From assembly GCA_021648725.1 (NCBI GenBank), contig JAKISF010000011.1, forward strand, positions 1-64,000: a stretch of 64,000 bases of DNA, read 5' to 3'. The notes under the pieces are model-generated. The model searched no databases. It was not told where the DNA came from and worked only from the letters and a program-made list of their open reading frames with translations. A program made the translations under genes and the position numbers. Source of the DNA: Bacteroidales bacterium (GTDB lineage Bacteria; Bacteroidota; Bacteroidia; Bacteroidales; JAADGE01). Numbering within the stretch: the stretch's first letter is position 1; each line of letters starts with the position of its first letter. Below, piece by piece: positions 1-64,000 of the stretch.

Positions 1-184
1 AGTTTATCAAATAAAATCAGCGATATTAATAGCTTGTATAATTTGTTCTAAATTAACAATTTACAATCAAACTAACAACTTTTTTTCATTATTTCGAGCA
101 TTTTTTTAACTTCGTAAAGTAGAATTAGGTAAAACAAAAAATAAAAAGGAAATAGTTAATCTATATAATGACTTATCTGCAGAG

Positions 185-1603
185 ATGCTGAATCAATGTT
201 CAGATTCTGCATTATATTATGCGGAGAAAGCCCTGCAACTATCAAAAACATTAAAATATAAAAAAGGCACTGCATATTCATATTTGTCTTTGGGAAGCGT
301 TTCAATTGTTGAGGGTAAGCTTGATAAGTCTTTTGATTGTTTTATGAATGCGTTAAATATATTTGAAAAAGATAATGATTCAATAGGTATAAGTAAATCA
401 TATTTAAAACTTGGCTATACATATTATCACCTTAAAGAATTTACAAAAGCACAAAAATATAATATGCTTTCGTTACAATTTTTGAAAAGCAGCGATTATA
501 AAGAACTTCAAAACACATACAATAATGTCGGTTTGGTATATTCATCATTGGATATGCCTGATTCTGCACTATACTACTATCAAAAATCAATTAGTTCTTC
601 AAAGAATATAAACGGCAGAAAAAATATCTTCTATGAGTTAGGAAACATTGCAAACCTTCACTTAAACAAGGGAAATTATAAAAAAGCATTAGAAACCTAT
701 TTGGAAGTTAAAAAGATGTCAGAGGAATATAGGGATAAAAGTTCTGTTTCAATTTCATTTTGTAATTTATCAGAAGTTTATTTTTTAATGGCTGAAAAAG
801 AGCAAATTATTAACAAGAAAAAAAACTACAACCGGCTGTCTGTAAGTTATGCCGATTCTGCATTAACTACGGCCAAGTCTGTTAATTCTCTGATTTTAAT
901 AAATTATTCTTATGAGCGATTATTTCAATCATATAAAGGATTAAATGATTATAAAAATGCTTTTTTATATTTGGATTCATTTGTAACTGTTAAGGATAGT
1001 TTATTCGATATAAGTAAAATTTCTGAATTTGAAAAATTAGAGAACAAATATCAAACAGAGAAACAACATTTAGAGATAGAAAGTTATAAAAAAACTGAAA
1101 ACCTAAACGAAGCGATAATAAAAAAGCAAAACCAAACAATTTTGTTCGGAATTATTTCAATAGTCATTATTCTTGGTCTTTTTTTATTCTTGATATTATC
1201 ATACAGAAAAAAACTTAAAACCAATAAGGAAATCAATGAGAAAAATAAGGCAATATTAAATCAACGTTCTGAAATTGCTGCTCAAAGAGATAAAATGAGC
1301 GAATTAGCTTTTGAATTGAAAAGAGCAAATAAGAAAAAAAATAAAGCCAATAAGCGTTTGAGTGAATTGAATGAATCTGTTATAAAACAGAGAAAAGAAA
1401 TTGCTTCACAAAGAGACAAAATGAGTGAGTTAGCCTTTGAATTAAAGAAATTAAACAAAACAAAGAATAAGTTTATTTCTGTGCTTGCCCATGATTTAAA
1501 AAACCCTTTTCAGTCAATTTTAGGTTTCTCCGAGTTAATTAAAGAGCAAACACTAAAAGGTAAGTTTGATAAAGTAAACATGTTTTCCGATTATTATTTA
1601 TAA
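185..1603 (+). pseudogene. TPR sensor histidine kinase, N-terminal fragment (truncated and frameshifted)
   Basis: This is the front part of a cytoplasmic-signalling histidine kinase of the Bacteroidota TPR type. Tetratricopeptide-like helices fill about residues 1-300, one membrane helix lies at about 318-338, and a coiled coil leads to an H-box (AHDLKNP) near residue 435. The frame stops at 1603, in the middle of the dimerisation domain, and the catalytic half continues in another frame. In-frame TPR-like sequence is also open upstream from about 110 with no start codon and a stop at 107, so the original signal peptide and first residues look lost; ATG 185 is only the first internal Met. The coiled coil holds a 42-residue tandem duplication. 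A sequencing error could explain the frameshift but not the missing start. Confidence 0.75.
1262..1471 (+). repeat. 42-codon tandem repeat in the kinase coiled coil
   Basis: The segment starting QRSEIAAQRDKMSELAFELK (codons from 1262) recurs as QRKEIASQRDKMSELAFELK (codons from 1388). The offset is 126 nt, or 42 residues. Forty-two is six heptads, so the repeat lengthens the signalling helix without changing its register. Confidence 0.8.
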
Positions 1604-2147
1604 TACAGCTGCCGGCACATATAATTTACTTGAAAATTTGTTAGATTGGGCAAAAGCACAAGCCGGAATTATGAGGTATAAACCCGAAAACATTTTATTA
1701 TATGATATTATTAAAGAGAGTATTTATATAATAAGAAATTCGGCAGAAGCTAAAAATATAGATTTAAAAGTGCTGTGTGATAAATCAACGGAAGTATTTG
1801 CCGACAAATCTATGATAGCTGCTGTTATAAGAAATTTGGTTACTAATGCGATTAAATTTACTGAGCGAAACGGAGAAGTTATTGTAAGTTCAGAAAAAAA
1901 TAATCAAGATGTAATAATAACAGTTAAAGATACCGGAATAGGGATTAAAGAAGAAAAATTTTCAAAGTTATTCAGAGCTGATTTTGATTTTTCAACTTTC
2001 GGAACAGAAAATGAAAAAGGCTCAGGTTTCGGCTTGTCTGTTTGTAAAGATTTTATACAAAAAAATGGCGGAACAATTAAGGTAAAGAGCAAACAGGGAG
2101 AAGGAAGTTCGTTTATTATAACAATACCGCTTTCAAAACAAAACTAA
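1590..2147 (+). pseudogene. Histidine kinase, C-terminal ATPase fragment (frameshifted remainder)
   Basis: This is the ATP-binding half of the kinase begun upstream. Read from about 1590 it continues the kinase fold with TAAGTYNLLENLLDWA, the usual sequence between H-box and N-box in this family. It then shows an N-box (RNLVTNAIKFT), a G1 box (DTGIGI) and a G2 box (GSGFGLSV), and stops at 2147. Joining the two parts needs one extra base (or two missing) to be bypassed within about 1589-1601, a T/A-rich stretch. The first start codon available in this frame is TTG at 1638, which lies inside the conserved domain, so independent translation is unlikely. No response-regulator domain follows. Confidence 0.75.
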
Positions 2148-2238
2148 GTTTTCTATGTTTTGAATAGATAGTCTTTACAATATTATTCTCTTTGATAATA
2201 AACTTTCCTTATTAAAAACAGATTATATTAATTAAAAT

Positions 2239-2784
2239 TTAAAATCGCTTTAAATCATCAAAACTGAAAGTCCATTCCGGAGTATTTAATTCTCCTGATT
2301 CTTTCAATTTATACCAAGGAGATAAATTCTCATCATTCGGGTTTTTTAGTATATGAATATCCTGTGCCGGCATATAACTTTGCGATAACATAAAAACAAT
2401 TTCTCCTGTATCATTTTTTGCAACATCCATAACGCTAACAGCATGTCCGTAAGGATTTCCTTTTTGTATAAAAACATCTCCGATTTGAATATTTCTCGGC
2501 GACTCCACTTTTTTAAGCTCCTTTTTCAAAGATGCAGTATTAGCATAAGAAAAAATATAATCCATATACTTTCTGAATTTTTTATGAGAAAAATCTCCTT
2601 TTGCATAAGTGCTGAAAAATCTCGGTTTTCCGTCAGACAAGAAATTAAAATGAATGTCAGAATATCTTTTTTGCCCAAATAAATATTCTCCTCTTAATCG
2701 CATTACGGCATCTGCACATTGTTGCAAATCTCTTGTTCCTGCATCAATTTTCAGTACGGCAAATTGTACCGATTGATTATATTT
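2239..2784 (-). pseudogene. DUF4846 lipoprotein, 3' part separated by IS insertion
   Basis: This is the C-terminal two-thirds of a DUF4846 family protein, of unknown function and common in Bacteroidota. The diagnostic stretch DLQQCADAVMRLRGEYL lies near the insertion, and the reading frame stays open across it up to the IS end at 2785. With one copy of the 8-bp target duplication removed, the frame joins exactly to the 5' part at 4320-4615 (834 nt, 277 residues), reading ...GELKYN-QSVQFAVLKID... ATG 2727 is an internal Met and probably not a true start. Nothing suggests a frameshift besides the insertion, so the disruption may be recent. Confidence 0.85.
2777..2784. repeat. Target-site duplication, left copy (TTATATTT)
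   Basis: TTATATTT stands immediately outside the left terminal repeat and is repeated at 4320-4327 outside the right one. Eight bases is the usual duplication length of IS1595-family elements. Confidence 0.9.
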
Positions 2785-2805
2785 CGGAATTATAAATTAA
2801 TTGGG
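2785..2805 (+). repeat. IS terminal inverted repeat, left
   Basis: Twenty-one bases beginning CGGAATTATAAATT are the exact reverse complement of 4299-4319. The transposase stop codon (2806-2808) directly abuts the inner edge of this repeat. Confidence 0.95.
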
Positions 2806-3795
2806 TTAATTGCTTTTTTTAGTTGTCATGCTTAATTTTACTAATGTTTCAAACATATCATCATCTTTACGATTATTGAATTTAAAGACTGTTTCTGCAA
2901 CATACAAATGTAGTTTCTTTTTTGAAACGTGATGATGTTGCCCCATTATCTGCCTTTTTATAAAAGCCCAAAAACTCTCTATAGTATTTGTGTTAATGCC
3001 TCTGTATGAATACATTTCAGAATGTTCAATTTTAATATGTTCTATTATTTTGCTAAACTGGCTATACCCTTTAAATTCATCAGTTATAACAAGGGATTCA
3101 TCTTTATTCTTAACATGCTTTTCGACTAATTGCTTTAATTCTTTGTATGATAATTTTTTCATTACTTCAGCAACAACATTTCCGTCTCTCTGTACTAAAC
3201 CAACAACCGGTATTTTCTTTTGAGAGCCTCTGCCACGTTTTATATCTTTATCACATGCAACATAACGCTTTGATTTTGTTTCAAAATTAAAACCTTCTTT
3301 TTTATATTCTTTGATTTTTTCATCTAATTCTTTTCGCTCTTTTGGTTCTAAACATTCATCGTTTGACATCGGACGTGGTTTGCCTCCGACAAATGTTTCA
3401 TCTTGTTCTAAAATTCCTTCTAATTTAACTTCGTTGTTTTCTAAAATCATCATTTCCCTTATTTTATGATAACTATTAAGGGCAGTTGGATAGCTAATAT
3501 CAAGATTTCTTTGAAGTTGTAATGCTGATAATCCTTTTTTTGCATCTGATATAATACTAAACATAAAAAGCCACTTTTTTAATGGTATTCTTGTATCGTG
3601 CAAATATGTATTTGTAGTAACAGAGAAAGATTTTTTACAATATGTACATTTAAACCTTTTGTCTTTATTTCGGTTTCCTTTATGCAGTTCCCCACAATAA
3701 GGACATTTACGTTTATTTTTCCAACGAAATGATTCAAAATATTCAACTGCATCAATGTCAGTAGTAAATTTTTCTGTTATTTGGATAATGTTCAT
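2806..3795 (-). CDS. IS1595-family (ISXO2-like) transposase
   Basis: This 329-residue transposase catalyses movement of the surrounding element. An N-terminal zinc ribbon (C31, C34, C50, C53; CPYC and CTYC) probably contacts DNA, followed by a helical region and an RNase H-like catalytic domain. The apparent catalytic residues are D132 (QDETFVGGK), D239 (ITDEFKGY) and E273 (NTIESFWAFIKR), with a lysine seven residues after the glutamate. Length is normal for the family and no stop or frameshift interrupts it. The ATG overlaps the TGA of the upstream passenger gene (ATGA, 3792-3795), which suggests translational coupling. Confidence 0.93.
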   Translation of the reverse strand: MNIIQITEKFTTDIDAVEYFESFRWKNKRKCPYCGELHKGNRNKDKRFKCTYCKKSFSVTTNTYLHDTRIPLKKWLFMFSIISDAKKGLSALQLQRNLDISYPTALNSYHKIREMMILENNEVKLEGILEQDETFVGGKPRPMSNDECLEPKERKELDEKIKEYKKEGFNFETKSKRYVACDKDIKRGRGSQKKIPVVGLVQRDGNVVAEVMKKLSYKELKQLVEKHVKNKDESLVITDEFKGYSQFSKIIEHIKIEHSEMYSYRGINTNTIESFWAFIKRQIMGQHHHVSKKKLHLYVAETVFKFNNRKDDDMFETLVKLSMTTKKSN

Positions 3796-4247
3796 TTTAT
3801 AGTTTTTCCTTCATATATCGTTTGTACTAATTTTTTAATTTTAGATGGTTTTTCATCTAAAATATTTGTTGCCAAATTTTCAACATCCTTACATTCTAAT
3901 TCAAGATAGTTTTTATATTTTTTATTTATAAATTCTCTCCTTTGTTCTTCGTTTGCAAAATCAAGACTGTCTAAATCAGATTTAAATAAATTTCTATTTC
4001 TAATATCATATATAATTTTTGTTATTTTTAATTCTGTTTTTAACTTTTCAATTTTGTAGATTAAAAAGTATGCTAATAAAAATATTCCAATAGCACTTAT
4101 AGCCTGAAATATCCAGTATGTTTGTCCATCTATTTGAATTATTTCCATTTCTTGATTATTTATTGTTAAATTGAATAAAGACCATAAGGATTCTATTTTT
4201 GTTAGAATTACAATTACTATTGATGCTTTAATTGTGAAATTTTTCAT
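3792..4247 (-). CDS. IS passenger gene: small two-TM membrane protein of unknown function
   Basis: This 151-residue protein lies wholly between the terminal repeats, upstream of the transposase, and ends in an ATGA overlap with it. Hydrophobic stretches at about 5-25 and 47-67 suggest two membrane helices, followed by a charged cytoplasmic tail of about 80 residues rich in Lys and Glu with predicted helix. I do not recognise a domain. IS1595-family elements are known to carry unrelated passenger genes. Possible roles include modulating transposition or a small benefit to the host; nothing in the sequence decides this. The short distance to the IS end suggests its promoter lies within the first 50 bases of the element. 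Confidence 0.7.
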   Translation of the reverse strand: MKNFTIKASIVIVILTKIESLWSLFNLTINNQEMEIIQIDGQTYWIFQAISAIGIFLLAYFLIYKIEKLKTELKITKIIYDIRNRNLFKSDLDSLDFANEEQRREFINKKYKNYLELECKDVENLATNILDEKPSKIKKLVQTIYEGKTIK

Positions 4248-4298
4248 AGCTTTGGATTTTAGATTAAAACCACTAAATTAGCTATAAAAACACTAACG

Positions 4299-4319
4299 CC
4301 CAATTAATTTATAATTCCG
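4299..4319 (-). repeat. IS terminal inverted repeat, right
   Basis: This is the exact reverse complement of 2785-2805. Inside it the two ends diverge into a weaker match (TTGGGcgTTAgTG against TTGGGttAAtTG), so the functional repeat may be slightly longer but imperfect. Confidence 0.95.
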
Positions 4320-4327
4320 TTATATTT
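4320..4327. repeat. Target-site duplication, right copy (TTATATTT)
   Basis: This matches 2777-2784 exactly and directly abuts the right IS end. Confidence 0.9.
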
Positions 4328-4615
4328 TAATTCTCCGGTATATAAATACACTATGTTATCTTCGGTTTTTAATTCAAGATTTCTTAAATATTTCCCATAA
4401 GAATCGGAACCAACTTCAATTCTTGTGTACCCTTTAGGAACAGGTATTGATTCAACATTCGTGTATTTTGCTGTTTCCTGCTGTTCAATGGTGTTAAAAA
4501 CAACTTTTTCAATAATCAAAGTGTCTTTTGTCTCTTTTTTATTGTCAGAATTTTGCGAATTACAAGAAATTGTTATTGTGCCGGCTGCGAGCAGAATTAA
4601 AATAATGTTTTTCAT
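4320..4615 (-). pseudogene. DUF4846 lipoprotein, 5' part separated by IS insertion
   Basis: This is the N-terminal third of the DUF4846 gene whose remainder is at 2239-2784. From ATG 4615 it encodes a lipoprotein signal (MKNIILILLAAGTITISC, lipobox before the Cys). The family's opening motif follows: IPVPKGYTRIEVGSDSYGKYLRN, split here as VPKGYTR and SYGKYLRN. The open frame can be extended upstream to 4654, but the signal peptide fits the start at 4615. After YTGELKYN the frame runs into the IS and stops at once, so any product is a fragment of about 100 residues, possibly still exported. Confidence 0.85.
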
Positions 4616-4710
4616 ATTAAAAAATGCTAATTGGAATAATTCTGTTTTATACAAAACTAAAATTTATTTTAAATATTCTTTGTGTTTTAATAAATTTTAC
4701 GGTCAATCAA

Positions 4711-4743
4711 ATTGAAAGAGTTTTGTTTTTTTATTTACATTTG
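4711..4743 (+). promoter_or_regulatory. Putative glpK promoter (Bacteroidota type)
   Basis: A -7 element TACATTTG (4736-4743) matches TAnnTTTG, with ATTG 21 bases upstream as a weak -33 element. The ATG of glpK is 20 bases downstream. Confidence 0.45.
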
Positions 4744-4751
4744 TGTTATAA

Positions 4752-6248
<1,497 letters not shown>

Positions 6249-6258
6249 TTATTTTAAA

Positions 6259-7149
6259 ATGAAAACAAGCCAAAAAAAAGCATACATATACGCAATATCT
6301 GCCGTTTTACTTTGGTCAACAGTTGCCGTATCTTTTAAAATTGCTTTAAGGTATGTAAATTTTTTGCAACTTCTGTTTTTTGCATCTGCTGTAGCTTTAT
6401 TTACTTACCTTATAATAAGTTTACTTTCCGGAAAAATAAAAACGCTTTTTACAATAACGAAAAAAGAATTGCTGTATTCCTCATTTATAGGGTTTTTAAA
6501 CCCCTTTTTATATTATGTGATTTTATTTAAAGCATATTCCTTGCTGCCGGCACAAATTGCACAACCCCTAAACTATCTTTGGCCTGCAATGTTGGTGCTT
6601 TTATCAGCTCCTTTACTGGGGCAAAAACTGAAAATAAAAAGTTTGCTTTCTGTTTTTTTTGGTTTTTTGGGAGTATATGTAATTGCTACTCAGGGTAATG
6701 TGTTTGATTTCAAAGTTGAGAAACCTTTCGGAGTTATTCTTGCAGCCGGAAGTTCTGTTATTTGGGCATTATCTTGGATATTTAATCAAAAAGATAAAAG
6801 AACAGGCGAAAAAAAGTTGTTTTGGGCATTCTTTTTCGGCTTAATTTATATTTCAATAAGTATATTCTTTTTTTCAGAATTTAAACTTCCGAAATTAAAT
6901 GGAATTTTAGCAGTAATTTATGTTGGTTTATTTGAAATGGGAATTACTTTTTTCTTATGGTTAAAAGCACTACAAATAACAGACAGAAACGACAGCATAA
7001 GTAATCTTGTGTTTTTTTCTCCTTTTTTTGCTTTAATATTTATTCATTTTATTCTCGGAGAGAATATATATTACACAACTTTTATAGGTCTTATTTTTAT
7101 TATATCAGGAATTTTTATTCAACAAATTAAAAAAAAACAAAGAAAATAA
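6259..7149 (+). CDS. DMT-superfamily (EamA) permease
   Basis: A 296-residue inner-membrane transporter of the drug/metabolite superfamily, with about ten hydrophobic helices arranged as two EamA repeats (about 8-140 and 155-290). The first repeat begins with SAVLLWSTVAVSFK and the second with SVIWALSWIFNQ, the usual internal resemblance of the family. Substrate cannot be told from sequence; members export amino acids, metabolites or drugs. The gene starts 10 bases after glpK and 24 bases before ruvC, so all three may share a transcript, though a functional link is not evident. Confidence 0.85.
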   Translation: MKTSQKKAYIYAISAVLLWSTVAVSFKIALRYVNFLQLLFFASAVALFTYLIISLLSGKIKTLFTITKKELLYSSFIGFLNPFLYYVILFKAYSLLPAQIAQPLNYLWPAMLVLLSAPLLGQKLKIKSLLSVFFGFLGVYVIATQGNVFDFKVEKPFGVILAAGSSVIWALSWIFNQKDKRTGEKKLFWAFFFGLIYISISIFFFSEFKLPKLNGILAVIYVGLFEMGITFFLWLKALQITDRNDSISNLVFFSPFFALIFIHFILGENIYYTTFIGLIFIISGIFIQQIKKKQRK

Positions 7150-7173
7150 ACATCTTTATCAAAAAAATAACGA

Positions 7174-7728
7174 TTGTCAGAAACTAAAAGCATATTAGGA
7201 ATAGATCCCGGAACAATTTTTACGGGTTGGGGGGTAATTAATATCGTAGGGAAAACACCCCAACTAGAAAGTTTTGGTTATATTGATTTGTCAAAAATAA
7301 AAGACCCTTATGAGAAGTTAAAACTGATTTTTAACAGAACAGTTCAACTAATTGATGAATATAATATTTCGGAAATGGCAATTGAAGCACCTTTTTTCGG
7401 AAAAAATGTACAGTCGATGTTAAAATTAGGCAGAGCACAAGGCGTATCCATTGCTGCGGCACTTTCACGAGATATTGCTGTTTTTGAATATGCACCCCGA
7501 AAAATAAAAATTGCAGTAACCGGAAACGGAAATGCCTCAAAAGAACAAGTTGCAGTTTTTCTTCAAAACATATTAAAATTTAAAGAAATTCCTAAAAAAC
7601 TTGATGCAACTGATGGTTTAGCGGTTGCCCTTTGTCATAATTATCAATCAAAAATAATAGGTGGCGGTTCATATAAAAGTTGGAAGGAATTTATAAACAA
7701 AAATCCCGGAAGGGTTAAAAAGAAGTAA
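7174..7728 (+). CDS. ruvC: Holliday junction resolvase RuvC
   Basis: Endonuclease that cuts four-way DNA junctions symmetrically during recombination, acting with RuvAB. The RNase H-like fold shows the acidic catalytic set: D11 (GIDPGT), E71 (AIEAPFFGKN), and D144 and D147 (LDATDGLAVALCH). The length of 184 residues is usual. The start is TTG at 7174; a stop codon at 7168 lies just upstream in frame and no ATG occurs before the first motif, so the rare start is well supported. ruvA and ruvB are not nearby. The C-terminus is rich in Lys and Gly. Confidence 0.95.
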   Translation: MSETKSILGIDPGTIFTGWGVINIVGKTPQLESFGYIDLSKIKDPYEKLKLIFNRTVQLIDEYNISEMAIEAPFFGKNVQSMLKLGRAQGVSIAAALSRDIAVFEYAPRKIKIAVTGNGNASKEQVAVFLQNILKFKEIPKKLDATDGLAVALCHNYQSKIIGGGSYKSWKEFINKNPGRVKKK

Positions 7729-7908
7729 TACGGTTAATTTAAACAATAAAAACCGGTTGAAAAGTTATTGTTTAAATATTATTTATTAAGTTTGTATTAG
7801 AAATATGTAAACAGTGCATTAAAAAAAGACAAAATTTACATACAAAATGTTATTTCCGGCAAAATAATTGTTTGCTATATAAAGTATTTATTTAAAAACC
7901 ATAATATT

Positions 7909-8967
7909 ATGAAGTTTACTAAGATTTTATTTATCGGACTAATCTTTTTTCTGTTTTCGGGCGGAGTTTTCGGACAAGAGTTAACTTATTCAGCTGCAGA
8001 AGGTTTGTTTAATGAATCTCAAAAGAAAGTATTAGAAAAAGCAGAAAAGTATATTGAAAAAGGAAACAAAAAAATAAAGCAAGCAGAAACAATCGAATCA
8101 AAATATAAAAAGCCGGAAAAGAAAAAGAAGAAAAAAAAGAAAAAGAAGAAAAAAAATAAAGCAAGTAAAACTGATAAAAAAACTTGGGAAGCAAAAAAAC
8201 TAAGAATTCAAGCAGAAAAAGACTATCTAAAAGCATACCAAGATGCAACAACAGTTTATTCCGAAATAATTGTAGGAGCAGATTTTTTTGATGACGGAGA
8301 CCACACAGAAGCACAAGCATTAAATGATGATGCCGTCAGCTTAATAGAAGATGCCGATAAAAAAATGGCGAAATACAATAAAAAAACCGGAGATAAGAAA
8401 GCATTAAAGAAAATGTCTTCTTCCAAAGTTAAAGGAGCAATAGGCGATGCAAGAAGATTAAAAGAAGATGCTTACGACAAACAAAAAGAAGCCTTAGATA
8501 TTGTTTTAAACCAAGGGCGAAAAAAAGAATCTGTTGAAAAAGATAAAGCAGCATGGGCAAATGCTCAAAGCATTAATACAATTGCAGCCTATGAAGATTA
8601 TATAGATAACTTTCCTTCAGGAAAATATGTAAGCAGTGCAAGGTCAATGATACGAAAATTAAAAGCTGAAGAAGAAAAAAATAAGCAACCCGTAATTAAA
8701 TCAAACTATATTTTTAAAGTACAAATTGCAGCTTCAAAAGTGGCATTGTCAAATTATGAGTTAGCTTCTAAATACAGTAATACTGCAGAAATTGAAAAAG
8801 TATATGCAAACTATTATTATAAATACAGAGTCGGTTCATTCTCTACTTATTCACAAGCAGCAAGCCTAAGAGACAGGCTGTTACAATCTTCTGTTTATGA
8901 TGCATTTATAGTTGTATTTGATAAAAACGGAAATCAAATTGAAGTTACTGATGATATGAAAAAATAA
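7909..8967 (+). CDS. Secreted poly-lysine protein with C-terminal SPOR-like domain
   Basis: A 352-residue exported protein. A signal peptide (about 1-22, ending FGQ) is followed by a helical, very lysine-rich part. Residues near 70-85 contain an almost pure Lys run encoded by a homopurine tract (8112-8160). A second helical part (about 90-230) contains Ala/Asp/Lys repeats. Residues 265-340 (YIFKVQIAASK...YYYKYRVGSFSTYSQAASLRD) look like a SPOR domain, which binds denuded peptidoglycan glycans. The basic tract could contact anionic envelope polymers. A periplasmic, wall-associated role is likely; the exact function is unknown. A terminator follows. Confidence 0.75.
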   Translation: MKFTKILFIGLIFFLFSGGVFGQELTYSAAEGLFNESQKKVLEKAEKYIEKGNKKIKQAETIESKYKKPEKKKKKKKKKKKKNKASKTDKKTWEAKKLRIQAEKDYLKAYQDATTVYSEIIVGADFFDDGDHTEAQALNDDAVSLIEDADKKMAKYNKKTGDKKALKKMSSSKVKGAIGDARRLKEDAYDKQKEALDIVLNQGRKKESVEKDKAAWANAQSINTIAAYEDYIDNFPSGKYVSSARSMIRKLKAEEEKNKQPVIKSNYIFKVQIAASKVALSNYELASKYSNTAEIEKVYANYYYKYRVGSFSTYSQAASLRDRLLQSSVYDAFIVVFDKNGNQIEVTDDMKK

Positions 8968-8996
8968 ACTTCTGAACATTGTTTAAAAATATTTTA

Positions 8997-9030
8997 AAAA
9001 AAAGATTGTCATTAAAGGCAGTCTTTTTTT
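8997..9030 (+). terminator. Rho-independent terminator after SPOR gene
   Basis: The stem AAAAAAGATTGTC / GGCAGTCTTTTTT (with two G-U pairs) has a 6-base loop and ends in a run of T. It separates the SPOR gene from the regulator that starts at 9059. Confidence 0.7.
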
Positions 9031-9058
9031 ATACTTTTACAATAAATTTAACTTTATT

Positions 9059-10228
9059 ATGGCAAAAATACTTGTAATTGACGACGAAAAAGCAATCCGA
9101 AACTCCTTGAAAGATATTTTAGAATATGAAAAACACGAAGTTATTCTTGCAGAAGACGGAAAACAAGGCTTAAAAGAACTTGAAAATAATGAATTTGAAA
9201 TAGCCCTTTGCGATATTAAGATGCCAGGGATTGACGGTATTGAAGTTCTCGAAAAAGTTATTGAAAAAGGAATTGATGTTCGATTTATTCTGATTTCAGG
9301 ACACGGAACGGTTGACACGGCAGTCGGAGCAATAAAAAAAGGTGCTTTTGATTTTATTGAAAAACCCCTTGATTTAAACCGCTTGTTAATTACAATTAAA
9401 AATGCTTTGGAAGTAGGTAAATTAGTTACCGAAACAAAAGTTCTGAAAAAACGTGTAAGCAAAAAATACGAAATGGTGGGCAATTCGGAAGCTTTACAAC
9501 ATATAAGAGAAATGGTTGACAAAGTTGCCGAAACTGATGCTCGTGTTTTAATTACCGGCAATAACGGAACCGGAAAAGAATTAGTTGCACATCGTTTGCA
9601 CGAAAAAAGTAAAAGATGTAAACAGCCTTTTGTAGAAGTTAATTGTGCGGCAATTCCTTCGGAACTTATTGAAAGTGAGCTGTTCGGGCATGAGAAAGGT
9701 TCTTTTACTTCGGCACACAAACAAAGAACAGGAAAGTTTGAACAAGCTAACGGAGGCACAATTTTTTTGGATGAAATCGGAGATATGAGCCTTTCGGCAC
9801 AAGCCAAAGTTTTAAGGGCTTTGCAGGAAAACAAAATTTCACGTGTAGGAAGTGATAAACAAATTAAAGTTGATGTAAGAGTTATTGCAGCTACAAATAA
9901 AAATTTAAAAGACGAAATTGCCGAAAAAAGGTTCAGAGAAGATTTATATCACAGGTTAAGTGTAATTTTAATTCATGTTCCTGCATTAAACGAAAGAACA
10001 GAGGATATTCCGTTACTTGCTGAACATTTTATGACACAAATTACAAAAGAACATGGTACTGCAAAATTAAAATTTGATAAAGCTGCAATAAAGGAACTTC
10101 AAAAAATAAATTGGACAGGAAATATTAGAGAATTCAGGAATGTTATTGAACGTTTAATTATTCTTTGTGATGAGAAAATAACAGCAAACGATGTGAAAAT
10201 GTTTGCACAACCTATCGGGAAACAGTAA
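9059..10228 (+). CDS. NtrC-like response regulator with AAA+ domain, no DNA-binding domain
   Basis: A 389-residue two-component regulator. A receiver domain (1-120) has the phosphoacceptor D52 (CDIKMPG). A sigma-54-type AAA+ domain follows, with Walker A GNNGTGKE (167-174), Walker B IFLDEIGD (235-242) and sensor II region WTGNIREFRNVIERL (352-366). Two departures stand out. The sigma-54 contact loop, normally GAFTGA, reads GSFTSA (214-219), and the protein stops about 15 residues after the AAA+ domain, so the Fis-type helix-turn-helix is absent. It may act from solution or on a different partner. No cognate kinase is adjacent. Confidence 0.88.
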   Translation: MAKILVIDDEKAIRNSLKDILEYEKHEVILAEDGKQGLKELENNEFEIALCDIKMPGIDGIEVLEKVIEKGIDVRFILISGHGTVDTAVGAIKKGAFDFIEKPLDLNRLLITIKNALEVGKLVTETKVLKKRVSKKYEMVGNSEALQHIREMVDKVAETDARVLITGNNGTGKELVAHRLHEKSKRCKQPFVEVNCAAIPSELIESELFGHEKGSFTSAHKQRTGKFEQANGGTIFLDEIGDMSLSAQAKVLRALQENKISRVGSDKQIKVDVRVIAATNKNLKDEIAEKRFREDLYHRLSVILIHVPALNERTEDIPLLAEHFMTQITKEHGTAKLKFDKAAIKELQKINWTGNIREFRNVIERLIILCDEKITANDVKMFAQPIGKQ

Positions 10229-10234
10229 AACAAA

Positions 10235-10261
10235 CCTGACAGGTGTTTAAAACTTGTCAGG
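10235..10261. terminator. Bidirectional hairpin between convergent genes
   Basis: CCTGACAGGT (10235-10244) pairs with ACTTGTCAGG (10252-10261), allowing one G-U pair, around a 7-base loop. It sits between the converging regulator and DUF5916 genes; no long T run follows. Confidence 0.5.
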
Positions 10262-10269
10262 ATTTGAGC

Positions 10270-12900
10270 TTAGTGAATAAACCGATAAGATATTTTTATT
10301 AAAAATACATCAAGGGCATTTACCTTAAACATATCTTTTAAATTGTTGCCTAAATTAAATGCTCCGTCAGAACTGAAACCGGTTTTATCTTGCGACCAAA
10401 CAATATATAATAAAGACCCCGGTTTATATTCCCACCTTAATACTAAATTTGAACGAAATTGCTGATAATTAAAATCCGGTTTTCCGATATAATAATCATA
10501 AATACCGTTACCGTTTTCAGATATTCCGAATATCTCATCATTTAACAAATAGTTTATTTCATTTTCCGGAAATGTATAAAACCTATCTTCATAATTGCTG
10601 TTTCTTGAATCTGTAATCTTTTTATAGTCAGAATATAAGCCTGCACTTATAAAGGGAGCACCGTAATATTGAACAGTAAAATCCGGTGTAAGATTAAAAT
10701 TAATTCTAATTGTTGCAGAGAAAGTTTTTTGATTTATCGTACCGAATAAATACCTATCTTCGCCATTATAATTTTCGGTAGAAATATATTGAAGTTCGGT
10801 ATTATTATAATTATACCTCGGAGATATTGAAACAGACAGCACATTTATCGGTTGATAGCGTATATTGGCAAATATTCCGTAACTTCTCGATGACTCGTCT
10901 TGTCCGTAATTATCCCAAAAACGAGTGTTAATGGTAAGTTTCTTTGTAGAATTTGTTCCGAGTCCGAAACTGTAATTGAAACCTCCCGGTGTAATCATTG
11001 CCGGACCTCCTCTTAAAATAGAATTGTCAACATTCTTTCGTTCAAAAGTAGCATTTAAACTTAACGTCCAAAAGTTTTTAAATTGCAACCAACTGCCTAA
11101 TTGCCCGCCGAGAAATGTGCTTGTTCCGCTGTAATCCCAACCCGACCATTCGTTAGCATTTAGTCCTACTTGATTGAAAATTGAAAAAGGGTCGGTTATT
11201 TTATAACCTGCCCAAACATATTGAAACAATGTGTTTGCCCTTCTCATATATCCGATGTCGTTTAATTCAATTCCGGGAGAACGCCAAGTAAAATTTGCAG
11301 CATATCGCAAGCCTTTACTTGCTTGTTTTCCGAAGTTAATATTTCCGCCGTAACCGGATAAAACTGTTCTTGTTGAATCATAATTCATGTAATCGGCATC
11401 AGGTCTTTGAAAATATCTTCGAGAAGATAGCTGCTGCTCGGAAATGGCTGTTGTACTTCCTTCAATTCTGCTTCCTGCAAATTTTGCCGAAAAATAGTAT
11501 TTTTTATTCTTGAAAAATTGCATAAAATCTAAACCGCCGGTTAAAGCTGATGAATTTAAGAAATCTAAATTTTTGTTATCAATAAATCGATATGTTGAAG
11601 TCATCATTCCTCCGAAAATTGTATTTCCGTCATTCATATCTTTTTGTAATCTTGCAGCTAAAAAATTTGTATATGGTTCAACTTCCTCGTTTCTTTCAAT
11701 TCCGTTGAGGTTTATTTTTGCAAATTCTCTGTTTGTTAAACTTTCTATAATTCCTATTGAAACTCCGGACTTTGTTTTGCCGGTTAATTTAAGGGCTCCT
11801 ATAATTCTTGTGTTTTCAGGCATTTTTACATATTCATCCCTGGATGTTTCCGGATAATATTTAGGGTTTGAACCCAACCTTCGCGAATAAAATAGATTAT
11901 CTCTCGACCAAGGACTTCCTCCGGGTGTAATTTGATAATCAGTTATATTATTTCCTTCAACAAAAAACGGTCTTTTTTCGCTGAAAAATGTTTCAAATGC
12001 CGTTAGATTTACCTCCGAAGGGTCAGCTTCTACTTGTCCAAAATCCGGATTTACGGCAAAATCAAGTGTGAGGTTATTTGTAATTCCGATTTTTCCGTCA
12101 ATTCCGGCATTAAATATTAAATCTTTTCCGTCGGCATAAGGGTTTCCGTATTCTTTTTCATATAATTCAAGTTTTGTTGAAAAATAAGGAGAAATCTCGA
12201 TTTGCCTTTTCGGACTTAAGTCGTGAATACCGTTTAGTTCTCCGAAGTTACTTGTCCAACTTGATGATTCTTTCGGAATATATTGCCATATACTCCACTC
12301 TTTATTTCGGAATATATATCTTACAATTTCTAAACCCCAGGTTTGATTTTTCTTATTGCTGAAACGTAGCTGACTCAGAGGTATTTTCATTTCAGCTGTC
12401 CAACCGTTTTTTGTTTTTGTAGTTTTTGTTATCCATAGAGGATCCCATGTGTCATCTGTGTCTTCAATGTTGTCATTAACAGAAACAGCATCGGATCTAA
12501 CACCCGAAGCACTAACGGCAAAAATAAATGCTGTTTTTTTATCATTATAACTGTCAATTTGAATTGCAACCAAATCTCCGTCCCAACTATCTCGCCTCGA
12601 CATTCTTTTTTCAATTTTTTCGGGTTCGGAATCTAATGCATTAATTGCAACATATAAATTGTTATCGTCATATAATATTTTAAATTCTGTTTTTTGTGTC
12701 GGGTTATCAGCTTCATTTGGTTCAAGTTGAGTGAAATTATTTCCCCAACTGACTTTTTCCCATTCGTTTTCATCAATAATCCCGTCAATTTTTATTGATG
12801 ATTTGTGTATTTTTTCAGTAGTGTATGATGACTTTGTTTGCCCCGAAACAGAGACATATAAGATACTGAAAATATATAAAAGGAATATGCATTTTTTCAT
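10270..12900 (-). CDS. DUF5916 outer-membrane protein with CBM9-like N-terminal domain
   Basis: An 876-residue exported protein. A signal peptide (about 1-20) is followed by a carbohydrate-binding family 9-like domain (about 28-210; KIDGIIDENEWEKV, NNLYVAINA, GWTAEMKIPLSQL). The large C-terminal DUF5916 region (about 230-876) has alternating aromatic strands and ends in Phe-Ile-His after SYRF, as expected of an outer-membrane beta-barrel. The motif FFSEKRPFFVEG marks the junction, as in other family members. Function is not established; family members often lie beside proteases or polysaccharide genes, but here the neighbours are regulators. Transcription is convergent with the upstream regulator gene. 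Confidence 0.85.
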   Translation of the reverse strand: MKKCIFLLYIFSILYVSVSGQTKSSYTTEKIHKSSIKIDGIIDENEWEKVSWGNNFTQLEPNEADNPTQKTEFKILYDDNNLYVAINALDSEPEKIEKRMSRRDSWDGDLVAIQIDSYNDKKTAFIFAVSASGVRSDAVSVNDNIEDTDDTWDPLWITKTTKTKNGWTAEMKIPLSQLRFSNKKNQTWGLEIVRYIFRNKEWSIWQYIPKESSSWTSNFGELNGIHDLSPKRQIEISPYFSTKLELYEKEYGNPYADGKDLIFNAGIDGKIGITNNLTLDFAVNPDFGQVEADPSEVNLTAFETFFSEKRPFFVEGNNITDYQITPGGSPWSRDNLFYSRRLGSNPKYYPETSRDEYVKMPENTRIIGALKLTGKTKSGVSIGIIESLTNREFAKINLNGIERNEEVEPYTNFLAARLQKDMNDGNTIFGGMMTSTYRFIDNKNLDFLNSSALTGGLDFMQFFKNKKYYFSAKFAGSRIEGSTTAISEQQLSSRRYFQRPDADYMNYDSTRTVLSGYGGNINFGKQASKGLRYAANFTWRSPGIELNDIGYMRRANTLFQYVWAGYKITDPFSIFNQVGLNANEWSGWDYSGTSTFLGGQLGSWLQFKNFWTLSLNATFERKNVDNSILRGGPAMITPGGFNYSFGLGTNSTKKLTINTRFWDNYGQDESSRSYGIFANIRYQPINVLSVSISPRYNYNNTELQYISTENYNGEDRYLFGTINQKTFSATIRINFNLTPDFTVQYYGAPFISAGLYSDYKKITDSRNSNYEDRFYTFPENEINYLLNDEIFGISENGNGIYDYYIGKPDFNYQQFRSNLVLRWEYKPGSLLYIVWSQDKTGFSSDGAFNLGNNLKDMFKVNALDVFLIKISYRFIH

Positions 12901-13117
12901 TTTGGTTAAAGTGTTTTAAAAGTTAAGATGTTTTATTAATTATGCCAAATATCGTATTTTATCATTAATAATATAAAAGAATGTGCCAAACAAATTTTAT
13001 GAAATAACAAACAGCGATAACAGATAAATATAAGCAGTTCGTTGTTCTTAAGTTTGTGTTTGTAATATAGAAAGCGTCTTTTCGGGAATATAAATACATC
13101 CGTAATTATTTTTAAGT

Positions 13118-13125
13118 TAAATTTG
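13118..13125 (+). promoter_or_regulatory. Possible -7 element for LytS-type kinase
   Basis: TAAATTTG matches TAnnTTTG and ends 17 bases before the GTG start. No clear -33 TTTG is present at the expected spacing. Confidence 0.35.
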
Positions 13126-13142
13126 TAAAAATAATTGTTTTC

Positions 13143-14240
13143 GTGACGTTTTCAGAAAAAATAAAAAATATTGACTATAAAAGAATTGCATACCATATAT
13201 TGTTTTGGTCTGTAGTTACTGTTTCTTATGATGCGGTTTCGTCTTTTATTTATGACAGACCTTTTCTGCAAACACTATTGCATGATATAAAATATTATAC
13301 TCCGACTGATATGTTGGGAGTCTATTTTATGTTGTATTTTTTAATACCGAAGTTTTTATTGAATAAAGAATATTTAAAATTTTCTTTATTTTCTTTTCTG
13401 TTTTTTTTCATTTTAATATTTATTGCAACTCTCCCTTTTCAATACTTCGGGCATTTTGTTGATTATACCGATTTTTATTTAGCCGAGGGGAAACCGTTTC
13501 CTACATTTGAATCGTTTGTTTATAAGAACTTTGTGCAAGCCCTGACTGTTAAGTTGATGTTAGTAGGAATTGCATCCTCAATTAAAATAGCAAAAGTTTG
13601 GGTAAAGTCTCAAAAAAGACAACAGAATTTATTAAAAGAAAAACTGGAAATAAACCTTCAATTAAAAGAAGCCGAGTTAAAGTTTTTGAAATCACAAATA
13701 AACCCCCACTTTCTTTTTAATTCTTTAAATAATTTATACAGTTTAACACTTGAAAAATCCCCGAAAGCACCTGAGGTTGTTTTGAAAATTTCATCATTGC
13801 TGGATTATATGTTGTATAAATGCAATGTGCCGAGTATCGAGTTAGATAATGAAATTGAAAATATAAGAAATTATATTGATATTCAAAAAATAAGATACGG
13901 GAACGATACAAATATTGAAATAGACATAAAAGGAGACACCTCAAATATTAAAATTGCTCCTTTGTTGATACTGCCTATTGTAGAAAATGCTTTTAAACAC
14001 GGCTTGGATAAAAATGTAGGGAGAGGTTATATAAAGATTCTTATCGAGGTTGCTGAATATAATGAATTTCATTTATCTGTCAGAAACAGCTTAAGGGGCG
14101 AAAATAATCACAACGGAGAAGGTATAGGAATGAAAAATCTTAAAAAAAGGCTTGAGCTGCAATATCCCGAGAAGTTTATTTTATCAGTTAAATTCTCTGA
14201 TAATGAGTATAAAACAGTAATGCGTTTAAATCTTACATAG
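13143..14240 (+). CDS. LytS/YehU-type sensor histidine kinase
   Basis: A 365-residue membrane kinase. Four hydrophobic helices span about 15-150, then a short coiled coil leads to the His_kinase domain with LKSQINPHFLFNSLNNLYSL split around the phosphoacceptor His (INPHFLFNSL, about residue 190). The ATPase part has LPIVENAFKHG (N-box) and EGIGMKNLKKRLEL (G-box). Such kinases normally work with a LytTR response regulator encoded next door, but none is here; the next gene is acpP after 220 bases. The GTG at 13143 is the first plausible start. Confidence 0.9.
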   Translation: MTFSEKIKNIDYKRIAYHILFWSVVTVSYDAVSSFIYDRPFLQTLLHDIKYYTPTDMLGVYFMLYFLIPKFLLNKEYLKFSLFSFLFFFILIFIATLPFQYFGHFVDYTDFYLAEGKPFPTFESFVYKNFVQALTVKLMLVGIASSIKIAKVWVKSQKRQQNLLKEKLEINLQLKEAELKFLKSQINPHFLFNSLNNLYSLTLEKSPKAPEVVLKISSLLDYMLYKCNVPSIELDNEIENIRNYIDIQKIRYGNDTNIEIDIKGDTSNIKIAPLLILPIVENAFKHGLDKNVGRGYIKILIEVAEYNEFHLSVRNSLRGENNHNGEGIGMKNLKKRLELQYPEKFILSVKFSDNEYKTVMRLNLT

Positions 14241-14386
14241 ACTTTTAAGAAAAAGAAACGGTTTACGTTAAAAATTGTTAAAAGATTTTAATGTAATTAT
14301 TTATCTATTTTGTTGAAGGTTAGATGTTAATCATTTTTAATCCTATTAATATCTTATTTGTTTAAATGCAGAAAAGCACGAATAAT

Positions 14387-14417
14387 TTTGTTTTTTTTGG
14401 AGAATTAATTTTCTTTG
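14387..14417 (+). promoter_or_regulatory. Putative acpP promoter
   Basis: TTTG (14387-14390) and TTTCTTTG (14410-14417) are separated by 19 bases, close to the Bacteroidota -33/-7 consensus with one mismatch in the -7 box. The leader to acpP is about 40 bases. Confidence 0.45.
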
Positions 14418-14460
14418 CAAATTACAAATTAAACTTATTTATTAATTAAAATTTAGTATT

Positions 14461-14697
14461 ATGTCAGACATTGCCTCAAGAGTTAAAGCAATAATTATAG
14501 ACAAATTAGGAGTTGAAGAAAGTGAAGTAACATTAGAAGCCAGTTTCACTGATGATTTAGGTGCAGACTCACTTGACACTGTTGAATTAATCATGGAATT
14601 TGAAAAAGAATTTAATATTGCAATTCCGGATGATAAAGCTGAAACTATTGCAACTGTCGGTAACGCAGTAAGCTATATCGAAGAGAATTCAAAATAA
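14461..14697 (+). CDS. acpP: Acyl carrier protein
   Basis: Carries growing acyl chains as thioesters on a 4'-phosphopantetheine arm during fatty-acid synthesis. The 78-residue acidic protein has the attachment motif [12 protein letters not shown] with the modified serine at position 37. Length and four-helix pattern are typical. It heads the acpP-fabF-rnc order that is conserved in many bacteria; a hairpin in the 69-base gap before fabF may lower downstream expression. Confidence 0.97.
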
Positions 14698-14708
14698 ATG
14701 TATTGTTT

Positions 14709-14740
14709 GAGGGTTATGTTTTTTTAAGAATATAGCCCTC
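14709..14740 (+). terminator. Hairpin between acpP and fabF (partial terminator)
   Basis: GAGGGTTAT (14709-14717) pairs with ATAGCCCTC (14732-14740), with one G-U pair, followed by ACTCTCTTTTT. As acpP is usually made in large excess over FabF, this could be an attenuating terminator; the T run is interrupted. Confidence 0.5.
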
Positions 14741-14766
14741 ACTCTCTTTTTATTAAAAAACAATTT

Positions 14767-16017
14767 ATGGAATTAAAACGAGTTGTTGTAACCGGTATCG
14801 GTACAATTAATGCTTTGGGTCATAATCTCAATGAAACTTGGGAAAATATGATTAAAGGAGTTAGTGGTGCAGGACCGATCACAAATTTTGATGCAAGCAA
14901 ATTTAAGACAAAATTTGCATGCGAAGTTAAAAATTATGACCCGCTTAAATATTTTAAAAAACCAGTTGCTCGAAAATTAGACAAGTTTACTCAATATGCA
15001 ATTATTGCTGCCGATGAGGCAGTTATAGATGCAAAATTTGATTTTGAAAAAATTAATTTAGACAGAGCAGGTGTAATTTGGGCATCAGGGATAGGCGGTC
15101 TTCAAACTTTCAGAGATGAAATTGTTGAATATACTCAAAGAGACTTTGACCCAAAATTCAATCCGTTTTTTATTCCGAAAATGATTGCAGATATTGCAGC
15201 AGGTCATATTTCAATTAAATATCAATTCAGAGGCCCTAATTATGCAACAGTTTCTGCTTGTGCGTCTTCTTCTCATGCACTTATTGATGCTTATAATCTT
15301 ATTCGATTAGGTAAAGCAGATATTTTTATTTCAGGAGGTTCAGAATATGCTGTGACAGAAGCGGGTGTCGGAGGGTTTAATGCCATGAGAGCACTTTCAA
15401 CCAGAAACGATGATCCTAAAACTGCTTCCAGACCTTTTGATGCCGGAAGAGACGGGTTTGTTATCGGTGACGGCGGAGCAGCTTTAGTTCTTGAAGAATA
15501 TGAACATGCCGTGAAACGCGGAGCCAAAATTTATGCAGAATTTGCAGGCGGCGGAATGACGGGAGATGCCCATCATATTACAGCTCCGCATCCTGAAGGA
15601 AGAGGAGCAACAATGGTTATGAAAGCAGCTATTGAAGATGCCGAATTAACCCCGGAAGATATTGATTATGTAAATTTACACGGCACATCTACCGGTTTAG
15701 GCGATATTGCTGAAACTAAGGCAGTTGCCAATGTTTTTGGAGAGCATGCTTATAATTTAAGTATCAGTTCAACAAAATCAATGACAGGTCATTTGCTCGG
15801 AGCAACAGGAGCAATTGAAGCTATGGCATCTATTATGGCTATTAAAACAGGAGATATTCCACCGACTATTAATCACTTTGAGTTAGAGCCGCAAATTGAT
15901 TCTAAACTTGATTTTACCTTTAATAAATCAAAACATCGTGAAGTAAGAGCTGCATTGAGTAATACATTTGGATTCGGGGGTCATAATGCATCATTAATTT
16001 TTAAGAAATTTGAATAA
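14767..16017 (+). CDS. fabF: Beta-ketoacyl-ACP synthase II
   Basis: Condenses malonyl-ACP with acyl-ACP in the elongation cycle of fatty-acid synthesis. The 416-residue thiolase-fold enzyme shows the nucleophile C165 (SACASSSHA) and the two catalytic histidines in NLHGTSTGLGD and SMTGHLLGATGA. A GFGGHNASL motif lies near the C-terminus. Length is normal. It lies between acpP and rnc with short gaps, consistent with one transcription unit. Confidence 0.97.
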   Translation: MELKRVVVTGIGTINALGHNLNETWENMIKGVSGAGPITNFDASKFKTKFACEVKNYDPLKYFKKPVARKLDKFTQYAIIAADEAVIDAKFDFEKINLDRAGVIWASGIGGLQTFRDEIVEYTQRDFDPKFNPFFIPKMIADIAAGHISIKYQFRGPNYATVSACASSSHALIDAYNLIRLGKADIFISGGSEYAVTEAGVGGFNAMRALSTRNDDPKTASRPFDAGRDGFVIGDGGAALVLEEYEHAVKRGAKIYAEFAGGGMTGDAHHITAPHPEGRGATMVMKAAIEDAELTPEDIDYVNLHGTSTGLGDIAETKAVANVFGEHAYNLSISSTKSMTGHLLGATGAIEAMASIMAIKTGDIPPTINHFELEPQIDSKLDFTFNKSKHREVRAALSNTFGFGGHNASLIFKKFE

Positions 16018-16026
16018 TCAGGTTTT

Positions 16027-16755
16027 GTGACGGGTTCTTCTAAAAAAAGTCCTTGTGTTAACAGAAGATTTATAAAATCTTTAAAAAAACTTTTAGGCTT
16101 TAAACCTAAGGATATTAATTATTATGTCTTAGCATTTACACATAAATCTGCTGATTTTAACGAATGTTATGAAGTTTCTCTTCAAAACAATGAACGTCTT
16201 GAATTTTTAGGAGATGCAATTTTAGATGCAGTGATAAGTGAATTGCTTTATAAAAGATTTCCTACTGCGAATGAAGGTTTTTTAACTCAGATGAGAACAA
16301 AAATAGTTAACGGAAAAAAGTTAACGGAACTTGCTAAGAAATTAAATATAAACAAGCTGCTATTTGTAAAATCTGAAAAAAGCATTTCTGAGAGGATATA
16401 TGAAGATGCTTTTGAAGCTCTGATAGGAGCAATATATCTTGACCGAGGATTTAAATATGCGAAACAGTTTGTGTCTCAGAAAATTATGGTTGAACATATT
16501 GATTTGAATAAACTTAAATTTGTTGATACAAATTATAAGAGTAGAATTATTGAGTGGTCGCAAAAACATAAAATTGAAATAGAGTTTTGTACAGATTTTA
16601 TTTCGGAAGTTTCAAAAGACTTTAATTCGCAACTAAAAATTAACGGAAAAATAATAGGAGAGGGGAAAGCATATTCAAAAAAAGAAGCTGAACAGTTTGC
16701 ATCTAAGCAGGCACTTGAGAAAATTAAAGAAGGATCGTTTAATCTAAAACCTTGA
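16027..16755 (+). CDS. rnc: Ribonuclease III
   Basis: Cleaves double-stranded RNA, including rRNA precursors. An N-terminal endonuclease domain (about 15-165) holds the signature NERLEFLGDAILDAVISELL and the second acidic site EDAFEALIGAIYLD. A dsRNA-binding domain covers about 172-240 (KSRIIEWSQKH...KKEAEQFASKQAL). At 242 residues it is slightly longer than the Escherichia coli enzyme because of a basic N-terminal extension. The start is GTG at 16027, nine bases after fabF. Its TGA overlaps the TTG start of the next gene. Confidence 0.96.
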   Translation: MTGSSKKSPCVNRRFIKSLKKLLGFKPKDINYYVLAFTHKSADFNECYEVSLQNNERLEFLGDAILDAVISELLYKRFPTANEGFLTQMRTKIVNGKKLTELAKKLNINKLLFVKSEKSISERIYEDAFEALIGAIYLDRGFKYAKQFVSQKIMVEHIDLNKLKFVDTNYKSRIIEWSQKHKIEIEFCTDFISEVSKDFNSQLKINGKIIGEGKAYSKKEAEQFASKQALEKIKEGSFNLKP

Positions 16756-17177
16756 AAAAAATAAGATTTAAGCCGGAAATTATTCAAAAGAATGAAGTTA
16801 TCGGGATTTCATCTTTATATGCCGATTATAAAATTGCTTGGTCTTTGAATGATACTCTTAAAATTAGCTTGTCAAAAGTTGAGGATATCTCTGTTGAGAT
16901 GAAAAGAAATGAAAAAAACGAAATTTTGAATTTTTCTTTGTTTTCATTTTTTAATTCTGATGAAGATGCTTTTTTATTATTGTCAAACCAAGATAAGGGA
17001 AAAAAATTATCTTTAAAATACAAAAACATTGATTATTTTCTTTTCGTTAAAACTGATTCTGTCCAAATGAGAGAGATACTACAAAGAATTAGTAATTCCG
17101 ATTTTATAAACGGCAGTTTTATACTGCAAGCAGATAATGTTTTAAAAAAGATAATGAGCAAAATATTTGAAGTTTAA
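16752..17177 (+). CDS. IPExxxVDY-family-like protein of unknown function
   Basis: A 141-residue protein in the position, after rnc, that the Bacteroidota-specific IPExxxVDY family usually holds. The family traits ISSLYADYKIAWSLN near the N-terminus and a DYFLF strand near residue 95 are present, but the namesake IPExxxVDY has drifted to LSLKYKNIDY. Pyruvate kinase, the usual next gene, is absent. The start is TTG at 16752, overlapping the rnc stop as TTGA, which suggests coupled translation; there is no earlier or better start. Function is unknown. Confidence 0.7.
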   Translation: MKKIRFKPEIIQKNEVIGISSLYADYKIAWSLNDTLKISLSKVEDISVEMKRNEKNEILNFSLFSFFNSDEDAFLLLSNQDKGKKLSLKYKNIDYFLFVKTDSVQMREILQRISNSDFINGSFILQADNVLKKIMSKIFEV

Positions 17178-17203
17178 AATAACTTTCGAGGAAAAAATCA
17201 GAC

Positions 17204-17734
17204 TTAGTTTAATATTTCAACACTTTTTAAAACCATAACATCTTCATACTCGTCTGCAAGACCTATGTATCTATTTTCTATTTTCCAGAATAACTTAAAA
17301 ACTACATCTTTAATTTCCGGATTAGAAACTAATTCAGGAAAAAATGAATCTTCAACCTCTTTATACGAAAATAAACCCTCCTCAACAGGATCAATATCAG
17401 AATAATAAAAATCAATGCTTTTCTCTGTATCTTTTTCAATAAAATGTAATCCTATTTCTCCCTCAACCATACTTGCACTGATAAAATTTGCAAGATAAAC
17501 ACCGTAATTTTTAGTTTCTACGGGCTTACTAATATAATCTTTTTCTGATTCAATAATTATTTCTTCATTCTTTGTGTCATTTGCCGAGTCAATATTATTT
17601 TGTTCATCCTCAACATTAATCGGAACAGTATTTACTGCAACTTCCGGTTCGGATGTGTTCTCTTCTTTATTCTCAGTATTGCAAGCAACAGAAAACAATA
17701 AAATTATTAACAAACAGATAACTGAATTTTTCAT
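17204..17734 (-). CDS. Putative lipoprotein of unknown function
   Basis: A 176-residue exported protein with a lipoprotein signal (MKNSVICLLIILLFSVAC, lipidated Cys18). A low-complexity acidic Glu/Asn/Asp linker (19-65) is typical of surface or outer-membrane lipoproteins. A compact C-terminal part (about 70-176) contains NYGVYLANFISAS. I recognise no domain. It has its own promoter and converges on the rnc cluster with only 26 bases between the stops. Confidence 0.75.
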   Translation of the reverse strand: MKNSVICLLIILLFSVACNTENKEENTSEPEVAVNTVPINVEDEQNNIDSANDTKNEEIIIESEKDYISKPVETKNYGVYLANFISASMVEGEIGLHFIEKDTEKSIDFYYSDIDPVEEGLFSYKEVEDSFFPELVSNPEIKDVVFKLFWKIENRYIGLADEYEDVMVLKSVEILN

Positions 17735-17750
17735 ATTTTTTGGTTTTCAC

Positions 17751-17782
17751 AAATTTAAGTTATTAAAATCATAATTTCAAAT
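17751..17782 (-). promoter_or_regulatory. Promoter of the 176-residue lipoprotein gene
   Basis: Read on the minus strand: TTTG (17782-17779), a 20-base spacer, then TAAATTTG (17758-17751), a full match to the Bacteroidota consensus. The ATG is 16 bases downstream. Confidence 0.6.
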
Positions 17783-17798
17783 GAAATTTATATTTAGC

Positions 17799-19337
17799 CT
17801 ATCCGCCCCAACTATCCCTGTCCAAGCTTCTGTATTGGATAGCTTCGGCAAGATGTTCCGATTTAATTTTTTCGGAAGATGCCAGGTCTGCAATTGTTCT
17901 GGATACTTTTAATATTCTGTCGTAAGCTCTTGCTGATAGTCCGAGCCTTTCCATAGCATTTTTCAATAATGCTCCTCCTGCCCCATCAATTCCGCAATAA
18001 ATACGCATCATTTTCGGAGTCATTTGTGCATTACTGTGTATCTCTTTAAATTCTTCAAAACGTTTTTCTTGAATATTTCTGGCTGCAATAACTCTTTTTC
18101 TTACCATTTCTCCGCTTTCTCCCGGTTCTGCATCATCTAATTTTGAAAACGGAACAGGAACAACTTCTATATGAATATCAATCCTGTCAAGCAACGGTCC
18201 TGAAATTCTGTTTAAATATTTTTGAACAGCACCGCTTCCGCAAACACATTCTTTTTCCGGATGATTATAATAACCGCAAGGACACGGGTTCATAGAAGCA
18301 ACCAACATAAAACTTGCAGGATAGTCAACCGTAAATTTTGCTCTTGAAATTGTAATTTTCCTGTCTTCCAAAGGTTGTCGCATAACTTCCAGAACAGTTC
18401 TTTTAAATTCAGGCAATTCATCAAGAAATAAAACACCGTTGTGTGCCAAAGAAATTTCACCGGGTTGTGGAAACTGCCCTCCGCCCACAAGAGCAACATC
18501 ACTAATTGTATGATGCGGAGACCTGAATGGTCTTTGAGTTATAAGAGAAGCATTTTTTTCTGTTTTTCCGGCAACTGAATGGATTTTGGTTGTTTCTAAG
18601 GCTTCTTGTAAAGTCAAAGGAGGCAATATTGTAGGTATTCGTTTTGAAATCATTGTTTTTCCTGCTCCGGGAGGGCCTATCATAATAATATTATGTCCGC
18701 CGGCTGCGGCAATTTCAAGAGCACGCTTTACGTTTTCTTGTCCTTTTACATCTGAAAAATCTAAATCGGGAAGTGCTGTGTTCTCATAAAATTCCTTTCG
18801 TGTATCAACAATCGTTTGCTCTAATTTTACTTTCTCATCAAAAAAATCAATAACTTCCTTTATATTTTCAACACCGTACACTTCAAGATTATTAACAACT
18901 GCAGCTTCTTTGGCATTTTCTTTCGGAAGAATAAAACCTTTAAATTTCTCTGCTCTGGCTTGGACTGCAATCGGCAAAACTCCTTTTATCGGTTGTAATG
19001 TGCCGTCAAGGGAGAGCTCTCCCATTATAACGTATTTATGAATTTCATCTGATTTTATTTTTTCATCTGCAGCAAGTATTCCTATTGCAAGGGTCAAATC
19101 ATAAGATGAACCTTCTTTGCGGATGTCTGCCGGTGCCATATTTATTACAACTTTTTTTCCGGGTATTTTATAACCGTGAACCCTTAATGCAGATTCAATT
19201 CTTTGTTGGCTTTCTTTAACTGCAGCATCGGGCAAACCGACTAAATAAAAATTTGCTCCTCTTGAAATATTAACTTCAACGGTAATAGTTGTTGCATCAA
19301 CTCCTTGAACAGCACTTCCGTATGTTTTTACAAGCAT
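17799..19337 (-). CDS. yifB: YifB/ComM-family AAA+ ATPase (Mg-chelatase-like)
   Basis: A 512-residue hexameric-type ATPase. An N-terminal Lon-protease-like S5 fold (about 1-175) is followed by a Mg-chelatase-like AAA+ domain with Walker A IGPPGAGKTM and Walker B VLFLDELPEF. A zinc-type cluster CPCGYYNHPEKECVC lies in between, and a C-terminal Mg_chelatase_C domain ends the protein (about 400-505). ComM, the studied relative, is a helicase promoting branch migration during transformation; whether this protein does the same is inference. The gene is monocistronic and diverges from a small HTH gene. Confidence 0.92.
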   Translation of the reverse strand: MLVKTYGSAVQGVDATTITVEVNISRGANFYLVGLPDAAVKESQQRIESALRVHGYKIPGKKVVINMAPADIRKEGSSYDLTLAIGILAADEKIKSDEIHKYVIMGELSLDGTLQPIKGVLPIAVQARAEKFKGFILPKENAKEAAVVNNLEVYGVENIKEVIDFFDEKVKLEQTIVDTRKEFYENTALPDLDFSDVKGQENVKRALEIAAAGGHNIIMIGPPGAGKTMISKRIPTILPPLTLQEALETTKIHSVAGKTEKNASLITQRPFRSPHHTISDVALVGGGQFPQPGEISLAHNGVLFLDELPEFKRTVLEVMRQPLEDRKITISRAKFTVDYPASFMLVASMNPCPCGYYNHPEKECVCGSGAVQKYLNRISGPLLDRIDIHIEVVPVPFSKLDDAEPGESGEMVRKRVIAARNIQEKRFEEFKEIHSNAQMTPKMMRIYCGIDGAGGALLKNAMERLGLSARAYDRILKVSRTIADLASSEKIKSEHLAEAIQYRSLDRDSWGG

Positions 19338-19400
19338 TTTATAGAGATTATCATAAAGTGTGAAAGTTAATAAGAAAATATTAAACCAAAAAACAACGGT

Positions 19401-19475
19401 TAAGAATACCGTATAATTTACAAAAATACATTCTTAGTTTACGTTTGGTATAATTTATGTTTAATTCTAACTAAG
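19401..19475. promoter_or_regulatory. Cluster of short repeats between yifB and the HTH gene
   Basis: The direct repeat GTATAATTTA occurs at 19411-19420 and 19448-19457. Inverted pairs are TAAGAAT/ATTCTTA (19401-19407, 19430-19436) and CTTAGTT/AACTAAG (19433-19439, 19469-19475). They could be operator sites for the adjacent regulator. In AT-rich DNA some of this may be chance. Confidence 0.35.
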
Positions 19476-19555
19476 CAAATCAATTAAACATCAAAAAATT
19501 AAATATTTATACTTGGTATGCTTTTTGATTTAGTAAAAAACATCAATCTATAAGA

Positions 19556-19768
19556 ATGGAAAATACTATACGAGTAGAAAGAGCAAAAAAAAGAATCACA
19601 CAGGCTGAGTTGGCAAAGCAAGTTGAGGTTTCACGACAAACCATTCATGCTATTGAAACAGGCAAGTTTGTTCCTTCAACGGTTTTAGCTCTTAAAATTG
19701 CACAATATTTCGGAATAACACTTGAAGATCTTTTTAAATTAGAAAATTCTGATTTTAAAAATAAATAA
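19556..19768 (+). CDS. Small XRE-family helix-turn-helix regulator
   Basis: A 70-residue, single-domain DNA-binding protein. The helix-turn-helix spans about 5-60 (RITQAELAKQVEVSRQTIHAIE, split at the turn as LAKQVEVSRQTIHAIE), followed by the usual LALKIAQYFG helix and the family's LEDLF ending. It has no sensor domain. It lies 29 bases before a K+ channel gene and may control itself and that gene; the repeats upstream are candidate operators. Confidence 0.9.
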   Translation: MENTIRVERAKKRITQAELAKQVEVSRQTIHAIETGKFVPSTVLALKIAQYFGITLEDLFKLENSDFKNK

Positions 19769-19797
19769 TTCTCGCAATTCTATGAATCCGGTCATCT

Positions 19798-20625
19798 ATG
19801 AATTCAAAATTAAAACGAAAACTATATGATATAGTTTTTGAAGCAGATACTCCCGCCGGAAAGGCTTTTGACATTTTCCTTCTTTTTGCCGTACTTTTAA
19901 GTGTTTTTGCTGTTATGCTTGAAAGTATTGATAGTTTTAGCGGTAAATACCCCCAATTTTTAAAAGTTTCAGAATGGTTTTTTACGGTAATTTTTACAAT
20001 TGAATACATTATAAGAATAGCAATTGTAAATAAAAAGTCAAAATACATACTTAGTTTTTACGGAATAATTGATTTGTTTTCAATATTACCGACCTATGTA
20101 GGAATAATTATTCCCGGAAGTGCACACAGCCTTGCTGTAATACGTTCTCTCAGATTATTACGTGTTTTCAGAATATTCAAACTTTCTCGTTATGTAAATG
20201 AAAGTCAATCTTTAATGAAAGCATTAATTGCAAGTAAACAAAAAATCGGCGTTTTTTTCTTCTCAGTAATAATGATCGTTATATTACTCGGAACAATTAT
20301 GTACCTTATTGAAGATAAAGAAGGTGGTTTTACGAGTATTCCGCAAAGTATTTACTGGGCAATTGTTACTTTGACAACCGTGGGGTACGGAGACATCGCT
20401 CCTGTTACTGATTTTGGAAAATTTATTGCAGGTGCGGTTATGATTCTCGGTTATGCAATTATTGCAATACCTACCGGAATCATTACTTCTGAAATGAATA
20501 AAGTAAATAAAAGCAAGGGGATAAGCACACAGGTTTGTCCGAATTGTTTGAAAGAAGGACACGACCCTGATGCTGTACATTGCAAATTTTGCGGAACAGA
20601 AATTAATCCGGATATTATTCCTTAA
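19798..20625 (+). CDS. Voltage-gated-type potassium channel with C-terminal zinc ribbon
   Basis: A 275-residue inner-membrane channel with six helices (about 22-235). S4 carries spaced arginines (RSLRLLRVFRIFKLSR, 117-132), and the pore loop holds the K+ selectivity filter TLTTVGYGDI (191-200). The soluble tail is short and ends in a probable zinc ribbon: C247, C250, C262, C265 (CPNC...CKFC). No RCK/TrkA nucleotide-binding domain is present. The ribbon could sense metal or redox state or aid assembly; that is inference. The next gene, encoding a CDGSH protein, follows after 48 bases. Confidence 0.92.
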   Translation: MNSKLKRKLYDIVFEADTPAGKAFDIFLLFAVLLSVFAVMLESIDSFSGKYPQFLKVSEWFFTVIFTIEYIIRIAIVNKKSKYILSFYGIIDLFSILPTYVGIIIPGSAHSLAVIRSLRLLRVFRIFKLSRYVNESQSLMKALIASKQKIGVFFFSVIMIVILLGTIMYLIEDKEGGFTSIPQSIYWAIVTLTTVGYGDIAPVTDFGKFIAGAVMILGYAIIAIPTGIITSEMNKVNKSKGISTQVCPNCLKEGHDPDAVHCKFCGTEINPDIIP

Positions 20626-20673
20626 TTTCAAATATTATCGTATATTTATGTTTTATAATACAAAATGTAAGAT

Positions 20674-20919
20674 ATGAAAAATCCGAATATTGCAGATAAT
20701 AAACCTTTGATGTTTGAAACAGAAGCCGGAAAGAGTTATGCGTGGTGTTCATGCGGATTAAGTAAAAAAGAAGGCGGAGCTTTTTGTGACGGTTCACATA
20801 TAGGAACAGATTTTACTCCGCATATTTTTGTTGCGGAAAAAACCGGTAAAGTTGCAATATGTATGTGTAAACATACCGGGAATAAGCCTTTATGCGACGG
20901 AACACATGCAAAATTATAA
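20674..20919 (+). CDS. Tandem CDGSH iron-sulfur protein
   Basis: An 81-residue protein with two mitoNEET-like [2Fe-2S] sites, each with three Cys and one His: C25, C27, C38, H42 (CSCG...FCDGSH) and C63, C65, C74, H78 (CMCK...LCDGTH). The two-motif form resembles CISD3-type proteins. The likely role is electron transfer or Fe-S handling in the cytoplasm. It ends 31 bases before the convergent hutU stop. Confidence 0.92.
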   Translation: MKNPNIADNKPLMFETEAGKSYAWCSCGLSKKEGGAFCDGSHIGTDFTPHIFVAEKTGKVAICMCKHTGNKPLCDGTHAKL

Positions 20920-20950
20920 TTAAAGCGATACCATTATTGCAATGTTTATT

Positions 20951-22960
20951 TTACGTTTTGAAAAGGTCGTTAATAATCATGTCTTCAACCAAATTAGGAA
21001 CAGTAACTTTTAAATCGGGAGTTCTTTCCATTTCCCTTTTTAGAGCAAATAATGCTTCTTTATTTCTTGCCCAGCTTCTTCGAGCTATTCCGTTATTTAC
21101 ATCATAAAATAACATTTTTTTCAGTTTTGTTTCTGCTTCCTGTGTTCCGTCAAGCAGTATCCCGAATCCACCGTTTATAACTTCTCCCCAGCCGACTCCT
21201 CCGCCGTTATGAATTGATACCCATGTTGCTCCTCTGAAACTGTCTCCTATAACATTTTGTATAGCCATATCAGCTGTAAATTTACTTCCGTCGTAAATGT
21301 TTGAAGTTTCCCTGTAAGGCGAGTCTGTTCCGCTTACATCGTGATGGTCTCTTCCTAAAACAACAGGTCCTATTTTTCCTTCGGCAACAGCATTATTAAA
21401 AGCTTCGGCAATTTTAATTCGACCTTCGGCATCAGCATATAAAATACGAGCTTGCGAGCCTACAACCAGTTTGTTTTTTTTTGCATTTTTAATCCATTTA
21501 ATATTATCTTGCATCTGCAATTGAATTTCTTCGGGAGAATTTTCCATAATTTCTTGCAGAATGTTCATTGCAATTTCATCGGTTTTGTTTAAGTCTTCCG
21601 GTTTGCCCGAAGTACAAACCCAACGAAAAGGACCGAATCCGTAATCGAAACACATGGGACCGAGTATGTCTTGCACATAAGATTTGTATTTAAAATCAAT
21701 ATTGTTTTCATCCATAACATCAGCTCCGGCACGTGATGCTTCTAAAAGAAACGCATTTCCGTAGTCGAAAAAATAAGTTCCTTTTGCAGTATGTTTATTT
21801 ATTGCAGTTGCATGCCGACGTAAACTTTCTTGTACTTTTTCTTTAAAAAGTTCCGGTTTTTTTCGAATTAACAAATTTGATTCATCGTAAGTAATGCCGA
21901 CAGGGTAGTAACCTCCTGTCCAGGGAATATGCAATGAAGTTTGGTCTGTGCCCACATGAACAAAAATATTTTCCTCATAAAAAGCTTCCCACACATCAAC
22001 AATATTTCCGATATAAGCAATTGAAACAACTTCATTGTTTTTCTGTGCCAGCTTTACTCTGTTTATTAAATCTTTCATCTTTTCTGTTAAAACATCAACC
22101 CAAGCTTGTTCATGTCTTTTTTTTGCTGCTTTCGGGTTAACTTCGGCACAAACAGTAATACAGCCGGCAATATTCCCTGCTTTCGGTTGGGCCCCGCTCA
22201 TTCCTCCGAGCCCGGCTGTTAAAAAAATTTTTCCTGCCGGGGTTTCATTTTTCGGAAGTATTTTTCTGAAGGCATTCATTACGGTAATGGTTGTTCCGTG
22301 AACAATTCCTTGCGGTCCGATATACATAAATGAGCCTGCGGTCATTTGCCCGTATTGTGTAACTCCGAGAGCATTAAATTTTTCCCAATCGTCAGGTTCA
22401 GAATAATTTGGAATCATCATTCCGTTTGTAACAACAACTCTCGGAGCATCTTTCGAAGAGGGAAACAATCCCATCGGATGCCCCGAATATAAATTTAAAG
22501 TTTGCTCATCTGTCATTATTGACAAATATTGCATAGTTATTAAATATTGTGCCCAATTTTGAAATACGGCACCGTTTCCTCCGTAAGTTATCAGTTCTTC
22601 GGGGTGTTGTGCAACTGCAGGGTTCAAATTATTTTGAATCATCAACATAATTGCAGCAGCTTTTTGAGATTTTGCAGGATATTCATAGATAGGACGAGCA
22701 TAAAAATCGTAGCCGGGTTTAAAACGATACATATATATTCGCCCGAAATTATTTAACTCTTGTGCAAATTCTTGTGCAAGTTCTTGGTGCCATTTTTTTG
22801 GAAAATAACGTAAAGCATTTCTTACGGCAAGTTGTTTTTCTTCTTTTGATAATATGTCTTTTCTTTTCGGAGCCCTGTTTATTCCTTCGGGATATTTTCT
22901 TTTAGGGGGTAAGTTTTTCGGAATTCCTTGTTGAATTTGTTCTTTAAAAGTCATTGTCAT
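20951..22960 (-). CDS. hutU: Urocanate hydratase
   Basis: Adds water to urocanate to give imidazolonepropionate in histidine breakdown, using tightly bound NAD+. The 669-residue protein belongs to the longer urocanase type common in Bacteroidota. Recognisable blocks are TYGGNGAVFQNWAQY, TAGSFMYIGPQGIVHGT, GLGGMSGAQPKA, VCTSGKPEDL, VVLGRDHHDVSG and the C-terminal SIHNGGGVGWGEVINGG. The ATG lies inside the end of gldH (17-base overlap, or 11 if the second Met is used). Other hut genes are not in the window. Confidence 0.96.
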   Translation of the reverse strand: MTMTFKEQIQQGIPKNLPPKRKYPEGINRAPKRKDILSKEEKQLAVRNALRYFPKKWHQELAQEFAQELNNFGRIYMYRFKPGYDFYARPIYEYPAKSQKAAAIMLMIQNNLNPAVAQHPEELITYGGNGAVFQNWAQYLITMQYLSIMTDEQTLNLYSGHPMGLFPSSKDAPRVVVTNGMMIPNYSEPDDWEKFNALGVTQYGQMTAGSFMYIGPQGIVHGTTITVMNAFRKILPKNETPAGKIFLTAGLGGMSGAQPKAGNIAGCITVCAEVNPKAAKKRHEQAWVDVLTEKMKDLINRVKLAQKNNEVVSIAYIGNIVDVWEAFYEENIFVHVGTDQTSLHIPWTGGYYPVGITYDESNLLIRKKPELFKEKVQESLRRHATAINKHTAKGTYFFDYGNAFLLEASRAGADVMDENNIDFKYKSYVQDILGPMCFDYGFGPFRWVCTSGKPEDLNKTDEIAMNILQEIMENSPEEIQLQMQDNIKWIKNAKKNKLVVGSQARILYADAEGRIKIAEAFNNAVAEGKIGPVVLGRDHHDVSGTDSPYRETSNIYDGSKFTADMAIQNVIGDSFRGATWVSIHNGGGVGWGEVINGGFGILLDGTQEAETKLKKMLFYDVNNGIARRSWARNKEALFALKREMERTPDLKVTVPNLVEDMIINDLFKT

Positions 22961-23423
22961 TATTTGTTAAATCTATTTTTATTCCTATCTCAGATATTTT
23001 CGGAAGGTCTTTTTCTCTCATTCCGTGCATAAGGTTAAAAGTATAGATTCCTTTTTCCGGAAACCTTATGTTTGATTTGTATAAGAACTTATTTTTTATG
23101 ATTTTTCCGCTTTTGGTGCCGTACCATTTACCTGTTTCATCTGCAATATAATATTGTAATGTGTCATTTTGGGTATTGCCGGAAGGAGATTGTGTGCGAA
23201 TAAAAAGCCATAAGTTGTTTGTTAAAAAGTCTTCATTAATATTTATTTCAATATAAAAATTACAAAATTTGTTAATATCAGTAATTTCTGCTTTAAATTC
23301 AATATCTTCGTCAATTTCCCATATCTCCGATTCAACTTTTCTATTTTCAGAAATGACAACATTGTTATTGCATGAAGCAAGTGTTAAGAATAAAGCGGAA
23401 ATCGTAATAAAAAGAGTTTTCAT
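22944..23423 (-). CDS. gldH: Gliding motility lipoprotein GldH
   Basis: A 159-residue lipoprotein (signal ending LTLASC, lipidated Cys about 18) with the GldH pattern IWEIDEDIEFKAEITD, a central beta-rich part and the C-terminal IYTFNLMHGMRE...IGIKID. GldH is needed for gliding and type IX secretion-linked functions in Flavobacterium, but it occurs widely, including in non-gliding Bacteroidota. The order holB-ricT-gldH is conserved in the phylum and supports the call. In many relatives a class A penicillin-binding protein follows; here hutU does. Confidence 0.88.
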   Translation of the reverse strand: MKTLFITISALFLTLASCNNNVVISENRKVESEIWEIDEDIEFKAEITDINKFCNFYIEININEDFLTNNLWLFIRTQSPSGNTQNDTLQYYIADETGKWYGTKSGKIIKNKFLYKSNIRFPEKGIYTFNLMHGMREKDLPKISEIGIKIDLTNNDNDF

Positions 23424-23432
23424 TTTAATAAA

Positions 23433-24611
23433 TTAATCATTGTTGTTTCTTGGTTTTCGGTTTGAGTTTCCGGGGTATTTATTTCGGCGTTTATTGTACC
23501 TTTTTTTCTTCTTTTTATTATCAAATCTTGTAATGCTTTCTTGTCCGACGACATCGTCATAACCAAAAGAAACTATCGTTGAAACTCCTGCATCTTTAAG
23601 GGTGTCAGGTTTTTTTCCGTTTTTATTTAACTCTAAAATTTCAAATGCTCTTTCTACTGATATTGCAGTTACATTTTCAGAGCCGTATTTTTTGAAAGAA
23701 TACCAAATTAATTTTTTGAATGTATCAATTTTCATAAAGTAGGCTGTTCCGGCTTCTGTTTCGAGGTTTGTTTTCGGAGGAAATGCTTTTATTGCATCTT
23801 TGTAACTTTCTTTTTCATAATTGATGCAACATTTTAATTTACCGCATTGTCCTGCTAATTTTTGCGGATTCATTGATAATTGTTGATCTCTTGCGGTATC
23901 AGTAGTGACAGATACAAAATCAGACATCCACGAAGCACAGCACAATTCCCTTCCGCACGACCCGATACCGCCTATTCTTCCGGCCTCTTGTCTTGCCCCT
24001 ATTTGTCTCATTTCAATACGGATTTTAAATTCATCGGCTAAAACTCTTATAAGTTCTCTGAAATCGACACGTTTATCTGCTATATAATAAAAAATTGCTT
24101 TTGTTCCATCGCCCTGAAATTCGACATCTCCTATTTTCATATCAAGCTTGAGCCGTTTAGAAATCCTTCTTGTTTCAAGCATAATTTTATCTTCTCTTGC
24201 TGTTGCATTTTCCCATTTCTCAATATCAGCAGGTTTAACTTTCCTGTAAACAATTCTTAATTTGCTTTCAATAGGGATGCTTTTACGTTTCATTTGTTCT
24301 CTTACTAACTCTCCTGTTAAAGAAACTGTTCCGATATCATGCCCGGGAGATGCTTCCACGGCAACCATATCTCCATCTTTAAGGATTAGTTGGTTAACAT
24401 TACGATAAAAAGCCTTTCTTGTATTTTTAAAGCGTACTTCAACAACATCCGGAGTATTGGATGTTTTCGGTAAGCCTCTTAAATCGTTAAATACATTTAA
24501 TTTGTTGCAACTGTGAGGATTACATTTTGCACCTTTTTTTATTGCCTGTGAAGCACATCCTCTTAAAGTATAATCTTCTGTCTTCATTATTACTGTTTTG
24601 TTAAACAGCAA
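23433..24611 (-). CDS. ricT: RicT/YaaT-like PSP1-domain protein
   Basis: A 392-residue cytoplasmic protein with the PSP1 domain (about 60-290) and the cysteine pattern of RicT proteins: GGIGSCGRELCCASWM and GQCGKLKCCINYE. In Bacillus, RicT joins RicA and RicF in an Fe-S-bearing complex affecting RNA maturation and development; no RicA or RicF is near, as is usual in Bacteroidota. The C-terminal tail is strongly basic (Lys/Arg/Asn, about 365-392) and may bind RNA. The first possible codon is at 24611; ATG at 24588 (MKTEDYTLRGC) is an equally good start. Confidence 0.88.
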   Translation of the reverse strand: MLFNKTVIMKTEDYTLRGCASQAIKKGAKCNPHSCNKLNVFNDLRGLPKTSNTPDVVEVRFKNTRKAFYRNVNQLILKDGDMVAVEASPGHDIGTVSLTGELVREQMKRKSIPIESKLRIVYRKVKPADIEKWENATAREDKIMLETRRISKRLKLDMKIGDVEFQGDGTKAIFYYIADKRVDFRELIRVLADEFKIRIEMRQIGARQEAGRIGGIGSCGRELCCASWMSDFVSVTTDTARDQQLSMNPQKLAGQCGKLKCCINYEKESYKDAIKAFPPKTNLETEAGTAYFMKIDTFKKLIWYSFKKYGSENVTAISVERAFEILELNKNGKKPDTLKDAGVSTIVSFGYDDVVGQESITRFDNKKKKKRYNKRRNKYPGNSNRKPRNNND

Positions 24612-24730
24612 AGAAGGTATTTGTTCCTTTCCGGGAATTATTTAATTAATATGTTGATGTTTTTCTCAATTCTTATTTCTTAATTAAATATTATATCGTT
24701 TCATTTTTTATTTTCGGAACAACCAACTTT

Positions 24731-25879
24731 TTACTGTGGTTTAATTTTTAATAATCTTGCTGTTTTTAGTGCAAGATCTAAAAAAATGAGTTTTCCGTAA
24801 CCGTTTCGCTCTATATGGTTATACGCTTGGGTAAACTCGTTTGTAATCTTTAAAATATTATCTTTATGTATAAACTTATAAAATTTTACAGAGAATTTTT
24901 TCTCTTTATCGGTCAAAAATACAATTTTATTTTGATTTTCAGGATTAATATTTAAAATAAAGTTCTCTCTGAATATTTGCAAAGTATATTCTAAAAACCG
25001 TTTCTGCACTTCTCGTCCGGCTTTTGACATTTGGTCTGACCAATTTATTAATTCGTTAATTTTTACGCCGTATGATAGTCTCATCAGTTCAGAAAACCAT
25101 ATAAAATTATCTGTATCAATATTATTGTCTGAATTACTTGTTAACTCATTTGCTTTTAAAAAATTTCCGTCTGAAATTCTTACAATTTCATGAACTTTAT
25201 CATCATTAAACTCATATTTGTTTTTTATGCTTTCAAACATACTTTCTCGACTTATTTTAGGTATTTTTATTAACTGTACTCTTGAAAGTATTGTTTTGAT
25301 AATATTCTCAACATCTTCTGCAACAAGGATAAATAATGTTTTGGGCGGAGGTTCTTCAATCATTTTTAAAAGTTTATTTGATGCCGTTACATTCATTTTC
25401 TCAGGTAGCCAAATTATCATTGTTTTATATTCTGATTCATAAGGTTTAAAACTCAATTTTTTTATTATTTTGCCACTTTCCTGTGCAAATATACCGGCTT
25501 GCTGATTCTCTGTTTCTAATTTTTGCAACCATTTTTCAAATCCGTGATAAGGACTTTCTAAAATAAAATTTCTCCAAACTGAAATGTAGTCATCGCTTAC
25601 AGGCTTTGTAAACTTTTTTGTTCTTACAACCGGAAAAACAAAATGTAAGTCGGGATGAACTAATTTTTCGTATTTTTTACAAGAAGAACATTTTCCGCAT
25701 GAATCATTTTCTCCTTTATTTAGGCAGGATAAATATTGAGCATAGGCAATTGCCATAGCCAGCTTCCCGTTTCCTTCCGCCCCGGCAAATAACCAAGCAT
25801 GGCTCATCCTTTTTTGCTTGATAGTGTTCAGCAAATTTTCTTTTATTCTGTTATGTCCTGTAATATCTTTAAAAAACAT
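24731..25879 (-). CDS. holB: DNA polymerase III subunit delta'
   Basis: Clamp-loader subunit that helps open and place the sliding clamp. The 382-residue AAA+-type protein shows HAWLFAGAEGNGKLAMA, a Cys4 zinc module (CLNKGENDSCGKCSSCKKY) typical of delta'/tau subunits, and LLKMIEEPPPKTLFILVAE followed by ILSRVQLIKIP. The C-terminal third is poorly conserved. It leads the holB-ricT-gldH set and has a -7 promoter element about 20 bases upstream. Confidence 0.92.
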   Translation of the reverse strand: MFFKDITGHNRIKENLLNTIKQKRMSHAWLFAGAEGNGKLAMAIAYAQYLSCLNKGENDSCGKCSSCKKYEKLVHPDLHFVFPVVRTKKFTKPVSDDYISVWRNFILESPYHGFEKWLQKLETENQQAGIFAQESGKIIKKLSFKPYESEYKTMIIWLPEKMNVTASNKLLKMIEEPPPKTLFILVAEDVENIIKTILSRVQLIKIPKISRESMFESIKNKYEFNDDKVHEIVRISDGNFLKANELTSNSDNNIDTDNFIWFSELMRLSYGVKINELINWSDQMSKAGREVQKRFLEYTLQIFRENFILNINPENQNKIVFLTDKEKKFSVKFYKFIHKDNILKITNEFTQAYNHIERNGYGKLIFLDLALKTARLLKIKPQ

Positions 25880-25898
25880 TTACTTTTGTTTTCAAGTT

Positions 25899-25906
25899 CA
25901 AAAATA
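25899..25906 (-). promoter_or_regulatory. Possible -7 element for holB
   Basis: On the minus strand TATTTTTG (25906-25899) matches TAnnTTTG and lies 19 bases before the holB ATG; no good -33 box is seen. Confidence 0.35.
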
Positions 25907-25946
25907 GAATATTTTATGTTTAATAAAAAATGAAGTATATTTTGAT

Positions 25947-26573
25947 ATGACAATTAATGATTATATTTTAAATCACACAGAAGAAGAAGACCAAACTTTA
26001 ACTGAGTTATCGAGAGAAACTTACATGAAAGTTTTACGACCAAGAATGTTAACCGGCCATTACCAAGGTAAGTTTATTCAAATGCTAAGTAAAATGATTT
26101 GTCCTGAGAATATACTTGAAATAGGAACATATACGGGTTATTCTGCAATTTGTTGGGCAAAGGGTTTGTCAAGTAACGGAATTATTGATACGATTGAAAT
26201 AAATGATGAGTTAGAACCGATAATTAAAAAACATTTTAAAAAAGCAAAAATCGAAGAAAAAGTAAAATTACACATAGGAGATGCTTTAAAAATAATTCCG
26301 GGAATCGATAAAAAATTCGATATAGTATTTATTGATGCAGACAAACCAAATTATTTAAATTACTATAAATCTGTCTTTAATAAAGTTAAGACCGGAGGAT
26401 ATATAATCGCAGATAATGTTTTGTGGAACAACAAAGTAATTAAACAAGATTTTTTTAAAGATGAGTCAACAAACGGAATAATTGAATTTAATAAATATGT
26501 TCACCATGATTCAAGAGTCGAAAATTTCTTACTCAATATCCGAGACGGCTTAATGGTTTTAAGGAAAAAATAA
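25947..26573 (+). CDS. SAM-dependent O-methyltransferase (COMT-like)
   Basis: A 208-residue class I methyltransferase of the caffeoyl-CoA/catechol O-methyltransferase type. Motifs are NILEIGTYTGYSAICWA (SAM-binding loop), DTIEINDELEPI, FDIVFIDADKPNYLNYY (metal-binding aspartates) and GGYIIADNVLWNNKV. The acceptor substrate is unknown. It is divergently arranged with holB and separated by about 95 bases from the signalling cluster downstream. Confidence 0.92.
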   Translation: MTINDYILNHTEEEDQTLTELSRETYMKVLRPRMLTGHYQGKFIQMLSKMICPENILEIGTYTGYSAICWAKGLSSNGIIDTIEINDELEPIIKKHFKKAKIEEKVKLHIGDALKIIPGIDKKFDIVFIDADKPNYLNYYKSVFNKVKTGGYIIADNVLWNNKVIKQDFFKDESTNGIIEFNKYVHHDSRVENFLLNIRDGLMVLRKK

Positions 26574-26626
26574 TTCAAATCAACAATAATATATTACCCT
26601 TACTTTTTATTAAAGTAAAAAATTAC

Positions 26627-26634
26627 TATTTTTG
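26627..26634 (+). promoter_or_regulatory. Possible -7 element of the Sia-like cluster
   Basis: TATTTTTG matches TAnnTTTG and lies 33 bases before the ATG of the GAF/PAS receptor gene, the first gene of the cluster. No convincing -33 element. Confidence 0.35.
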
Positions 26635-26667
26635 AAAACTTATATATAATAGTTTTATACCTTGATT

Positions 26668-28761
26668 ATGGTTTTGAGAAAAACTTCGTCATCATTAATA
26701 ATTGGAATAATACTGCTCTGTATCATTATTCTCAGTTTGCTTCACTTTCAGCTATCAAGGATTCTTGACGCCAAGCAGCAATATTTATCTAATTCAATAA
26801 AATTGCTTAAAACAAATGAACTTATTTTACAAAAAACAGATGTTCTTTCCGAACTTTTTTATTTGAATCAGATTAGTTCGCAAAATGAAGCTCTTGCTGC
26901 GGCAGATTTATTTGACTATACATTGTCAATTTTGATTAACGGAGGCAATATATCGGAATCGGGTAATATTGTTTTCATTGAAGTTCCTGATTCTGAAAAG
27001 TTGTTAAAACTAAAAGAAATTGAAAGTAATTGGCAAACATACTTTAAAATATTAAATCGCTTGTCGGAAAGCCCTGAAAATGAAGGTCTGTTAAGGTCGT
27101 TAAAAAAGAACTATAACTCTCTGTATTCATTTATTGAAAATATACAAAGCATCTATAATTCTGATTTGCAAAACAAACAAACATCGGCACTTATTATTAA
27201 TATCATTGCAGTTCTTTTATACATAATATTAAGCATACTACTTTTCATTTTAATAAAACGCCGTTTTGTAAACCCGATAAAATCAGTCGAGTCCGTTATA
27301 GATGATATCACAAAAGGACGCTCTGTTTTTGAGCCTTCAAATTTGAACAATGAATTTTCAGTAATACATAATAAACTTGCAAATTTGTATTACAAAACAA
27401 ATGAAATATCTGCTTTTGTAAAGCAATTAGTTGATGATGATTACGAAGTGAGATTTAAAAAATATAATAAAAAAGACATTCTGGAATTCTCGTTGGTTCA
27501 ACTGAGAAATAAGTTGAAAGCAAATATCGAACTGAACAATAAGCGACAAGAAGAAGAAAAAACAAGACAATGGTTTGCAGAAGGACAAGCAAAATTTAAT
27601 GATATTTTAAGAGAATCTTCTTCGTCAATCAATCTTTTAGCAGAAGCATCCATAAAAAATATTGTTAAGTTTTTTAATGCAGCACAAGGAGGCTTTTTTA
27701 TTTTAAAAGAACAAGCAGAAAAAGTATTTCTTGAACTAAATTCAGCTTTTGCTTATGACCGAATAAAATCCTTAAATAAAATTATTCCTATAGGCGAAGG
27801 CTTAATAGGAATGTGTGCTCTTGAAAAAAATACAATTTGGATAAATAATGTTCCCGAAGATTATATGGAAATAGAATCCGGTTTAGGAGAAGCTCCGCCT
27901 ACAAATATCCTTATTGTTCCTTTAAAAACCGAAGAAAACATTTTGGGAGTTATAGAAATTGCTTCATTTGAAGAATTCACTAAAAATGAAGTTGAATTTA
28001 TTGAAAATATTGCAGAGGATATTGCTTCAACACTTGAAACAACAAAGATTACAGATAAAACTTCAGTATTACTTGATGAATCAAGAAAAAAAACAAAAGA
28101 ACTTGCAGAAAAAGATGCCGAGATAACAGAAAAAATGCAAGAACTGAGAGAAATACAAAAAGAAGCCAAAAGAAGTGAAACCGAAATGTTCGGGTTGATA
28201 AAAGCTGTTGATAAAACATTAATTAAAATTGAAATTACAACAAGAGGGAAAATTACCTCTGTTAATAATCTTTTTGTTAAAACTCTTAATTCTCGAAAAG
28301 AAGAGATCAGAAATGTAAATCTATTTGAGATTATAAAGAATAAAGATGAAGGATTTATAAACAGTATATTGTCAAAAGTAAAAAAAGACGAATCAATTGA
28401 GCAAACACTAACATTTATCTCGAAAAATAATTCTGAAATATTTGTAAAATCTTTATTTACTCCCATAAAAAACGAAAAAGGACAAATTGTAAGAATATTG
28501 ATACTTGCAAGCAATATCAACGAAACAGAAAAACTGACAAAGGAAAAAGCATTTTTAATAACAGAAACAGAAAAACAAAAAGAACAATTGTTAAACATTC
28601 ATGTTAAAACAGAAAAAGATATAAAAGAATATCAAAAGAAAATAGAAAATTTTTCAAAAGAATTGAATTCTTATATTGAAAGAGAAAATAAGATTAAAGA
28701 AAAATTTCAAAGTGAAAAAGACAAAAAATATTTTCAGTGGTTAGGTAGCTTCAAATCATAA
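26668..28761 (+). CDS. Membrane GAF/PAS sensor without output domain
   Basis: A 697-residue receptor. Membrane helices at about 10-27 and 173-195 flank an extracytoplasmic four-helix-like domain, followed by a HAMP-like linker. A GAF domain (about 310-465; IPIGEGLIGMCALEKNTIWI, ILGVIEIASFEEFT) comes next, then a coiled coil, a PAS-like domain (about 515-630) and a long C-terminal coiled coil. There is no kinase, cyclase or phosphatase domain. It sits 7 bases before a phosphatase gene with the same GAF layout, so it probably signals by contact with that protein. ATG 26668 is preferred to the TTG two codons earlier. Confidence 0.8.
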   Translation: MVLRKTSSSLIIGIILLCIIILSLLHFQLSRILDAKQQYLSNSIKLLKTNELILQKTDVLSELFYLNQISSQNEALAAADLFDYTLSILINGGNISESGNIVFIEVPDSEKLLKLKEIESNWQTYFKILNRLSESPENEGLLRSLKKNYNSLYSFIENIQSIYNSDLQNKQTSALIINIIAVLLYIILSILLFILIKRRFVNPIKSVESVIDDITKGRSVFEPSNLNNEFSVIHNKLANLYYKTNEISAFVKQLVDDDYEVRFKKYNKKDILEFSLVQLRNKLKANIELNNKRQEEEKTRQWFAEGQAKFNDILRESSSSINLLAEASIKNIVKFFNAAQGGFFILKEQAEKVFLELNSAFAYDRIKSLNKIIPIGEGLIGMCALEKNTIWINNVPEDYMEIESGLGEAPPTNILIVPLKTEENILGVIEIASFEEFTKNEVEFIENIAEDIASTLETTKITDKTSVLLDESRKKTKELAEKDAEITEKMQELREIQKEAKRSETEMFGLIKAVDKTLIKIEITTRGKITSVNNLFVKTLNSRKEEIRNVNLFEIIKNKDEGFINSILSKVKKDESIEQTLTFISKNNSEIFVKSLFTPIKNEKGQIVRILILASNINETEKLTKEKAFLITETEKQKEQLLNIHVKTEKDIKEYQKKIENFSKELNSYIERENKIKEKFQSEKDKKYFQWLGSFKS

Positions 28762-28768
28762 AGCTGTA

Positions 28769-31369
28769 ATGAGCAACAAAAATCAAAATAAAACTATATT
28801 TATTGTAAGATATACAATCGCAGGATTTATAACAGGTCTGATTTTTCCTGTTTTTGGCTGGTCTTTTTATTTTTTTTTAGATAAATATGCATTTAACGTA
28901 ATTGCTATTAAAACAATGCATATAAATAACCCAATGTATTTTATTCTTGACATAACACCTGTAATTTTAGGAATAATTTCATTTTTTATTGCCCGAAAAA
29001 TAATCAAAACCCGTTCACATTTAATAAACAAAATAAATTCCCAAAAGAAAATTATTAAACAATATGAAAATTTTGCAAAACAAATAGGAGAGGGGGAAAT
29101 TGCAGTTGAAAAAAAAGAATATACAGGTAATTTTGAGACAGATAAAACTTTATTGCTTATGCAAGAAAATTTTATCGAAAAACAAAAAAATGAAAATGAA
29201 TTAAATTGGGTTACATCAGGGAAAGAGAAAGTTGCAGATATTCTGCGTAAACACAATGACCTTAATAACCTCATTAAAGATGTCTTAATCAGCCTTATAG
29301 AATATACCGGCTCTGTTCAAGGAGCATTTTTTTTATTTAATGAAAGTGAAAATAAATTAATTAACTCTTTTTCGTACGCCTACGGAAGAGAAAAACATAT
29401 TGAGCAAAAATTTAAAATTGGAGAGGGAATTGTAGGGCAATCTGCCTATGAAAAAGAATATATATACAGAAGAAATTTGCCTAAAGATTACATTACAATT
29501 TCATCCGGATTATTAGGGGAACAAAGCCCTGGAGCACTAATAACACTACCCCTTATCGGAAATGAAAAAATACAAGGAGTAATTGAAATCGCCGGATTAA
29601 AAAGTGAGTATTCCGAAAAAATTATTTCTTTTCTTATTGAACTGAAAGAAATAATCGGACAAACCCTCTTTAATTTCAAAGCGAACCTGACGACAAAAAA
29701 ACTTTTGGAAGATGCAAGAAACTTAACAGAGCAATTGCAAAAAAATGAACAGGAACTTCGCGAAAATGCAAACAAAATGGAACTAACTCAAATTGAGTTG
29801 GAAAAATCTAATATTGAGTTAGCCTCAAAAATTTCGGAAGTTGAAACAGGGCAAAAAAGATTGCATGCATTATTAGAAAATGCATCAGAAGTTATTACAA
29901 TATATGATACAGACGGAATAGTTCAATATGTCAGCCCTTCCGTAAAAACTATATTAGGATTTACACCCGATGAAATGCTGGGGATTAACCGCTTTGAGAG
30001 GGGTGATAAAATATTACAAGAAGCATTTAACGAACTGTTGATAAACCCCGATATTGAGAAAATCATTGAATATCAATATACTAATAAAAATAAAGAAAGA
30101 GTTTGGCTTGAAACAAGAGGCAGGAATTTATCAGATAACCCTGCAATTAACGGTATTATCTTTAATACACGAGATATTACAATAAAAAAAGAAGTAGAAA
30201 ATGCAAAGAGGCTAAGCAGTGAAATGCAAGCACTGTCTGAAAACAGTCTCGATATGATTGTAAGAGTAGACCAAGCCGGAAATTTCTATTATGCAAATCC
30301 GATGACAGAACAGTTTATCGGGAAAACCTCTCAAGACCTAATACATAAAAACATTAACAATGTTGATCTTGACCAAGAAGTTCTCGGTTTCTTTAAAGAA
30401 ATAATAAATAAAACAAATATTGCAGGAGAAGAAATTCAAGTTGAAACAACATTCATGATTGGTAATAAAAAAAGAATTGTCCAGTTTAACTCAATCCCCG
30501 AAACTGATGAAAAAGGTATTATAAGAACATTCTTATTCGTAGTTCATGACATAACAGAACAAAAAGAAATTGAACTTGAAATTGAAACGAAAAATAAAAA
30601 CATTACAGAAAGTATTAATTATGCCCAAAGAATTCAATCTGCAATTGTACCCGATATAAATATAATTAAAAGATACCTTCCGGAATCATTCGTTTTTTAT
30701 AAACCGAGAGATGTTGTCAGCGGAGACCTTCCTTGGTTCTATGCAAAGGATGACGAAATTTATATTGCAGCTATTGATTGTACAGGTCACGGAGTTCCCG
30801 GAACACTTCTTTCGTTTATAGGTTACTTCTCATTAAACAACATAGTAGGCAAAGAAGAAAACCTGACGACAGGAGAAATACTTGACGAATTACATTATCA
30901 AGTGAGAAGAACATTAAGGCAAGATTCACCCGACTCAAAAGCGAGGGATGGCATGGATATTGCCATATGTAAAATAAATTCAAAGAAAAACACTTTAGAA
31001 TTTGCAGGAGCACATAATGCATTATTTCTTCTAAGAGGAGAAAATGTAACCAGATATAAAGGAGACAGAAAGGCTGTAGGAGGAAAACCTATTCGCAGCA
31101 AAAGAGCTGAAATTGAAAAAAAATTTACAACTTTTAAAATTGATATTGAAAAAAAAGATAAAATATTTATATTTACAGACGGATTACCGGATCAAATAGG
31201 AGGAGAAGAAGGCAGAAAGTACCAAGCCGGTCGAATTCAAAAACAAATCATTGAAAAAAATAATTTTTCAATGACACAATATTATGATTTCTTTGTAACC
31301 CAATTTGAAAACTGGAAAAAAGGTTACAAACAAATTGACGATGTACTTTTAATAGGTATAGAGTTTTAA
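28769..31369 (+). CDS. Membrane GAF/PAS SpoIIE-type (PP2C) phosphatase, SiaA-like role
   Basis: An 866-residue signal-controlled Ser/Thr phosphatase. Two membrane helices (about 10-32, 52-72) precede a GAF domain (about 150-305), a coiled coil, two PAS domains (about 365-480 and 488-600) and a PPM/SpoIIE domain (about 605-866). Metal-binding acids are visible: D653 (VVSGD), the DCTGHGVPG loop, RDGMDIAIC, D804 (FTDGLPDQ) and D857-D858 (DDVLLIGI). SiaB- and SiaC-like genes follow at 11- and 9-base gaps, so its substrate is most likely the SiaC-like phosphoprotein, as for SiaA in Pseudomonas aeruginosa. The sensory part differs from SiaA, which has no GAF or PAS domains. Confidence 0.88.
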   Translation: MSNKNQNKTIFIVRYTIAGFITGLIFPVFGWSFYFFLDKYAFNVIAIKTMHINNPMYFILDITPVILGIISFFIARKIIKTRSHLINKINSQKKIIKQYENFAKQIGEGEIAVEKKEYTGNFETDKTLLLMQENFIEKQKNENELNWVTSGKEKVADILRKHNDLNNLIKDVLISLIEYTGSVQGAFFLFNESENKLINSFSYAYGREKHIEQKFKIGEGIVGQSAYEKEYIYRRNLPKDYITISSGLLGEQSPGALITLPLIGNEKIQGVIEIAGLKSEYSEKIISFLIELKEIIGQTLFNFKANLTTKKLLEDARNLTEQLQKNEQELRENANKMELTQIELEKSNIELASKISEVETGQKRLHALLENASEVITIYDTDGIVQYVSPSVKTILGFTPDEMLGINRFERGDKILQEAFNELLINPDIEKIIEYQYTNKNKERVWLETRGRNLSDNPAINGIIFNTRDITIKKEVENAKRLSSEMQALSENSLDMIVRVDQAGNFYYANPMTEQFIGKTSQDLIHKNINNVDLDQEVLGFFKEIINKTNIAGEEIQVETTFMIGNKKRIVQFNSIPETDEKGIIRTFLFVVHDITEQKEIELEIETKNKNITESINYAQRIQSAIVPDINIIKRYLPESFVFYKPRDVVSGDLPWFYAKDDEIYIAAIDCTGHGVPGTLLSFIGYFSLNNIVGKEENLTTGEILDELHYQVRRTLRQDSPDSKARDGMDIAICKINSKKNTLEFAGAHNALFLLRGENVTRYKGDRKAVGGKPIRSKRAEIEKKFTTFKIDIEKKDKIFIFTDGLPDQIGGEEGRKYQAGRIQKQIIEKNNFSMTQYYDFFVTQFENWKKGYKQIDDVLLIGIEF

Positions 31370-31380
31370 AAATTGTTTAT

Positions 31381-31959
31381 ATGGAAAATGAAATGCAAAA
31401 TAATACAGACTTTAACTTTGTATATGATTTTTACACAAAATTAAAAGACAATAATATAAGCTTTGCTTATGAAGGGGAAATTTCACACGAAATTACAAAA
31501 GCATTCAGCTCTCTTGCAGAAAGCCATATTGCTATTGATAATGAGCCGGGTATTATGCAGAAAAAAGTTTTCCACATTATGGTTGAATCTTTGCAGAACA
31601 TAAGTAAACATTCAGGAGAAAAAATAGATATAAATTCAGCTACCGACGGGCAAGGAATATTCTTTATCAGTAAATCTGAAACTGAATACACAATTACTAC
31701 CGGAAATGTTATTGATAAATATGAAGTTCCCGGATTAAAACTGGTAATAAAAAAGATTAACGGCAGTAATAAAAACTCTTTAAAAGAGCTTTATAAAGAG
31801 CAAATAAAAAAAGGTCGACTTTCCGATAAAGGAGGTGCCGGGCTTGGCTTTATTGATATTGTAAGAAAAACAGGACAGCAACTTATATATTCTTTTTTGG
31901 ACATTAATGAAAAAAAAACATACTTTGTATTAACATCTACAGTTTCTAGAATAAAATAA
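31381..31959 (+). CDS. siaB: SiaB-family protein kinase
   Basis: A 192-residue GHKL-type protein of the SiaB family (formerly DUF6272). It shows an N-box-like helix MVESLQNISKHSG (E69, N73) and a glycine-rich KGGAGLGFIDI (150-160) that would hold ATP. In P. aeruginosa SiaB phosphorylates a conserved threonine of SiaC. The gene lies 11 bases after the phosphatase and 9 before siaC, so kinase, phosphatase and substrate are made together. No anti-sigma or anti-anti-sigma domain is present, which separates it from RsbW-type switches. Confidence 0.87.
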   Translation: MENEMQNNTDFNFVYDFYTKLKDNNISFAYEGEISHEITKAFSSLAESHIAIDNEPGIMQKKVFHIMVESLQNISKHSGEKIDINSATDGQGIFFISKSETEYTITTGNVIDKYEVPGLKLVIKKINGSNKNSLKELYKEQIKKGRLSDKGGAGLGFIDIVRKTGQQLIYSFLDINEKKTYFVLTSTVSRIK

Positions 31960-31968
31960 ATAATAATT

Positions 31969-32358
31969 ATGCGAGTAATAAAAATTGAAGGCACAGACGA
32001 TACTCCTCAGGTTACATTAGACGCAAACCCTGAGAATCCTTTTATGGAAATTTCCGGAAGATCACTTCCCGAAGACGTTGTAGCATTTTACGACCCGATA
32101 TTGGAATGGTTGGATGAATATGCTGAAAATCCGCTGGAAAAAACAGTTTTGAATATTAAATTAGAATATTTCAATACTGCATCTTCGAAACTTTTATTAG
32201 ATATTCTTCTAAAGCTTGAAGATATGAATGATGCAGGAAAAGATGTATTAGTCAGATGGCATTTCCCTGATGATGATGAGGATATGGAAGAAGCAGGAGA
32301 AGAATATGAAGATATTGTCGAAGTTCCTTTTGAGCAGGTCAGTTATTCAATAGATTAA
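31969..32358 (+). CDS. siaC: SiaC-family regulatory phosphoprotein (DUF1987)
   Basis: A 129-residue acidic protein of the SiaC family. The segment YFNTASSKLLLDIL contains T70, aligned by eye with the phosphorylated Thr68 of P. aeruginosa SiaC. An acidic loop (DDDEDMEEAGEEYED) lies near residue 105, as in relatives. In Pseudomonas, unphosphorylated SiaC activates the diguanylate cyclase SiaD; here no GGDEF gene is present, so the target differs or is encoded elsewhere. A 99-base gap separates it from the transporter gene. Confidence 0.87.
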   Translation: MRVIKIEGTDDTPQVTLDANPENPFMEISGRSLPEDVVAFYDPILEWLDEYAENPLEKTVLNIKLEYFNTASSKLLLDILLKLEDMNDAGKDVLVRWHFPDDDEDMEEAGEEYEDIVEVPFEQVSYSID

Positions 32359-32457
32359 AGCATTGCGTACATTTTAAATCAGTTTTTTGTTGTTTATAAT
32401 GTGCGGAATATATTTAATACTCTCTTTTTCTATTAAAAATTTACTAATTTCTAAAAA

Positions 32458-35400
32458 ATGAGTGAAGAAATACTAAAGGCTCTGATGCAACTTTTTGCAA
32501 TCATTGCAAAACAAGATGACGGTGTTGTTGCACAAGAAGAAAGTTTTGTCAGAACATTTCTTGCGTCCCAACTTAGCAAAACCCAAGTAACCGAATACTT
32601 AGATTTATTCATTCAAAATACTGAAAAAGAGGAAAAAAAGAAACAACGAGCGGAGAAGAAAAAAGGAACAGACAGCGGGCAGGTTAAAATGGTTGACTCT
32701 GTCAGGGTTATGGGAATTTGTAGAAAAATTAACAAAACCCTTAACCATAAACAAAAAGTTATTGTTTTAGCTCGTCTTTTTGAGCTCATAAATACCGAAA
32801 AGAAATTAACCGAGCAACGAATGGAGATTATATCTGTTGTTGCCGATGCGTTTAACTTAACACCGGAAGAATACTCTGAAATTGAAAACTTTGTTATAAA
32901 AGATGATTACAGAGAATTAGATTCGGAGTTTATTCTTATTATTAACGACAAAGAACAATCACAAAAAAAATCACAATATATTCAATCGGAGAGTTTACAC
33001 GGCAGTGTAATAATTCTTCATTTAAAAAGTGCAGACCTTTTCTTCCTGAAATATACAGGCAAGCAAGATGTTTATTTAAACAGTACTGCTGCATATAATA
33101 ATCGTATTTATCTGTTTGCTCCCGGCAGTGTGATTAAGCTTCCTAAAGGGAAACCCATTCATTATAGTGATATTGTTGCAACATTTATGCAAGACCAGGA
33201 AATTTCAGGTCTTTCGTTTATTGTAAGTGATGTTCAGTATAAGTTTAAAACCGGCGACATAGGTATAAGAGATATAAGCTTTTCGGTTGATCACGGAAAA
33301 CTTGTAGGCATAATGGGTGCAAGCGGTTCAGGTAAAACAACAATGGTTAATACCTTATCCGGAATTACAACACCTTCTCAAGGGACCGTAAAGATTAACG
33401 GTATAGACCTTCACCATAATAAAGGAGAGCTCGAAGGTGTTATAGGGTATATTCCGCAAGATGATTTACTTATTGAGGAACTTACCGTTTTTCAAAATTT
33501 ATATTATAACGCAAAACTTTGTTTTAAAGACCATAGCGAAGATGAGCTTAGTGCTCTTGTTGTTAAAACATTAAAAGATTTGGGACTTTACGAGAAAAAA
33601 GATCTCAAAGTCGGAGACCCGATGAATAAAACTATCAGCGGCGGTCAAAGAAAAAGACTGAATATTGCTCTTGAACTTATCAGAGAACCTTCAATTCTTT
33701 TTGTTGATGAACCTACTTCCGGTTTGTCATCTCGCGACTCTGAAAATGTAATGGAGCTGTTGAGTGAATTAACACAAAAAGGAAAACTGATTTTTGTTGT
33801 AATTCACCAGCCGTCATCAGACATATATAAAATGTTTGACAGAATGTTGATATTAGATCAAGGCGGTTATATGGTTTACTACGGAAATCCGGTTGAAGCA
33901 GTTGTTCACTTTAAAGCCATTGATAATCAGATTAATGCTGATGTCGGAGAGTGCGGAATTTGCGGTAATGTTACTCCTGAATTGATTTTTGATATAATTG
34001 AAGCAGAGGTAGTGGATGAGTTCGGACAATATACCGAAGTTCGTAAAATTTCACCTGTTGAGTGGGAAAAACATTACCAAGAAAAAGTTCCTAAAGAAGA
34101 TATTGAAGAAATTAATGACGAACCTCCTGCAACTTTAAGTATCCCGGGTTGGTTTAAACAATTTAAAATATTCCTTACAAGAGATTTGCTGTCAAAAGTC
34201 AGTAATACTCAATATATTGTATTAAATTTACTGGAAGCACCTTTGCTCGGATTTATTTTAGCATTTTTAATCAGATATATATCCGATCCTACATCCTCAA
34301 CGTATATCTTTTTTGATAACGAAAATATTCCGCCTTATATATTTATGAGTATTGTTGTTGCTTTATTTTTAGGATTAACAGTAAGTGCAGAAGAAATTTT
34401 CAGAGATCGGAAAATTTTAAAACGTGAAAAATTCTTACATCTCAGTCGTTCCTCATATTTAACCGCTAAGATTTCAATCCTTATCGTTATTTCTGCAATA
34501 CAAGCGATTCTTTTTGTTTTAATCGGCAACTTTATTCTAGGAATTCAAGGAATGTATTTTGAATATTGGTTAGTACTGTTCTCTACCTTTGTATTTGCAA
34601 ACTTTATGGGATTAAATATTTCATCAGCTTTTAATTCTGCTGTTACAATATATATTTTAATTCCGTTATTAATGATACCGCAAATGGCTCTCGGCGGTGC
34701 TATGTTCAGTTTTGATAAATTAAACAGGCTCATCGGAAGTGTTGATAAGGTGCCGCTTATTGCCGATATTATGGCTTCAAGGTGGGCATACGAAGGTTTA
34801 ATGGTTCAACAATTTAAAGAAAATAAATTTGAAAAGCAATACTATATTTACAATCAAGTAAAAAGCACGGCAAATTTCAAACAAGATAAATTAATCCCTA
34901 AATTATCAGAAAGTATTGAGTCTTTTGAAATATTACAAGATGAAATAAATGATAAAGTCGGGGATAAAGATTCAATTGTTGAAATTCAAGCAATGGAACT
35001 CGCACTTCTTAAAAATGAAATTTCAAAAGAAAACAGAGAGATATTCAAATTAATAAATAAACTAAAAATATATAAAGCCGGAAAAGGTGTTAAAAAAATA
35101 AATTTTGATGTGTTTTTTGACGGTTTTGATGCATTAACTGCTGATAAAGGTGCAATTGAAGAAAAGCTGATTATACCGGACAACCTTATCAATACACTAA
35201 ACATAAAAGATTATGATGTTGAAGAGCACGGGTATGAGTTAATGGATAGGTTAGAGGTAATTAAAGATTTTTATTTAGCTGTATACTCAAGTGCAAATGA
35301 GTTAAAAGAAGATCTTATTAACTTCCAAGACCAACAAAAACCCAAATATTATGTAACGTTCAGAGATAAATTTCATAATGAACATTTGGATGATATCGTA

Positions 35401-35706
35401 AGAAATATATATGAAAAAAATAAAATATTACGATATAAAGACAAGTTAATAAGACAAGAAGAACCGATATATTTGGAGCCTGACGATTCTAACTTCATAG
35501 GAATACGTTCTCACTTTTATGCACCGAACAAATATTTTATGGGAAAATATTACAGTACGTTTTGGTTTAATGTTATTTTTATTTGGGCCATGTCAATTTT
35601 ATTATACATTCCTTTATATTATGACCATTTAAGAAAAATTATCGGTTTTTTCGGTAATTTAAAGTTTAAGAAAAAAAATAACAATAACATTGTGTCAGAC
35701 AGTTAG
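32458..35706 (+). CDS. TerB-ABCG fusion transporter with long C-terminal extension
   Basis: A 1082-residue fusion protein. A TerB-like helical domain (about 1-150) is followed by a small beta-rich domain (about 170-245) and an ABC ATPase with Walker A GASGSGKT (287-294), signature ISGGQRKRL and Walker B ILFVDEPTSGLSS. An ABC2-type membrane part of about six helices (about 580-775) follows, then a mostly soluble helical extension (about 780-1040) and one last membrane helix (about 1040-1062). The ABCG order (ATPase before membrane part) suggests a homodimeric exporter. TerB domains occur in membrane-stress systems. Substrate is unknown; the position beside siaC and before envelope proteins suggests an envelope role. 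Confidence 0.85.
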   Translation: MSEEILKALMQLFAIIAKQDDGVVAQEESFVRTFLASQLSKTQVTEYLDLFIQNTEKEEKKKQRAEKKKGTDSGQVKMVDSVRVMGICRKINKTLNHKQKVIVLARLFELINTEKKLTEQRMEIISVVADAFNLTPEEYSEIENFVIKDDYRELDSEFILIINDKEQSQKKSQYIQSESLHGSVIILHLKSADLFFLKYTGKQDVYLNSTAAYNNRIYLFAPGSVIKLPKGKPIHYSDIVATFMQDQEISGLSFIVSDVQYKFKTGDIGIRDISFSVDHGKLVGIMGASGSGKTTMVNTLSGITTPSQGTVKINGIDLHHNKGELEGVIGYIPQDDLLIEELTVFQNLYYNAKLCFKDHSEDELSALVVKTLKDLGLYEKKDLKVGDPMNKTISGGQRKRLNIALELIREPSILFVDEPTSGLSSRDSENVMELLSELTQKGKLIFVVIHQPSSDIYKMFDRMLILDQGGYMVYYGNPVEAVVHFKAIDNQINADVGECGICGNVTPELIFDIIEAEVVDEFGQYTEVRKISPVEWEKHYQEKVPKEDIEEINDEPPATLSIPGWFKQFKIFLTRDLLSKVSNTQYIVLNLLEAPLLGFILAFLIRYISDPTSSTYIFFDNENIPPYIFMSIVVALFLGLTVSAEEIFRDRKILKREKFLHLSRSSYLTAKISILIVISAIQAILFVLIGNFILGIQGMYFEYWLVLFSTFVFANFMGLNISSAFNSAVTIYILIPLLMIPQMALGGAMFSFDKLNRLIGSVDKVPLIADIMASRWAYEGLMVQQFKENKFEKQYYIYNQVKSTANFKQDKLIPKLSESIESFEILQDEINDKVGDKDSIVEIQAMELALLKNEISKENREIFKLINKLKIYKAGKGVKKINFDVFFDGFDALTADKGAIEEKLIIPDNLINTLNIKDYDVEEHGYELMDRLEVIKDFYLAVYSSANELKEDLINFQDQQKPKYYVTFRDKFHNEHLDDIVRNIYEKNKILRYKDKLIRQEEPIYLEPDDSNFIGIRSHFYAPNKYFMGKYYSTFWFNVIFIWAMSILLYIPLYYDHLRKIIGFFGNLKFKKKNNNNIVSDS

Positions 35707-35764
35707 TTGGACATATCAAAAACAAAAACAATGAAGTATATTTTTTTGATATTTAAATTTTTAA

Positions 35765-35772
35765 TACCTTTG
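35765..35772 (+). promoter_or_regulatory. Possible -7 element for lipoprotein gene
   Basis: TACCTTTG matches TAnnTTTG, 31 bases before the ATG at 35804. It suggests the lipoprotein pair can be expressed apart from the transporter. Confidence 0.4.
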
Positions 35773-35803
35773 ATTGTTAAATAGCCTGAACAGATTGAAA
35801 ATT

Positions 35804-36700
35804 ATGGCAAAAAAGATATTGTTTTTTATAGTAATCACAGCAATTTTTACTTCCTGCGGAGGCGGAGGTGATGATACAATTGATGTTCCGATTGGTGATG
35901 ATACCACAAAACGTGTAGAAATTAATCCGGAGAAAATAAACGCATTAATTGAAAGTTTTCCTTCTCCGATTGAAATGGCAGCAACAATTGAAGACATGCA
36001 AGTGCCTTATTCTAAGAAGAATTTGGTTCCTACCGAAAACGTAGGAGATTTTGAAGTAAATTTTGAAAAAGCTCTCGGTTTAGGAATGTTAAGTGCTGAT
36101 TTAGGATACCTTAATGTTTACGGCAGAAAAAATGCAATTGTTGAATATTTAACTTCAATAAAAAGACTTGCTGATGCCTTAGATGTTGACCAATTTTTTG
36201 ATTTTCAAACATTAAAAAGGTTAGCAGCAAACAGTTCAGACCTTCAAGAATTAATGTATCTTTCTGTTACGAGCTATCATGACATGGATGAGCATTTAAG
36301 GAAAACAAGAAGAAGTGATTTAAGTGCATTAATGATTACGGGTGTTTGGCTTGAAGGTCAATATCTTGCGGGAAAAGTCAATCAATTTAGAGCTGACAAA
36401 AGAACAGAAGAAATAATTGCAGGACAAAAAGATATTTTAAAAGAACTATTAGATGTGTTGGATTTCTTTAAAGATAAAGCAAGATTTACAGAGATGAATA
36501 AACAATTTCATGAACTGTTATTACTTTACGGTAATGTTGTTATTGAAATACACGAGGGGGAAAATAAGATTATTATAGAGGAAGACGGTACAACCGTGAT
36601 TGACCCGGGAGAATATACAACAATAGAATATACACAAGAAGATTTAGATAAAATAATAAATAAAATAATTCAAATTCGTAACAATTTAATCTCACTATAA
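35804..36700 (+). CDS. Putative lipoprotein of unknown function
   Basis: A 298-residue exported protein with lipobox FTSC (Cys18) followed by Gly4-Asp2. The rest is predicted mostly helical, with an N-terminal half containing NVGDFEVNFEKALGLGMLSADLGY and a C-terminal coiled, acidic end. That stretch resembles helical lipoproteins found elsewhere in Bacteroidota, but no domain is named with confidence. An upstream TTG in frame (35774) is less likely because it would bury the signal peptide. It overlaps the next gene by one base (TAATG) and lies 97 bases after the transporter. Confidence 0.75.
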   Translation: MAKKILFFIVITAIFTSCGGGGDDTIDVPIGDDTTKRVEINPEKINALIESFPSPIEMAATIEDMQVPYSKKNLVPTENVGDFEVNFEKALGLGMLSADLGYLNVYGRKNAIVEYLTSIKRLADALDVDQFFDFQTLKRLAANSSDLQELMYLSVTSYHDMDEHLRKTRRSDLSALMITGVWLEGQYLAGKVNQFRADKRTEEIIAGQKDILKELLDVLDFFKDKARFTEMNKQFHELLLLYGNVVIEIHEGENKIIIEEDGTTVIDPGEYTTIEYTQEDLDKIINKIIQIRNNLISL

Positions 36701-37161
36701 TGAAGAAAATAGCAATTCTTATAGCAATAACAAGTTTTTTCATTTTTGCACCGAAAGAAGAAGCAAAAGCTCAATGTAAACAACAAAGGGTATATCAATG
36801 TGCAAGACAAGGAGGTAATGCTATTTATCTGCGCGATTTTAACACAAAGTTAAGAGCTGTCAGATCATCAGGCAGTATTAACGGAACAAAATGGCCTGTT
36901 GTTTTAAACAGAGGGACCAGATATAGGTTTATTTTATGTACTCCTCCGGGATACGGAAATGATGTTAAATTAACCCTTTTTGACAGCAGAAACCCGGAAA
37001 CAAAACCTTGGAATTCAACGGAAAAAAGCGGAAATGATAAGTTTGACTTTATCTGCAAACGTTCGGGTGTTTACTATGTTTCAATAAGGTTTAAAGAGGG
37101 AAGGGGGAAAAGAAAAACTTGTGCCGTAGGAATTCTGTCTTTTGTCGGAAAAAATCAATAA
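36700..37161 (+). CDS. Small secreted cysteine-containing protein of unknown function
   Basis: A 153-residue exported protein with a signal peptide (about 1-24, ending AKAQ). The mature part is basic and beta-rich with several cysteines (CKQQ, YQCAR, FILCTP, FICKR, KTCAV) that could form disulfides. The pattern WPVVLNRGTRYRFILCTPPG...SGVYYVSIRF resembles a small carbohydrate- or stress-protein-like beta-sandwich, but I cannot name a family. The ATG overlaps the stop of the preceding lipoprotein gene, so the two are translationally coupled and may act together at the envelope. Confidence 0.75.
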   Translation: MKKIAILIAITSFFIFAPKEEAKAQCKQQRVYQCARQGGNAIYLRDFNTKLRAVRSSGSINGTKWPVVLNRGTRYRFILCTPPGYGNDVKLTLFDSRNPETKPWNSTEKSGNDKFDFICKRSGVYYVSIRFKEGRGKRKTCAVGILSFVGKNQ

Positions 37162-37181
37162 CCTTTTATTTTTATAAATTA

Positions 37182-37213
37182 AAAAAAGTCGATTTTTAAA
37201 AATCGACTTTTTT
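37182..37213. terminator. Bidirectional palindromic terminator
   Basis: A perfect 32-base palindrome (16-base arms, centre GATTTTTAAAAATC) with A and T runs on either side. It serves both the secreted-protein gene and the end of the dcw operon after ftsZ. Confidence 0.9.
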
Positions 37214-37243
37214 ATTTTAAACAACATTTATCGAAATAAAAGC

Positions 37244-38722
37244 TTAATCAGCTTTATCATGTAAATAAGAATTGTTTTCGTTCAAATTAATTTCGCCGTT
37301 TTCGTCAGAAAGTGTGAAACGAGAATATTGCCTGTTGTCAGGGAAGTTATTTTGATCAATTATTATCCCTTTTCTCTTGTATGCAGGTACATTTTCCAAA
37401 TCATTTAGGTGTTTTAAGTAATTATTAACTTGTAACTTTTTAGAGTTTGTTTGCTTTTCCTCAAAAGTTATATCATTAACTTGCGGGGTTTCAACAAATT
37501 CAAACTCAGAATCATTTTCTTTCTTTTCTTCGTCATTAACGGCATTATTGAAAAAAACAATATCTTTTTCTTCTTCCGTTTTACTGACTGTTTTAACGGT
37601 TATTTTCTGGGGTTTTTCGTAGTTTGAGAAGAAGTCATCAGTTTCTGCAACTTCCTTTTGCGTATTTTCTTTTCCTATTTCAATTATTTCTTTTTCTGTT
37701 TTTGTTTCTTCTTTTGAGTTTAGCATTCGGTGAGAATACAGTTCAGGTATGTCATGAGTTCCGAAACCTGTTGCAATAACGGTTACAGCTATCTTATCTC
37801 CTAATTCCTCGTCAATATTACTTCCCCAAATTAAATCGGAACGATTTCCGGCATCTTTCTGAACATATTCATTTATGAAGCTTATTTCATCTAATGTTGC
37901 TATGTTTTTGCCGGAAGAAATATTTAGGAGTATGTTACTTGCTCCTTTTATATCTGTATTATCCAATAAAGGTGAATTTAGTGCATCTTTAACCGCAACT
38001 TTTGCACGATTCTCCCCTTCTGCAACGCCTGTTCCCATTAAGGCAATTCCGCTGCTTTTCATAACTGTTTTAACATCAGCAAAATCTACATTAACGTGTC
38101 CTTCAATGGTAATAATCTCTGCTATTCCTTTTGCTGCAACAGTCAGTACTTCATCAGCTTTTCCTAAGGCATCTGTTATTGCAAGGTTACCGTATATTTC
38201 TCGAATTTTTTCATTATTAATGATTAAGAGGGCATCAACATGTTTTTCCATTTCTGCAATACCTTGAATTGCCGACTCAATTCTTTTGCTGCCTTCGTAT
38301 CTGAACGGAATAGTTACAATTCCTACAGTCAGAATGCCGAGTTCTTTTGCGGCTTCAGCAATAACGGGTGCACCTCCGGTTCCTGTTCCGCCTCCCATTC
38401 CTGCGGTTATGAATACCATTTTTGTACCTGCTCCGAGAACTGTTTTAACATCTTCAATGCTTTCAATTGCAGCTTCTTTTCCTACATCGGGTTTATTTCC
38501 TGCTCCTAAACCTTCAGTAAGTGTTTTCCCGAGTTGAATTTTTGTTCTGACAGGGCTTTTTTCAAGTGCCTGGATATCAGTATTAGCAATAATAAAATCA
38601 ACACCTTCAATTCCTTGACGGAGCATGTGATTTACGGCATTACTTCCTCCTCCGCCGACTCCGAGGACTTTTATAATTGAAGCAAAATTTGTCGGTAAAT
38701 CAAAGGGCAATAAATCGTCCAT
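37244..38722 (-). CDS. ftsZ: Cell division protein FtsZ
   Basis: Tubulin-like GTPase that forms the division ring. The GTP-binding core (about 15-330) shows GVGGGGSNAVNHM, the tubulin signature GGGTGTGGAPV and the T7-loop NVDFADVKTVM. A long, acidic, variable linker (about 335-460) follows, then the Bacteroidota-type tail. ATG 38722 (MDDLLPFDLP) matches the usual family start; an in-frame ATG at 38779 would add 19 residues. Last gene of the dcw operon, 76 bases after ftsA, followed by a terminator. Confidence 0.97.
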   Translation of the reverse strand: MDDLLPFDLPTNFASIIKVLGVGGGGSNAVNHMLRQGIEGVDFIIANTDIQALEKSPVRTKIQLGKTLTEGLGAGNKPDVGKEAAIESIEDVKTVLGAGTKMVFITAGMGGGTGTGGAPVIAEAAKELGILTVGIVTIPFRYEGSKRIESAIQGIAEMEKHVDALLIINNEKIREIYGNLAITDALGKADEVLTVAAKGIAEIITIEGHVNVDFADVKTVMKSSGIALMGTGVAEGENRAKVAVKDALNSPLLDNTDIKGASNILLNISSGKNIATLDEISFINEYVQKDAGNRSDLIWGSNIDEELGDKIAVTVIATGFGTHDIPELYSHRMLNSKEETKTEKEIIEIGKENTQKEVAETDDFFSNYEKPQKITVKTVSKTEEEKDIVFFNNAVNDEEKKENDSEFEFVETPQVNDITFEEKQTNSKKLQVNNYLKHLNDLENVPAYKRKGIIIDQNNFPDNRQYSRFTLSDENGEINLNENNSYLHDKAD

Positions 38723-38798
38723 AATAATTAGTTTTGTATTGTTATTAATCTTTTTTTGTTTAATATAAGTTGACATCAAATATTTAATACGGCTATAC

Positions 38799-40100
38799 TT
38801 ATTCTATTACAGTATCGTCATCATCAAAAAAGTTAATAGCTTTTTGTTTTGCTGATTGAGAAATTTTATCAAAGATTCCTTTTATTCCTAAACCGTTTTT
38901 ATTTGTTTTTTCTTTTTTTCTTTTCTTTTTATTCGGTTGCTCTGCCTTTTCAATATTTTCAAATCCGAGAATTACTAAGCCTACTGCCGTTGAAAGTTTC
39001 GGGCTGTTTACTCTTGCTCCTCCCGAAGATGCAGTCATAGGAGGTTTTGAAAGTTTAACATCAAGCCCCGTAACAAATTTCATTAATTGAGGTAATTTAT
39101 CCAATAATGAACCGCCTCCGGTAAGGGCAATACCTGCTGCTAATTTATCTCTGTATCCGGAGTTTATAATCTCAAAGTTAATTATGTTAATAATTTCTTC
39201 CATTCTGGCTTGAATAACTTTTGAAAGTTCAACCAAAGAAATTTCTTTTGAATCTCTTCCGCTAATCCCCGGTATTACGGCTAAACTGTCTTTTTTTGCA
39301 AATTCGCTTAAAGCGGTTCCGCAATCTGTTTTTAATTCTTCGGCATGTTTATGTAAAATTTTATATGCTTCTTTTACATCTTTTGTTATAACATCACCTC
39401 CGAACGGAATTACGGCAGTGTGTCTTAAAATGCCTTCATAATAAATTGCTAAATCGGTTGTGCCTCCGCCTATATCAACTAATGCAACACCGGCTTCTTT
39501 TTCGTCTTCTGTTAAAACAGCTTTTGATGAAGCAATAGGTTCAAGGTATAAATCGTTTACTTTAATGTCTGAAAGCTCGACACAACGTTTAATGTGCTTT
39601 GCTGCGGTTGTTTCGCCAATTATTATATGATAATTTCCGGATAATATTTTGCCTATTCTTCCTACCGGTTCATCAATACCGTTTTCTTTATCAATTGAAT
39701 AGTTTTGCGGAATAACATCGAGAATCTCCTCGTTTGCTTCAAGCGACAGATTTCTTATTTCTTGGGTCATTCTTTCAACATCATCTTTTGATATAATATT
39801 TTCGGGCGACTTTATTACGATAGAATGGTTGTTGTGCACACTTTTAATGTGATGCCCTGCAATACCGATAAATGCGGATGTAAATTCGATGTCTGATGTG
39901 TTTTCTGCTTTTTGAACAGCCTCTTTTATTGCTTTAGAAACTGTTTCGATGTTTTGCACAACCCCCATTTTAACACTTTTTTGCGGAGTAGGTACTGTTC
40001 CTTTTGCTAAAATTCTGATTCTCCCGTTTTCGTCACGCTCACCTGCAAGAGCTACAATTTTAGTTGTTCCGATGTCAATTGCTGTTATTATTTCTTTCAT
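38799..40100 (-). CDS. ftsA: Cell division protein FtsA
   Basis: Actin-like ATPase that ties FtsZ to the membrane and recruits later division proteins. The 433-residue protein shows AIDIGTTKIVALAGE (phosphate 1), the SHS2 1C domain (about 85-165), VDIGGGTTDLAIY (phosphate 2) and GIALTGGGSLLDKL (adenosine). A basic linker rich in Lys (390-410) precedes the C-terminal helix, which is presumably the membrane anchor (GIKGIFDKISQSAKQKAINFF, about 410-430). Lies between ftsQ and ftsZ as expected. Confidence 0.96.
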   Translation of the reverse strand: MKEIITAIDIGTTKIVALAGERDENGRIRILAKGTVPTPQKSVKMGVVQNIETVSKAIKEAVQKAENTSDIEFTSAFIGIAGHHIKSVHNNHSIVIKSPENIISKDDVERMTQEIRNLSLEANEEILDVIPQNYSIDKENGIDEPVGRIGKILSGNYHIIIGETTAAKHIKRCVELSDIKVNDLYLEPIASSKAVLTEDEKEAGVALVDIGGGTTDLAIYYEGILRHTAVIPFGGDVITKDVKEAYKILHKHAEELKTDCGTALSEFAKKDSLAVIPGISGRDSKEISLVELSKVIQARMEEIINIINFEIINSGYRDKLAAGIALTGGGSLLDKLPQLMKFVTGLDVKLSKPPMTASSGGARVNSPKLSTAVGLVILGFENIEKAEQPNKKKRKKEKTNKNGLGIKGIFDKISQSAKQKAINFFDDDDTVIE

Positions 40101-40150
40101 GTGTTTAAAATTTACTGAGTAATTAATATTGTGTGAGTTTGCCTGTTTTT

Positions 40151-40930
40151 TTATTTGTTGCTTTTAGTACAAACAATTTGATTTTTATATTTCAGATTAA
40201 TATATTTATACTTTCTCCAACCTTCTTTTTTCAGGATATTTATGTAAAAATGCTTTAAATATTTTATTTTGTTTTCATAATTATAAATGTCGCCCAAGAG
40301 TACAATGTGGTTTCCTACTTTCGGTATTAGTTCATATTCGTTATTTTGTTTTATGTAAATCTGTTCTGTTTGGGCTTTTAAAAATTCATCCTCTGATAAT
40401 ACTTTTGCAATTTTATAAATTTCTTGAATATGCTTTGTAATCGTTGTATCTTTGCCGACAGTAATTCTGTTGTTTTTATATTTAAAATTTATATTTCCGT
40501 TTGCAACAAGTACCCTGGCACTTCCTATCTTAGAAACAGGCATTAGCGAGCCTTCTTTATCTATATAAAAGTTTTTGCCGGTTGTCGGCATTATTCTTAC
40601 AATAGGCACTTTTTGTTTTAATTTCACGACTAAAATACCATTAATTTTCTTAAAAACTTCAGCATTTTTGACGGAAGGGTGAGATTCTATCTTTTTTTCT
40701 AATGATGACAAGTTAACTATACTAATAGGGCTTCCTAATAAGTTTTTGTATTCTTTAAAAATAATCTTTTTTATGTCTGATTCATCAATAATGCATTCTT
40801 TTTCATCAGCTGAGATTTCAACTTCTACTGCTTTGCAAATTGTTTTGTCGGAAAAAATAATATAAGCCCCGATTATTAAAATAATCAGTACAATTCCGGA
40901 TATGCTTATTATTTTGCTTTTTCTGTTCAT
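40151..40930 (-). CDS. ftsQ: Cell division protein FtsQ
   Basis: Bitopic inner-membrane protein linking early and late division proteins. One membrane helix (about 7-28) is followed by a POTRA-like domain (about 35-110; IESHPSVKNAEVFKKINGILVVKLKQKVP) and a beta domain. The 259-residue length is usual for Bacteroidota FtsQ, which diverges strongly from proteobacterial forms, so position between murC and ftsA is part of the evidence. It starts 9 bases after murC. Confidence 0.9.
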   Translation of the reverse strand: MNRKSKIISISGIVLIILIIGAYIIFSDKTICKAVEVEISADEKECIIDESDIKKIIFKEYKNLLGSPISIVNLSSLEKKIESHPSVKNAEVFKKINGILVVKLKQKVPIVRIMPTTGKNFYIDKEGSLMPVSKIGSARVLVANGNINFKYKNNRITVGKDTTITKHIQEIYKIAKVLSEDEFLKAQTEQIYIKQNNEYELIPKVGNHIVLLGDIYNYENKIKYLKHFYINILKKEGWRKYKYINLKYKNQIVCTKSNK

Positions 40931-40939
40931 TTATTTAAA

Positions 40940-42349
40940 TCAGCAATATTGTTTTAATGTTTTTTTTATCGGGTCAACAAATCTGTCAATATCTCCGGCA
41001 CCTATAGTTAAAAGTATTTCCGGTTTTTTATTTTTAATTGTTTCTAAAAGCTCTTCTTTTTTTATCAGTTTTTTGTTTTTAAGGTTCACTTTGTCAAAAA
41101 TTAATTTTGATGTTACTCCGGGTATTGACTTCTCTCTTGCAGGATAAATTTCTAACAGAATTAATTCGTCGAGTAAACTTAGGCTTTGAGCAAATTCTTC
41201 TGCAAAATCACGAGTTCTGGTAAAAAGGTGAGGCTGAAAAATGCCTGTTATATGTTTTTCTTTATAAATACCTCTTATCGAATTTATAAAACTTTTCAAT
41301 TCTTCCGGGTGATGTGCATAATCGTCAATATAAATAATTTCGGGTGTATTAACAATATATTCAAAGCGTCTTTTAACTCCTGTCCAAGACATTAATGCCT
41401 TTCTGATGTTATTTTCTGAAACTCCTTGAATGTCAGCAACAGATATTGCTGCAACAGCATTTTCAATATTTAAATTTCCCGGTATTTGGATTGTAACATC
41501 TTTTATTGTTTTACCGGGACATACAAGGTCAAATGTGCTTTTGTTTGCGTTAGTTTTAATGTTTTCGGCATAATAATCTGCTTTTTCATTTAAAGAATAG
41601 CTGAAAACATTTACCGGAAAATTTGCTTTTTCGATTTCAACACCTTTTTTTATGATTAAATAACCGCATTTATGAATTTGACTTGTAAATTTTCCGAATG
41701 TTTTTTTCAAATCGTTGATGTCTTCGTAAATATCTAAATGATCTTCATCAACAGAAGTAATAATGCCGCACCAAGGATGCAGACTTAAAAAAGAACGATC
41801 AAATTCATCGGCTTCTGTTACTGCATATTCAGCTTTATTCGGGGTTTTGCTTAATATTAAATTTGAATTGTAATTTTTTGAAATTCCGCCGAGAAACGCA
41901 TTGAAATTTACTGCGGACTGTTTAAAAATATGTGCAATTATTGTTGATACGGATGTTTTTCCGTGTGTTCCCGCAACAGCAACCGTTTTATATTGATTTG
42001 TTATTAAACCCAAAATTTCAGAGCGTTTTTTTATTTCGTAACCTTCATTTATAAACCAATTTAATTCTGAGTGATTTTTTGGAATAGCAGGTGTATAAAC
42101 AATAAGAACTTCTTCTTTTTTTAATGATTTAATTTTTTTGTTTATCAGATTTACAGCATCTTCAAAATGGATGTTTATTCCTTCTTTTATTAAATTATCG
42201 GTTATATTGCTTTGCGTTTTGTCGTAACCTGACGTTTCTATGCCTGTTTGATTAAAATATCTTGCAAGAGAACTCATTCCTATTCCGCCTATTCCGATGA
42301 AATATGTTGCCTTAATTGATTTTAATATGTCATTCTTTTTTTTTGACAT
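40940..42349 (-). CDS. murC: UDP-N-acetylmuramate--L-alanine ligase
   Basis: Adds L-Ala to UDP-MurNAc, the first peptide step of peptidoglycan precursor synthesis. The 469-residue Mur ligase has the N-terminal GIGGIGMSSLARYF, the ATP loop VAGTHGKTSVSTI, TEADEFDRSFL and DDYAHHPEELKS. Its ATG directly follows the murG stop (42350), with no gap, which points to coupled translation. Three-domain length is normal. Confidence 0.97.
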   Translation of the reverse strand: MSKKKNDILKSIKATYFIGIGGIGMSSLARYFNQTGIETSGYDKTQSNITDNLIKEGINIHFEDAVNLINKKIKSLKKEEVLIVYTPAIPKNHSELNWFINEGYEIKKRSEILGLITNQYKTVAVAGTHGKTSVSTIIAHIFKQSAVNFNAFLGGISKNYNSNLILSKTPNKAEYAVTEADEFDRSFLSLHPWCGIITSVDEDHLDIYEDINDLKKTFGKFTSQIHKCGYLIIKKGVEIEKANFPVNVFSYSLNEKADYYAENIKTNANKSTFDLVCPGKTIKDVTIQIPGNLNIENAVAAISVADIQGVSENNIRKALMSWTGVKRRFEYIVNTPEIIYIDDYAHHPEELKSFINSIRGIYKEKHITGIFQPHLFTRTRDFAEEFAQSLSLLDELILLEIYPAREKSIPGVTSKLIFDKVNLKNKKLIKKEELLETIKNKKPEILLTIGAGDIDRFVDPIKKTLKQYC

Positions 42350-43462
42350 TTATCTTTTATTTTTTTTTACAAGTTTTAAAACCTCTTTTGCAATTTTTGT
42401 GTCTGAATTTTCAACTTTTTCTTTTGCAATATTTTTTGAAAGGCTATTTATTTTTTCCGGATTTTCAATTAATTTTAAAGCTTCGCCTATTAATTTGTCT
42501 TTAGCTTCAATATCAAGAACCATTATTGCTGCATTTTTTTCTTTTAATGAGATTGCATTTTTTGTTTGATGATCTTCGGCAACATTTGGTGAAGGCACTA
42601 AAATTGTAGCTTTTTCAAGCAAACACAATTCGGAAATTGTTCCTGCTCCGGCTCTTGAAATAACGATATCGGCAGCCTTAAATGCTAAATCCATTCTTGT
42701 AATAAAGTCGTAAACGATTATGTTTTTTGCTCCGGCTTCTTCAACTGCTTTTAAAGAGTCTTCGTAATAATTTCTTCCGGTTTGCCAGATAAAATAAAAA
42801 TCTTTTTTTGCTATTTCATTAATGTTTTGTTTAATACTGTCGTTTATGCTTTTTGCCCCTCCGCTTCCTCCGAGGCTCAGGATTACTTTTTTGTCGGGTT
42901 CTAAATCAAAAAAACCTAAAACCTCTTCTTTCGATATGTTCGGGTTAGTAATTTTTTTCCTGACAGGATTTCCTGTGTTAACAATTTTTTCTTTCGGAAA
43001 GAAACGATCCATTTTACCGTAAGCAACACATATTATTTTTGCTTTTTTAGATAAAACTTTATTTGTGATACCCGGATAAGAATTTTGTTCTTGAATTAAT
43101 GACGGAATTCTTTTTTGAGTTGCCGCATAAACTAACGGACCGCTTGCATAGCCCCCGACACCTACAACAACATCCGGTTTGAATTTTCTTATTATTTTTT
43201 TTGATTTTGAAATGCTTGAAATTAAACGAAATATATTTTTAATATTTTCTAAAGAAAACTTTCGCGCAAATCCTTTTATATTCAGCAATTTTATTTTAAA
43301 CCCTGCTTCGGGGACTTTCTTTTCTTCAATTTTCCCTTTTGCACCTACAAATAAGATTTCTATGTCAGAATCAATTCTTTTTAATGCTTGTGCAATTGCA
43401 ATAGCAGGAAAAATATGTCCGCCGGTTCCTCCTCCGCTTATTATTATTTTTGTTTTATCCAT
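42350..43462 (-). CDS. murG: UDP-GlcNAc--lipid I GlcNAc transferase MurG
   Basis: Adds GlcNAc to lipid I to give lipid II at the inner face of the membrane. The 370-residue GT-B (family GT28) enzyme shows SGGGTGGHIFPAIAIAQAL at the N-terminus, VGVGGYASGP, PSLIQEQNSYPG and the donor-binding ISRAGAGTISELCLL region near residue 270. Located between ftsW (10-base gap) and murC (no gap). Confidence 0.97.
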   Translation of the reverse strand: MDKTKIIISGGGTGGHIFPAIAIAQALKRIDSDIEILFVGAKGKIEEKKVPEAGFKIKLLNIKGFARKFSLENIKNIFRLISSISKSKKIIRKFKPDVVVGVGGYASGPLVYAATQKRIPSLIQEQNSYPGITNKVLSKKAKIICVAYGKMDRFFPKEKIVNTGNPVRKKITNPNISKEEVLGFFDLEPDKKVILSLGGSGGAKSINDSIKQNINEIAKKDFYFIWQTGRNYYEDSLKAVEEAGAKNIIVYDFITRMDLAFKAADIVISRAGAGTISELCLLEKATILVPSPNVAEDHQTKNAISLKEKNAAIMVLDIEAKDKLIGEALKLIENPEKINSLSKNIAKEKVENSDTKIAKEVLKLVKKNKR

Positions 43463-43472
43463 AGTTAATGCA

Positions 43473-44627
43473 TTATAATTCTTCTGATTGTGTTAATTCT
43501 GTTTGTCTGCTGATATTTATAATAATTCCGAGAGAAAAGCTTGTTACCAACAATGAAGTTCGCCCCATGCTAATTAAAGGTAATGTTTGTCCTGTAACGG
43601 GTAATGCTCCTACTGACACTCCGATATTTATAAATGCTTGTAATACAATTGCCATTGTAAGCCCCAGAGCAAGATATGCCGCAAACAGGCTTTTTGTTTT
43701 TCGTGCAATTCTGATACCTCTGTAAAACAAAATAAGATATAATAAAATTATGAAAACAGCCATCCATAAACCATATTCTTCAATAATAAATGCAAAAATA
43801 AAATCGGAATGAGATTGGGGCAAAAGATATCTTACATTTCCGTTGCCGGGAGTTGCTCCCCAAAGTCCGCCGTTAGCAATTGCCATTTTTGCAACATCTA
43901 ATTGATATGTTTCATCACTGCTTAAGTCTTCTTTGTCGCCAAAAAAAACTTCAATTCTGTGTTCCCATGTTGATATTCTTCCGGGCCATTCAAATACTTC
44001 TGCCATAAGCACATAAATCACTATTGCTCCGACAGCTATTAACAGTATTATATAAATTTTTATAATTTTAACACGTGCAATAAACATTATTGTAGCAATA
44101 ATAGCCGTAATCATTAATGCGGAAGATAAGTCTGCGGGAAATATAAGCCCGACAGTTATTACGAAAGCCCAAGTTGCAGTTTTTACTTTTTTATCATGGA
44201 TTTCTTCATCATTTCTCTTTGATGCCAGCAAACTTGTAACTAAAATAATTAATGCAATTTTTGCTAATTCCGATGTTTGAATTTCTATTCCGATACCCGG
44301 GAGCTCAAACCATCGTTTTGCATTGTTATGTGAAGTTCCGGAAAAAAGTGTAAGAATCAATAAAAATAATACAACAGGGAAAACAATTTTAATTATCCCG
44401 AGGTAATTTTTGTAACTGATTTTTGAAAACATTAATACAAAAAAGAGAGCAACTGCTACAGCAATAATTTGTCTTACTAAAAAGTGCATATCTCCTTGAT
44501 AGGATTTGTTTGAAATCATTGCAGACGCACTGTATACTGCCGGTATTGACAATAACAGTAATAAAAGTGTAATAATCCATAGTACACTGTCGCCTTTAAA
44601 TATTTTTTTTATGTTTATTGTTTTCAA
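43473..44627 (-). CDS. ftsW: FtsW, septal peptidoglycan polymerase/SEDS protein
   Basis: SEDS-family polymerase that builds septal glycan strands together with FtsI. The 384-residue protein has about ten membrane helices, the short GTSHNNAKRWFELPGIGIEIQTSE block (seen as AKRWFELPG and QTSELAKIA), WEHRIEVFFG in the large extracytoplasmic loop, and the C-terminal ALPVTGQTLPLISMGRTS. Position between murD and murG separates it from rodA. The gap to murD is 53 bases. Confidence 0.95.
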   Translation of the reverse strand: MKTINIKKIFKGDSVLWIITLLLLLLSIPAVYSASAMISNKSYQGDMHFLVRQIIAVAVALFFVLMFSKISYKNYLGIIKIVFPVVLFLLILTLFSGTSHNNAKRWFELPGIGIEIQTSELAKIALIILVTSLLASKRNDEEIHDKKVKTATWAFVITVGLIFPADLSSALMITAIIATIMFIARVKIIKIYIILLIAVGAIVIYVLMAEVFEWPGRISTWEHRIEVFFGDKEDLSSDETYQLDVAKMAIANGGLWGATPGNGNVRYLLPQSHSDFIFAFIIEEYGLWMAVFIILLYLILFYRGIRIARKTKSLFAAYLALGLTMAIVLQAFINIGVSVGALPVTGQTLPLISMGRTSLLVTSFSLGIIINISRQTELTQSEEL

Positions 44628-44680
44628 TTTACTTTATTTATCTTAAATTTTCAAGAAGACCTCCGGGCTTTTCTCCGGTT

Positions 44681-46021
44681 TTACAGGTCTCTTATTGCAT
44701 TTTTAAATTGTTTTCCTCTGGCTTCGTAATTTTTAAACAAATCAAAACTTGCACATGCCGGCGACAATAAAACTGTATCGTCTTCATCGGCTAATTGATA
44801 TGCTGTTTTTACCGCTAAGTTGATTGAGTCTGTATCATAAACAGGTAGTACATCTTCAAAAGCTTCAAGAATAGGTTTATTGTCAATTCCCATAGCTACA
44901 ATTGCTTTTACTTTTCGTCTTACTAAATCTTTTAATATTCCGTAATCGTTGCCTTTGTCAACTCCGCCCATTATTAACACAATAGGAGCAACAATAGTTT
45001 GTAAAGCATACCATACAGAATTTACATTAGTTGCTTTAGAATCGTTTACAAATTGAATACCTCTTACTTTAATGTATTTTTCAAGGCGATGTTCAACTCC
45101 TGCAAAGTCGGAAAGACTGTTTTTCAAGTCTTCATTACTTATTCCGCTGAGCAAAGTTGTTATGCCGGCAGCCATTGAATTGTACATGTTATGGTCGCCT
45201 TCGAGTGATAATAAACCGTTTTCCATTTTGAAGTTTCTTGTGTTTATGTCAATAAATATATTTTCTGTTGTTTTATATGCTCCCGGTTTTATTTTTTTCT
45301 TTACGGAAAAAGGGAACATTTGTGCTTTGATATTTCTTTTTTTAATTTCTTTCAGAATTATTTCGTCATCTTCGCAATAAATAAAAGCATCATCTGAGGT
45401 CATGTTTTGGGCTATTCTGAATTTTGAGTCTGTATAGTTTTGAAAATCATATTTGTACCTGTCTAAATGGTCGGGTGTAATATTTAGTAAAATTGCAATA
45501 TCTGCTTTGAAATTATGCATTCCGTCAAGTTGAAAGCTGCTTAATTCAATAATATAATAATCGAAATTTTCTTCTTCGGCAACTTGCATTGCGAAAGATT
45601 TACCTACATTTCCTGCTAAGGCAACATTCATGTTTGCATTTTTAAAAATATGATAAATAAGTTCGGTAGTTGTTGTTTTTCCGTTGCTGCCGGTTATACA
45701 AATTAATTTTGCATTTGTGTATCTTGCTGCAAATTCAATTTCTGAAATAACAGGAATGTTTTTTTCTTTTGCAGAAATAATAATATGTACTGTATCGGGA
45801 ATTCCGGGACTTTTTATAATTTCATCGGCATTAAGAATTAATTCGGAACTGTGTTGTTTTTCTTCAAATTTGATTGTATTATTATTCAGAATTATCTTAT
45901 TTGCATCATTAATTTCTCCGAAATCAGAAACAAAGACATCGAATCCCTGCTTTTTTGCAAGAACCGATGCTCCTATTCCGCTGATACCTCCTCCTAATAT
46001 GACAATTCTTTTTCTCGGCAT
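44681..46021 (-). CDS. murD: UDP-N-acetylmuramoyl-L-alanine--D-glutamate ligase
   Basis: Adds D-Glu to UDP-MurNAc-L-Ala. The 446-residue Mur ligase opens with VILGGGISGIGASVLAK and contains the ATP loop ITGSNGKTTTTELIYH, the ELSSFQLDG block, the carbamylated-Lys region and FVNDSKATNVNSVW. It ends three bases before mraY begins in operon direction (mraY follows mraY-murD order on the minus strand), typical dcw packing. Confidence 0.97.
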   Translation of the reverse strand: MPRKRIVILGGGISGIGASVLAKKQGFDVFVSDFGEINDANKIILNNNTIKFEEKQHSSELILNADEIIKSPGIPDTVHIIISAKEKNIPVISEIEFAARYTNAKLICITGSNGKTTTTELIYHIFKNANMNVALAGNVGKSFAMQVAEEENFDYYIIELSSFQLDGMHNFKADIAILLNITPDHLDRYKYDFQNYTDSKFRIAQNMTSDDAFIYCEDDEIILKEIKKRNIKAQMFPFSVKKKIKPGAYKTTENIFIDINTRNFKMENGLLSLEGDHNMYNSMAAGITTLLSGISNEDLKNSLSDFAGVEHRLEKYIKVRGIQFVNDSKATNVNSVWYALQTIVAPIVLIMGGVDKGNDYGILKDLVRRKVKAIVAMGIDNKPILEAFEDVLPVYDTDSINLAVKTAYQLADEDDTVLLSPACASFDLFKNYEARGKQFKNAIRDL

Positions 46022-46024
46022 TTT

Positions 46025-47251
46025 TTATCTCACTTTTAATGTTAAAATTGTTATAATAGCTAATAAAATTCCTACAATCCAAAATCTTGATACTATTTTA
46101 GATTCGGGAATCCCTTTTTTTTGAAAATGATGATGCAGCGGAGCCATTAAAAATATTCTTCTTCCTGTGCCTGTTTTTTTTCTTGTATATTTAAACCATG
46201 CAACTTGTAGCATTACTGATAAGTTTTCCATTAAAAATATTCCCGCCAATAATGGAATAAGAAACTCTTTTCTTACAATTATTGCAAAAACGGCAATAAT
46301 TCCGCCGAGGGTTAAGCTTCCGGTATCGCCCATAAATACTTGTGCCGGATATGAATTATACCATAAAAACCCGATGGTTGCTCCCATAAATGCACTTGCA
46401 AAAATAACTAATTCGCCTATGTGCGGTATGTACATTATATTTAGGTAGTCGGCAAAAATTAGGTTACCCGAAACATAAGCAAAAATGGCGAGTGTTGCTC
46501 CGATGATTGATGATGTTCCGGTTGCGAGGCCGTCCAAACCGTCGGTCATATTTGCCCCGTTAGAAACTGCGGTTATGATAATAATTACCGTCAAAACGAA
46601 AACAATCCAGGCAGCATCTTTTTTATGTTCTCCCATAAACCAAACAAGGGATTCGTAATTAAATTCGTTGTTTTTTAAGAACGGAATTGTTGTTTTTAAC
46701 GGCTTATCTCCGTTAGTCGGGTATTCAAGATCTGTTGAGATATTTGTTTCGTAAAGTATTGATGCTTCGGGGTTTTCTCTAATTTGAATATCATCGCTGA
46801 AATAAAATGTCAGTCCGACAATCAGCCCTAATCCTACCTGTCCGATGATTTTATATTTTCCGGCTAAACCGGCTTTGTTTTTCTTAAATGTTTTTATATA
46901 GTCGTCAATAAACCCGATTATTCCGAGCCAAACGGTTGTTATGAGCATTAATGTAATGTAAATATTTCCGATTTCGGCAAAAAGTAATACAGGAATAAGA
47001 ATTGCAGCAATAATAATGAGACCGCCCATTGTCGGAGTTCCTTTTTTTGCATATTGACCTTCTAAACCGAGATCTCTGACAACTTCGCCCACTTGTTTTT
47101 TTTGTAATAATCGGATAATTCTTTTTCCGAAAATCATGGAAACAACAAGAGAACTTACTGCAGCCAGTGCAGCTCTGAAAGATAAATAATGAAATAAACC
47201 TGCTCCGGCAATGTCCATTTTGTCTAAATATTCGAATAGGTAGTAAAACAT
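46025..47251 (-). CDS. mraY: Phospho-N-acetylmuramoyl-pentapeptide transferase
   Basis: Transfers phospho-MurNAc-pentapeptide to undecaprenyl phosphate, giving lipid I. The 408-residue integral membrane enzyme has ten helices and the catalytic motifs GFIDDYIK and [12 protein letters not shown] plus LHHHFQKKG near the C-terminus. An inserted, mostly polar stretch (about 180-230) between helices is longer than in E. coli and common in Bacteroidota. ATG 47251 ([12 protein letters not shown]) is the conserved family start; ATG 47272 would add seven residues. Confidence 0.96.
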
Positions 47252-47287
47252 ATTTTTTGTTTTGCGAAACATCCTGCAGGATTGTTT

Positions 47288-48742
47288 CTATTTTTTACTT
47301 TTTAAAAATTCTTCTGCTGTTTCTTTATCGTCAAAATGTATTTTTTTATCGTTAATTTCCTGATAATTTTCGTGTCCTTTTCCGGCAATCAAAATAATAT
47401 CTCCTTTTTTTGCCAGAATTATTGCTGTTTTAATTGCTTCTCTTCTTTCCGTAATTTTTAACACATCCATTTGGTTATCCTTCACACCTGTTGCCATATC
47501 TTCAATAATTCGCTCGGGGACTTCATTTCTCGGATTATCAGAAGTTAATATTAGTTTGTCGCTTCCGTTAAGTGCAGCTTTTGCCATTAAGGGGCGTTTT
47601 TCTTTATCTCTGTTTCCGCCGGCACCTACAACGGTTATTAATATTTGCCCGTTTTTTCTTAATTCATTAATGGTTTGAATTACATTTTGTAATGCATCCG
47701 GTGTGTGAGCATAATCTATAATTGCCGTTATATCGTTATTAATTACGATTTCAAACCTGCCTTCAACAGCTTTTAAGGTGCTCAGAGTTGTCAGAACTTC
47801 GCTTTTTTCTAAACCTAAAAGCAGGGCTGTTGCATAAACAGCTGTTAAATTGTATGCGTTGAAAGTTCCGGTTAACAAAGTCCAAACTTCTGTGTTGTCT
47901 GTTTCCAGAAGCATCCCGTCTATATGTTTTTCAATTACCTTTGTTTTAAAATCGGCAAAAGTTCGTAAAGCGTAAGTGTATTTTTCAGCTTTTGTGTTTT
48001 GTAAAATTATATTTCCGTTTTTATCGTCAATATTTGTAAGAGCAAAAGCATTTTCAGGCAGATTATCAAAAAACGTTTTTTTAACTTTAATGTATTCTTT
48101 AAATGTTTTGTGATAATCTAAATGATCATGTGTAATGTTTGTAAAAATTCCTCCGGCAAATGTTAATCCGCCTATTCTATTTTGATGAATTGCATGTGAA
48201 CTGACTTCGGTAAAACAATATTCACAATTTGCCGAAACCATTTCATTAAGTAATCTGTTAAAAGTTATTACATCGGGTGTTGTGTATCTTGTTTTAATTT
48301 CTTTTTCGTTAATGTAATCCTTTACGGTTGAAATCAAGCCGACCTTATAACCGGATTTTAAGAATAATTTATAGAGCAAAGTTGCTGTTGTTGTTTTTCC
48401 GTTAGTTCCTGTTACCCCTATAAGTTTAAGTTTTGCAGAAGGATTATTATAAAAGTTTGATGCTGCAATTCCTAAATTTTCGTTACTGTTTTTTACTTTA
48501 ATAACAGTAATAGTTTTGTCAATTTCTGTATCATGTTCGAGCATTATTGCAGAAGCCCCTGATTTAATTGCATTTTTAATAAAACTGTGTCCGTCGGCAT
48601 TAACGCCTTTTACGGCAACAAACAGATGTCCTTTTTTTGTTTTTCGAGAATCGAAACTTATGCCTGAAATTTTTGTGTTAACAGAACCGGAAATTAATTC
48701 GTGCTTAATGTTATTTATGATATGTTTTAATGTTTTTTGCAT
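47288..48742 (-). CDS. murE: UDP-MurNAc-tripeptide synthetase (meso-DAP adding)
   Basis: Adds the third amino acid of the stem peptide. The 484-residue Mur ligase shows the DSRKTKKGHLFVAVKG entry loop, ATP loop VTGTNGKTTTATLL and the DNPR motif (LTSDNPRNE), which selects meso-diaminopimelate rather than lysine. The C-terminus has GKGHENYQ, common to MurE. It starts three bases after the ftsI stop. Confidence 0.97.
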   Translation of the reverse strand: MQKTLKHIINNIKHELISGSVNTKISGISFDSRKTKKGHLFVAVKGVNADGHSFIKNAIKSGASAIMLEHDTEIDKTITVIKVKNSNENLGIAASNFYNNPSAKLKLIGVTGTNGKTTTATLLYKLFLKSGYKVGLISTVKDYINEKEIKTRYTTPDVITFNRLLNEMVSANCEYCFTEVSSHAIHQNRIGGLTFAGGIFTNITHDHLDYHKTFKEYIKVKKTFFDNLPENAFALTNIDDKNGNIILQNTKAEKYTYALRTFADFKTKVIEKHIDGMLLETDNTEVWTLLTGTFNAYNLTAVYATALLLGLEKSEVLTTLSTLKAVEGRFEIVINNDITAIIDYAHTPDALQNVIQTINELRKNGQILITVVGAGGNRDKEKRPLMAKAALNGSDKLILTSDNPRNEVPERIIEDMATGVKDNQMDVLKITERREAIKTAIILAKKGDIILIAGKGHENYQEINDKKIHFDDKETAEEFLKSKK

Positions 48743-48745
48743 TAA

Positions 48746-50878
48746 TTATTTTAGTTCTAATTTTATTTTTGTTCCTTTTTTAATTTCTGTTCCGGCAGCA
48801 ATTGATTGATAAATGACAAAACCTCTGCCTGAAATACAGGGATTCATACCCATAGTTTCTAAAATATAAACTGCATCTTTTGCTCCCATATATTGTAAGT
48901 TCGGCATTTTATCATTTTCAAAAGTTCTGTTTTTAAATATGATTATATCTTTTTGCGCCTCTGTTGTAACCCATTTTGAACTATTCTCATTTTTAACAGG
49001 AAATGAAACCGAAGCCAAAACACGTTTTAAATCATCACTGTTTCCGTTTTTTGAATACGGAGTTTTGTTTGAACCGGATAAATCTTCTTTCGGCGGATTA
49101 ATATCTCTGTCTTTTGAAAATATTTTGTCTGCAATTTTTTTAAAAACAGGAGCTGCTGCTAATGCACCGTAGTAATCTGTTTGCGGTCTGTTGATTACGA
49201 CAATCATTGAATATTTAGGATTATCGGAAGGAAAATAGCCGGCAAATGATGCTCTGTATTTTTCGTTGTGTGTTCCGGTTTTTGAATCGTAATATTCTGT
49301 TGTTCCGGTTTTTCCGGAGATTTTGTATTCTTTTGTATTAATTAACCTTGCCGTGCCGACTTCAACAACATCTCTTAATATTTTTTGAGCTTTAAGGATT
49401 GTTGATTTTGAACAAATTAAAGGATTTAGTTCAACCGGTTTAAATTCTTTAACAGGCATTCCGTCTTTTTCAATTCTTTTAACTATTTGAGGTTTAACCA
49501 TTATGCCGTTATTTGCAACTGCATTATAAAAGGTTAATAATTGTAAAGGTGAAATTTTAACTTCGTAACCGTGAGCTATCATTCCGGGAGTTGATGCTGC
49601 CCATGCAGGATGTTCGGGAGTTTTAATAAAGGGTTTATTTTCCCCGTAAATATCTACCCCGGAAATGTCACCTATTCCGATTGCATTCAGTTGTTTTAAA
49701 AATCTTTCAATTCGACCTTTCTTCACATAATTATCATCAATTATTTTTAACATTCCTACATTGGAAGATTTAGCAAAGACTTGCCATACCGGAATTTTTC
49801 CGTAACCGTGACCGCCGGAATCATCTACGGGAACACCGTGATACATGATATGCCCGTTTCCCGTATCAATTATGTCTTCTAAATCAACGTAACCGTCTTC
49901 TAAAGCTGCCATTAATACCGGTAACTTGAAAGTTGATCCGGGAGCAAGATTTTCGCCGACTGCATAGTTTAGTTCTTCTGTAAAAGTGTTATTGTTATAC
50001 CTTTTAATATTTGCTATAGCTTTAATATATCCTGTTTCAACCTCCATTACCACAACAGAACCGTAGTCTGCTTTTAGTTTTGATAATTGTGCTTTTAAGA
50101 TATTATCAACATAGTCTTGCAAATCAATATCAATTGCGGTAATTAAATCTAAACCGTTTTCTGTTTTAAGAACTTCGCCTCCTTTAATGTTCATCCAATT
50201 TCCGGAAGCAATTTTTTTCATATAAGATTTGCCTGCTCGTCCTCCGAGTTCGCGGTTATATGTATATTCTAAGCCGGCTTTGCCTTGAATGAGTCCGGTT
50301 CCTTTATCTTCGCCCAAGAATCCGATTGTTCTTCTTAATAAATTGCCAAAAGGTCTTTTTCTGTACGTTCTTTTTTTACTTATGAAACCGCCTTTATTGC
50401 TGCTTAATCTGAAAAGAGGGAATTTTTTGATTTCAGAAAACTCATCGAATGTTAGGTTTGTTGCAATCTTCAGATACTGAACAGAATCTTTTCTTGCTTT
50501 AATAAGTTTTCTTTTATATTCCTCTTTCGATTTATCTTTTAAAAAGTCGGATAAACGAAATGACAAAGAATCAATGTTTTCGTTAAACCTTTTATCCGTC
50601 AAACCCCCTGCTCTTGTATCCATGTGAATGTCAAAAAAACTGACAGAGGTTGCCAGCAGTTTTCTGTTTGCGTCATATATATTTCCTCTGTTGGGTTTGC
50701 TTTCTCTTAAATCAACAGCAAATGAGTTTATTTTATTTTCCCATTGATCTTTTTCAACAATCATTACTTGAACCATCTTAACAATCAGGTATATTGCAAA
50801 TATTATCAATGCAATATAGACAACGGCTGTTCGTGTTATTATTTGCTCCCTGATATTTAGGTTGTTATCTGCGGACAT
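48746..50878 (-). CDS. ftsI: FtsI/PBP3-like transpeptidase with one PASTA domain
   Basis: Class B penicillin-binding protein that crosslinks septal peptidoglycan. The 710-residue protein has one membrane helix (16-36), a pedestal domain (about 55-235) and a transpeptidase domain with S315-TFK, SSN (371-373) and KTGT (523-526). A single C-terminal PASTA domain (about 657-710) follows, as in SpoVD/PBP2x-type proteins and usual in Bacteroidota FtsI. It forms the polymerase pair with FtsW of the same operon. Confidence 0.95.
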   Translation of the reverse strand: MSADNNLNIREQIITRTAVVYIALIIFAIYLIVKMVQVMIVEKDQWENKINSFAVDLRESKPNRGNIYDANRKLLATSVSFFDIHMDTRAGGLTDKRFNENIDSLSFRLSDFLKDKSKEEYKRKLIKARKDSVQYLKIATNLTFDEFSEIKKFPLFRLSSNKGGFISKKRTYRKRPFGNLLRRTIGFLGEDKGTGLIQGKAGLEYTYNRELGGRAGKSYMKKIASGNWMNIKGGEVLKTENGLDLITAIDIDLQDYVDNILKAQLSKLKADYGSVVVMEVETGYIKAIANIKRYNNNTFTEELNYAVGENLAPGSTFKLPVLMAALEDGYVDLEDIIDTGNGHIMYHGVPVDDSGGHGYGKIPVWQVFAKSSNVGMLKIIDDNYVKKGRIERFLKQLNAIGIGDISGVDIYGENKPFIKTPEHPAWAASTPGMIAHGYEVKISPLQLLTFYNAVANNGIMVKPQIVKRIEKDGMPVKEFKPVELNPLICSKSTILKAQKILRDVVEVGTARLINTKEYKISGKTGTTEYYDSKTGTHNEKYRASFAGYFPSDNPKYSMIVVINRPQTDYYGALAAAPVFKKIADKIFSKDRDINPPKEDLSGSNKTPYSKNGNSDDLKRVLASVSFPVKNENSSKWVTTEAQKDIIIFKNRTFENDKMPNLQYMGAKDAVYILETMGMNPCISGRGFVIYQSIAAGTEIKKGTKIKLELK

Positions 50879-50889
50879 GTATAAAGTTG

Positions 50890-51222
50890 TTAATTCAGCT
50901 TTTCAATTATTATTTGTTTCAACGGGGTTTCGGGAAGCTTAAGACCTAATTTAATTATTGTACTGTCTTGTGCTACCTTTCTCTCTGTTCCGAGAATCAT
51001 TAATTTTGTTTCAATTTTTGTGTGTTTTGAATGTAATATTTCCACATCATTTTTTAATGTTCTTTTTTTGATTACAAGTTCTTCGGTTCTGTATCTGTTG
51101 TAAATGAGAAAAATAATAAGGGTAACAACAAATAATATATAATACATATTTGCCGGTTTTATTTCTGAACCGAGCCACTTACCTGTTAAAATATTACGTA
51201 TTATTTTATTTGTATTTGCCAT
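50890..51222 (-). CDS. ftsL: FtsL-like division protein
   Basis: A 110-residue bitopic membrane protein: short cytoplasmic N-terminus, one membrane helix (about 24-44) and a periplasmic coiled coil (about 45-95). This is the architecture of FtsL, and it occupies the ftsL place between rsmH and ftsI. Sequence similarity in this family is low, so position and topology carry the call. The ATG directly abuts the rsmH stop (51223), giving coupled translation. Confidence 0.82.
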   Translation of the reverse strand: MANTNKIIRNILTGKWLGSEIKPANMYYILFVVTLIIFLIYNRYRTEELVIKKRTLKNDVEILHSKHTKIETKLMILGTERKVAQDSTIIKLGLKLPETPLKQIIIEKLN

Positions 51223-52146
51223 TTATATTTTTTCTGCTATTCTGAGCTTGGCACTTCTTGCTCTGTTATTTTGTTTAATCTCGTTTTCATCGGGCATTAT
51301 TACTTTCTTTGATATTTCTTTGAATTCTTTATGCTGTTTTCCATATATGTCTGTGATTCGGTTGCCTTCAAAATTGTTAAATTTCAGAAAGTTTTTAACA
51401 ATTCTGTCTTCTAATGAGTGATAACTAATAATTACGAGTCGCCCTCCTTTTTTTATTATTTCAGGGCACTGCAACAGTAATTTTTTTAGAACATCAAGTT
51501 CTTTGTTCGTTTCTATTCTTAATGCCTGATATACTTTTGCAGTGATTTTAAATTCTTTATTCGTTTTTATTGCATTGTTAATAATTTGGTTTAGCTGTTC
51601 TAAGTTTGTTATTCTTGATTTTTCTCTGAAACTAATAATTTCTGCTGCTAATTTCCGAGAACTTTTTAGTTCTCCGTAATTTTTGAAAAGCAGAGAAAGT
51701 TTTTCTTCACTATAATTGTTTAATATGTCGAGCGATGAATGTTTTGCTTTTGTATTCATTCTCATATCCGGAATGCCCCCTAACCTGAAAGCAAAGCCTC
51801 TTTCTTTATTGTTAAATTGATGAGAAGAAACTCCTAAGTCTGCCAAAATTCCGTCGACTTTATCATATCCTGCATATTTAATAAAGTTTGACAGGTATTT
51901 AAAGTTTCCTCGAAAAAAAATAAATTTGTTTTTTAATGAGTTGTCTGATAATATTTTATCTGCATTTTTTATTGCATCTTCATCTTGATCAAGTGCTATT
52001 AACTTTCCTGTTGTTAATTCGGGTAATATTTTTTTTGTGTGTCCACCTCCTCCGAATGTAACATCAACATAAACCCCGTCGGGCTTAATATTTAATCCTT
52101 TTACCGAATCATTTAATAATACAGGAATATGATATTGATTTGACAT
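51223..52146 (-). CDS. rsmH: 16S rRNA (cytosine-1402-N4)-methyltransferase
   Basis: Methylates the base N4 of C1402 in 16S rRNA, fine-tuning the ribosomal P site; formerly mraW. The 307-residue SAM enzyme shows YHIPVLLNDSVKGL, VDVTFGGGGHTKKIL (SAM loop), DGILADLGVSSHQFN and the C-terminal VIISYHSLEDRIVKNF and NNRARSAKLRIAEK. Standard second gene of the dcw operon, 28 bases after mraZ. Confidence 0.97.
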   Translation of the reverse strand: MSNQYHIPVLLNDSVKGLNIKPDGVYVDVTFGGGGHTKKILPELTTGKLIALDQDEDAIKNADKILSDNSLKNKFIFFRGNFKYLSNFIKYAGYDKVDGILADLGVSSHQFNNKERGFAFRLGGIPDMRMNTKAKHSSLDILNNYSEEKLSLLFKNYGELKSSRKLAAEIISFREKSRITNLEQLNQIINNAIKTNKEFKITAKVYQALRIETNKELDVLKKLLLQCPEIIKKGGRLVIISYHSLEDRIVKNFLKFNNFEGNRITDIYGKQHKEFKEISKKVIMPDENEIKQNNRARSAKLRIAEKI

Positions 52147-52174
52147 TTTTATTTATGATAAATCTGATGTAATG

Positions 52175-52636
52175 TTATAATTCCGGCAAATCACCTCCCA
52201 TTATTTCTTCTGCAAGATTTGCAAAATCATTTGCTTCCATGGCTACCTTTTCGTACTCTTCAATTGCCCAAAGTTCAATTTTTTGATTTTGAGCTAACAG
52301 TTTAATGTCTTTTTTTATGTTAATTTCTTCAAGCAATCTTGACGGAATTAATATTCGATTATTGGAATCAAGTTTTAGTTCTGCCGTTCCTCTATAAAAT
52401 TCTCTTAAAAATGCAGAGTGTTTTTTGTTATACGGGTTCGTTTTTTTATTAATTATTGATGTTTGCCTGTCCCATTCGTCACTTGTATAGATAATTAAAC
52501 ATTTATCATATATGTCTTTTTTAATTACAAATTTTTTCTCAGAACTTTCCGACATCTGCTTAATGTATGCAGACGGAAAATTAACTCTCCCTTTCGAGTC
52601 AATTTTTGCCGTAAAGTCACCTATGAAATTTGCCAT
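52175..52636 (-). CDS. mraZ: Transcriptional regulator MraZ
   Basis: DNA-binding regulator of the dcw operon, related to AbrB-fold proteins and forming rings. The 153-residue protein carries two MraZ repeats, each with the DxKGR/DxxxR loop: KIDSKGRVNFPSAY near the start and LDSNNRILIPSRLLEE near residue 95. ATG 52636 (MANFIGDFTAKID) is the family start; the open frame runs 16 codons further, through the promoter. Three MraZ boxes lie just upstream. Confidence 0.96.
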   Translation of the reverse strand: MANFIGDFTAKIDSKGRVNFPSAYIKQMSESSEKKFVIKKDIYDKCLIIYTSDEWDRQTSIINKKTNPYNKKHSAFLREFYRGTAELKLDSNNRILIPSRLLEEINIKKDIKLLAQNQKIELWAIEEYEKVAMEANDFANLAEEIMGGDLPEL

Positions 52637-52661
52637 TAATTTTTTTTTAAATCTTAAACTA

Positions 52662-52669
52662 CAAATATA
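52662..52669 (-). promoter_or_regulatory. -7 element of the dcw operon promoter
   Basis: TATATTTG on the minus strand matches TAnnTTTG exactly and ends 25 bases before the mraZ ATG. The -33 position falls within the MraZ boxes rather than on a TTTG, so MraZ binding would directly contest RNA polymerase. Confidence 0.6.
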
Positions 52670-52678
52670 ATACATTTT

Positions 52679-52704
52679 TACCACTTTATCCCACTTTGCC
52701 CCAC
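52679..52704 (-). promoter_or_regulatory. MraZ box: three GTGGGN-type repeats at 10-bp period
   Basis: On the minus strand the order is GTGGGG-caaa-GTGGGA-taaa-GTGGTA (52704 to 52679). Three direct repeats one helical turn apart are the known MraZ operator arrangement. The third copy deviates at two positions. They lie immediately upstream of the -7 box, consistent with autoregulation of the dcw operon. Confidence 0.85.
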
Positions 52705-52821
52705 AACAAACTAATCGTCAAGTTATTAACATAGTTAACATTTAATGTATATTGCTCTATGTTAGTAAATTATGTGTTTTATTAAAAGTGAGGTGTTTAA
52801 AAAAAAAATGATATAAAAAAA

Positions 52822-52852
52822 TTTGAGCTAAGAAAGTGATTATATATATTTG
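52822..52852 (+). promoter_or_regulatory. Promoter of the glycine-lipid gene pair
   Basis: TTTG (52822-52825), a 19-base spacer and TATATTTG (52845-52852) match the Bacteroidota consensus fully. Its position rules out the GTG at 52836 as the start of the next gene and supports ATG 52878. Confidence 0.75.
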
Positions 52853-52877
52853 TATTTTATTTCTTGAAAATTATTTT

Positions 52878-53732
52878 ATGAAGAATTCAGCACAAAATAA
52901 AGAAGAAAAAAAACTGATAGATATTGACAGAATAATTTCCGGGAAAAATCCTAAATTATATAAAAAGCTTCCCGAATTTATTATCAAATATATAAAAAGG
53001 ACAATACACCAAGATGTATTAAATAATTTTATTCAAAAAAATAACTTAAGCACAGGGAATGAGTTTCTTGAGAATTCATTTACAACTTTTAATGTTTATT
53101 CAAAAATAATTAATGAAAATAATCTTCCTGATAACAGTAATGTAATTTTTGTGGCCAACCATCCTATCGGTAGTTTTGACGGTCTTCATATTATAAATAT
53201 TCTTTTTAAAAAATACGGAAAAGTTAAGGCGGTTGTAAATGACATTCTTTTAAATGTTAAAAGTTTAAATGAGTTTTTTGTAGGCGTTAATAAACATGGT
53301 ATTACTCCTCGTGAGCAAATTGCCCTTTTAAATGATATTTTTAATTCTGATTATCCGTTTTTCTTTTTCCCGTCGGGCATGGTTTCGCGAAAGAATAAAG
53401 GGAAAATAACAGACGGAGATTGGAAAAAAACATTTGTTACAAGAGCAATTAAGCATAAAAGAGATGTAATACCGATATATATTGAAGGGAAATTAAGTAA
53501 TAAGTTTTACCGCTTTGCAAATATTCGAAAGTTTTTAGGAATAAAGGCGAATTTGGAAATGTTTTACTTAGTTGATGAATCAATTAAACAAAAAGGGAAT
53601 ACGTTGAAAATTACGATAGGAAAGCCGATAGCATATTCTAAATTTGATAAATCAAAAAGCCATTTTGAGTGGGCACAAGAAGTAAAAAAACACATTTATA
53701 AAATAGGCGAAGACATTGAACCGGAATTTTAA
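52878..53732 (+). CDS. glsA: Lysophospholipid-acyltransferase family protein, GlsA-like O-acyltransferase
   Basis: A 284-residue PlsC-type acyltransferase. The catalytic block FVANHPIGSFDGLH (His...Asp) is followed by a region around FFFPSGMVSRK and IPIYIEGKLSNKF. Paired with the GNAT acyltransferase gene next door, it matches the GlsB-GlsA arrangement that makes glycine lipids (N-acyl-acyloxy-glycine) in Bacteroides and the related flavolipin pathway. By that analogy it adds the second, ester-linked acyl chain. The substrate assignment is inference from context. Confidence 0.8.
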   Translation: MKNSAQNKEEKKLIDIDRIISGKNPKLYKKLPEFIIKYIKRTIHQDVLNNFIQKNNLSTGNEFLENSFTTFNVYSKIINENNLPDNSNVIFVANHPIGSFDGLHIINILFKKYGKVKAVVNDILLNVKSLNEFFVGVNKHGITPREQIALLNDIFNSDYPFFFFPSGMVSRKNKGKITDGDWKKTFVTRAIKHKRDVIPIYIEGKLSNKFYRFANIRKFLGIKANLEMFYLVDESIKQKGNTLKITIGKPIAYSKFDKSKSHFEWAQEVKKHIYKIGEDIEPEF

Positions 53733-53808
53733 CATATGAAAAATAAAACATTTTATTATTTTTTTGTTTAAATTTGTAAATTATAGAATTTTAAGATATC
53801 AAGAATTA

Positions 53809-54726
53809 ATGAAAGATATTATACCTGCTGTCGATAAAGATTTATTGATTTCCGAATTAACGGAAGATAAGTTTATGCGAAGAACAAATTTCGGAGATAA
53901 CGCTATTTATGTATGCACAGCACACGATTCGCCAAATGTTATGAAAGAAATAGGCAGATTAAGAGAGCATGCATTCAGGAGAGCAGGCGGAGGCTCAGGG
54001 AAAGATGCAGATATAGATGCTTATGATACCGCAGAAATACCTTATAAACAATTAATTGTTTGGGACGAAGAAGATAAAGAAATTACAGGCGGGTATCGAT
54101 TTATTGATCTCAGTAAAATTCCGGCTGAAAAGCACGAAGGTATGAAACTTGCAACACAGGGCTTGCTTAATTTTTCAGATAAATTTATAAAAGAATATAT
54201 GCCTTATACCATTGAGTTGGGGCGTTCTTTTGTACAACCTAATTTTCAATCGGGAAGTATAACCAGAAAAACTCTTTTTGCATTGGATAATCTTTGGGAC
54301 GGTTTAGGTGCTTTATTGAATAACAATCCGAAAATAAAATATTTCTTCGGTAAAGTTACAATGTACACACATTTTGAAAAATTTTCTCGTGATTTAATTT
54401 TATATTTCATGAATAAACATTTTAAAGACCCCGAGAAATTAGTTTCCCCTATTAATCCTTTGCCTTATCATCATAATGAAACTGAACTTGCAATGGTTTT
54501 TCCGAATGATGATTACGAGAAGAATAAAAAAATATTATCAAAAGAAGTTCGTGTGAGAGGCGAAAATGTACCGCCTTTAATAAACTCTTATATGAGTTTA
54601 TCCGGAACTATGAAATGTTTCGGAACTTCAATAAATACAAATTTCGGATATGTTGAAGAAACAGGTATTTTAATAACAGTTGATGATATTTATGAGAGCA
54701 AGAAAAAAAGGCATCTTGAATTTTGA
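53809..54726 (+). CDS. glsB: GNAT-family N-acyltransferase, GlsB/OlsB-like
   Basis: A 305-residue member of the hemolysin/OlsB-like GNAT acyltransferases. The block IGRLREHAFRRAGGGSGKDAD is conserved in the family (seen as LREHAFR and GGGSGKD), with TIELGRSFVQPNFQ and a conserved YMSLSGTMKCFGTSIN. In Bacteroides the homologue GlsB attaches a 3-hydroxy acyl chain to glycine, the first step of glycine lipids. ATG 53809 is preferred to the TTG 45 bases earlier. Its stop overlaps the open frame of the next gene. Confidence 0.82.
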   Translation: MKDIIPAVDKDLLISELTEDKFMRRTNFGDNAIYVCTAHDSPNVMKEIGRLREHAFRRAGGGSGKDADIDAYDTAEIPYKQLIVWDEEDKEITGGYRFIDLSKIPAEKHEGMKLATQGLLNFSDKFIKEYMPYTIELGRSFVQPNFQSGSITRKTLFALDNLWDGLGALLNNNPKIKYFFGKVTMYTHFEKFSRDLILYFMNKHFKDPEKLVSPINPLPYHHNETELAMVFPNDDYEKNKKILSKEVRVRGENVPPLINSYMSLSGTMKCFGTSINTNFGYVEETGILITVDDIYESKKKRHLEF

Positions 54727-54767
54727 CAGAACTAATTTCCCTAAATTGGGTTAATGCTTTAAAATGT

Positions 54768-55325
54768 ATGATGGTAAAAAAGAAAGCATATTTTCTGATT
54801 TTTTTCATTATATTAAATAACTTGTTTATTTTCTCACAAGAATATGACCCTTATACATACCAGAACATTAAAGAGGAATCGACTTTAAACGAAAAAATAT
54901 TCTTCGGAGGAGGTTTCGGTCTTCAATTCGGCACATCAATTGTTTTAAAGCTGACACCGGAGGCGGGATACAGAATATTGCCGAATGTTGAAACAGGTAT
55001 AGGCGGTTACTACTTATATGCGAAAAATTATTCTTATAATTTATCTGATAATGTTTACGGCGGAAAAGTTTTTTCCAGACTTTTTATTTATAATGACATC
55101 TTTTTACAAAGTGAATATGAAATGTTAAATATTGCTGATTATGATATCAGCACCTATTATTATACGGGTGAGCGGATTTTTATTCCCGGTTTTTTGGGCG
55201 GTATAGGCTATCGCCAAAAAATAGGTAAACGCACTGCATTTTTGTCAAGTATATTTTATAATTTTTCAATAAATGAGAAAACACCTTACCGAAACCCTGT
55301 AATAAGATTTACAATGATTTTTTAA
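54768..55325 (+). CDS. Small outer-membrane beta-barrel-like protein
   Basis: A 185-residue exported protein with a signal peptide (about 1-20, ending FSQ). The mature part is beta-rich with alternating aromatic residues and glycines (FFGGGFGLQFGTSIVLKLTPEAGYR as FGGGFGLQFGTS and LTPEAGYRI; ending VIRFTMIF), typical of small eight-strand barrels ending in Phe. It starts 42 bases after glsB and is probably cotranscribed. Function is unknown; an envelope link with glycine lipids is only suggested by position. Confidence 0.7.
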   Translation: MMVKKKAYFLIFFIILNNLFIFSQEYDPYTYQNIKEESTLNEKIFFGGGFGLQFGTSIVLKLTPEAGYRILPNVETGIGGYYLYAKNYSYNLSDNVYGGKVFSRLFIYNDIFLQSEYEMLNIADYDISTYYYTGERIFIPGFLGGIGYRQKIGKRTAFLSSIFYNFSINEKTPYRNPVIRFTMIF

Positions 55326-55331
55326 ACAAAA

Positions 55332-57902
55332 TTATTCATCCTTCAATAATATATTTCGAATTTCAGAATATTCATCTGAAACATAAAATGAGAATAAATG
55401 TGCGATTCTTAAAGCTATGTTCTGGTTTTTGTAAGAACCGTTACGATTAACTTTTAAAAGGAACTCATATAGAGAGCTTTTTTCAGCTTCTTCAAAAAAA
55501 CCGAAATTATATTTTCCGGTCAAGAAAATTGTTCTGACAGCAGATTTGATGCTCCCGCATATTGCTAAGCCTGCTTTGTCAGCCGTAAATTGCATTAATC
55601 TTGAAGCTGCTAAAAGTTTTTGTTCTTTTTCGGTTTTGCTGTCCGGTTTAAAAGTTGAGCTGTAATATTCAGATAATCTGACGGCTGCATTATAAATATT
55701 TTTACCTTTCTCAATATGATTTGAACTTTTAAGAATATTTGTAAGGCGATTTAACTTTTGCGAATTTTGGATAGACTTTCCGGCTAAACCTGCAACCGGC
55801 ACAACTGTTAAAAGAGCATCTAAAAGAGTTACTCCCTTATCTGCAACACCTCTCCATACGTCTTTTGACGATATTCTTGAATGTTTAAAAAATATATGAG
55901 CAATTTCGGAAGCTATTGAAAATTGAAGTTCTCGATAGTTTAAAAATAACCCAGAATTAATATCTAAATGATGTTGACCGATAATAATAAAAGGCGGGTT
56001 TCCTTCATATCCGATAATGCTTTTTGATTTTTCACCTCTCGAGATGTAGAATTCAAGATTTTCGATGCCGAAAATTTGTTGTATGTTTTCAAAAATCTCG
56101 TACAATTTAGAATAGTTTGATTCGTCAATTTTTTCGGCATATTCTTTTAATGATGAATAGTCATCGGCTTTAATTTTAGAAATCCATTTTTGAACAGAAT
56201 GAAAACTGCCTTTTTTATTTGTTGCAGGATGTCGTAATTTCGCATTTAATATGTTTTCGGGAATTTTGTTATACTTCCTTACGGGAACTTCTTTTGAGAT
56301 ATTTGTTAAGCCGGTTTTTTTCAGAAGGATATTGATTTTTTCAGCTTTGCTTTTCAAATCATCATTTTTTGCTTCCGATAGTTGAACTAAGTTATTTTTG
56401 TTAAGGGGTTGTAACTGAAACAGTTTCTGAATTTCATTTTCGGATTTGTTTTTACCTTTTGCAAGTGTTAACAAATTTAATATTTTAATTTTCAGAAGTT
56501 GACCGCTTTCAGAACTTGATAAGTTTAAATTTTGCGGAGGTAAAATATCAGAAATTGTTTCATCGGGAAGATGCTTCATTAATTTATTTAATATTTTAAT
56601 TGCTCGTCTTTTTTTATCGGAGTCAATTAAAAAATCAGCATAGTTAATATCAAATACTGTTTGGTTTATTAAATCTTTATTCTTTTTTTTAAATTCAGTT
56701 CTTATTGTTTCATATAAGGGCATTATTTTTCTTTTTTCGTCTGGGTTATCTGCGGTTTCAACGAATAATTCTAAGAAGAAAGTTTTTTCGTTGTATGATA
56801 CTTGCCACCGGTTTAATATATTGTTAATATCTTTCTTTGCATTGTCACTCAATAACAATTTCCGAGAAATTATTTTGAATTCATTTTCGGGAAAATAGTT
56901 CTGAATTGTAGTTTTGTCATTTTTGACTCTTATAATCAAAAGAAGTAAATCATTAATAGGGCTGCTTTCTTTACATTTGATGTAAGATATTAAACGTATT
57001 GCTGTATTATAATTTTTGTTTATGTAGTTTAGCCTTGCGATTTCTCTTATTCTGTCAAAATTTTCATAATCCTGAATGTTTTTTAGGAAATTAAACAGTT
57101 TTGAATTTTTTCTTTTAGGTTGCCAAACTATATCATTATACAAGATTAAATTTTTTGTGATTCTTTTTTTTATCTCAAATTTATCTTCTAATTTTTTAAA
57201 AAATATACATTCGCCTGCTTTGTTGAAGCCAAAAACAGCAGTTGATTCTTCAGTTACAATAAATGTTGAATTATAAATGTTGTTTTCTTTGTCCTGTTTT
57301 TCGGTTTTTAATGCCGACAGATTTAGTTTGACTAAAAGATGTTCCCCTTCTGTTATGTTTTTTATGAAAACTCTTTCGTTAAGATGTGTTTTTTCAATAA
57401 AAGTATTGTCAAAATCAATTTTTTCGACAATGTTTTTCTTCAGGTAATTACTATAAACAGTTTCGTATATAAAAATTGTGATTTCTTTTTTATGCGAATC
57501 ATTTAATAGTGAAGATAAGCCCAAATTTGTTTGTTTTTTTTCTGTACCGTCAATGTTTTCTGCAATAATTATATCGAAATAAAGAAGCCTGCCGGTTTTA
57601 AAAAAGATAATAAGAAAGTCAGTATTTACATTTATTTTTCCGGCAAAACTTTTTGGCGAGTTAAAACGAATTTCGGTAAAGTCTTTTCCGTAATTTTTGG
57701 TATCTGTTTCTTGTTTTAGTTCATTGTGTAAAAATATTTTAACAGAACTTGTAAAAGCATCAAAGTTAAAACCGTCATATAAATAAACAACTTTAGCGTT
57801 TGTGAATATGTGGTTTAATTTGTTTAATTCCGGGTTTTCGGATGAGAGGTTTTTAAATTGCTTATTTTTTTGGCTTAATGATTCTTCAAAAATATTGTGC
57901 AT
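55332..57902 (-). CDS. Large helical-repeat protein with degenerate M48-like peptidase domain
   Basis: An 856-residue protein. The first half (about 1-560) has low similarity to anything I recognise, with a helical TPR-like part around 275-520. The C-terminal part (about 590-856) resembles M48-type peptidase-like domains of Bacteroidota: LQFSIASEIAHIFFKHSR holds S665-E666...H669 where an active enzyme would have HExxH, so the first zinc ligand is replaced. No signal peptide follows ATG 57902, so it may be cytoplasmic; the TTG at 57941 would add a hydrophobic stretch that could act as a weak signal. A catalytically dead peptidase fold is likely. Confidence 0.65.
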   Translation of the reverse strand: MHNIFEESLSQKNKQFKNLSSENPELNKLNHIFTNAKVVYLYDGFNFDAFTSSVKIFLHNELKQETDTKNYGKDFTEIRFNSPKSFAGKINVNTDFLIIFFKTGRLLYFDIIIAENIDGTEKKQTNLGLSSLLNDSHKKEITIFIYETVYSNYLKKNIVEKIDFDNTFIEKTHLNERVFIKNITEGEHLLVKLNLSALKTEKQDKENNIYNSTFIVTEESTAVFGFNKAGECIFFKKLEDKFEIKKRITKNLILYNDIVWQPKRKNSKLFNFLKNIQDYENFDRIREIARLNYINKNYNTAIRLISYIKCKESSPINDLLLLIIRVKNDKTTIQNYFPENEFKIISRKLLLSDNAKKDINNILNRWQVSYNEKTFFLELFVETADNPDEKRKIMPLYETIRTEFKKKNKDLINQTVFDINYADFLIDSDKKRRAIKILNKLMKHLPDETISDILPPQNLNLSSSESGQLLKIKILNLLTLAKGKNKSENEIQKLFQLQPLNKNNLVQLSEAKNDDLKSKAEKINILLKKTGLTNISKEVPVRKYNKIPENILNAKLRHPATNKKGSFHSVQKWISKIKADDYSSLKEYAEKIDESNYSKLYEIFENIQQIFGIENLEFYISRGEKSKSIIGYEGNPPFIIIGQHHLDINSGLFLNYRELQFSIASEIAHIFFKHSRISSKDVWRGVADKGVTLLDALLTVVPVAGLAGKSIQNSQKLNRLTNILKSSNHIEKGKNIYNAAVRLSEYYSSTFKPDSKTEKEQKLLAASRLMQFTADKAGLAICGSIKSAVRTIFLTGKYNFGFFEEAEKSSLYEFLLKVNRNGSYKNQNIALRIAHLFSFYVSDEYSEIRNILLKDE

Positions 57903-57920
57903 ACAAATTTGTTTTATTAC

Positions 57921-57928
57921 CAAAGATA
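57921..57928 (-). promoter_or_regulatory. Possible -7 element for the M48-like gene
   Basis: TATCTTTG on the minus strand matches TAnnTTTG and ends 18 bases before ATG 57902. This favours that ATG over the upstream TTG. Confidence 0.45.
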
Positions 57929-57963
57929 ATAAAATTACCAAAATTTCTTATGTTGTTTAGAGA

Positions 57964-58953
57964 TTATTTATTGTCTGATGTATTACTTGATGCAGCAAAT
58001 CCTGTTTCCCAAATTTTTATATTACTTTCGTCACAAGAAACAATATATTTCCCGTCTTTACTGAAAACTACATCGAGTACAGGAGCCGAATGAGATTGGA
58101 TTGTTTTAATACTTTGATGTGTTGATACATCCCACAAAATAAATGTGTTGTCCCAAGAACTGCTGACAATATATTTTGAATCAGGGCTTATATCAACTTT
58201 TTTTACATGCCACATATGACCTCGCATAACTGCAATATTATCAAAGGTTTCCAAGTCCCAAATTTTCACGGTATTATCTTTTGCCCCTGTTACAAAAAAC
58301 TTTTGGTTCGGGCTTATTGCTAATGTTGTTATAACATTTGTATGACCTTCTATTGATTTTACCTGAAGTTGTTTTGAAATGTCCCATTTTTTTATTCTTC
58401 GGTCGCCGGAGACACTTATAATATATTTCCCGTCATTAGTTACTTTTAAAGCATATACTCTGTCTTTGTGTCCCCAAAGTGTTCTGTATCTTTTTGTAGA
58501 TACTAATTCCCATACACTGATTACTTGGTCTGTTCCGCCTGTTACAACATAAATTCCGTTAGGTGTGAATTCTGCACTCCAAACTTCGTCTCCGTTTCCG
58601 GTGTATGATTTTAATTGTTTTCCGGTATTAATGCTCCAAACTACGGCAGTTCTGTCTTGACCGGCAGAAATAAAATATTTTTCTTTTTTATCAAATGAAA
58701 TGGAATTTATTTCACCTGTATGTCTTTTTAACGAATATATAATTTTGCCCGTAAAAGGCTCATAAGCAACAATTTCTCCTGTGTTAAAGCCGCAAATAAT
58801 TTTTTGATTGTCCGGCGATATATTTACGGCTGTAATAAACTTCCCTTCAACGCTTATGGTGTTTATTTCTTTAAGGTTTTGACTGTTAATTTGCAGAAAA
58901 TTCAATAAAAACAGCAAGGTAATTATATTGATTTTGATTATTCGGGATTTCAT
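57964..58953 (-). CDS. Secreted WD40-repeat protein
   Basis: A 329-residue exported protein with a signal peptide (about 1-24, ending NSQ) and about seven WD40 blades covering the rest. Repeats show GH/TGEIN...D...W pattern: ISAGQDRTAVVWSINTG, VTGGTDQVISVWEL, ISVSGDRRIKKWDIS, VTGAKDNTVKIWDLE, VSSSWDNTFILWDVS and SCDESNIKIWE. WD40 propellers are protein-binding platforms; a periplasmic or surface location is unusual compared with the eukaryotic norm but known in Bacteroidota. Binding partner unknown. Confidence 0.88.
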   Translation of the reverse strand: MKSRIIKINIITLLFLLNFLQINSQNLKEINTISVEGKFITAVNISPDNQKIICGFNTGEIVAYEPFTGKIIYSLKRHTGEINSISFDKKEKYFISAGQDRTAVVWSINTGKQLKSYTGNGDEVWSAEFTPNGIYVVTGGTDQVISVWELVSTKRYRTLWGHKDRVYALKVTNDGKYIISVSGDRRIKKWDISKQLQVKSIEGHTNVITTLAISPNQKFFVTGAKDNTVKIWDLETFDNIAVMRGHMWHVKKVDISPDSKYIVSSSWDNTFILWDVSTHQSIKTIQSHSAPVLDVVFSKDGKYIVSCDESNIKIWETGFAASSNTSDNK

Positions 58954-59065
58954 TTTTTGGCTTTTTAATTAATTTCGGTTAAAATACGACTACTTTGTCA
59001 GTTGACCAAATTTCTTTGATAAAAGTTGCTTTCATATTTGTTAAATTTGCAAAAGAAGTTGTTTT

Positions 59066-62000
59066 TTATGCTTTTAAAAATTCAATAAAGAACTTTGTGC
59101 CTTTGTTTACTTTTGATTCAAACCAAATATCGCCACCTGCACTGTTTACAATGTTTTTGACTATTGCCAACCCTATTCCCATACCCGTAGTTTTTGTTGT
59201 GAAACTTGGTTCAAAAAGACGGTTTTTTTTATCATTTGGTATTCCTGCTCCGTTATCTTCAATAATAACTGTTACTTTTGTTTGACCGGTCAGTAATAAA
59301 ACTTTAATTTTCCCTTTTCTTTTTTTCGGTATTGCTTGTATTGAGTTTTTTATTAGGTTAATAAAGACCCTGGACACTTGCTCTTTGTCAGCAATTATAT
59401 AAATATTATCATTTTTCTTATAATCAAAGCTTATATCAATATTCTCGGTGTTTTCAAACAAACCGGTAACAGTTTTTAATTTTTGTATAATATTTACTTC
59501 TTCGTTTCTTGCTTTGGGCATTTTTGCAAAAGCTGAAAATTCAGATGCAATTGATGATAATGTATTAATTTGCTCTATAAGAGTTTCAGAAACAGAGTTT
59601 AATCGCTTTTCAAAACCTTTAGTATCGTCTATTTTATCGTACCATGTTTTTTGAAGTAGCTGAATGCTTAATTTCATGGGTGTAAGCGGGTTTTTTATTT
59701 CATGAGCAATTTGTTTTGCCATTTCTCTCCACGCACTTTCTCTTTCAGACTCTGCCAGCTTTTTAACACTGGTTTCAAGCTTACTTACCATTAAATTATA
59801 TTCTTTTACGAGTGCACCTATTTCATCATCCTTATTATAAATAATCTCTTGTTGTTTTTTTCCAAGTTGAACTGCTTTAAATTTGCTTTGCAGCATTCTT
59901 AGGGGTCTTGTAATTTCTGTTGAAATAATAAAAGCTAAAAATATTGTTAATAAGAATAATACAACATATAGGTTTAGTGTTGTGATAAGAACATCTGATA
60001 TGTTTTTTTTAAGTTTGTTGGTTTTAATAAAATAAGGCAAATTGATATATGAAATAATTTTGTTATTATCATTTTTAAGTGGGATATAAATTGATGAATA
60101 CTCTAAATTGCCGATTTTTTCTTTGTGAATAAACTCTGTTTTTTTATATAAAGACATCGCTTTAAAAGCTTCTGAGTCCATTTGTTTGCCTATTAAACCT
60201 TTATTGAAAATTTCAGACCTTGAAGTTGCAAGCAGATACCCGTTTAAATCGTATAAGTTAATATCAGAGAAGAACACTTGAGAGAATTTAATTAAAAGTT
60301 CGTCAAGGTGATCATATCTGTCGGTGTGCCATGCCGGCGTAAGTTCTTCCTCATCTTGCAACTTATGTTTTAATTCAACTAAAACAGATTGGATTTTATC
60401 TCCTATTTCTTTATCAATGGTTTCTTGATATTGCTTAACTGTATAATAAACTGTACCGATTCCAAAAATAACAAATGAAATAACAAGAATAAATATCATT
60501 GCAAACCTTAGTTGATTTGTAAAATTAAATTTTAACTTTTTAACTACAAATCTGTAATCTGAGAAAAGAATAGAAATAAATACAAGAAAATTGTAAAAAA
60601 CGAATAAATAGGCAAATGAAATTATTAAATCAAAAGTCTTTGTTTTTTCCTTACTTAATACAATTCTTTGTCCTTTTTTATCGGACAAGACCAAATGGTT
60701 GTAGCCGTTTAATTCTATGCTATACCTCTGGTCTGAGCTAATTGCGAAATCTTTATCTATTAAGTCATAAAAATATTTGCCGGATTTAACGGAGAGAATA
60801 CCGTTATTATATTTTGCATAAGAATAATTTTCATATTCTGTTTTTGTTTGTGTGCTTTTATCAATTAATAATTTCGGATACCCAAGGCTTTTTGATATAA
60901 GCTTCTCGTTTAGTGTTATATATAAGGTTAGATCTCTGTTGTCAATATATTCGGGAATTTTTATAACACCTGTATATATTATTTTTCCCGAATTGTCATT
61001 TAAGAACCAAAATACTGTATTCTCAACTTTTTTACCAAACTCATTAAATTTGTTACTATAGTATCCTTGACAATTTAAAGCTTGGTTTGCCGATTCATAA
61101 AATTCGGTATTTCCGCACAAGCTAAGTGAAAGGTCATATTTTTCCCAAAAACCGTAAAAGTATTTTCGTCTTAAGTATTCGTGAATAATTAAGTCTTGGT
61201 CAAAACTGACATTTGTAATCTTATTTATTAAAACCGTATCGTTTACTAACCTGTTGTTGATTTCTCGTAAAAACCGTTCAGCCATCTCATCTCTTTCATC
61301 TGCAAGCCGATTTATTAATATACTTTCTTTTTGTGCTTCTTTTATTCGATTGTCAGAATGTTCAAAAATGACTATGAAAACAGAAAAGGCAAAAATTATG
61401 CTGATAACTGAATAGTATGAATAATCCTGTTTGTAATAACGAATGAATATCAGAATGACAATAAAAACAATGAATGACAGAACTTGAAATGTGCAAAATT
61501 CATTAATAAAATAATAATTTAATATTACGAGAATTAATGACGAAAAAAGCAAAGTTACTATCGTATTAATTGCTTTTGTTATTCGGCTTGTAAGTTTTAT
61601 AAAGTGATCCGAAATAATAATAAATGACAAAAATGCAATGCCGATTAAAAGGTGTGCAAAAAAGGCGTATATATCAAATTCTTTAAGGTTTTGAATGTTG
61701 ACAGTAATTGTAGAATTTAATAAAAATGCAGAAATTGTTTCGTATATCAATAAATAGTAGTAAAAAATAACTAAAATGTACCCGAAAATGAATAAATAAA
61801 TAAAACTTTCATTTTTTTTATTAAGCTTATCAACAATACTTTCGAAAGGTATTACCCTAAATAAATTTACAGAAATAAAAACAACGACAGATGCATATAT
61901 TAACAGTTTTGCAAAAGAAGAAAACGGAAATGTTCCGCTATACAGTTCCCTTGAATTAAAAGTATTATCAATTAAAAAACCGTTAAACGAAAATTCTGAA

Positions 62001-62764
62001 ATAATTATAAGAATAACAGAAATCCCTACGGTTATTGCAGCACTGATTAAAAAAGAGTTTTTTTTATCGGAAATAAATTTTAATAAAATCGTAAAAAAGA
62101 ATAAAACCGAAATTATTGAAAAATAAAACAGTAAAAACGGTAATTCCGAAGTTTCATATTCCGAATCAAAATTTTTAGAAGGGATTAATGAAAAAAGATA
62201 TTTTCCCTCTTTGTTATTGATGTCCCTTCCTATGCTGATAGGTGAAGTTGACAAGATTACGGAAGAAGGAATATCTGCACCGATTACAAATTCTGTTTTT
62301 AAATACTGATTGTCATAATAATAATTATTCTTAATTTTTAAAAGACCGATAATATTACAATCTTTCAAATTAACTTTTGCAACTTCATACCAGCCGTTAC
62401 CTAATTTAACAATTTTACTATCCCTGAAAACAGAATCATTATAAATATAAGGAATAGGTACAGTATTGCTTGTCCAAAATTTCAACGAATCATTCTGGTA
62501 TATTAAAACAGTAAATTTCGAATTTTGATTATTCGTAATTCCTTCAAATAACAATCTTATATTACTATCGGAAGAAATGCTTTTTGCAGTTTTTGAAACT
62601 ATTGTTTCAAGCTCATCTTCAAGGGGATGCAAAATCGACTCAATATATTCTGTGTCAATAATATAGTTCAATTTACTTTCTTCGTATTTATTTACCAAAT
62701 AAGATGAAATAAACAAAACTGCAGGAATAATTGCTAATATTATGAGTTTCCGATTTTTAGTCAT
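59066..62764 (-). CDS. Very large multi-TM sensor histidine kinase (NtrY-like output)
   Basis: A 1232-residue membrane kinase. The layout is one helix at 7-25, an extracytoplasmic domain (about 26-205), a block of roughly eight to ten helices (about 205-460), a second extracytoplasmic domain (about 470-690), helices at about 705-725 and 760-780, and a third short sensor domain to about 935. One more helix, a HAMP domain and the kinase core follow: H1021 (IAHEIKNPLTPMKL), NLIKNSIQAI, DNGAGIP and GMGIGLAIVKNI. The core is of NtrY type, but the three-tier sensor is uncommon. The ATG overlaps the rlmH stop by 8 bases. No response regulator is adjacent. Confidence 0.88.
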   Translation of the reverse strand: MTKNRKLIILAIIPAVLFISSYLVNKYEESKLNYIIDTEYIESILHPLEDELETIVSKTAKSISSDSNIRLLFEGITNNQNSKFTVLIYQNDSLKFWTSNTVPIPYIYNDSVFRDSKIVKLGNGWYEVAKVNLKDCNIIGLLKIKNNYYYDNQYLKTEFVIGADIPSSVILSTSPISIGRDINNKEGKYLFSLIPSKNFDSEYETSELPFLLFYFSIISVLFFFTILLKFISDKKNSFLISAAITVGISVILIIISEFSFNGFLIDNTFNSRELYSGTFPFSSFAKLLIYASVVVFISVNLFRVIPFESIVDKLNKKNESFIYLFIFGYILVIFYYYLLIYETISAFLLNSTITVNIQNLKEFDIYAFFAHLLIGIAFLSFIIISDHFIKLTSRITKAINTIVTLLFSSLILVILNYYFINEFCTFQVLSFIVFIVILIFIRYYKQDYSYYSVISIIFAFSVFIVIFEHSDNRIKEAQKESILINRLADERDEMAERFLREINNRLVNDTVLINKITNVSFDQDLIIHEYLRRKYFYGFWEKYDLSLSLCGNTEFYESANQALNCQGYYSNKFNEFGKKVENTVFWFLNDNSGKIIYTGVIKIPEYIDNRDLTLYITLNEKLISKSLGYPKLLIDKSTQTKTEYENYSYAKYNNGILSVKSGKYFYDLIDKDFAISSDQRYSIELNGYNHLVLSDKKGQRIVLSKEKTKTFDLIISFAYLFVFYNFLVFISILFSDYRFVVKKLKFNFTNQLRFAMIFILVISFVIFGIGTVYYTVKQYQETIDKEIGDKIQSVLVELKHKLQDEEELTPAWHTDRYDHLDELLIKFSQVFFSDINLYDLNGYLLATSRSEIFNKGLIGKQMDSEAFKAMSLYKKTEFIHKEKIGNLEYSSIYIPLKNDNNKIISYINLPYFIKTNKLKKNISDVLITTLNLYVVLFLLTIFLAFIISTEITRPLRMLQSKFKAVQLGKKQQEIIYNKDDEIGALVKEYNLMVSKLETSVKKLAESERESAWREMAKQIAHEIKNPLTPMKLSIQLLQKTWYDKIDDTKGFEKRLNSVSETLIEQINTLSSIASEFSAFAKMPKARNEEVNIIQKLKTVTGLFENTENIDISFDYKKNDNIYIIADKEQVSRVFINLIKNSIQAIPKKRKGKIKVLLLTGQTKVTVIIEDNGAGIPNDKKNRLFEPSFTTKTTGMGIGLAIVKNIVNSAGGDIWFESKVNKGTKFFIEFLKA

Positions 62765-63230
62765 TATGGTATGGCTCTCCTTTTATAATAGTAAATGCTC
62801 TGTATAGTTGTTCTGCAAATAAAAGTCTTACGGGTTGATGCGAGAAAGTCATTTTAGATAATGAAATTTTTTCGTTTGCTCTTTTGTAAACTTGCTCCGA
62901 AAAACCGTAAGCTCCGCCTATTAAAAAAATAAGATGTTTAACGCCCGTGCTGTTTTTGTGGCTAATAAACTTTGCAAATTCTCTTGATGTAAATTGCTTG
63001 CCTTTTTCGTCAAGTAAAATTAATATGTCATTTTCTTTAATATACTTTAAAATTCCCTCTCCTTCTTTTTGTTTTACCGTTTTTAAGGGCATGCTTTTGC
63101 TCGCTTTTAAATCTTTTATCGTTTTAATTTCAAAATCAATATAGCGGTTTATTCTTTTTTCATATTCCTTTATTCCCTTTTCAAGATAATCAGATGAGGT
63201 TTTCCCTGTAAAAAATAATGATAATTTCAC
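62757..63230 (-). CDS. rlmH: 23S rRNA (pseudouridine-1915-N3)-methyltransferase
   Basis: Methylates pseudouridine 1915 in helix 69 of 23S rRNA. The 157-residue SPOUT-fold enzyme shows LIFLIGGAYGFSEQV (knot and SAM site) and ends with the family's FSHQPVRLLFAEQLYRA...GEPYHND. Length matches the E. coli enzyme. Overlaps the downstream kinase gene by 8 bases; functional relation to that kinase is unlikely. Confidence 0.96.
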   Translation of the reverse strand: MKLSLFFTGKTSSDYLEKGIKEYEKRINRYIDFEIKTIKDLKASKSMPLKTVKQKEGEGILKYIKENDILILLDEKGKQFTSREFAKFISHKNSTGVKHLIFLIGGAYGFSEQVYKRANEKISLSKMTFSHQPVRLLFAEQLYRAFTIIKGEPYHND

Positions 63231-63292
63231 GGTTTACTGTTTTATACGATAAAGAATTAATACGAAATTAAGTATATTTTCTTAATGCAAAC

Positions 63293-63336
63293 AAAAAAAA
63301 GGATAATTTCAGAACTTTCAGCCGAAATTACCCTTT
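63293..63336 (-). terminator. Terminator after LURP-one-like gene
   Basis: Arms 63298-63310 and 63324-63336 pair over 13 bases on the minus strand (one G-U) around a 13-base loop, followed by a T run (complement of 63291-63300). It ends the gene at 63357 and leaves rlmH with its own transcript. Confidence 0.75.
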
Positions 63337-63356
63337 ATCACTTTTTTATAGTTAAT

Positions 63357-63953
63357 TTATCCTCTTCTTCTTTCTAACAGAAGCATCATCATACTTCCGA
63401 GTAGAATCCTTAATTCTTCTCCCGATTCAAATTCGGCAAGTTTATCAATAGAAAATTTTCTGCCGAAAAAAGATTTTTCTTTTTTTATTCTTGCGACAAG
63501 TGTTCCGTCAGGTCTTGTAACTGTGTATTTCGGATTAAATAAATACCCTGTTAACATTCCTAATAAAGGAACTTCCGAAAGCATTGCATCCATAACTTTT
63601 GCAAAAGGATTTTCTTCTTGAATTACTAAATCTTGTCGGTCGTTTTCATCATAAAGCTCATATTTTGCTTTCCATAAAGATTTCCAGCCTTTTCTGGCAA
63701 CTTTGCCGAGGTTTGTTTCTTCTGCATCAGTAAAATTATATGCAGTATTAAAATCTAACCACTTATTGGCTTTAATATGATATTTTTCTGTTGATTTAGT
63801 TTCGTCAGAAAATACCACCACTTTTTCTTTAAGTTTAAACATTTTTTGTCTGACATAAGCAATTGTTTGGTCATTAGCATCTTTTGCCGTAAAATCGTTT
63901 GATAAAGTTCCTATTTTAAAGGTAAATTTTAAAGGGTAGTTTAATGTGTCCAT
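63357..63953 (-). CDS. LURP-one-related / scramblase-like protein
   Basis: A 198-residue protein with the 12-strand tubby-like fold pattern of LURP-one-related proteins: YPLKFTFKIGTLSNDFTAKD at the start, repeated short beta-strands with basic turns (YVRQKMFKLKEKVVVFSD), and a C-terminal helix (about 180-195) that is hydrophobic (ILLGSMMMLLLE). Related bacterial proteins are uncharacterised; phospholipid or membrane association is suggested from tubby and scramblase relatives. It has its own promoter and terminator. Confidence 0.75.
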   Translation of the reverse strand: MDTLNYPLKFTFKIGTLSNDFTAKDANDQTIAYVRQKMFKLKEKVVVFSDETKSTEKYHIKANKWLDFNTAYNFTDAEETNLGKVARKGWKSLWKAKYELYDENDRQDLVIQEENPFAKVMDAMLSEVPLLGMLTGYLFNPKYTVTRPDGTLVARIKKEKSFFGRKFSIDKLAEFESGEELRILLGSMMMLLLERRRG

Positions 63954-63977
63954 TTTTAGAATATTTAATTAAGAAAA

Positions 63978-63985
63978 CAAAGATA
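63978..63985 (-). promoter_or_regulatory. -7 element for LURP-one-like gene
   Basis: TATCTTTG on the minus strand matches TAnnTTTG and ends 24 bases before the ATG at 63953. The -33 region lies at or beyond the window edge. Confidence 0.45.
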
Positions 63986-64000
63986 GTTTATTTATGGATA

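Follow-up and report, generated by a model that had tools for sequence, protein, structure and literature searches.

A SiaABC-type switch encoded beside a TerB-ABCG transporter in Bacteroidales: a candidate output other than a diguanylate cyclase

What does a SiaABC-type phosphorylation switch control in a bacterium where the diguanylate cyclase SiaD is missing from the locus? To our knowledge, a diguanylate cyclase is the one output for which the switch has been characterised so far. The window analysed here (the whole stretch of 64,000 nucleotides from a Bacteroidales bacterium) contains seven genes on the + strand over positions 26662-37161, in which a receptor, a phosphatase, SiaB and SiaC are followed by a TerB-ABCG transporter, a lipoprotein and a small exported protein:

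26662-28761, + strand, membrane receptor with two transmembrane helices by hydropathy, GAF and PAS
28720-28752, + strand, receptor C-terminal motif DKKYFQWLGSF, similar to motifs at receptor C-termini elsewhere
28769-31369, + strand, SiaA-like membrane phosphatase with two transmembrane helices by hydropathy, GAF, two PAS and PP2C (SpoIIE)
31381-31959, + strand, SiaB-family kinase (NCBIfam NF038262, match to 6kko_A)
31969-32358, + strand, SiaC (DUF1987) protein, PF09345, with the T70 codon at 32176-32178
32458-35706, + strand, TerB-ABCG half-transporter with TerB-like and beta region, NBD and membrane domain
35804-36700, + strand, lipoprotein of no known family with Cys18 and a mostly helical model
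36700-37161, + strand, small exported protein whose signal peptide was judged by eye
37182-37213, no strand assigned, terminator-like hairpin of 14 pairs, A+T-rich and near-palindromic, listed for the - strand

The first four genes lie on the same strand and are spaced by 7, 11 and 9 bases in the ORF coordinates, as an earlier sequence-only reading of this DNA had claimed, and the ORF list and Pfam agree with that reading that the transporter and two exported proteins follow siaC on the + strand. The receptor ORF starts at 26662 here; the earlier reading took the ATG at 26668. For the lipoprotein, ATG 35804 is a more probable start than TTG 35774, because all 29 aligned rows have the cysteine that is residue 18 when counted from this ATG. 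The lipoprotein's stop is overlapped by the start of the small exported protein. A scan for terminator-like hairpins listed none on the + strand in the interval between siaC and the transporter gene and its longest one at 37182-37213, just past the last gene and between convergent genes, but the scan is weak evidence overall, as it found 7 sites where shuffled sequences gave 4.7 (sd 2.3). This hairpin is likely the 3' end of the operon and, because it is near-palindromic, might work on both strands.

The receptor was described as a membrane protein without an output domain, which holds in Pfam, where GAF_2 and PAS_9 were found and no output domain. A simple hydropathy scan predicts two membrane helices each in this protein and in the phosphatase. 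Receptor homologues are found upstream of the phosphatase gene in many related loci, and 19 further loci have a motif like DKKYFQWLGSF within 7 residues of the receptor C-terminus; among the remaining ORFs longer than 300 amino acids in the loci then compared, none matched it within 40 residues of its end. Whether the tail copies the SiaD motif was considered, and the stalk profile gave no match. The phosphatase has the claimed GAF/PAS/PP2C architecture (GAF_2, two PAS stretches and SpoIIE in Pfam), matches PDB 6k4e_A (E 2.3e-23) and has D653, D670, D804, D857 and D858 invariant in 30 of 30 aligned sequences, as in a SiaA-type PP2C with metal-binding Asp residues.

The kinase is SiaB-like, as proposed, with DUF6272 at 127.2 bits in Pfam, NF038262 at 153.9 bits (cut-off 85) and a match to 6kko_A (E 3e-11). 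Its residues E69, N73, H77, G152, G154, G156 and D159 are invariant in 35 of 35 sequences, and E69 appears in the 6kko_A alignment to correspond to E61, the predicted catalytic Glu of Pseudomonas aeruginosa SiaB in excerpts of PMC7647112. The SiaB family with its catalytic Glu is thus represented. The same is true of the SiaC family and, by sequence, its phospho-acceptor threonine: the protein scores 131.8 bits for PF09345 (cut-off 24.5), aligns to 6kko_C (E 1.6e-14) and has the claimed T70 within LEYFNTASSK, where all 26 aligned rows keep N69 and T70. All three proteins miss the NCBIfam equivalog cut-offs, with 153.9 bits against 700 for SiaA, 68.5 against 225 for SiaB and 82 against 150 for SiaC.

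The transporter has ABC_tran and ABC2_membrane in Pfam and a TerB region at 23.3 bits, just under the cut-off of 24.4. Its model (pLDDT 82.5, pTM 0.67) has an ABCG fold, aligning to 8i3d_A with Z 32.2 over 531 residues of 250-1060 (rmsd 4.5), and with the NBD before the membrane domain and the ABC motifs it is an ABCG-type half-transporter. Five membrane helices are found by hydropathy and the sixth is read from the model helices. The NBD is preceded by about 245 additional residues at the N-terminus, which form a TerB-like and a beta region, and an insert of about 290 residues lies between the fifth and the last membrane helix of the model. The source genome also has its own C34 and C16 copies of TerB-ABC, which are not beside siaC. 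The lipoprotein model is mostly helical (pLDDT 79.1). Assigning it a function from fold or family was rejected: Foldseek gave nothing at E <= 0.001 from PDB or BFVD, the PDB sequence search gave nothing below E 0.27, and its 29 members do not share a consistent Pfam family. The small exported protein has a homologue in 30 of 41 loci and follows the lipoprotein gene in the listed relatives' loci.

The sequence-only reading called for a survey of siaC neighbourhoods and named the lack of a conserved transporter beside siaBC as a finding against it. The transporter proved to be conserved there: siaC is near TerB-ABC in 35 of the 41 named loci and in 43 of the 47 TerB-ABC genomes of the order (listed coordinates compared by hand), counts that, like those of co-occurrence, are not phylogenetically independent. 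Among 79 genomes, the source genome included, 47 have TerB-ABC; all of these also have SiaC, as does one further genome, G069. By family, 27 have both, one SiaC alone, none TerB-ABC alone and 31 neither (Fisher test). Gene order is conserved, with a median gap of 71 bp between siaC and the transporter in 32 same-strand loci. In three genomes of a distant family (G133, G230 and G270), which have no GGDEF match, the sole SiaC found lies 67-94 bp from the transporter ORF. A second SiaC clade is convergent to a second TerB-ABC clade, giving two clade pairs with different layouts, and in L041 and L052 a clade-2 SiaC is paired with a clade-1 transporter.

The evidence for pairing the switch with the transporter consists of the genes present and their conserved order, the intact catalytic residues, co-occurrence, repeated pairing and the lack of a match for GGDEF or a SiaD-type stalk. 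We therefore regard it as reasonably probable that this is a SiaABC threonine-phosphorylation switch with the co-encoded TerB-ABCG transporter, and not a diguanylate cyclase, as its effector. The receptor, together with the GAF/PAS portion of the phosphatase, would sense a signal, SiaB would phosphorylate SiaC on T70 and the PP2C phosphatase would strip the phosphate. Unphosphorylated SiaC would then alter transporter activity by binding its cytosolic part, the TerB-like and beta regions ahead of the NBD, while the lipoprotein and the small exported protein would serve the transporter on the outside. The kinase and phosphatase chemistry and the dephosphorylated binding form of SiaC are inferred by analogy with Pseudomonas, and the direct contact with the transporter and its site are likewise putative. 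In excerpts of Chen et al. (PMC8457831), DUF1987 proteins are suggested to commonly modulate adjacent proteins.

The source genome (G000; 3.24 Mb, 98.1% complete) has 19 SiaC and 11 SiaB matches in a whole-genome profile search. SiaD had been called missing, and there is indeed no GGDEF match at the locus or anywhere in this genome, nor a SiaD-type stalk match at E <= 0.1 with a 79-position profile; thus no GGDEF protein with a SiaC-binding stalk was found in it. A SiaC-bound GGDEF protein elsewhere, which had been named as a second finding against the reading, was not found either: one of the 79 genomes has a GGDEF match, and that one has no SiaC match. A hidden GGDEF partner was therefore rejected, and the claim that SiaC controls an output other than SiaD, possibly the transporter, is supported at gene level by the conserved linkage and the lack of a GGDEF match.

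It is rather unlikely that SiaC acts on a separate unnamed effector and that the transporter is merely co-transcribed, both answering the same condition. Other SiaC targets are suggested by the 18 SiaC domains of the source genome besides the operon's own, around which the stretches read contain no TerB-ABC. Some TerB-ABC stand without siaC, which also counts against the transporter as effector: those at L053, L055, L056 and L057, the clade-2 copy L090 of G057, second copies in f69 (L111, L112), G017, G024 and G029, and that of G431, which has no SiaC match. However, co-transcription alone predicts neither the convergent or divergent layouts of siaBC and TerB-ABC (L075-L085, L093, L041, L052) nor co-occurrence at genome level, and neither a stalk effector nor a GGDEF match was found in the source genome.

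BceAB-type transporters signal to their kinases. The transporter might similarly be a sensor, with substrate flux or the periplasmic lipoprotein signalling via TerB-ABC to the receptor and phosphatase and so setting SiaC phosphorylation. The large insert on the presumed periplasmic side, the two exported partners and the membrane location of the receptor and phosphatase of the same operon fit this idea, which we nevertheless consider improbable, because the 12-16 kb read at the 11 convergent loci L075-L085, which were selected for a nearby siaC, yielded a homologue of neither the phosphatase nor the receptor in 10 cases. In L085 a PP2C-protein match lies about 3.8 kb upstream of the transporter. 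The scarcity of such homologues in these loci indicates that the tightest partner of TerB-ABC is siaBC and not the sensor.

That SiaC drives a diguanylate cyclase encoded elsewhere, as in canonical SiaABCD, is already refuted, despite the SiaA, SiaB and SiaC families shared with Pseudomonas and a siaC-GGDEF order in distant genomes of family f88 (L099, L105), unless the missing part of the genome encodes a GGDEF protein.

The stalk that binds SiaC in SiaD is carried by a siaC-adjacent gene in 11 loci of other lineages, where it is fused to various outputs. Among the genomes a strong match to the stalk profile was found only in G069, the sole genome with SiaC but without TerB-ABC. Sixteen weak matches in other genomes do not resemble the stalks beside siaC; a [SG]DxxQ string lies inside the matched stretch in two of them (L118, off the core columns, and L127), and neither siaC nor siaB was found within the 1.7-3.2 kb examined around any. 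A point against the transporter as effector is that TerB-ABC has no stalk motif; a TDSGQVK string in the transporter was dismissed as chance-like (1 of 29 orthologues, not conserved). A hidden SiaD-type stalk in the operon or genome was rejected at the sensitivity of the profile, on which P. aeruginosa SiaD scores just 22.1 bits, so that a more diverged stalk could escape.

Nor do the SiaC residues at SiaD-contact positions cleanly split stalk-linked from transporter-linked SiaC. Position 107 differs (A in 51 of 52 transporter-linked and in none of 11 stalk-linked proteins) and position 10 roughly does so. Position 103 is D, E or Q in each of the 11 stalk-linked SiaC, and L109 and L110, which are also stalk-linked, resemble clade 2, with which they share R29, I31 and K79; an inversion of charge at the SiaC interface was therefore rejected as proving a new partner. 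In other comparisons of SiaC rows, the group labelled f88_GGDEF also included two histidine-kinase-linked rows and the P. aeruginosa row.

The same switch beside an ABC transporter in many relatives suggests that bacteria can plug one switch into different outputs. We give even chances to a broader model in which SiaC is a plug-in adaptor that a transferable stalk helix connects, in different bacteria, to GGDEF enzymes, histidine kinases, phosphatases or membrane proteins. In Bacteroidia, for two or more SiaC/TerB-ABC clades, this adaptor would have been rewired so that reversible threonine phosphorylation directly gates an ABCG-type transporter. Among the papers listed from the open PMC literature, none joins a SiaABC switch to an ABC transporter, none mentions DUF6272, one mentions DUF1987, and the two that name SiaC, an ABC transporter and PP2C concern sesame. 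The transporter is a defined candidate for a second output of the switch, in a conserved operon suited to testing, and one phylum offers a natural comparison, since the switch neighbours GGDEF in one of its families and the transporter in families that have no GGDEF match. If SiaC does gate the transporter, a small phospho-adaptor would control an ABC transporter post-translationally, which would help to explain why genomes without a GGDEF match carry up to 21 SiaC copies.

According to excerpts of PMC8457831 and PMC7647112, SiaABCD of P. aeruginosa has in common with the operon a membrane PP2C phosphatase, a SiaB-family kinase and SiaC encoded together, as well as the phospho-threonine in a Y-x-N-T loop, the PP2C Asp residues and the SiaB Glu. 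In contrast to it, the operon shows no match for SiaD, GGDEF or a SiaD-type stalk, has GAF/PAS sensors and a separate receptor and has an ABC transporter gene after siaC, and its proteins fall below the equivalog cut-offs. The ABCG half-transporters ABCG1, ABCG2, ABCG5 and AtABCG25 share the order of NBD and membrane domain, the ABC motifs and, by structure alignment, the fold; the operon transporter adds the N-terminal region, the insert and the lipoprotein and exported protein partners. RsbVWU is a partner switch with a phosphorylatable small protein. Further such switches are HsbA/HsbD and BgrV/BgrR, according to excerpts of PMC8457831. The operon resembles these systems in having a small protein between a kinase and a PP2C phosphatase, whose binding chooses the output, but it has no adjacent sigma factor or diguanylate cyclase, and the output proposed for it is a transporter.

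Position and exclusion make TerB-ABC, an ABCG-type half-transporter, the most likely partner of SiaC in this system. The open reading frames at 26662-37161 in the window comprise seven genes, all on the forward strand:

First gene, + strand: receptor with GAF/PAS (Pfam/NCBIfam)
Second gene, + strand: phosphatase with GAF/PAS/PAS/PP2C (Pfam/NCBIfam)
Third gene, + strand: SiaB-family kinase (NF038262, 153.9 bits, cut-off 85)
Fourth gene, + strand: SiaC protein (PF09345, 131.8 bits, cut-off 24.5)
32458-35706, + strand: ABCG-type half-transporter with TerB-like start (Pfam/NCBIfam)
3' of the transporter to 37161, + strand: lipoprotein, then small exported protein (from gene order; no family assigned to either in Pfam or NCBIfam)

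The intergenic gaps as far as the transporter are 7, 11, 9 and 99 bases, and at 36700 the lipoprotein gene runs into that of the small exported protein. A hairpin at 37182-37213, the longest of the terminator-like ones in the scan, lies 3' of the last operon gene; between siaC and the transporter the scan gave none for the forward strand. This evidence is weak, with 7 sites versus 4.7 in shuffles. The seven genes are probably one transcript. Convergent reverse-strand genes at 37244-42349, which by their sequence resemble ftsZ, ftsA, ftsQ and murC, end at the same hairpin from the other side. The receptor has no detected output domain and ends in a conserved DKKYxxWLxxF-like motif (28720-28752, and in 19 loci), possibly a docking tail.

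Conserved residues suggest that the SiaABC switch is functional. The phosphatase matches the crystal structure of the SiaA PP2C domain (6k4e, E 2.3e-23) and D653, D670, D804, D857 and D858 are kept in all 30 aligned proteins, as are E69, N73, H77, G152, G154, G156 and D159 of the kinase in all 35. SiaC aligns to P. aeruginosa SiaC (chain 6kko_C), and its YFNT motif, including T70, is kept in 26 of 26 aligned rows. T68 of P. aeruginosa SiaC is reported to contact SiaD, and its phosphorylation to block binding (PMC8457831). The three proteins are family members and not Pseudomonas equivalogs, because all score under the cut-off of the NCBIfam equivalog models for SiaA, SiaB and SiaC.

The Pseudomonas-type output is absent from the genome carrying the window (G000): no GGDEF match was found in the assembly (3.24 Mb, 98.1% complete), which has matches to 19 SiaC, 11 SiaB and 27 SpoIIE-type PP2C proteins. 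Among 79 genomes, G000 included, GGDEF was found only in G059, which has no SiaC match. The phospho-site residue is T in nine and S in ten of the 19 SiaC proteins. On contig C24 of G000 (L013:7850-11195), the gene of a two-domain SiaB protein precedes five tandem siaC genes with phospho-site NS, not NT. Contig C6 encodes a 511-aa protein in which one SiaC domain is combined with two SiaB domains (L014:8127-9662), and also two siaC genes followed by four short similar proteins, presumably hemerythrin-like, and a PP2C protein (L017:9459-14561).

The linkage of siaC and transporter is conserved. Scanning named genomes for TerB-ABC relatives gave 52 loci. True homologues number 41 (L021-L061); in 11 loci the match was confined to the ATPase, and these were dropped. 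siaC is near TerB-ABC in 35 of the 41, on the opposite strand in three (L041, L052, L054) and with a median gap of 71 bp (range 11-356) in the 32 same-strand loci. It is not near in L053, L055, L056, L057 and the contig-cut L059 and L060. All six genomes of L053-L057 and L059 encode SiaC, that of L054 also beside the TerB-ABC gene. Of the 41 loci, several of which are cut by contig ends, 34 have the lipoprotein, and the small exported protein and the phosphatase were found in 30 each. No siaC was found within the 16-18 kb read at L090 and at the TerB-ABC copies on contigs C34 and C16 of G000. In L094 (1329-2781), CheR and CheB genes (Pfam) lie upstream of a receptor-phosphatase-siaB-siaC-transporter operon, and similar ORFs occupy this place in L095 and L096.

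Among the 79 genomes, TerB-ABC (E <= 1e-60) was found in 47 and SiaC in 48, the sets being identical but for G069 (SiaC only). By family, 27 have both, one SiaC only, none the transporter only and 31 neither (Fisher p 5.8e-16, families not being independent). Comparison of listed coordinates by hand places siaC beside TerB-ABC in at least 43 of the 47; of the other four, G016 has a contig that stops within the transporter, and no siaC was seen in the transporter stretches read for G017, G024 and G029. Among 395 genomes sampled from the phylum, G000 included, 22 have SiaC and six have TerB-ABC complete with the TerB end, leaving out G359, G367 and G425, whose matches cover only about residues 243-806. 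SiaC adjoins the transporter in five (G000, G129, G133, G230, G270); in the sixth, G431, SiaC was not found. For G133, G230 and G270, the candidates scored (11 of 15, 11 of 12 and 11 of 11) gave a single SiaC match per genome, and GGDEF had no match.

In 11 loci (L075-L085), chosen because coordinates put a siaC nearby, a second TerB-ABC clade is arranged convergently with another siaC-siaB pair; a lipoprotein homologue or small exported ORF adjoins in several, and L093 has a similar layout. In the SiaC tree, whose deep branches are weak because it has 128 columns, the convergent rows, 15 with L041, L052 and L054 included, form a supported group with L009 of G000 (16 rows, 98/91), and 37 same-strand rows form a separate branch with six others (94/86). 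The transporter tree, from a short search, has a clade of 14 holding 12 siaC-convergent rows and a clade of 41 made up of 36 same-strand rows, L041, L052 and three that are unlinked. By these placements L041 and L052 have a clade-2 SiaC beside a clade-1 transporter; L093 has a transporter of another clade beside a clade-2 SiaC.

In 11 loci without TerB-ABC (L098-L101, L103-L106, L108-L110) the siaC-adjacent gene encodes a common helix, [KR]-x-[SG]-D-x-x-Q-x-K-L. A profile built from nine of them recovered the two left out, L106 (5e-22) and L108 (1.1e-26), and no other ORF of the loci read was better than E 0.3. In the PDB, the profile matches P. aeruginosa SiaD (7e6g_A) best. This stalk is joined to GGDEF (L099, L105, by coordinates), histidine kinase (L098, with L108 similar by sequence), PP2C (L104, with L103 similar) or tails that by eye look membrane-bound (L109, L110), and stands alone in L100, L101 and L106; it may be a transferable SiaC-docking module. 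In L100 (8051-11866), siaC and the stalk have beside them a 1272-aa protein that contains three AAA ATPase stretches, and L106 has a similar large ORF. Of the 79 genomes, only G069 has a strong stalk match (7.3e-27), and it is the sole SiaC genome without TerB-ABC; in G000 nothing matched at E <= 0.1. A further 13 genomes gave only weak matches (no better than E 0.0014 or 20.7 bits), with no siaC or siaB in the stretches read around them. SiaD reaches 22.1 bits with this profile, so a stalk that has diverged to the same extent should have been detected and a more diverged one would be missed. L102 and L107 show no stalk gene near siaC, so some SiaC proteins have neither partner nearby.

The predicted structure of TerB-ABC shows the normal architecture of ABCG half-transporters (Z 32.2 to 8i3d_A), extended at the front by about 245 residues and with a large insert ahead of the last membrane helix; the lipoprotein model gave no fold match. 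A C-x-x-C motif (C499, C502) C-terminal to the ATPase domain is invariant in 29 of 29 aligned transporters. Among SiaD-contact positions, only 107 clearly and 10 roughly separate stalk- from transporter-linked SiaC, so these residues do not decide the partner.

Pseudomonas SiaC is reported to be phosphorylated by SiaB and dephosphorylated by SiaA, the dephosphorylated form binding the partner (PMC8457831, PMC7647112). In the system of the window, dephosphorylated SiaC would bind TerB-ABC as its putative partner. No work linking the SiaABC switch to an ABC transporter was found in the open-access literature; the authors of the SiaC-SiaD structure have proposed modulation of neighbouring proteins as a common role of DUF1987 proteins (PMC8457831).
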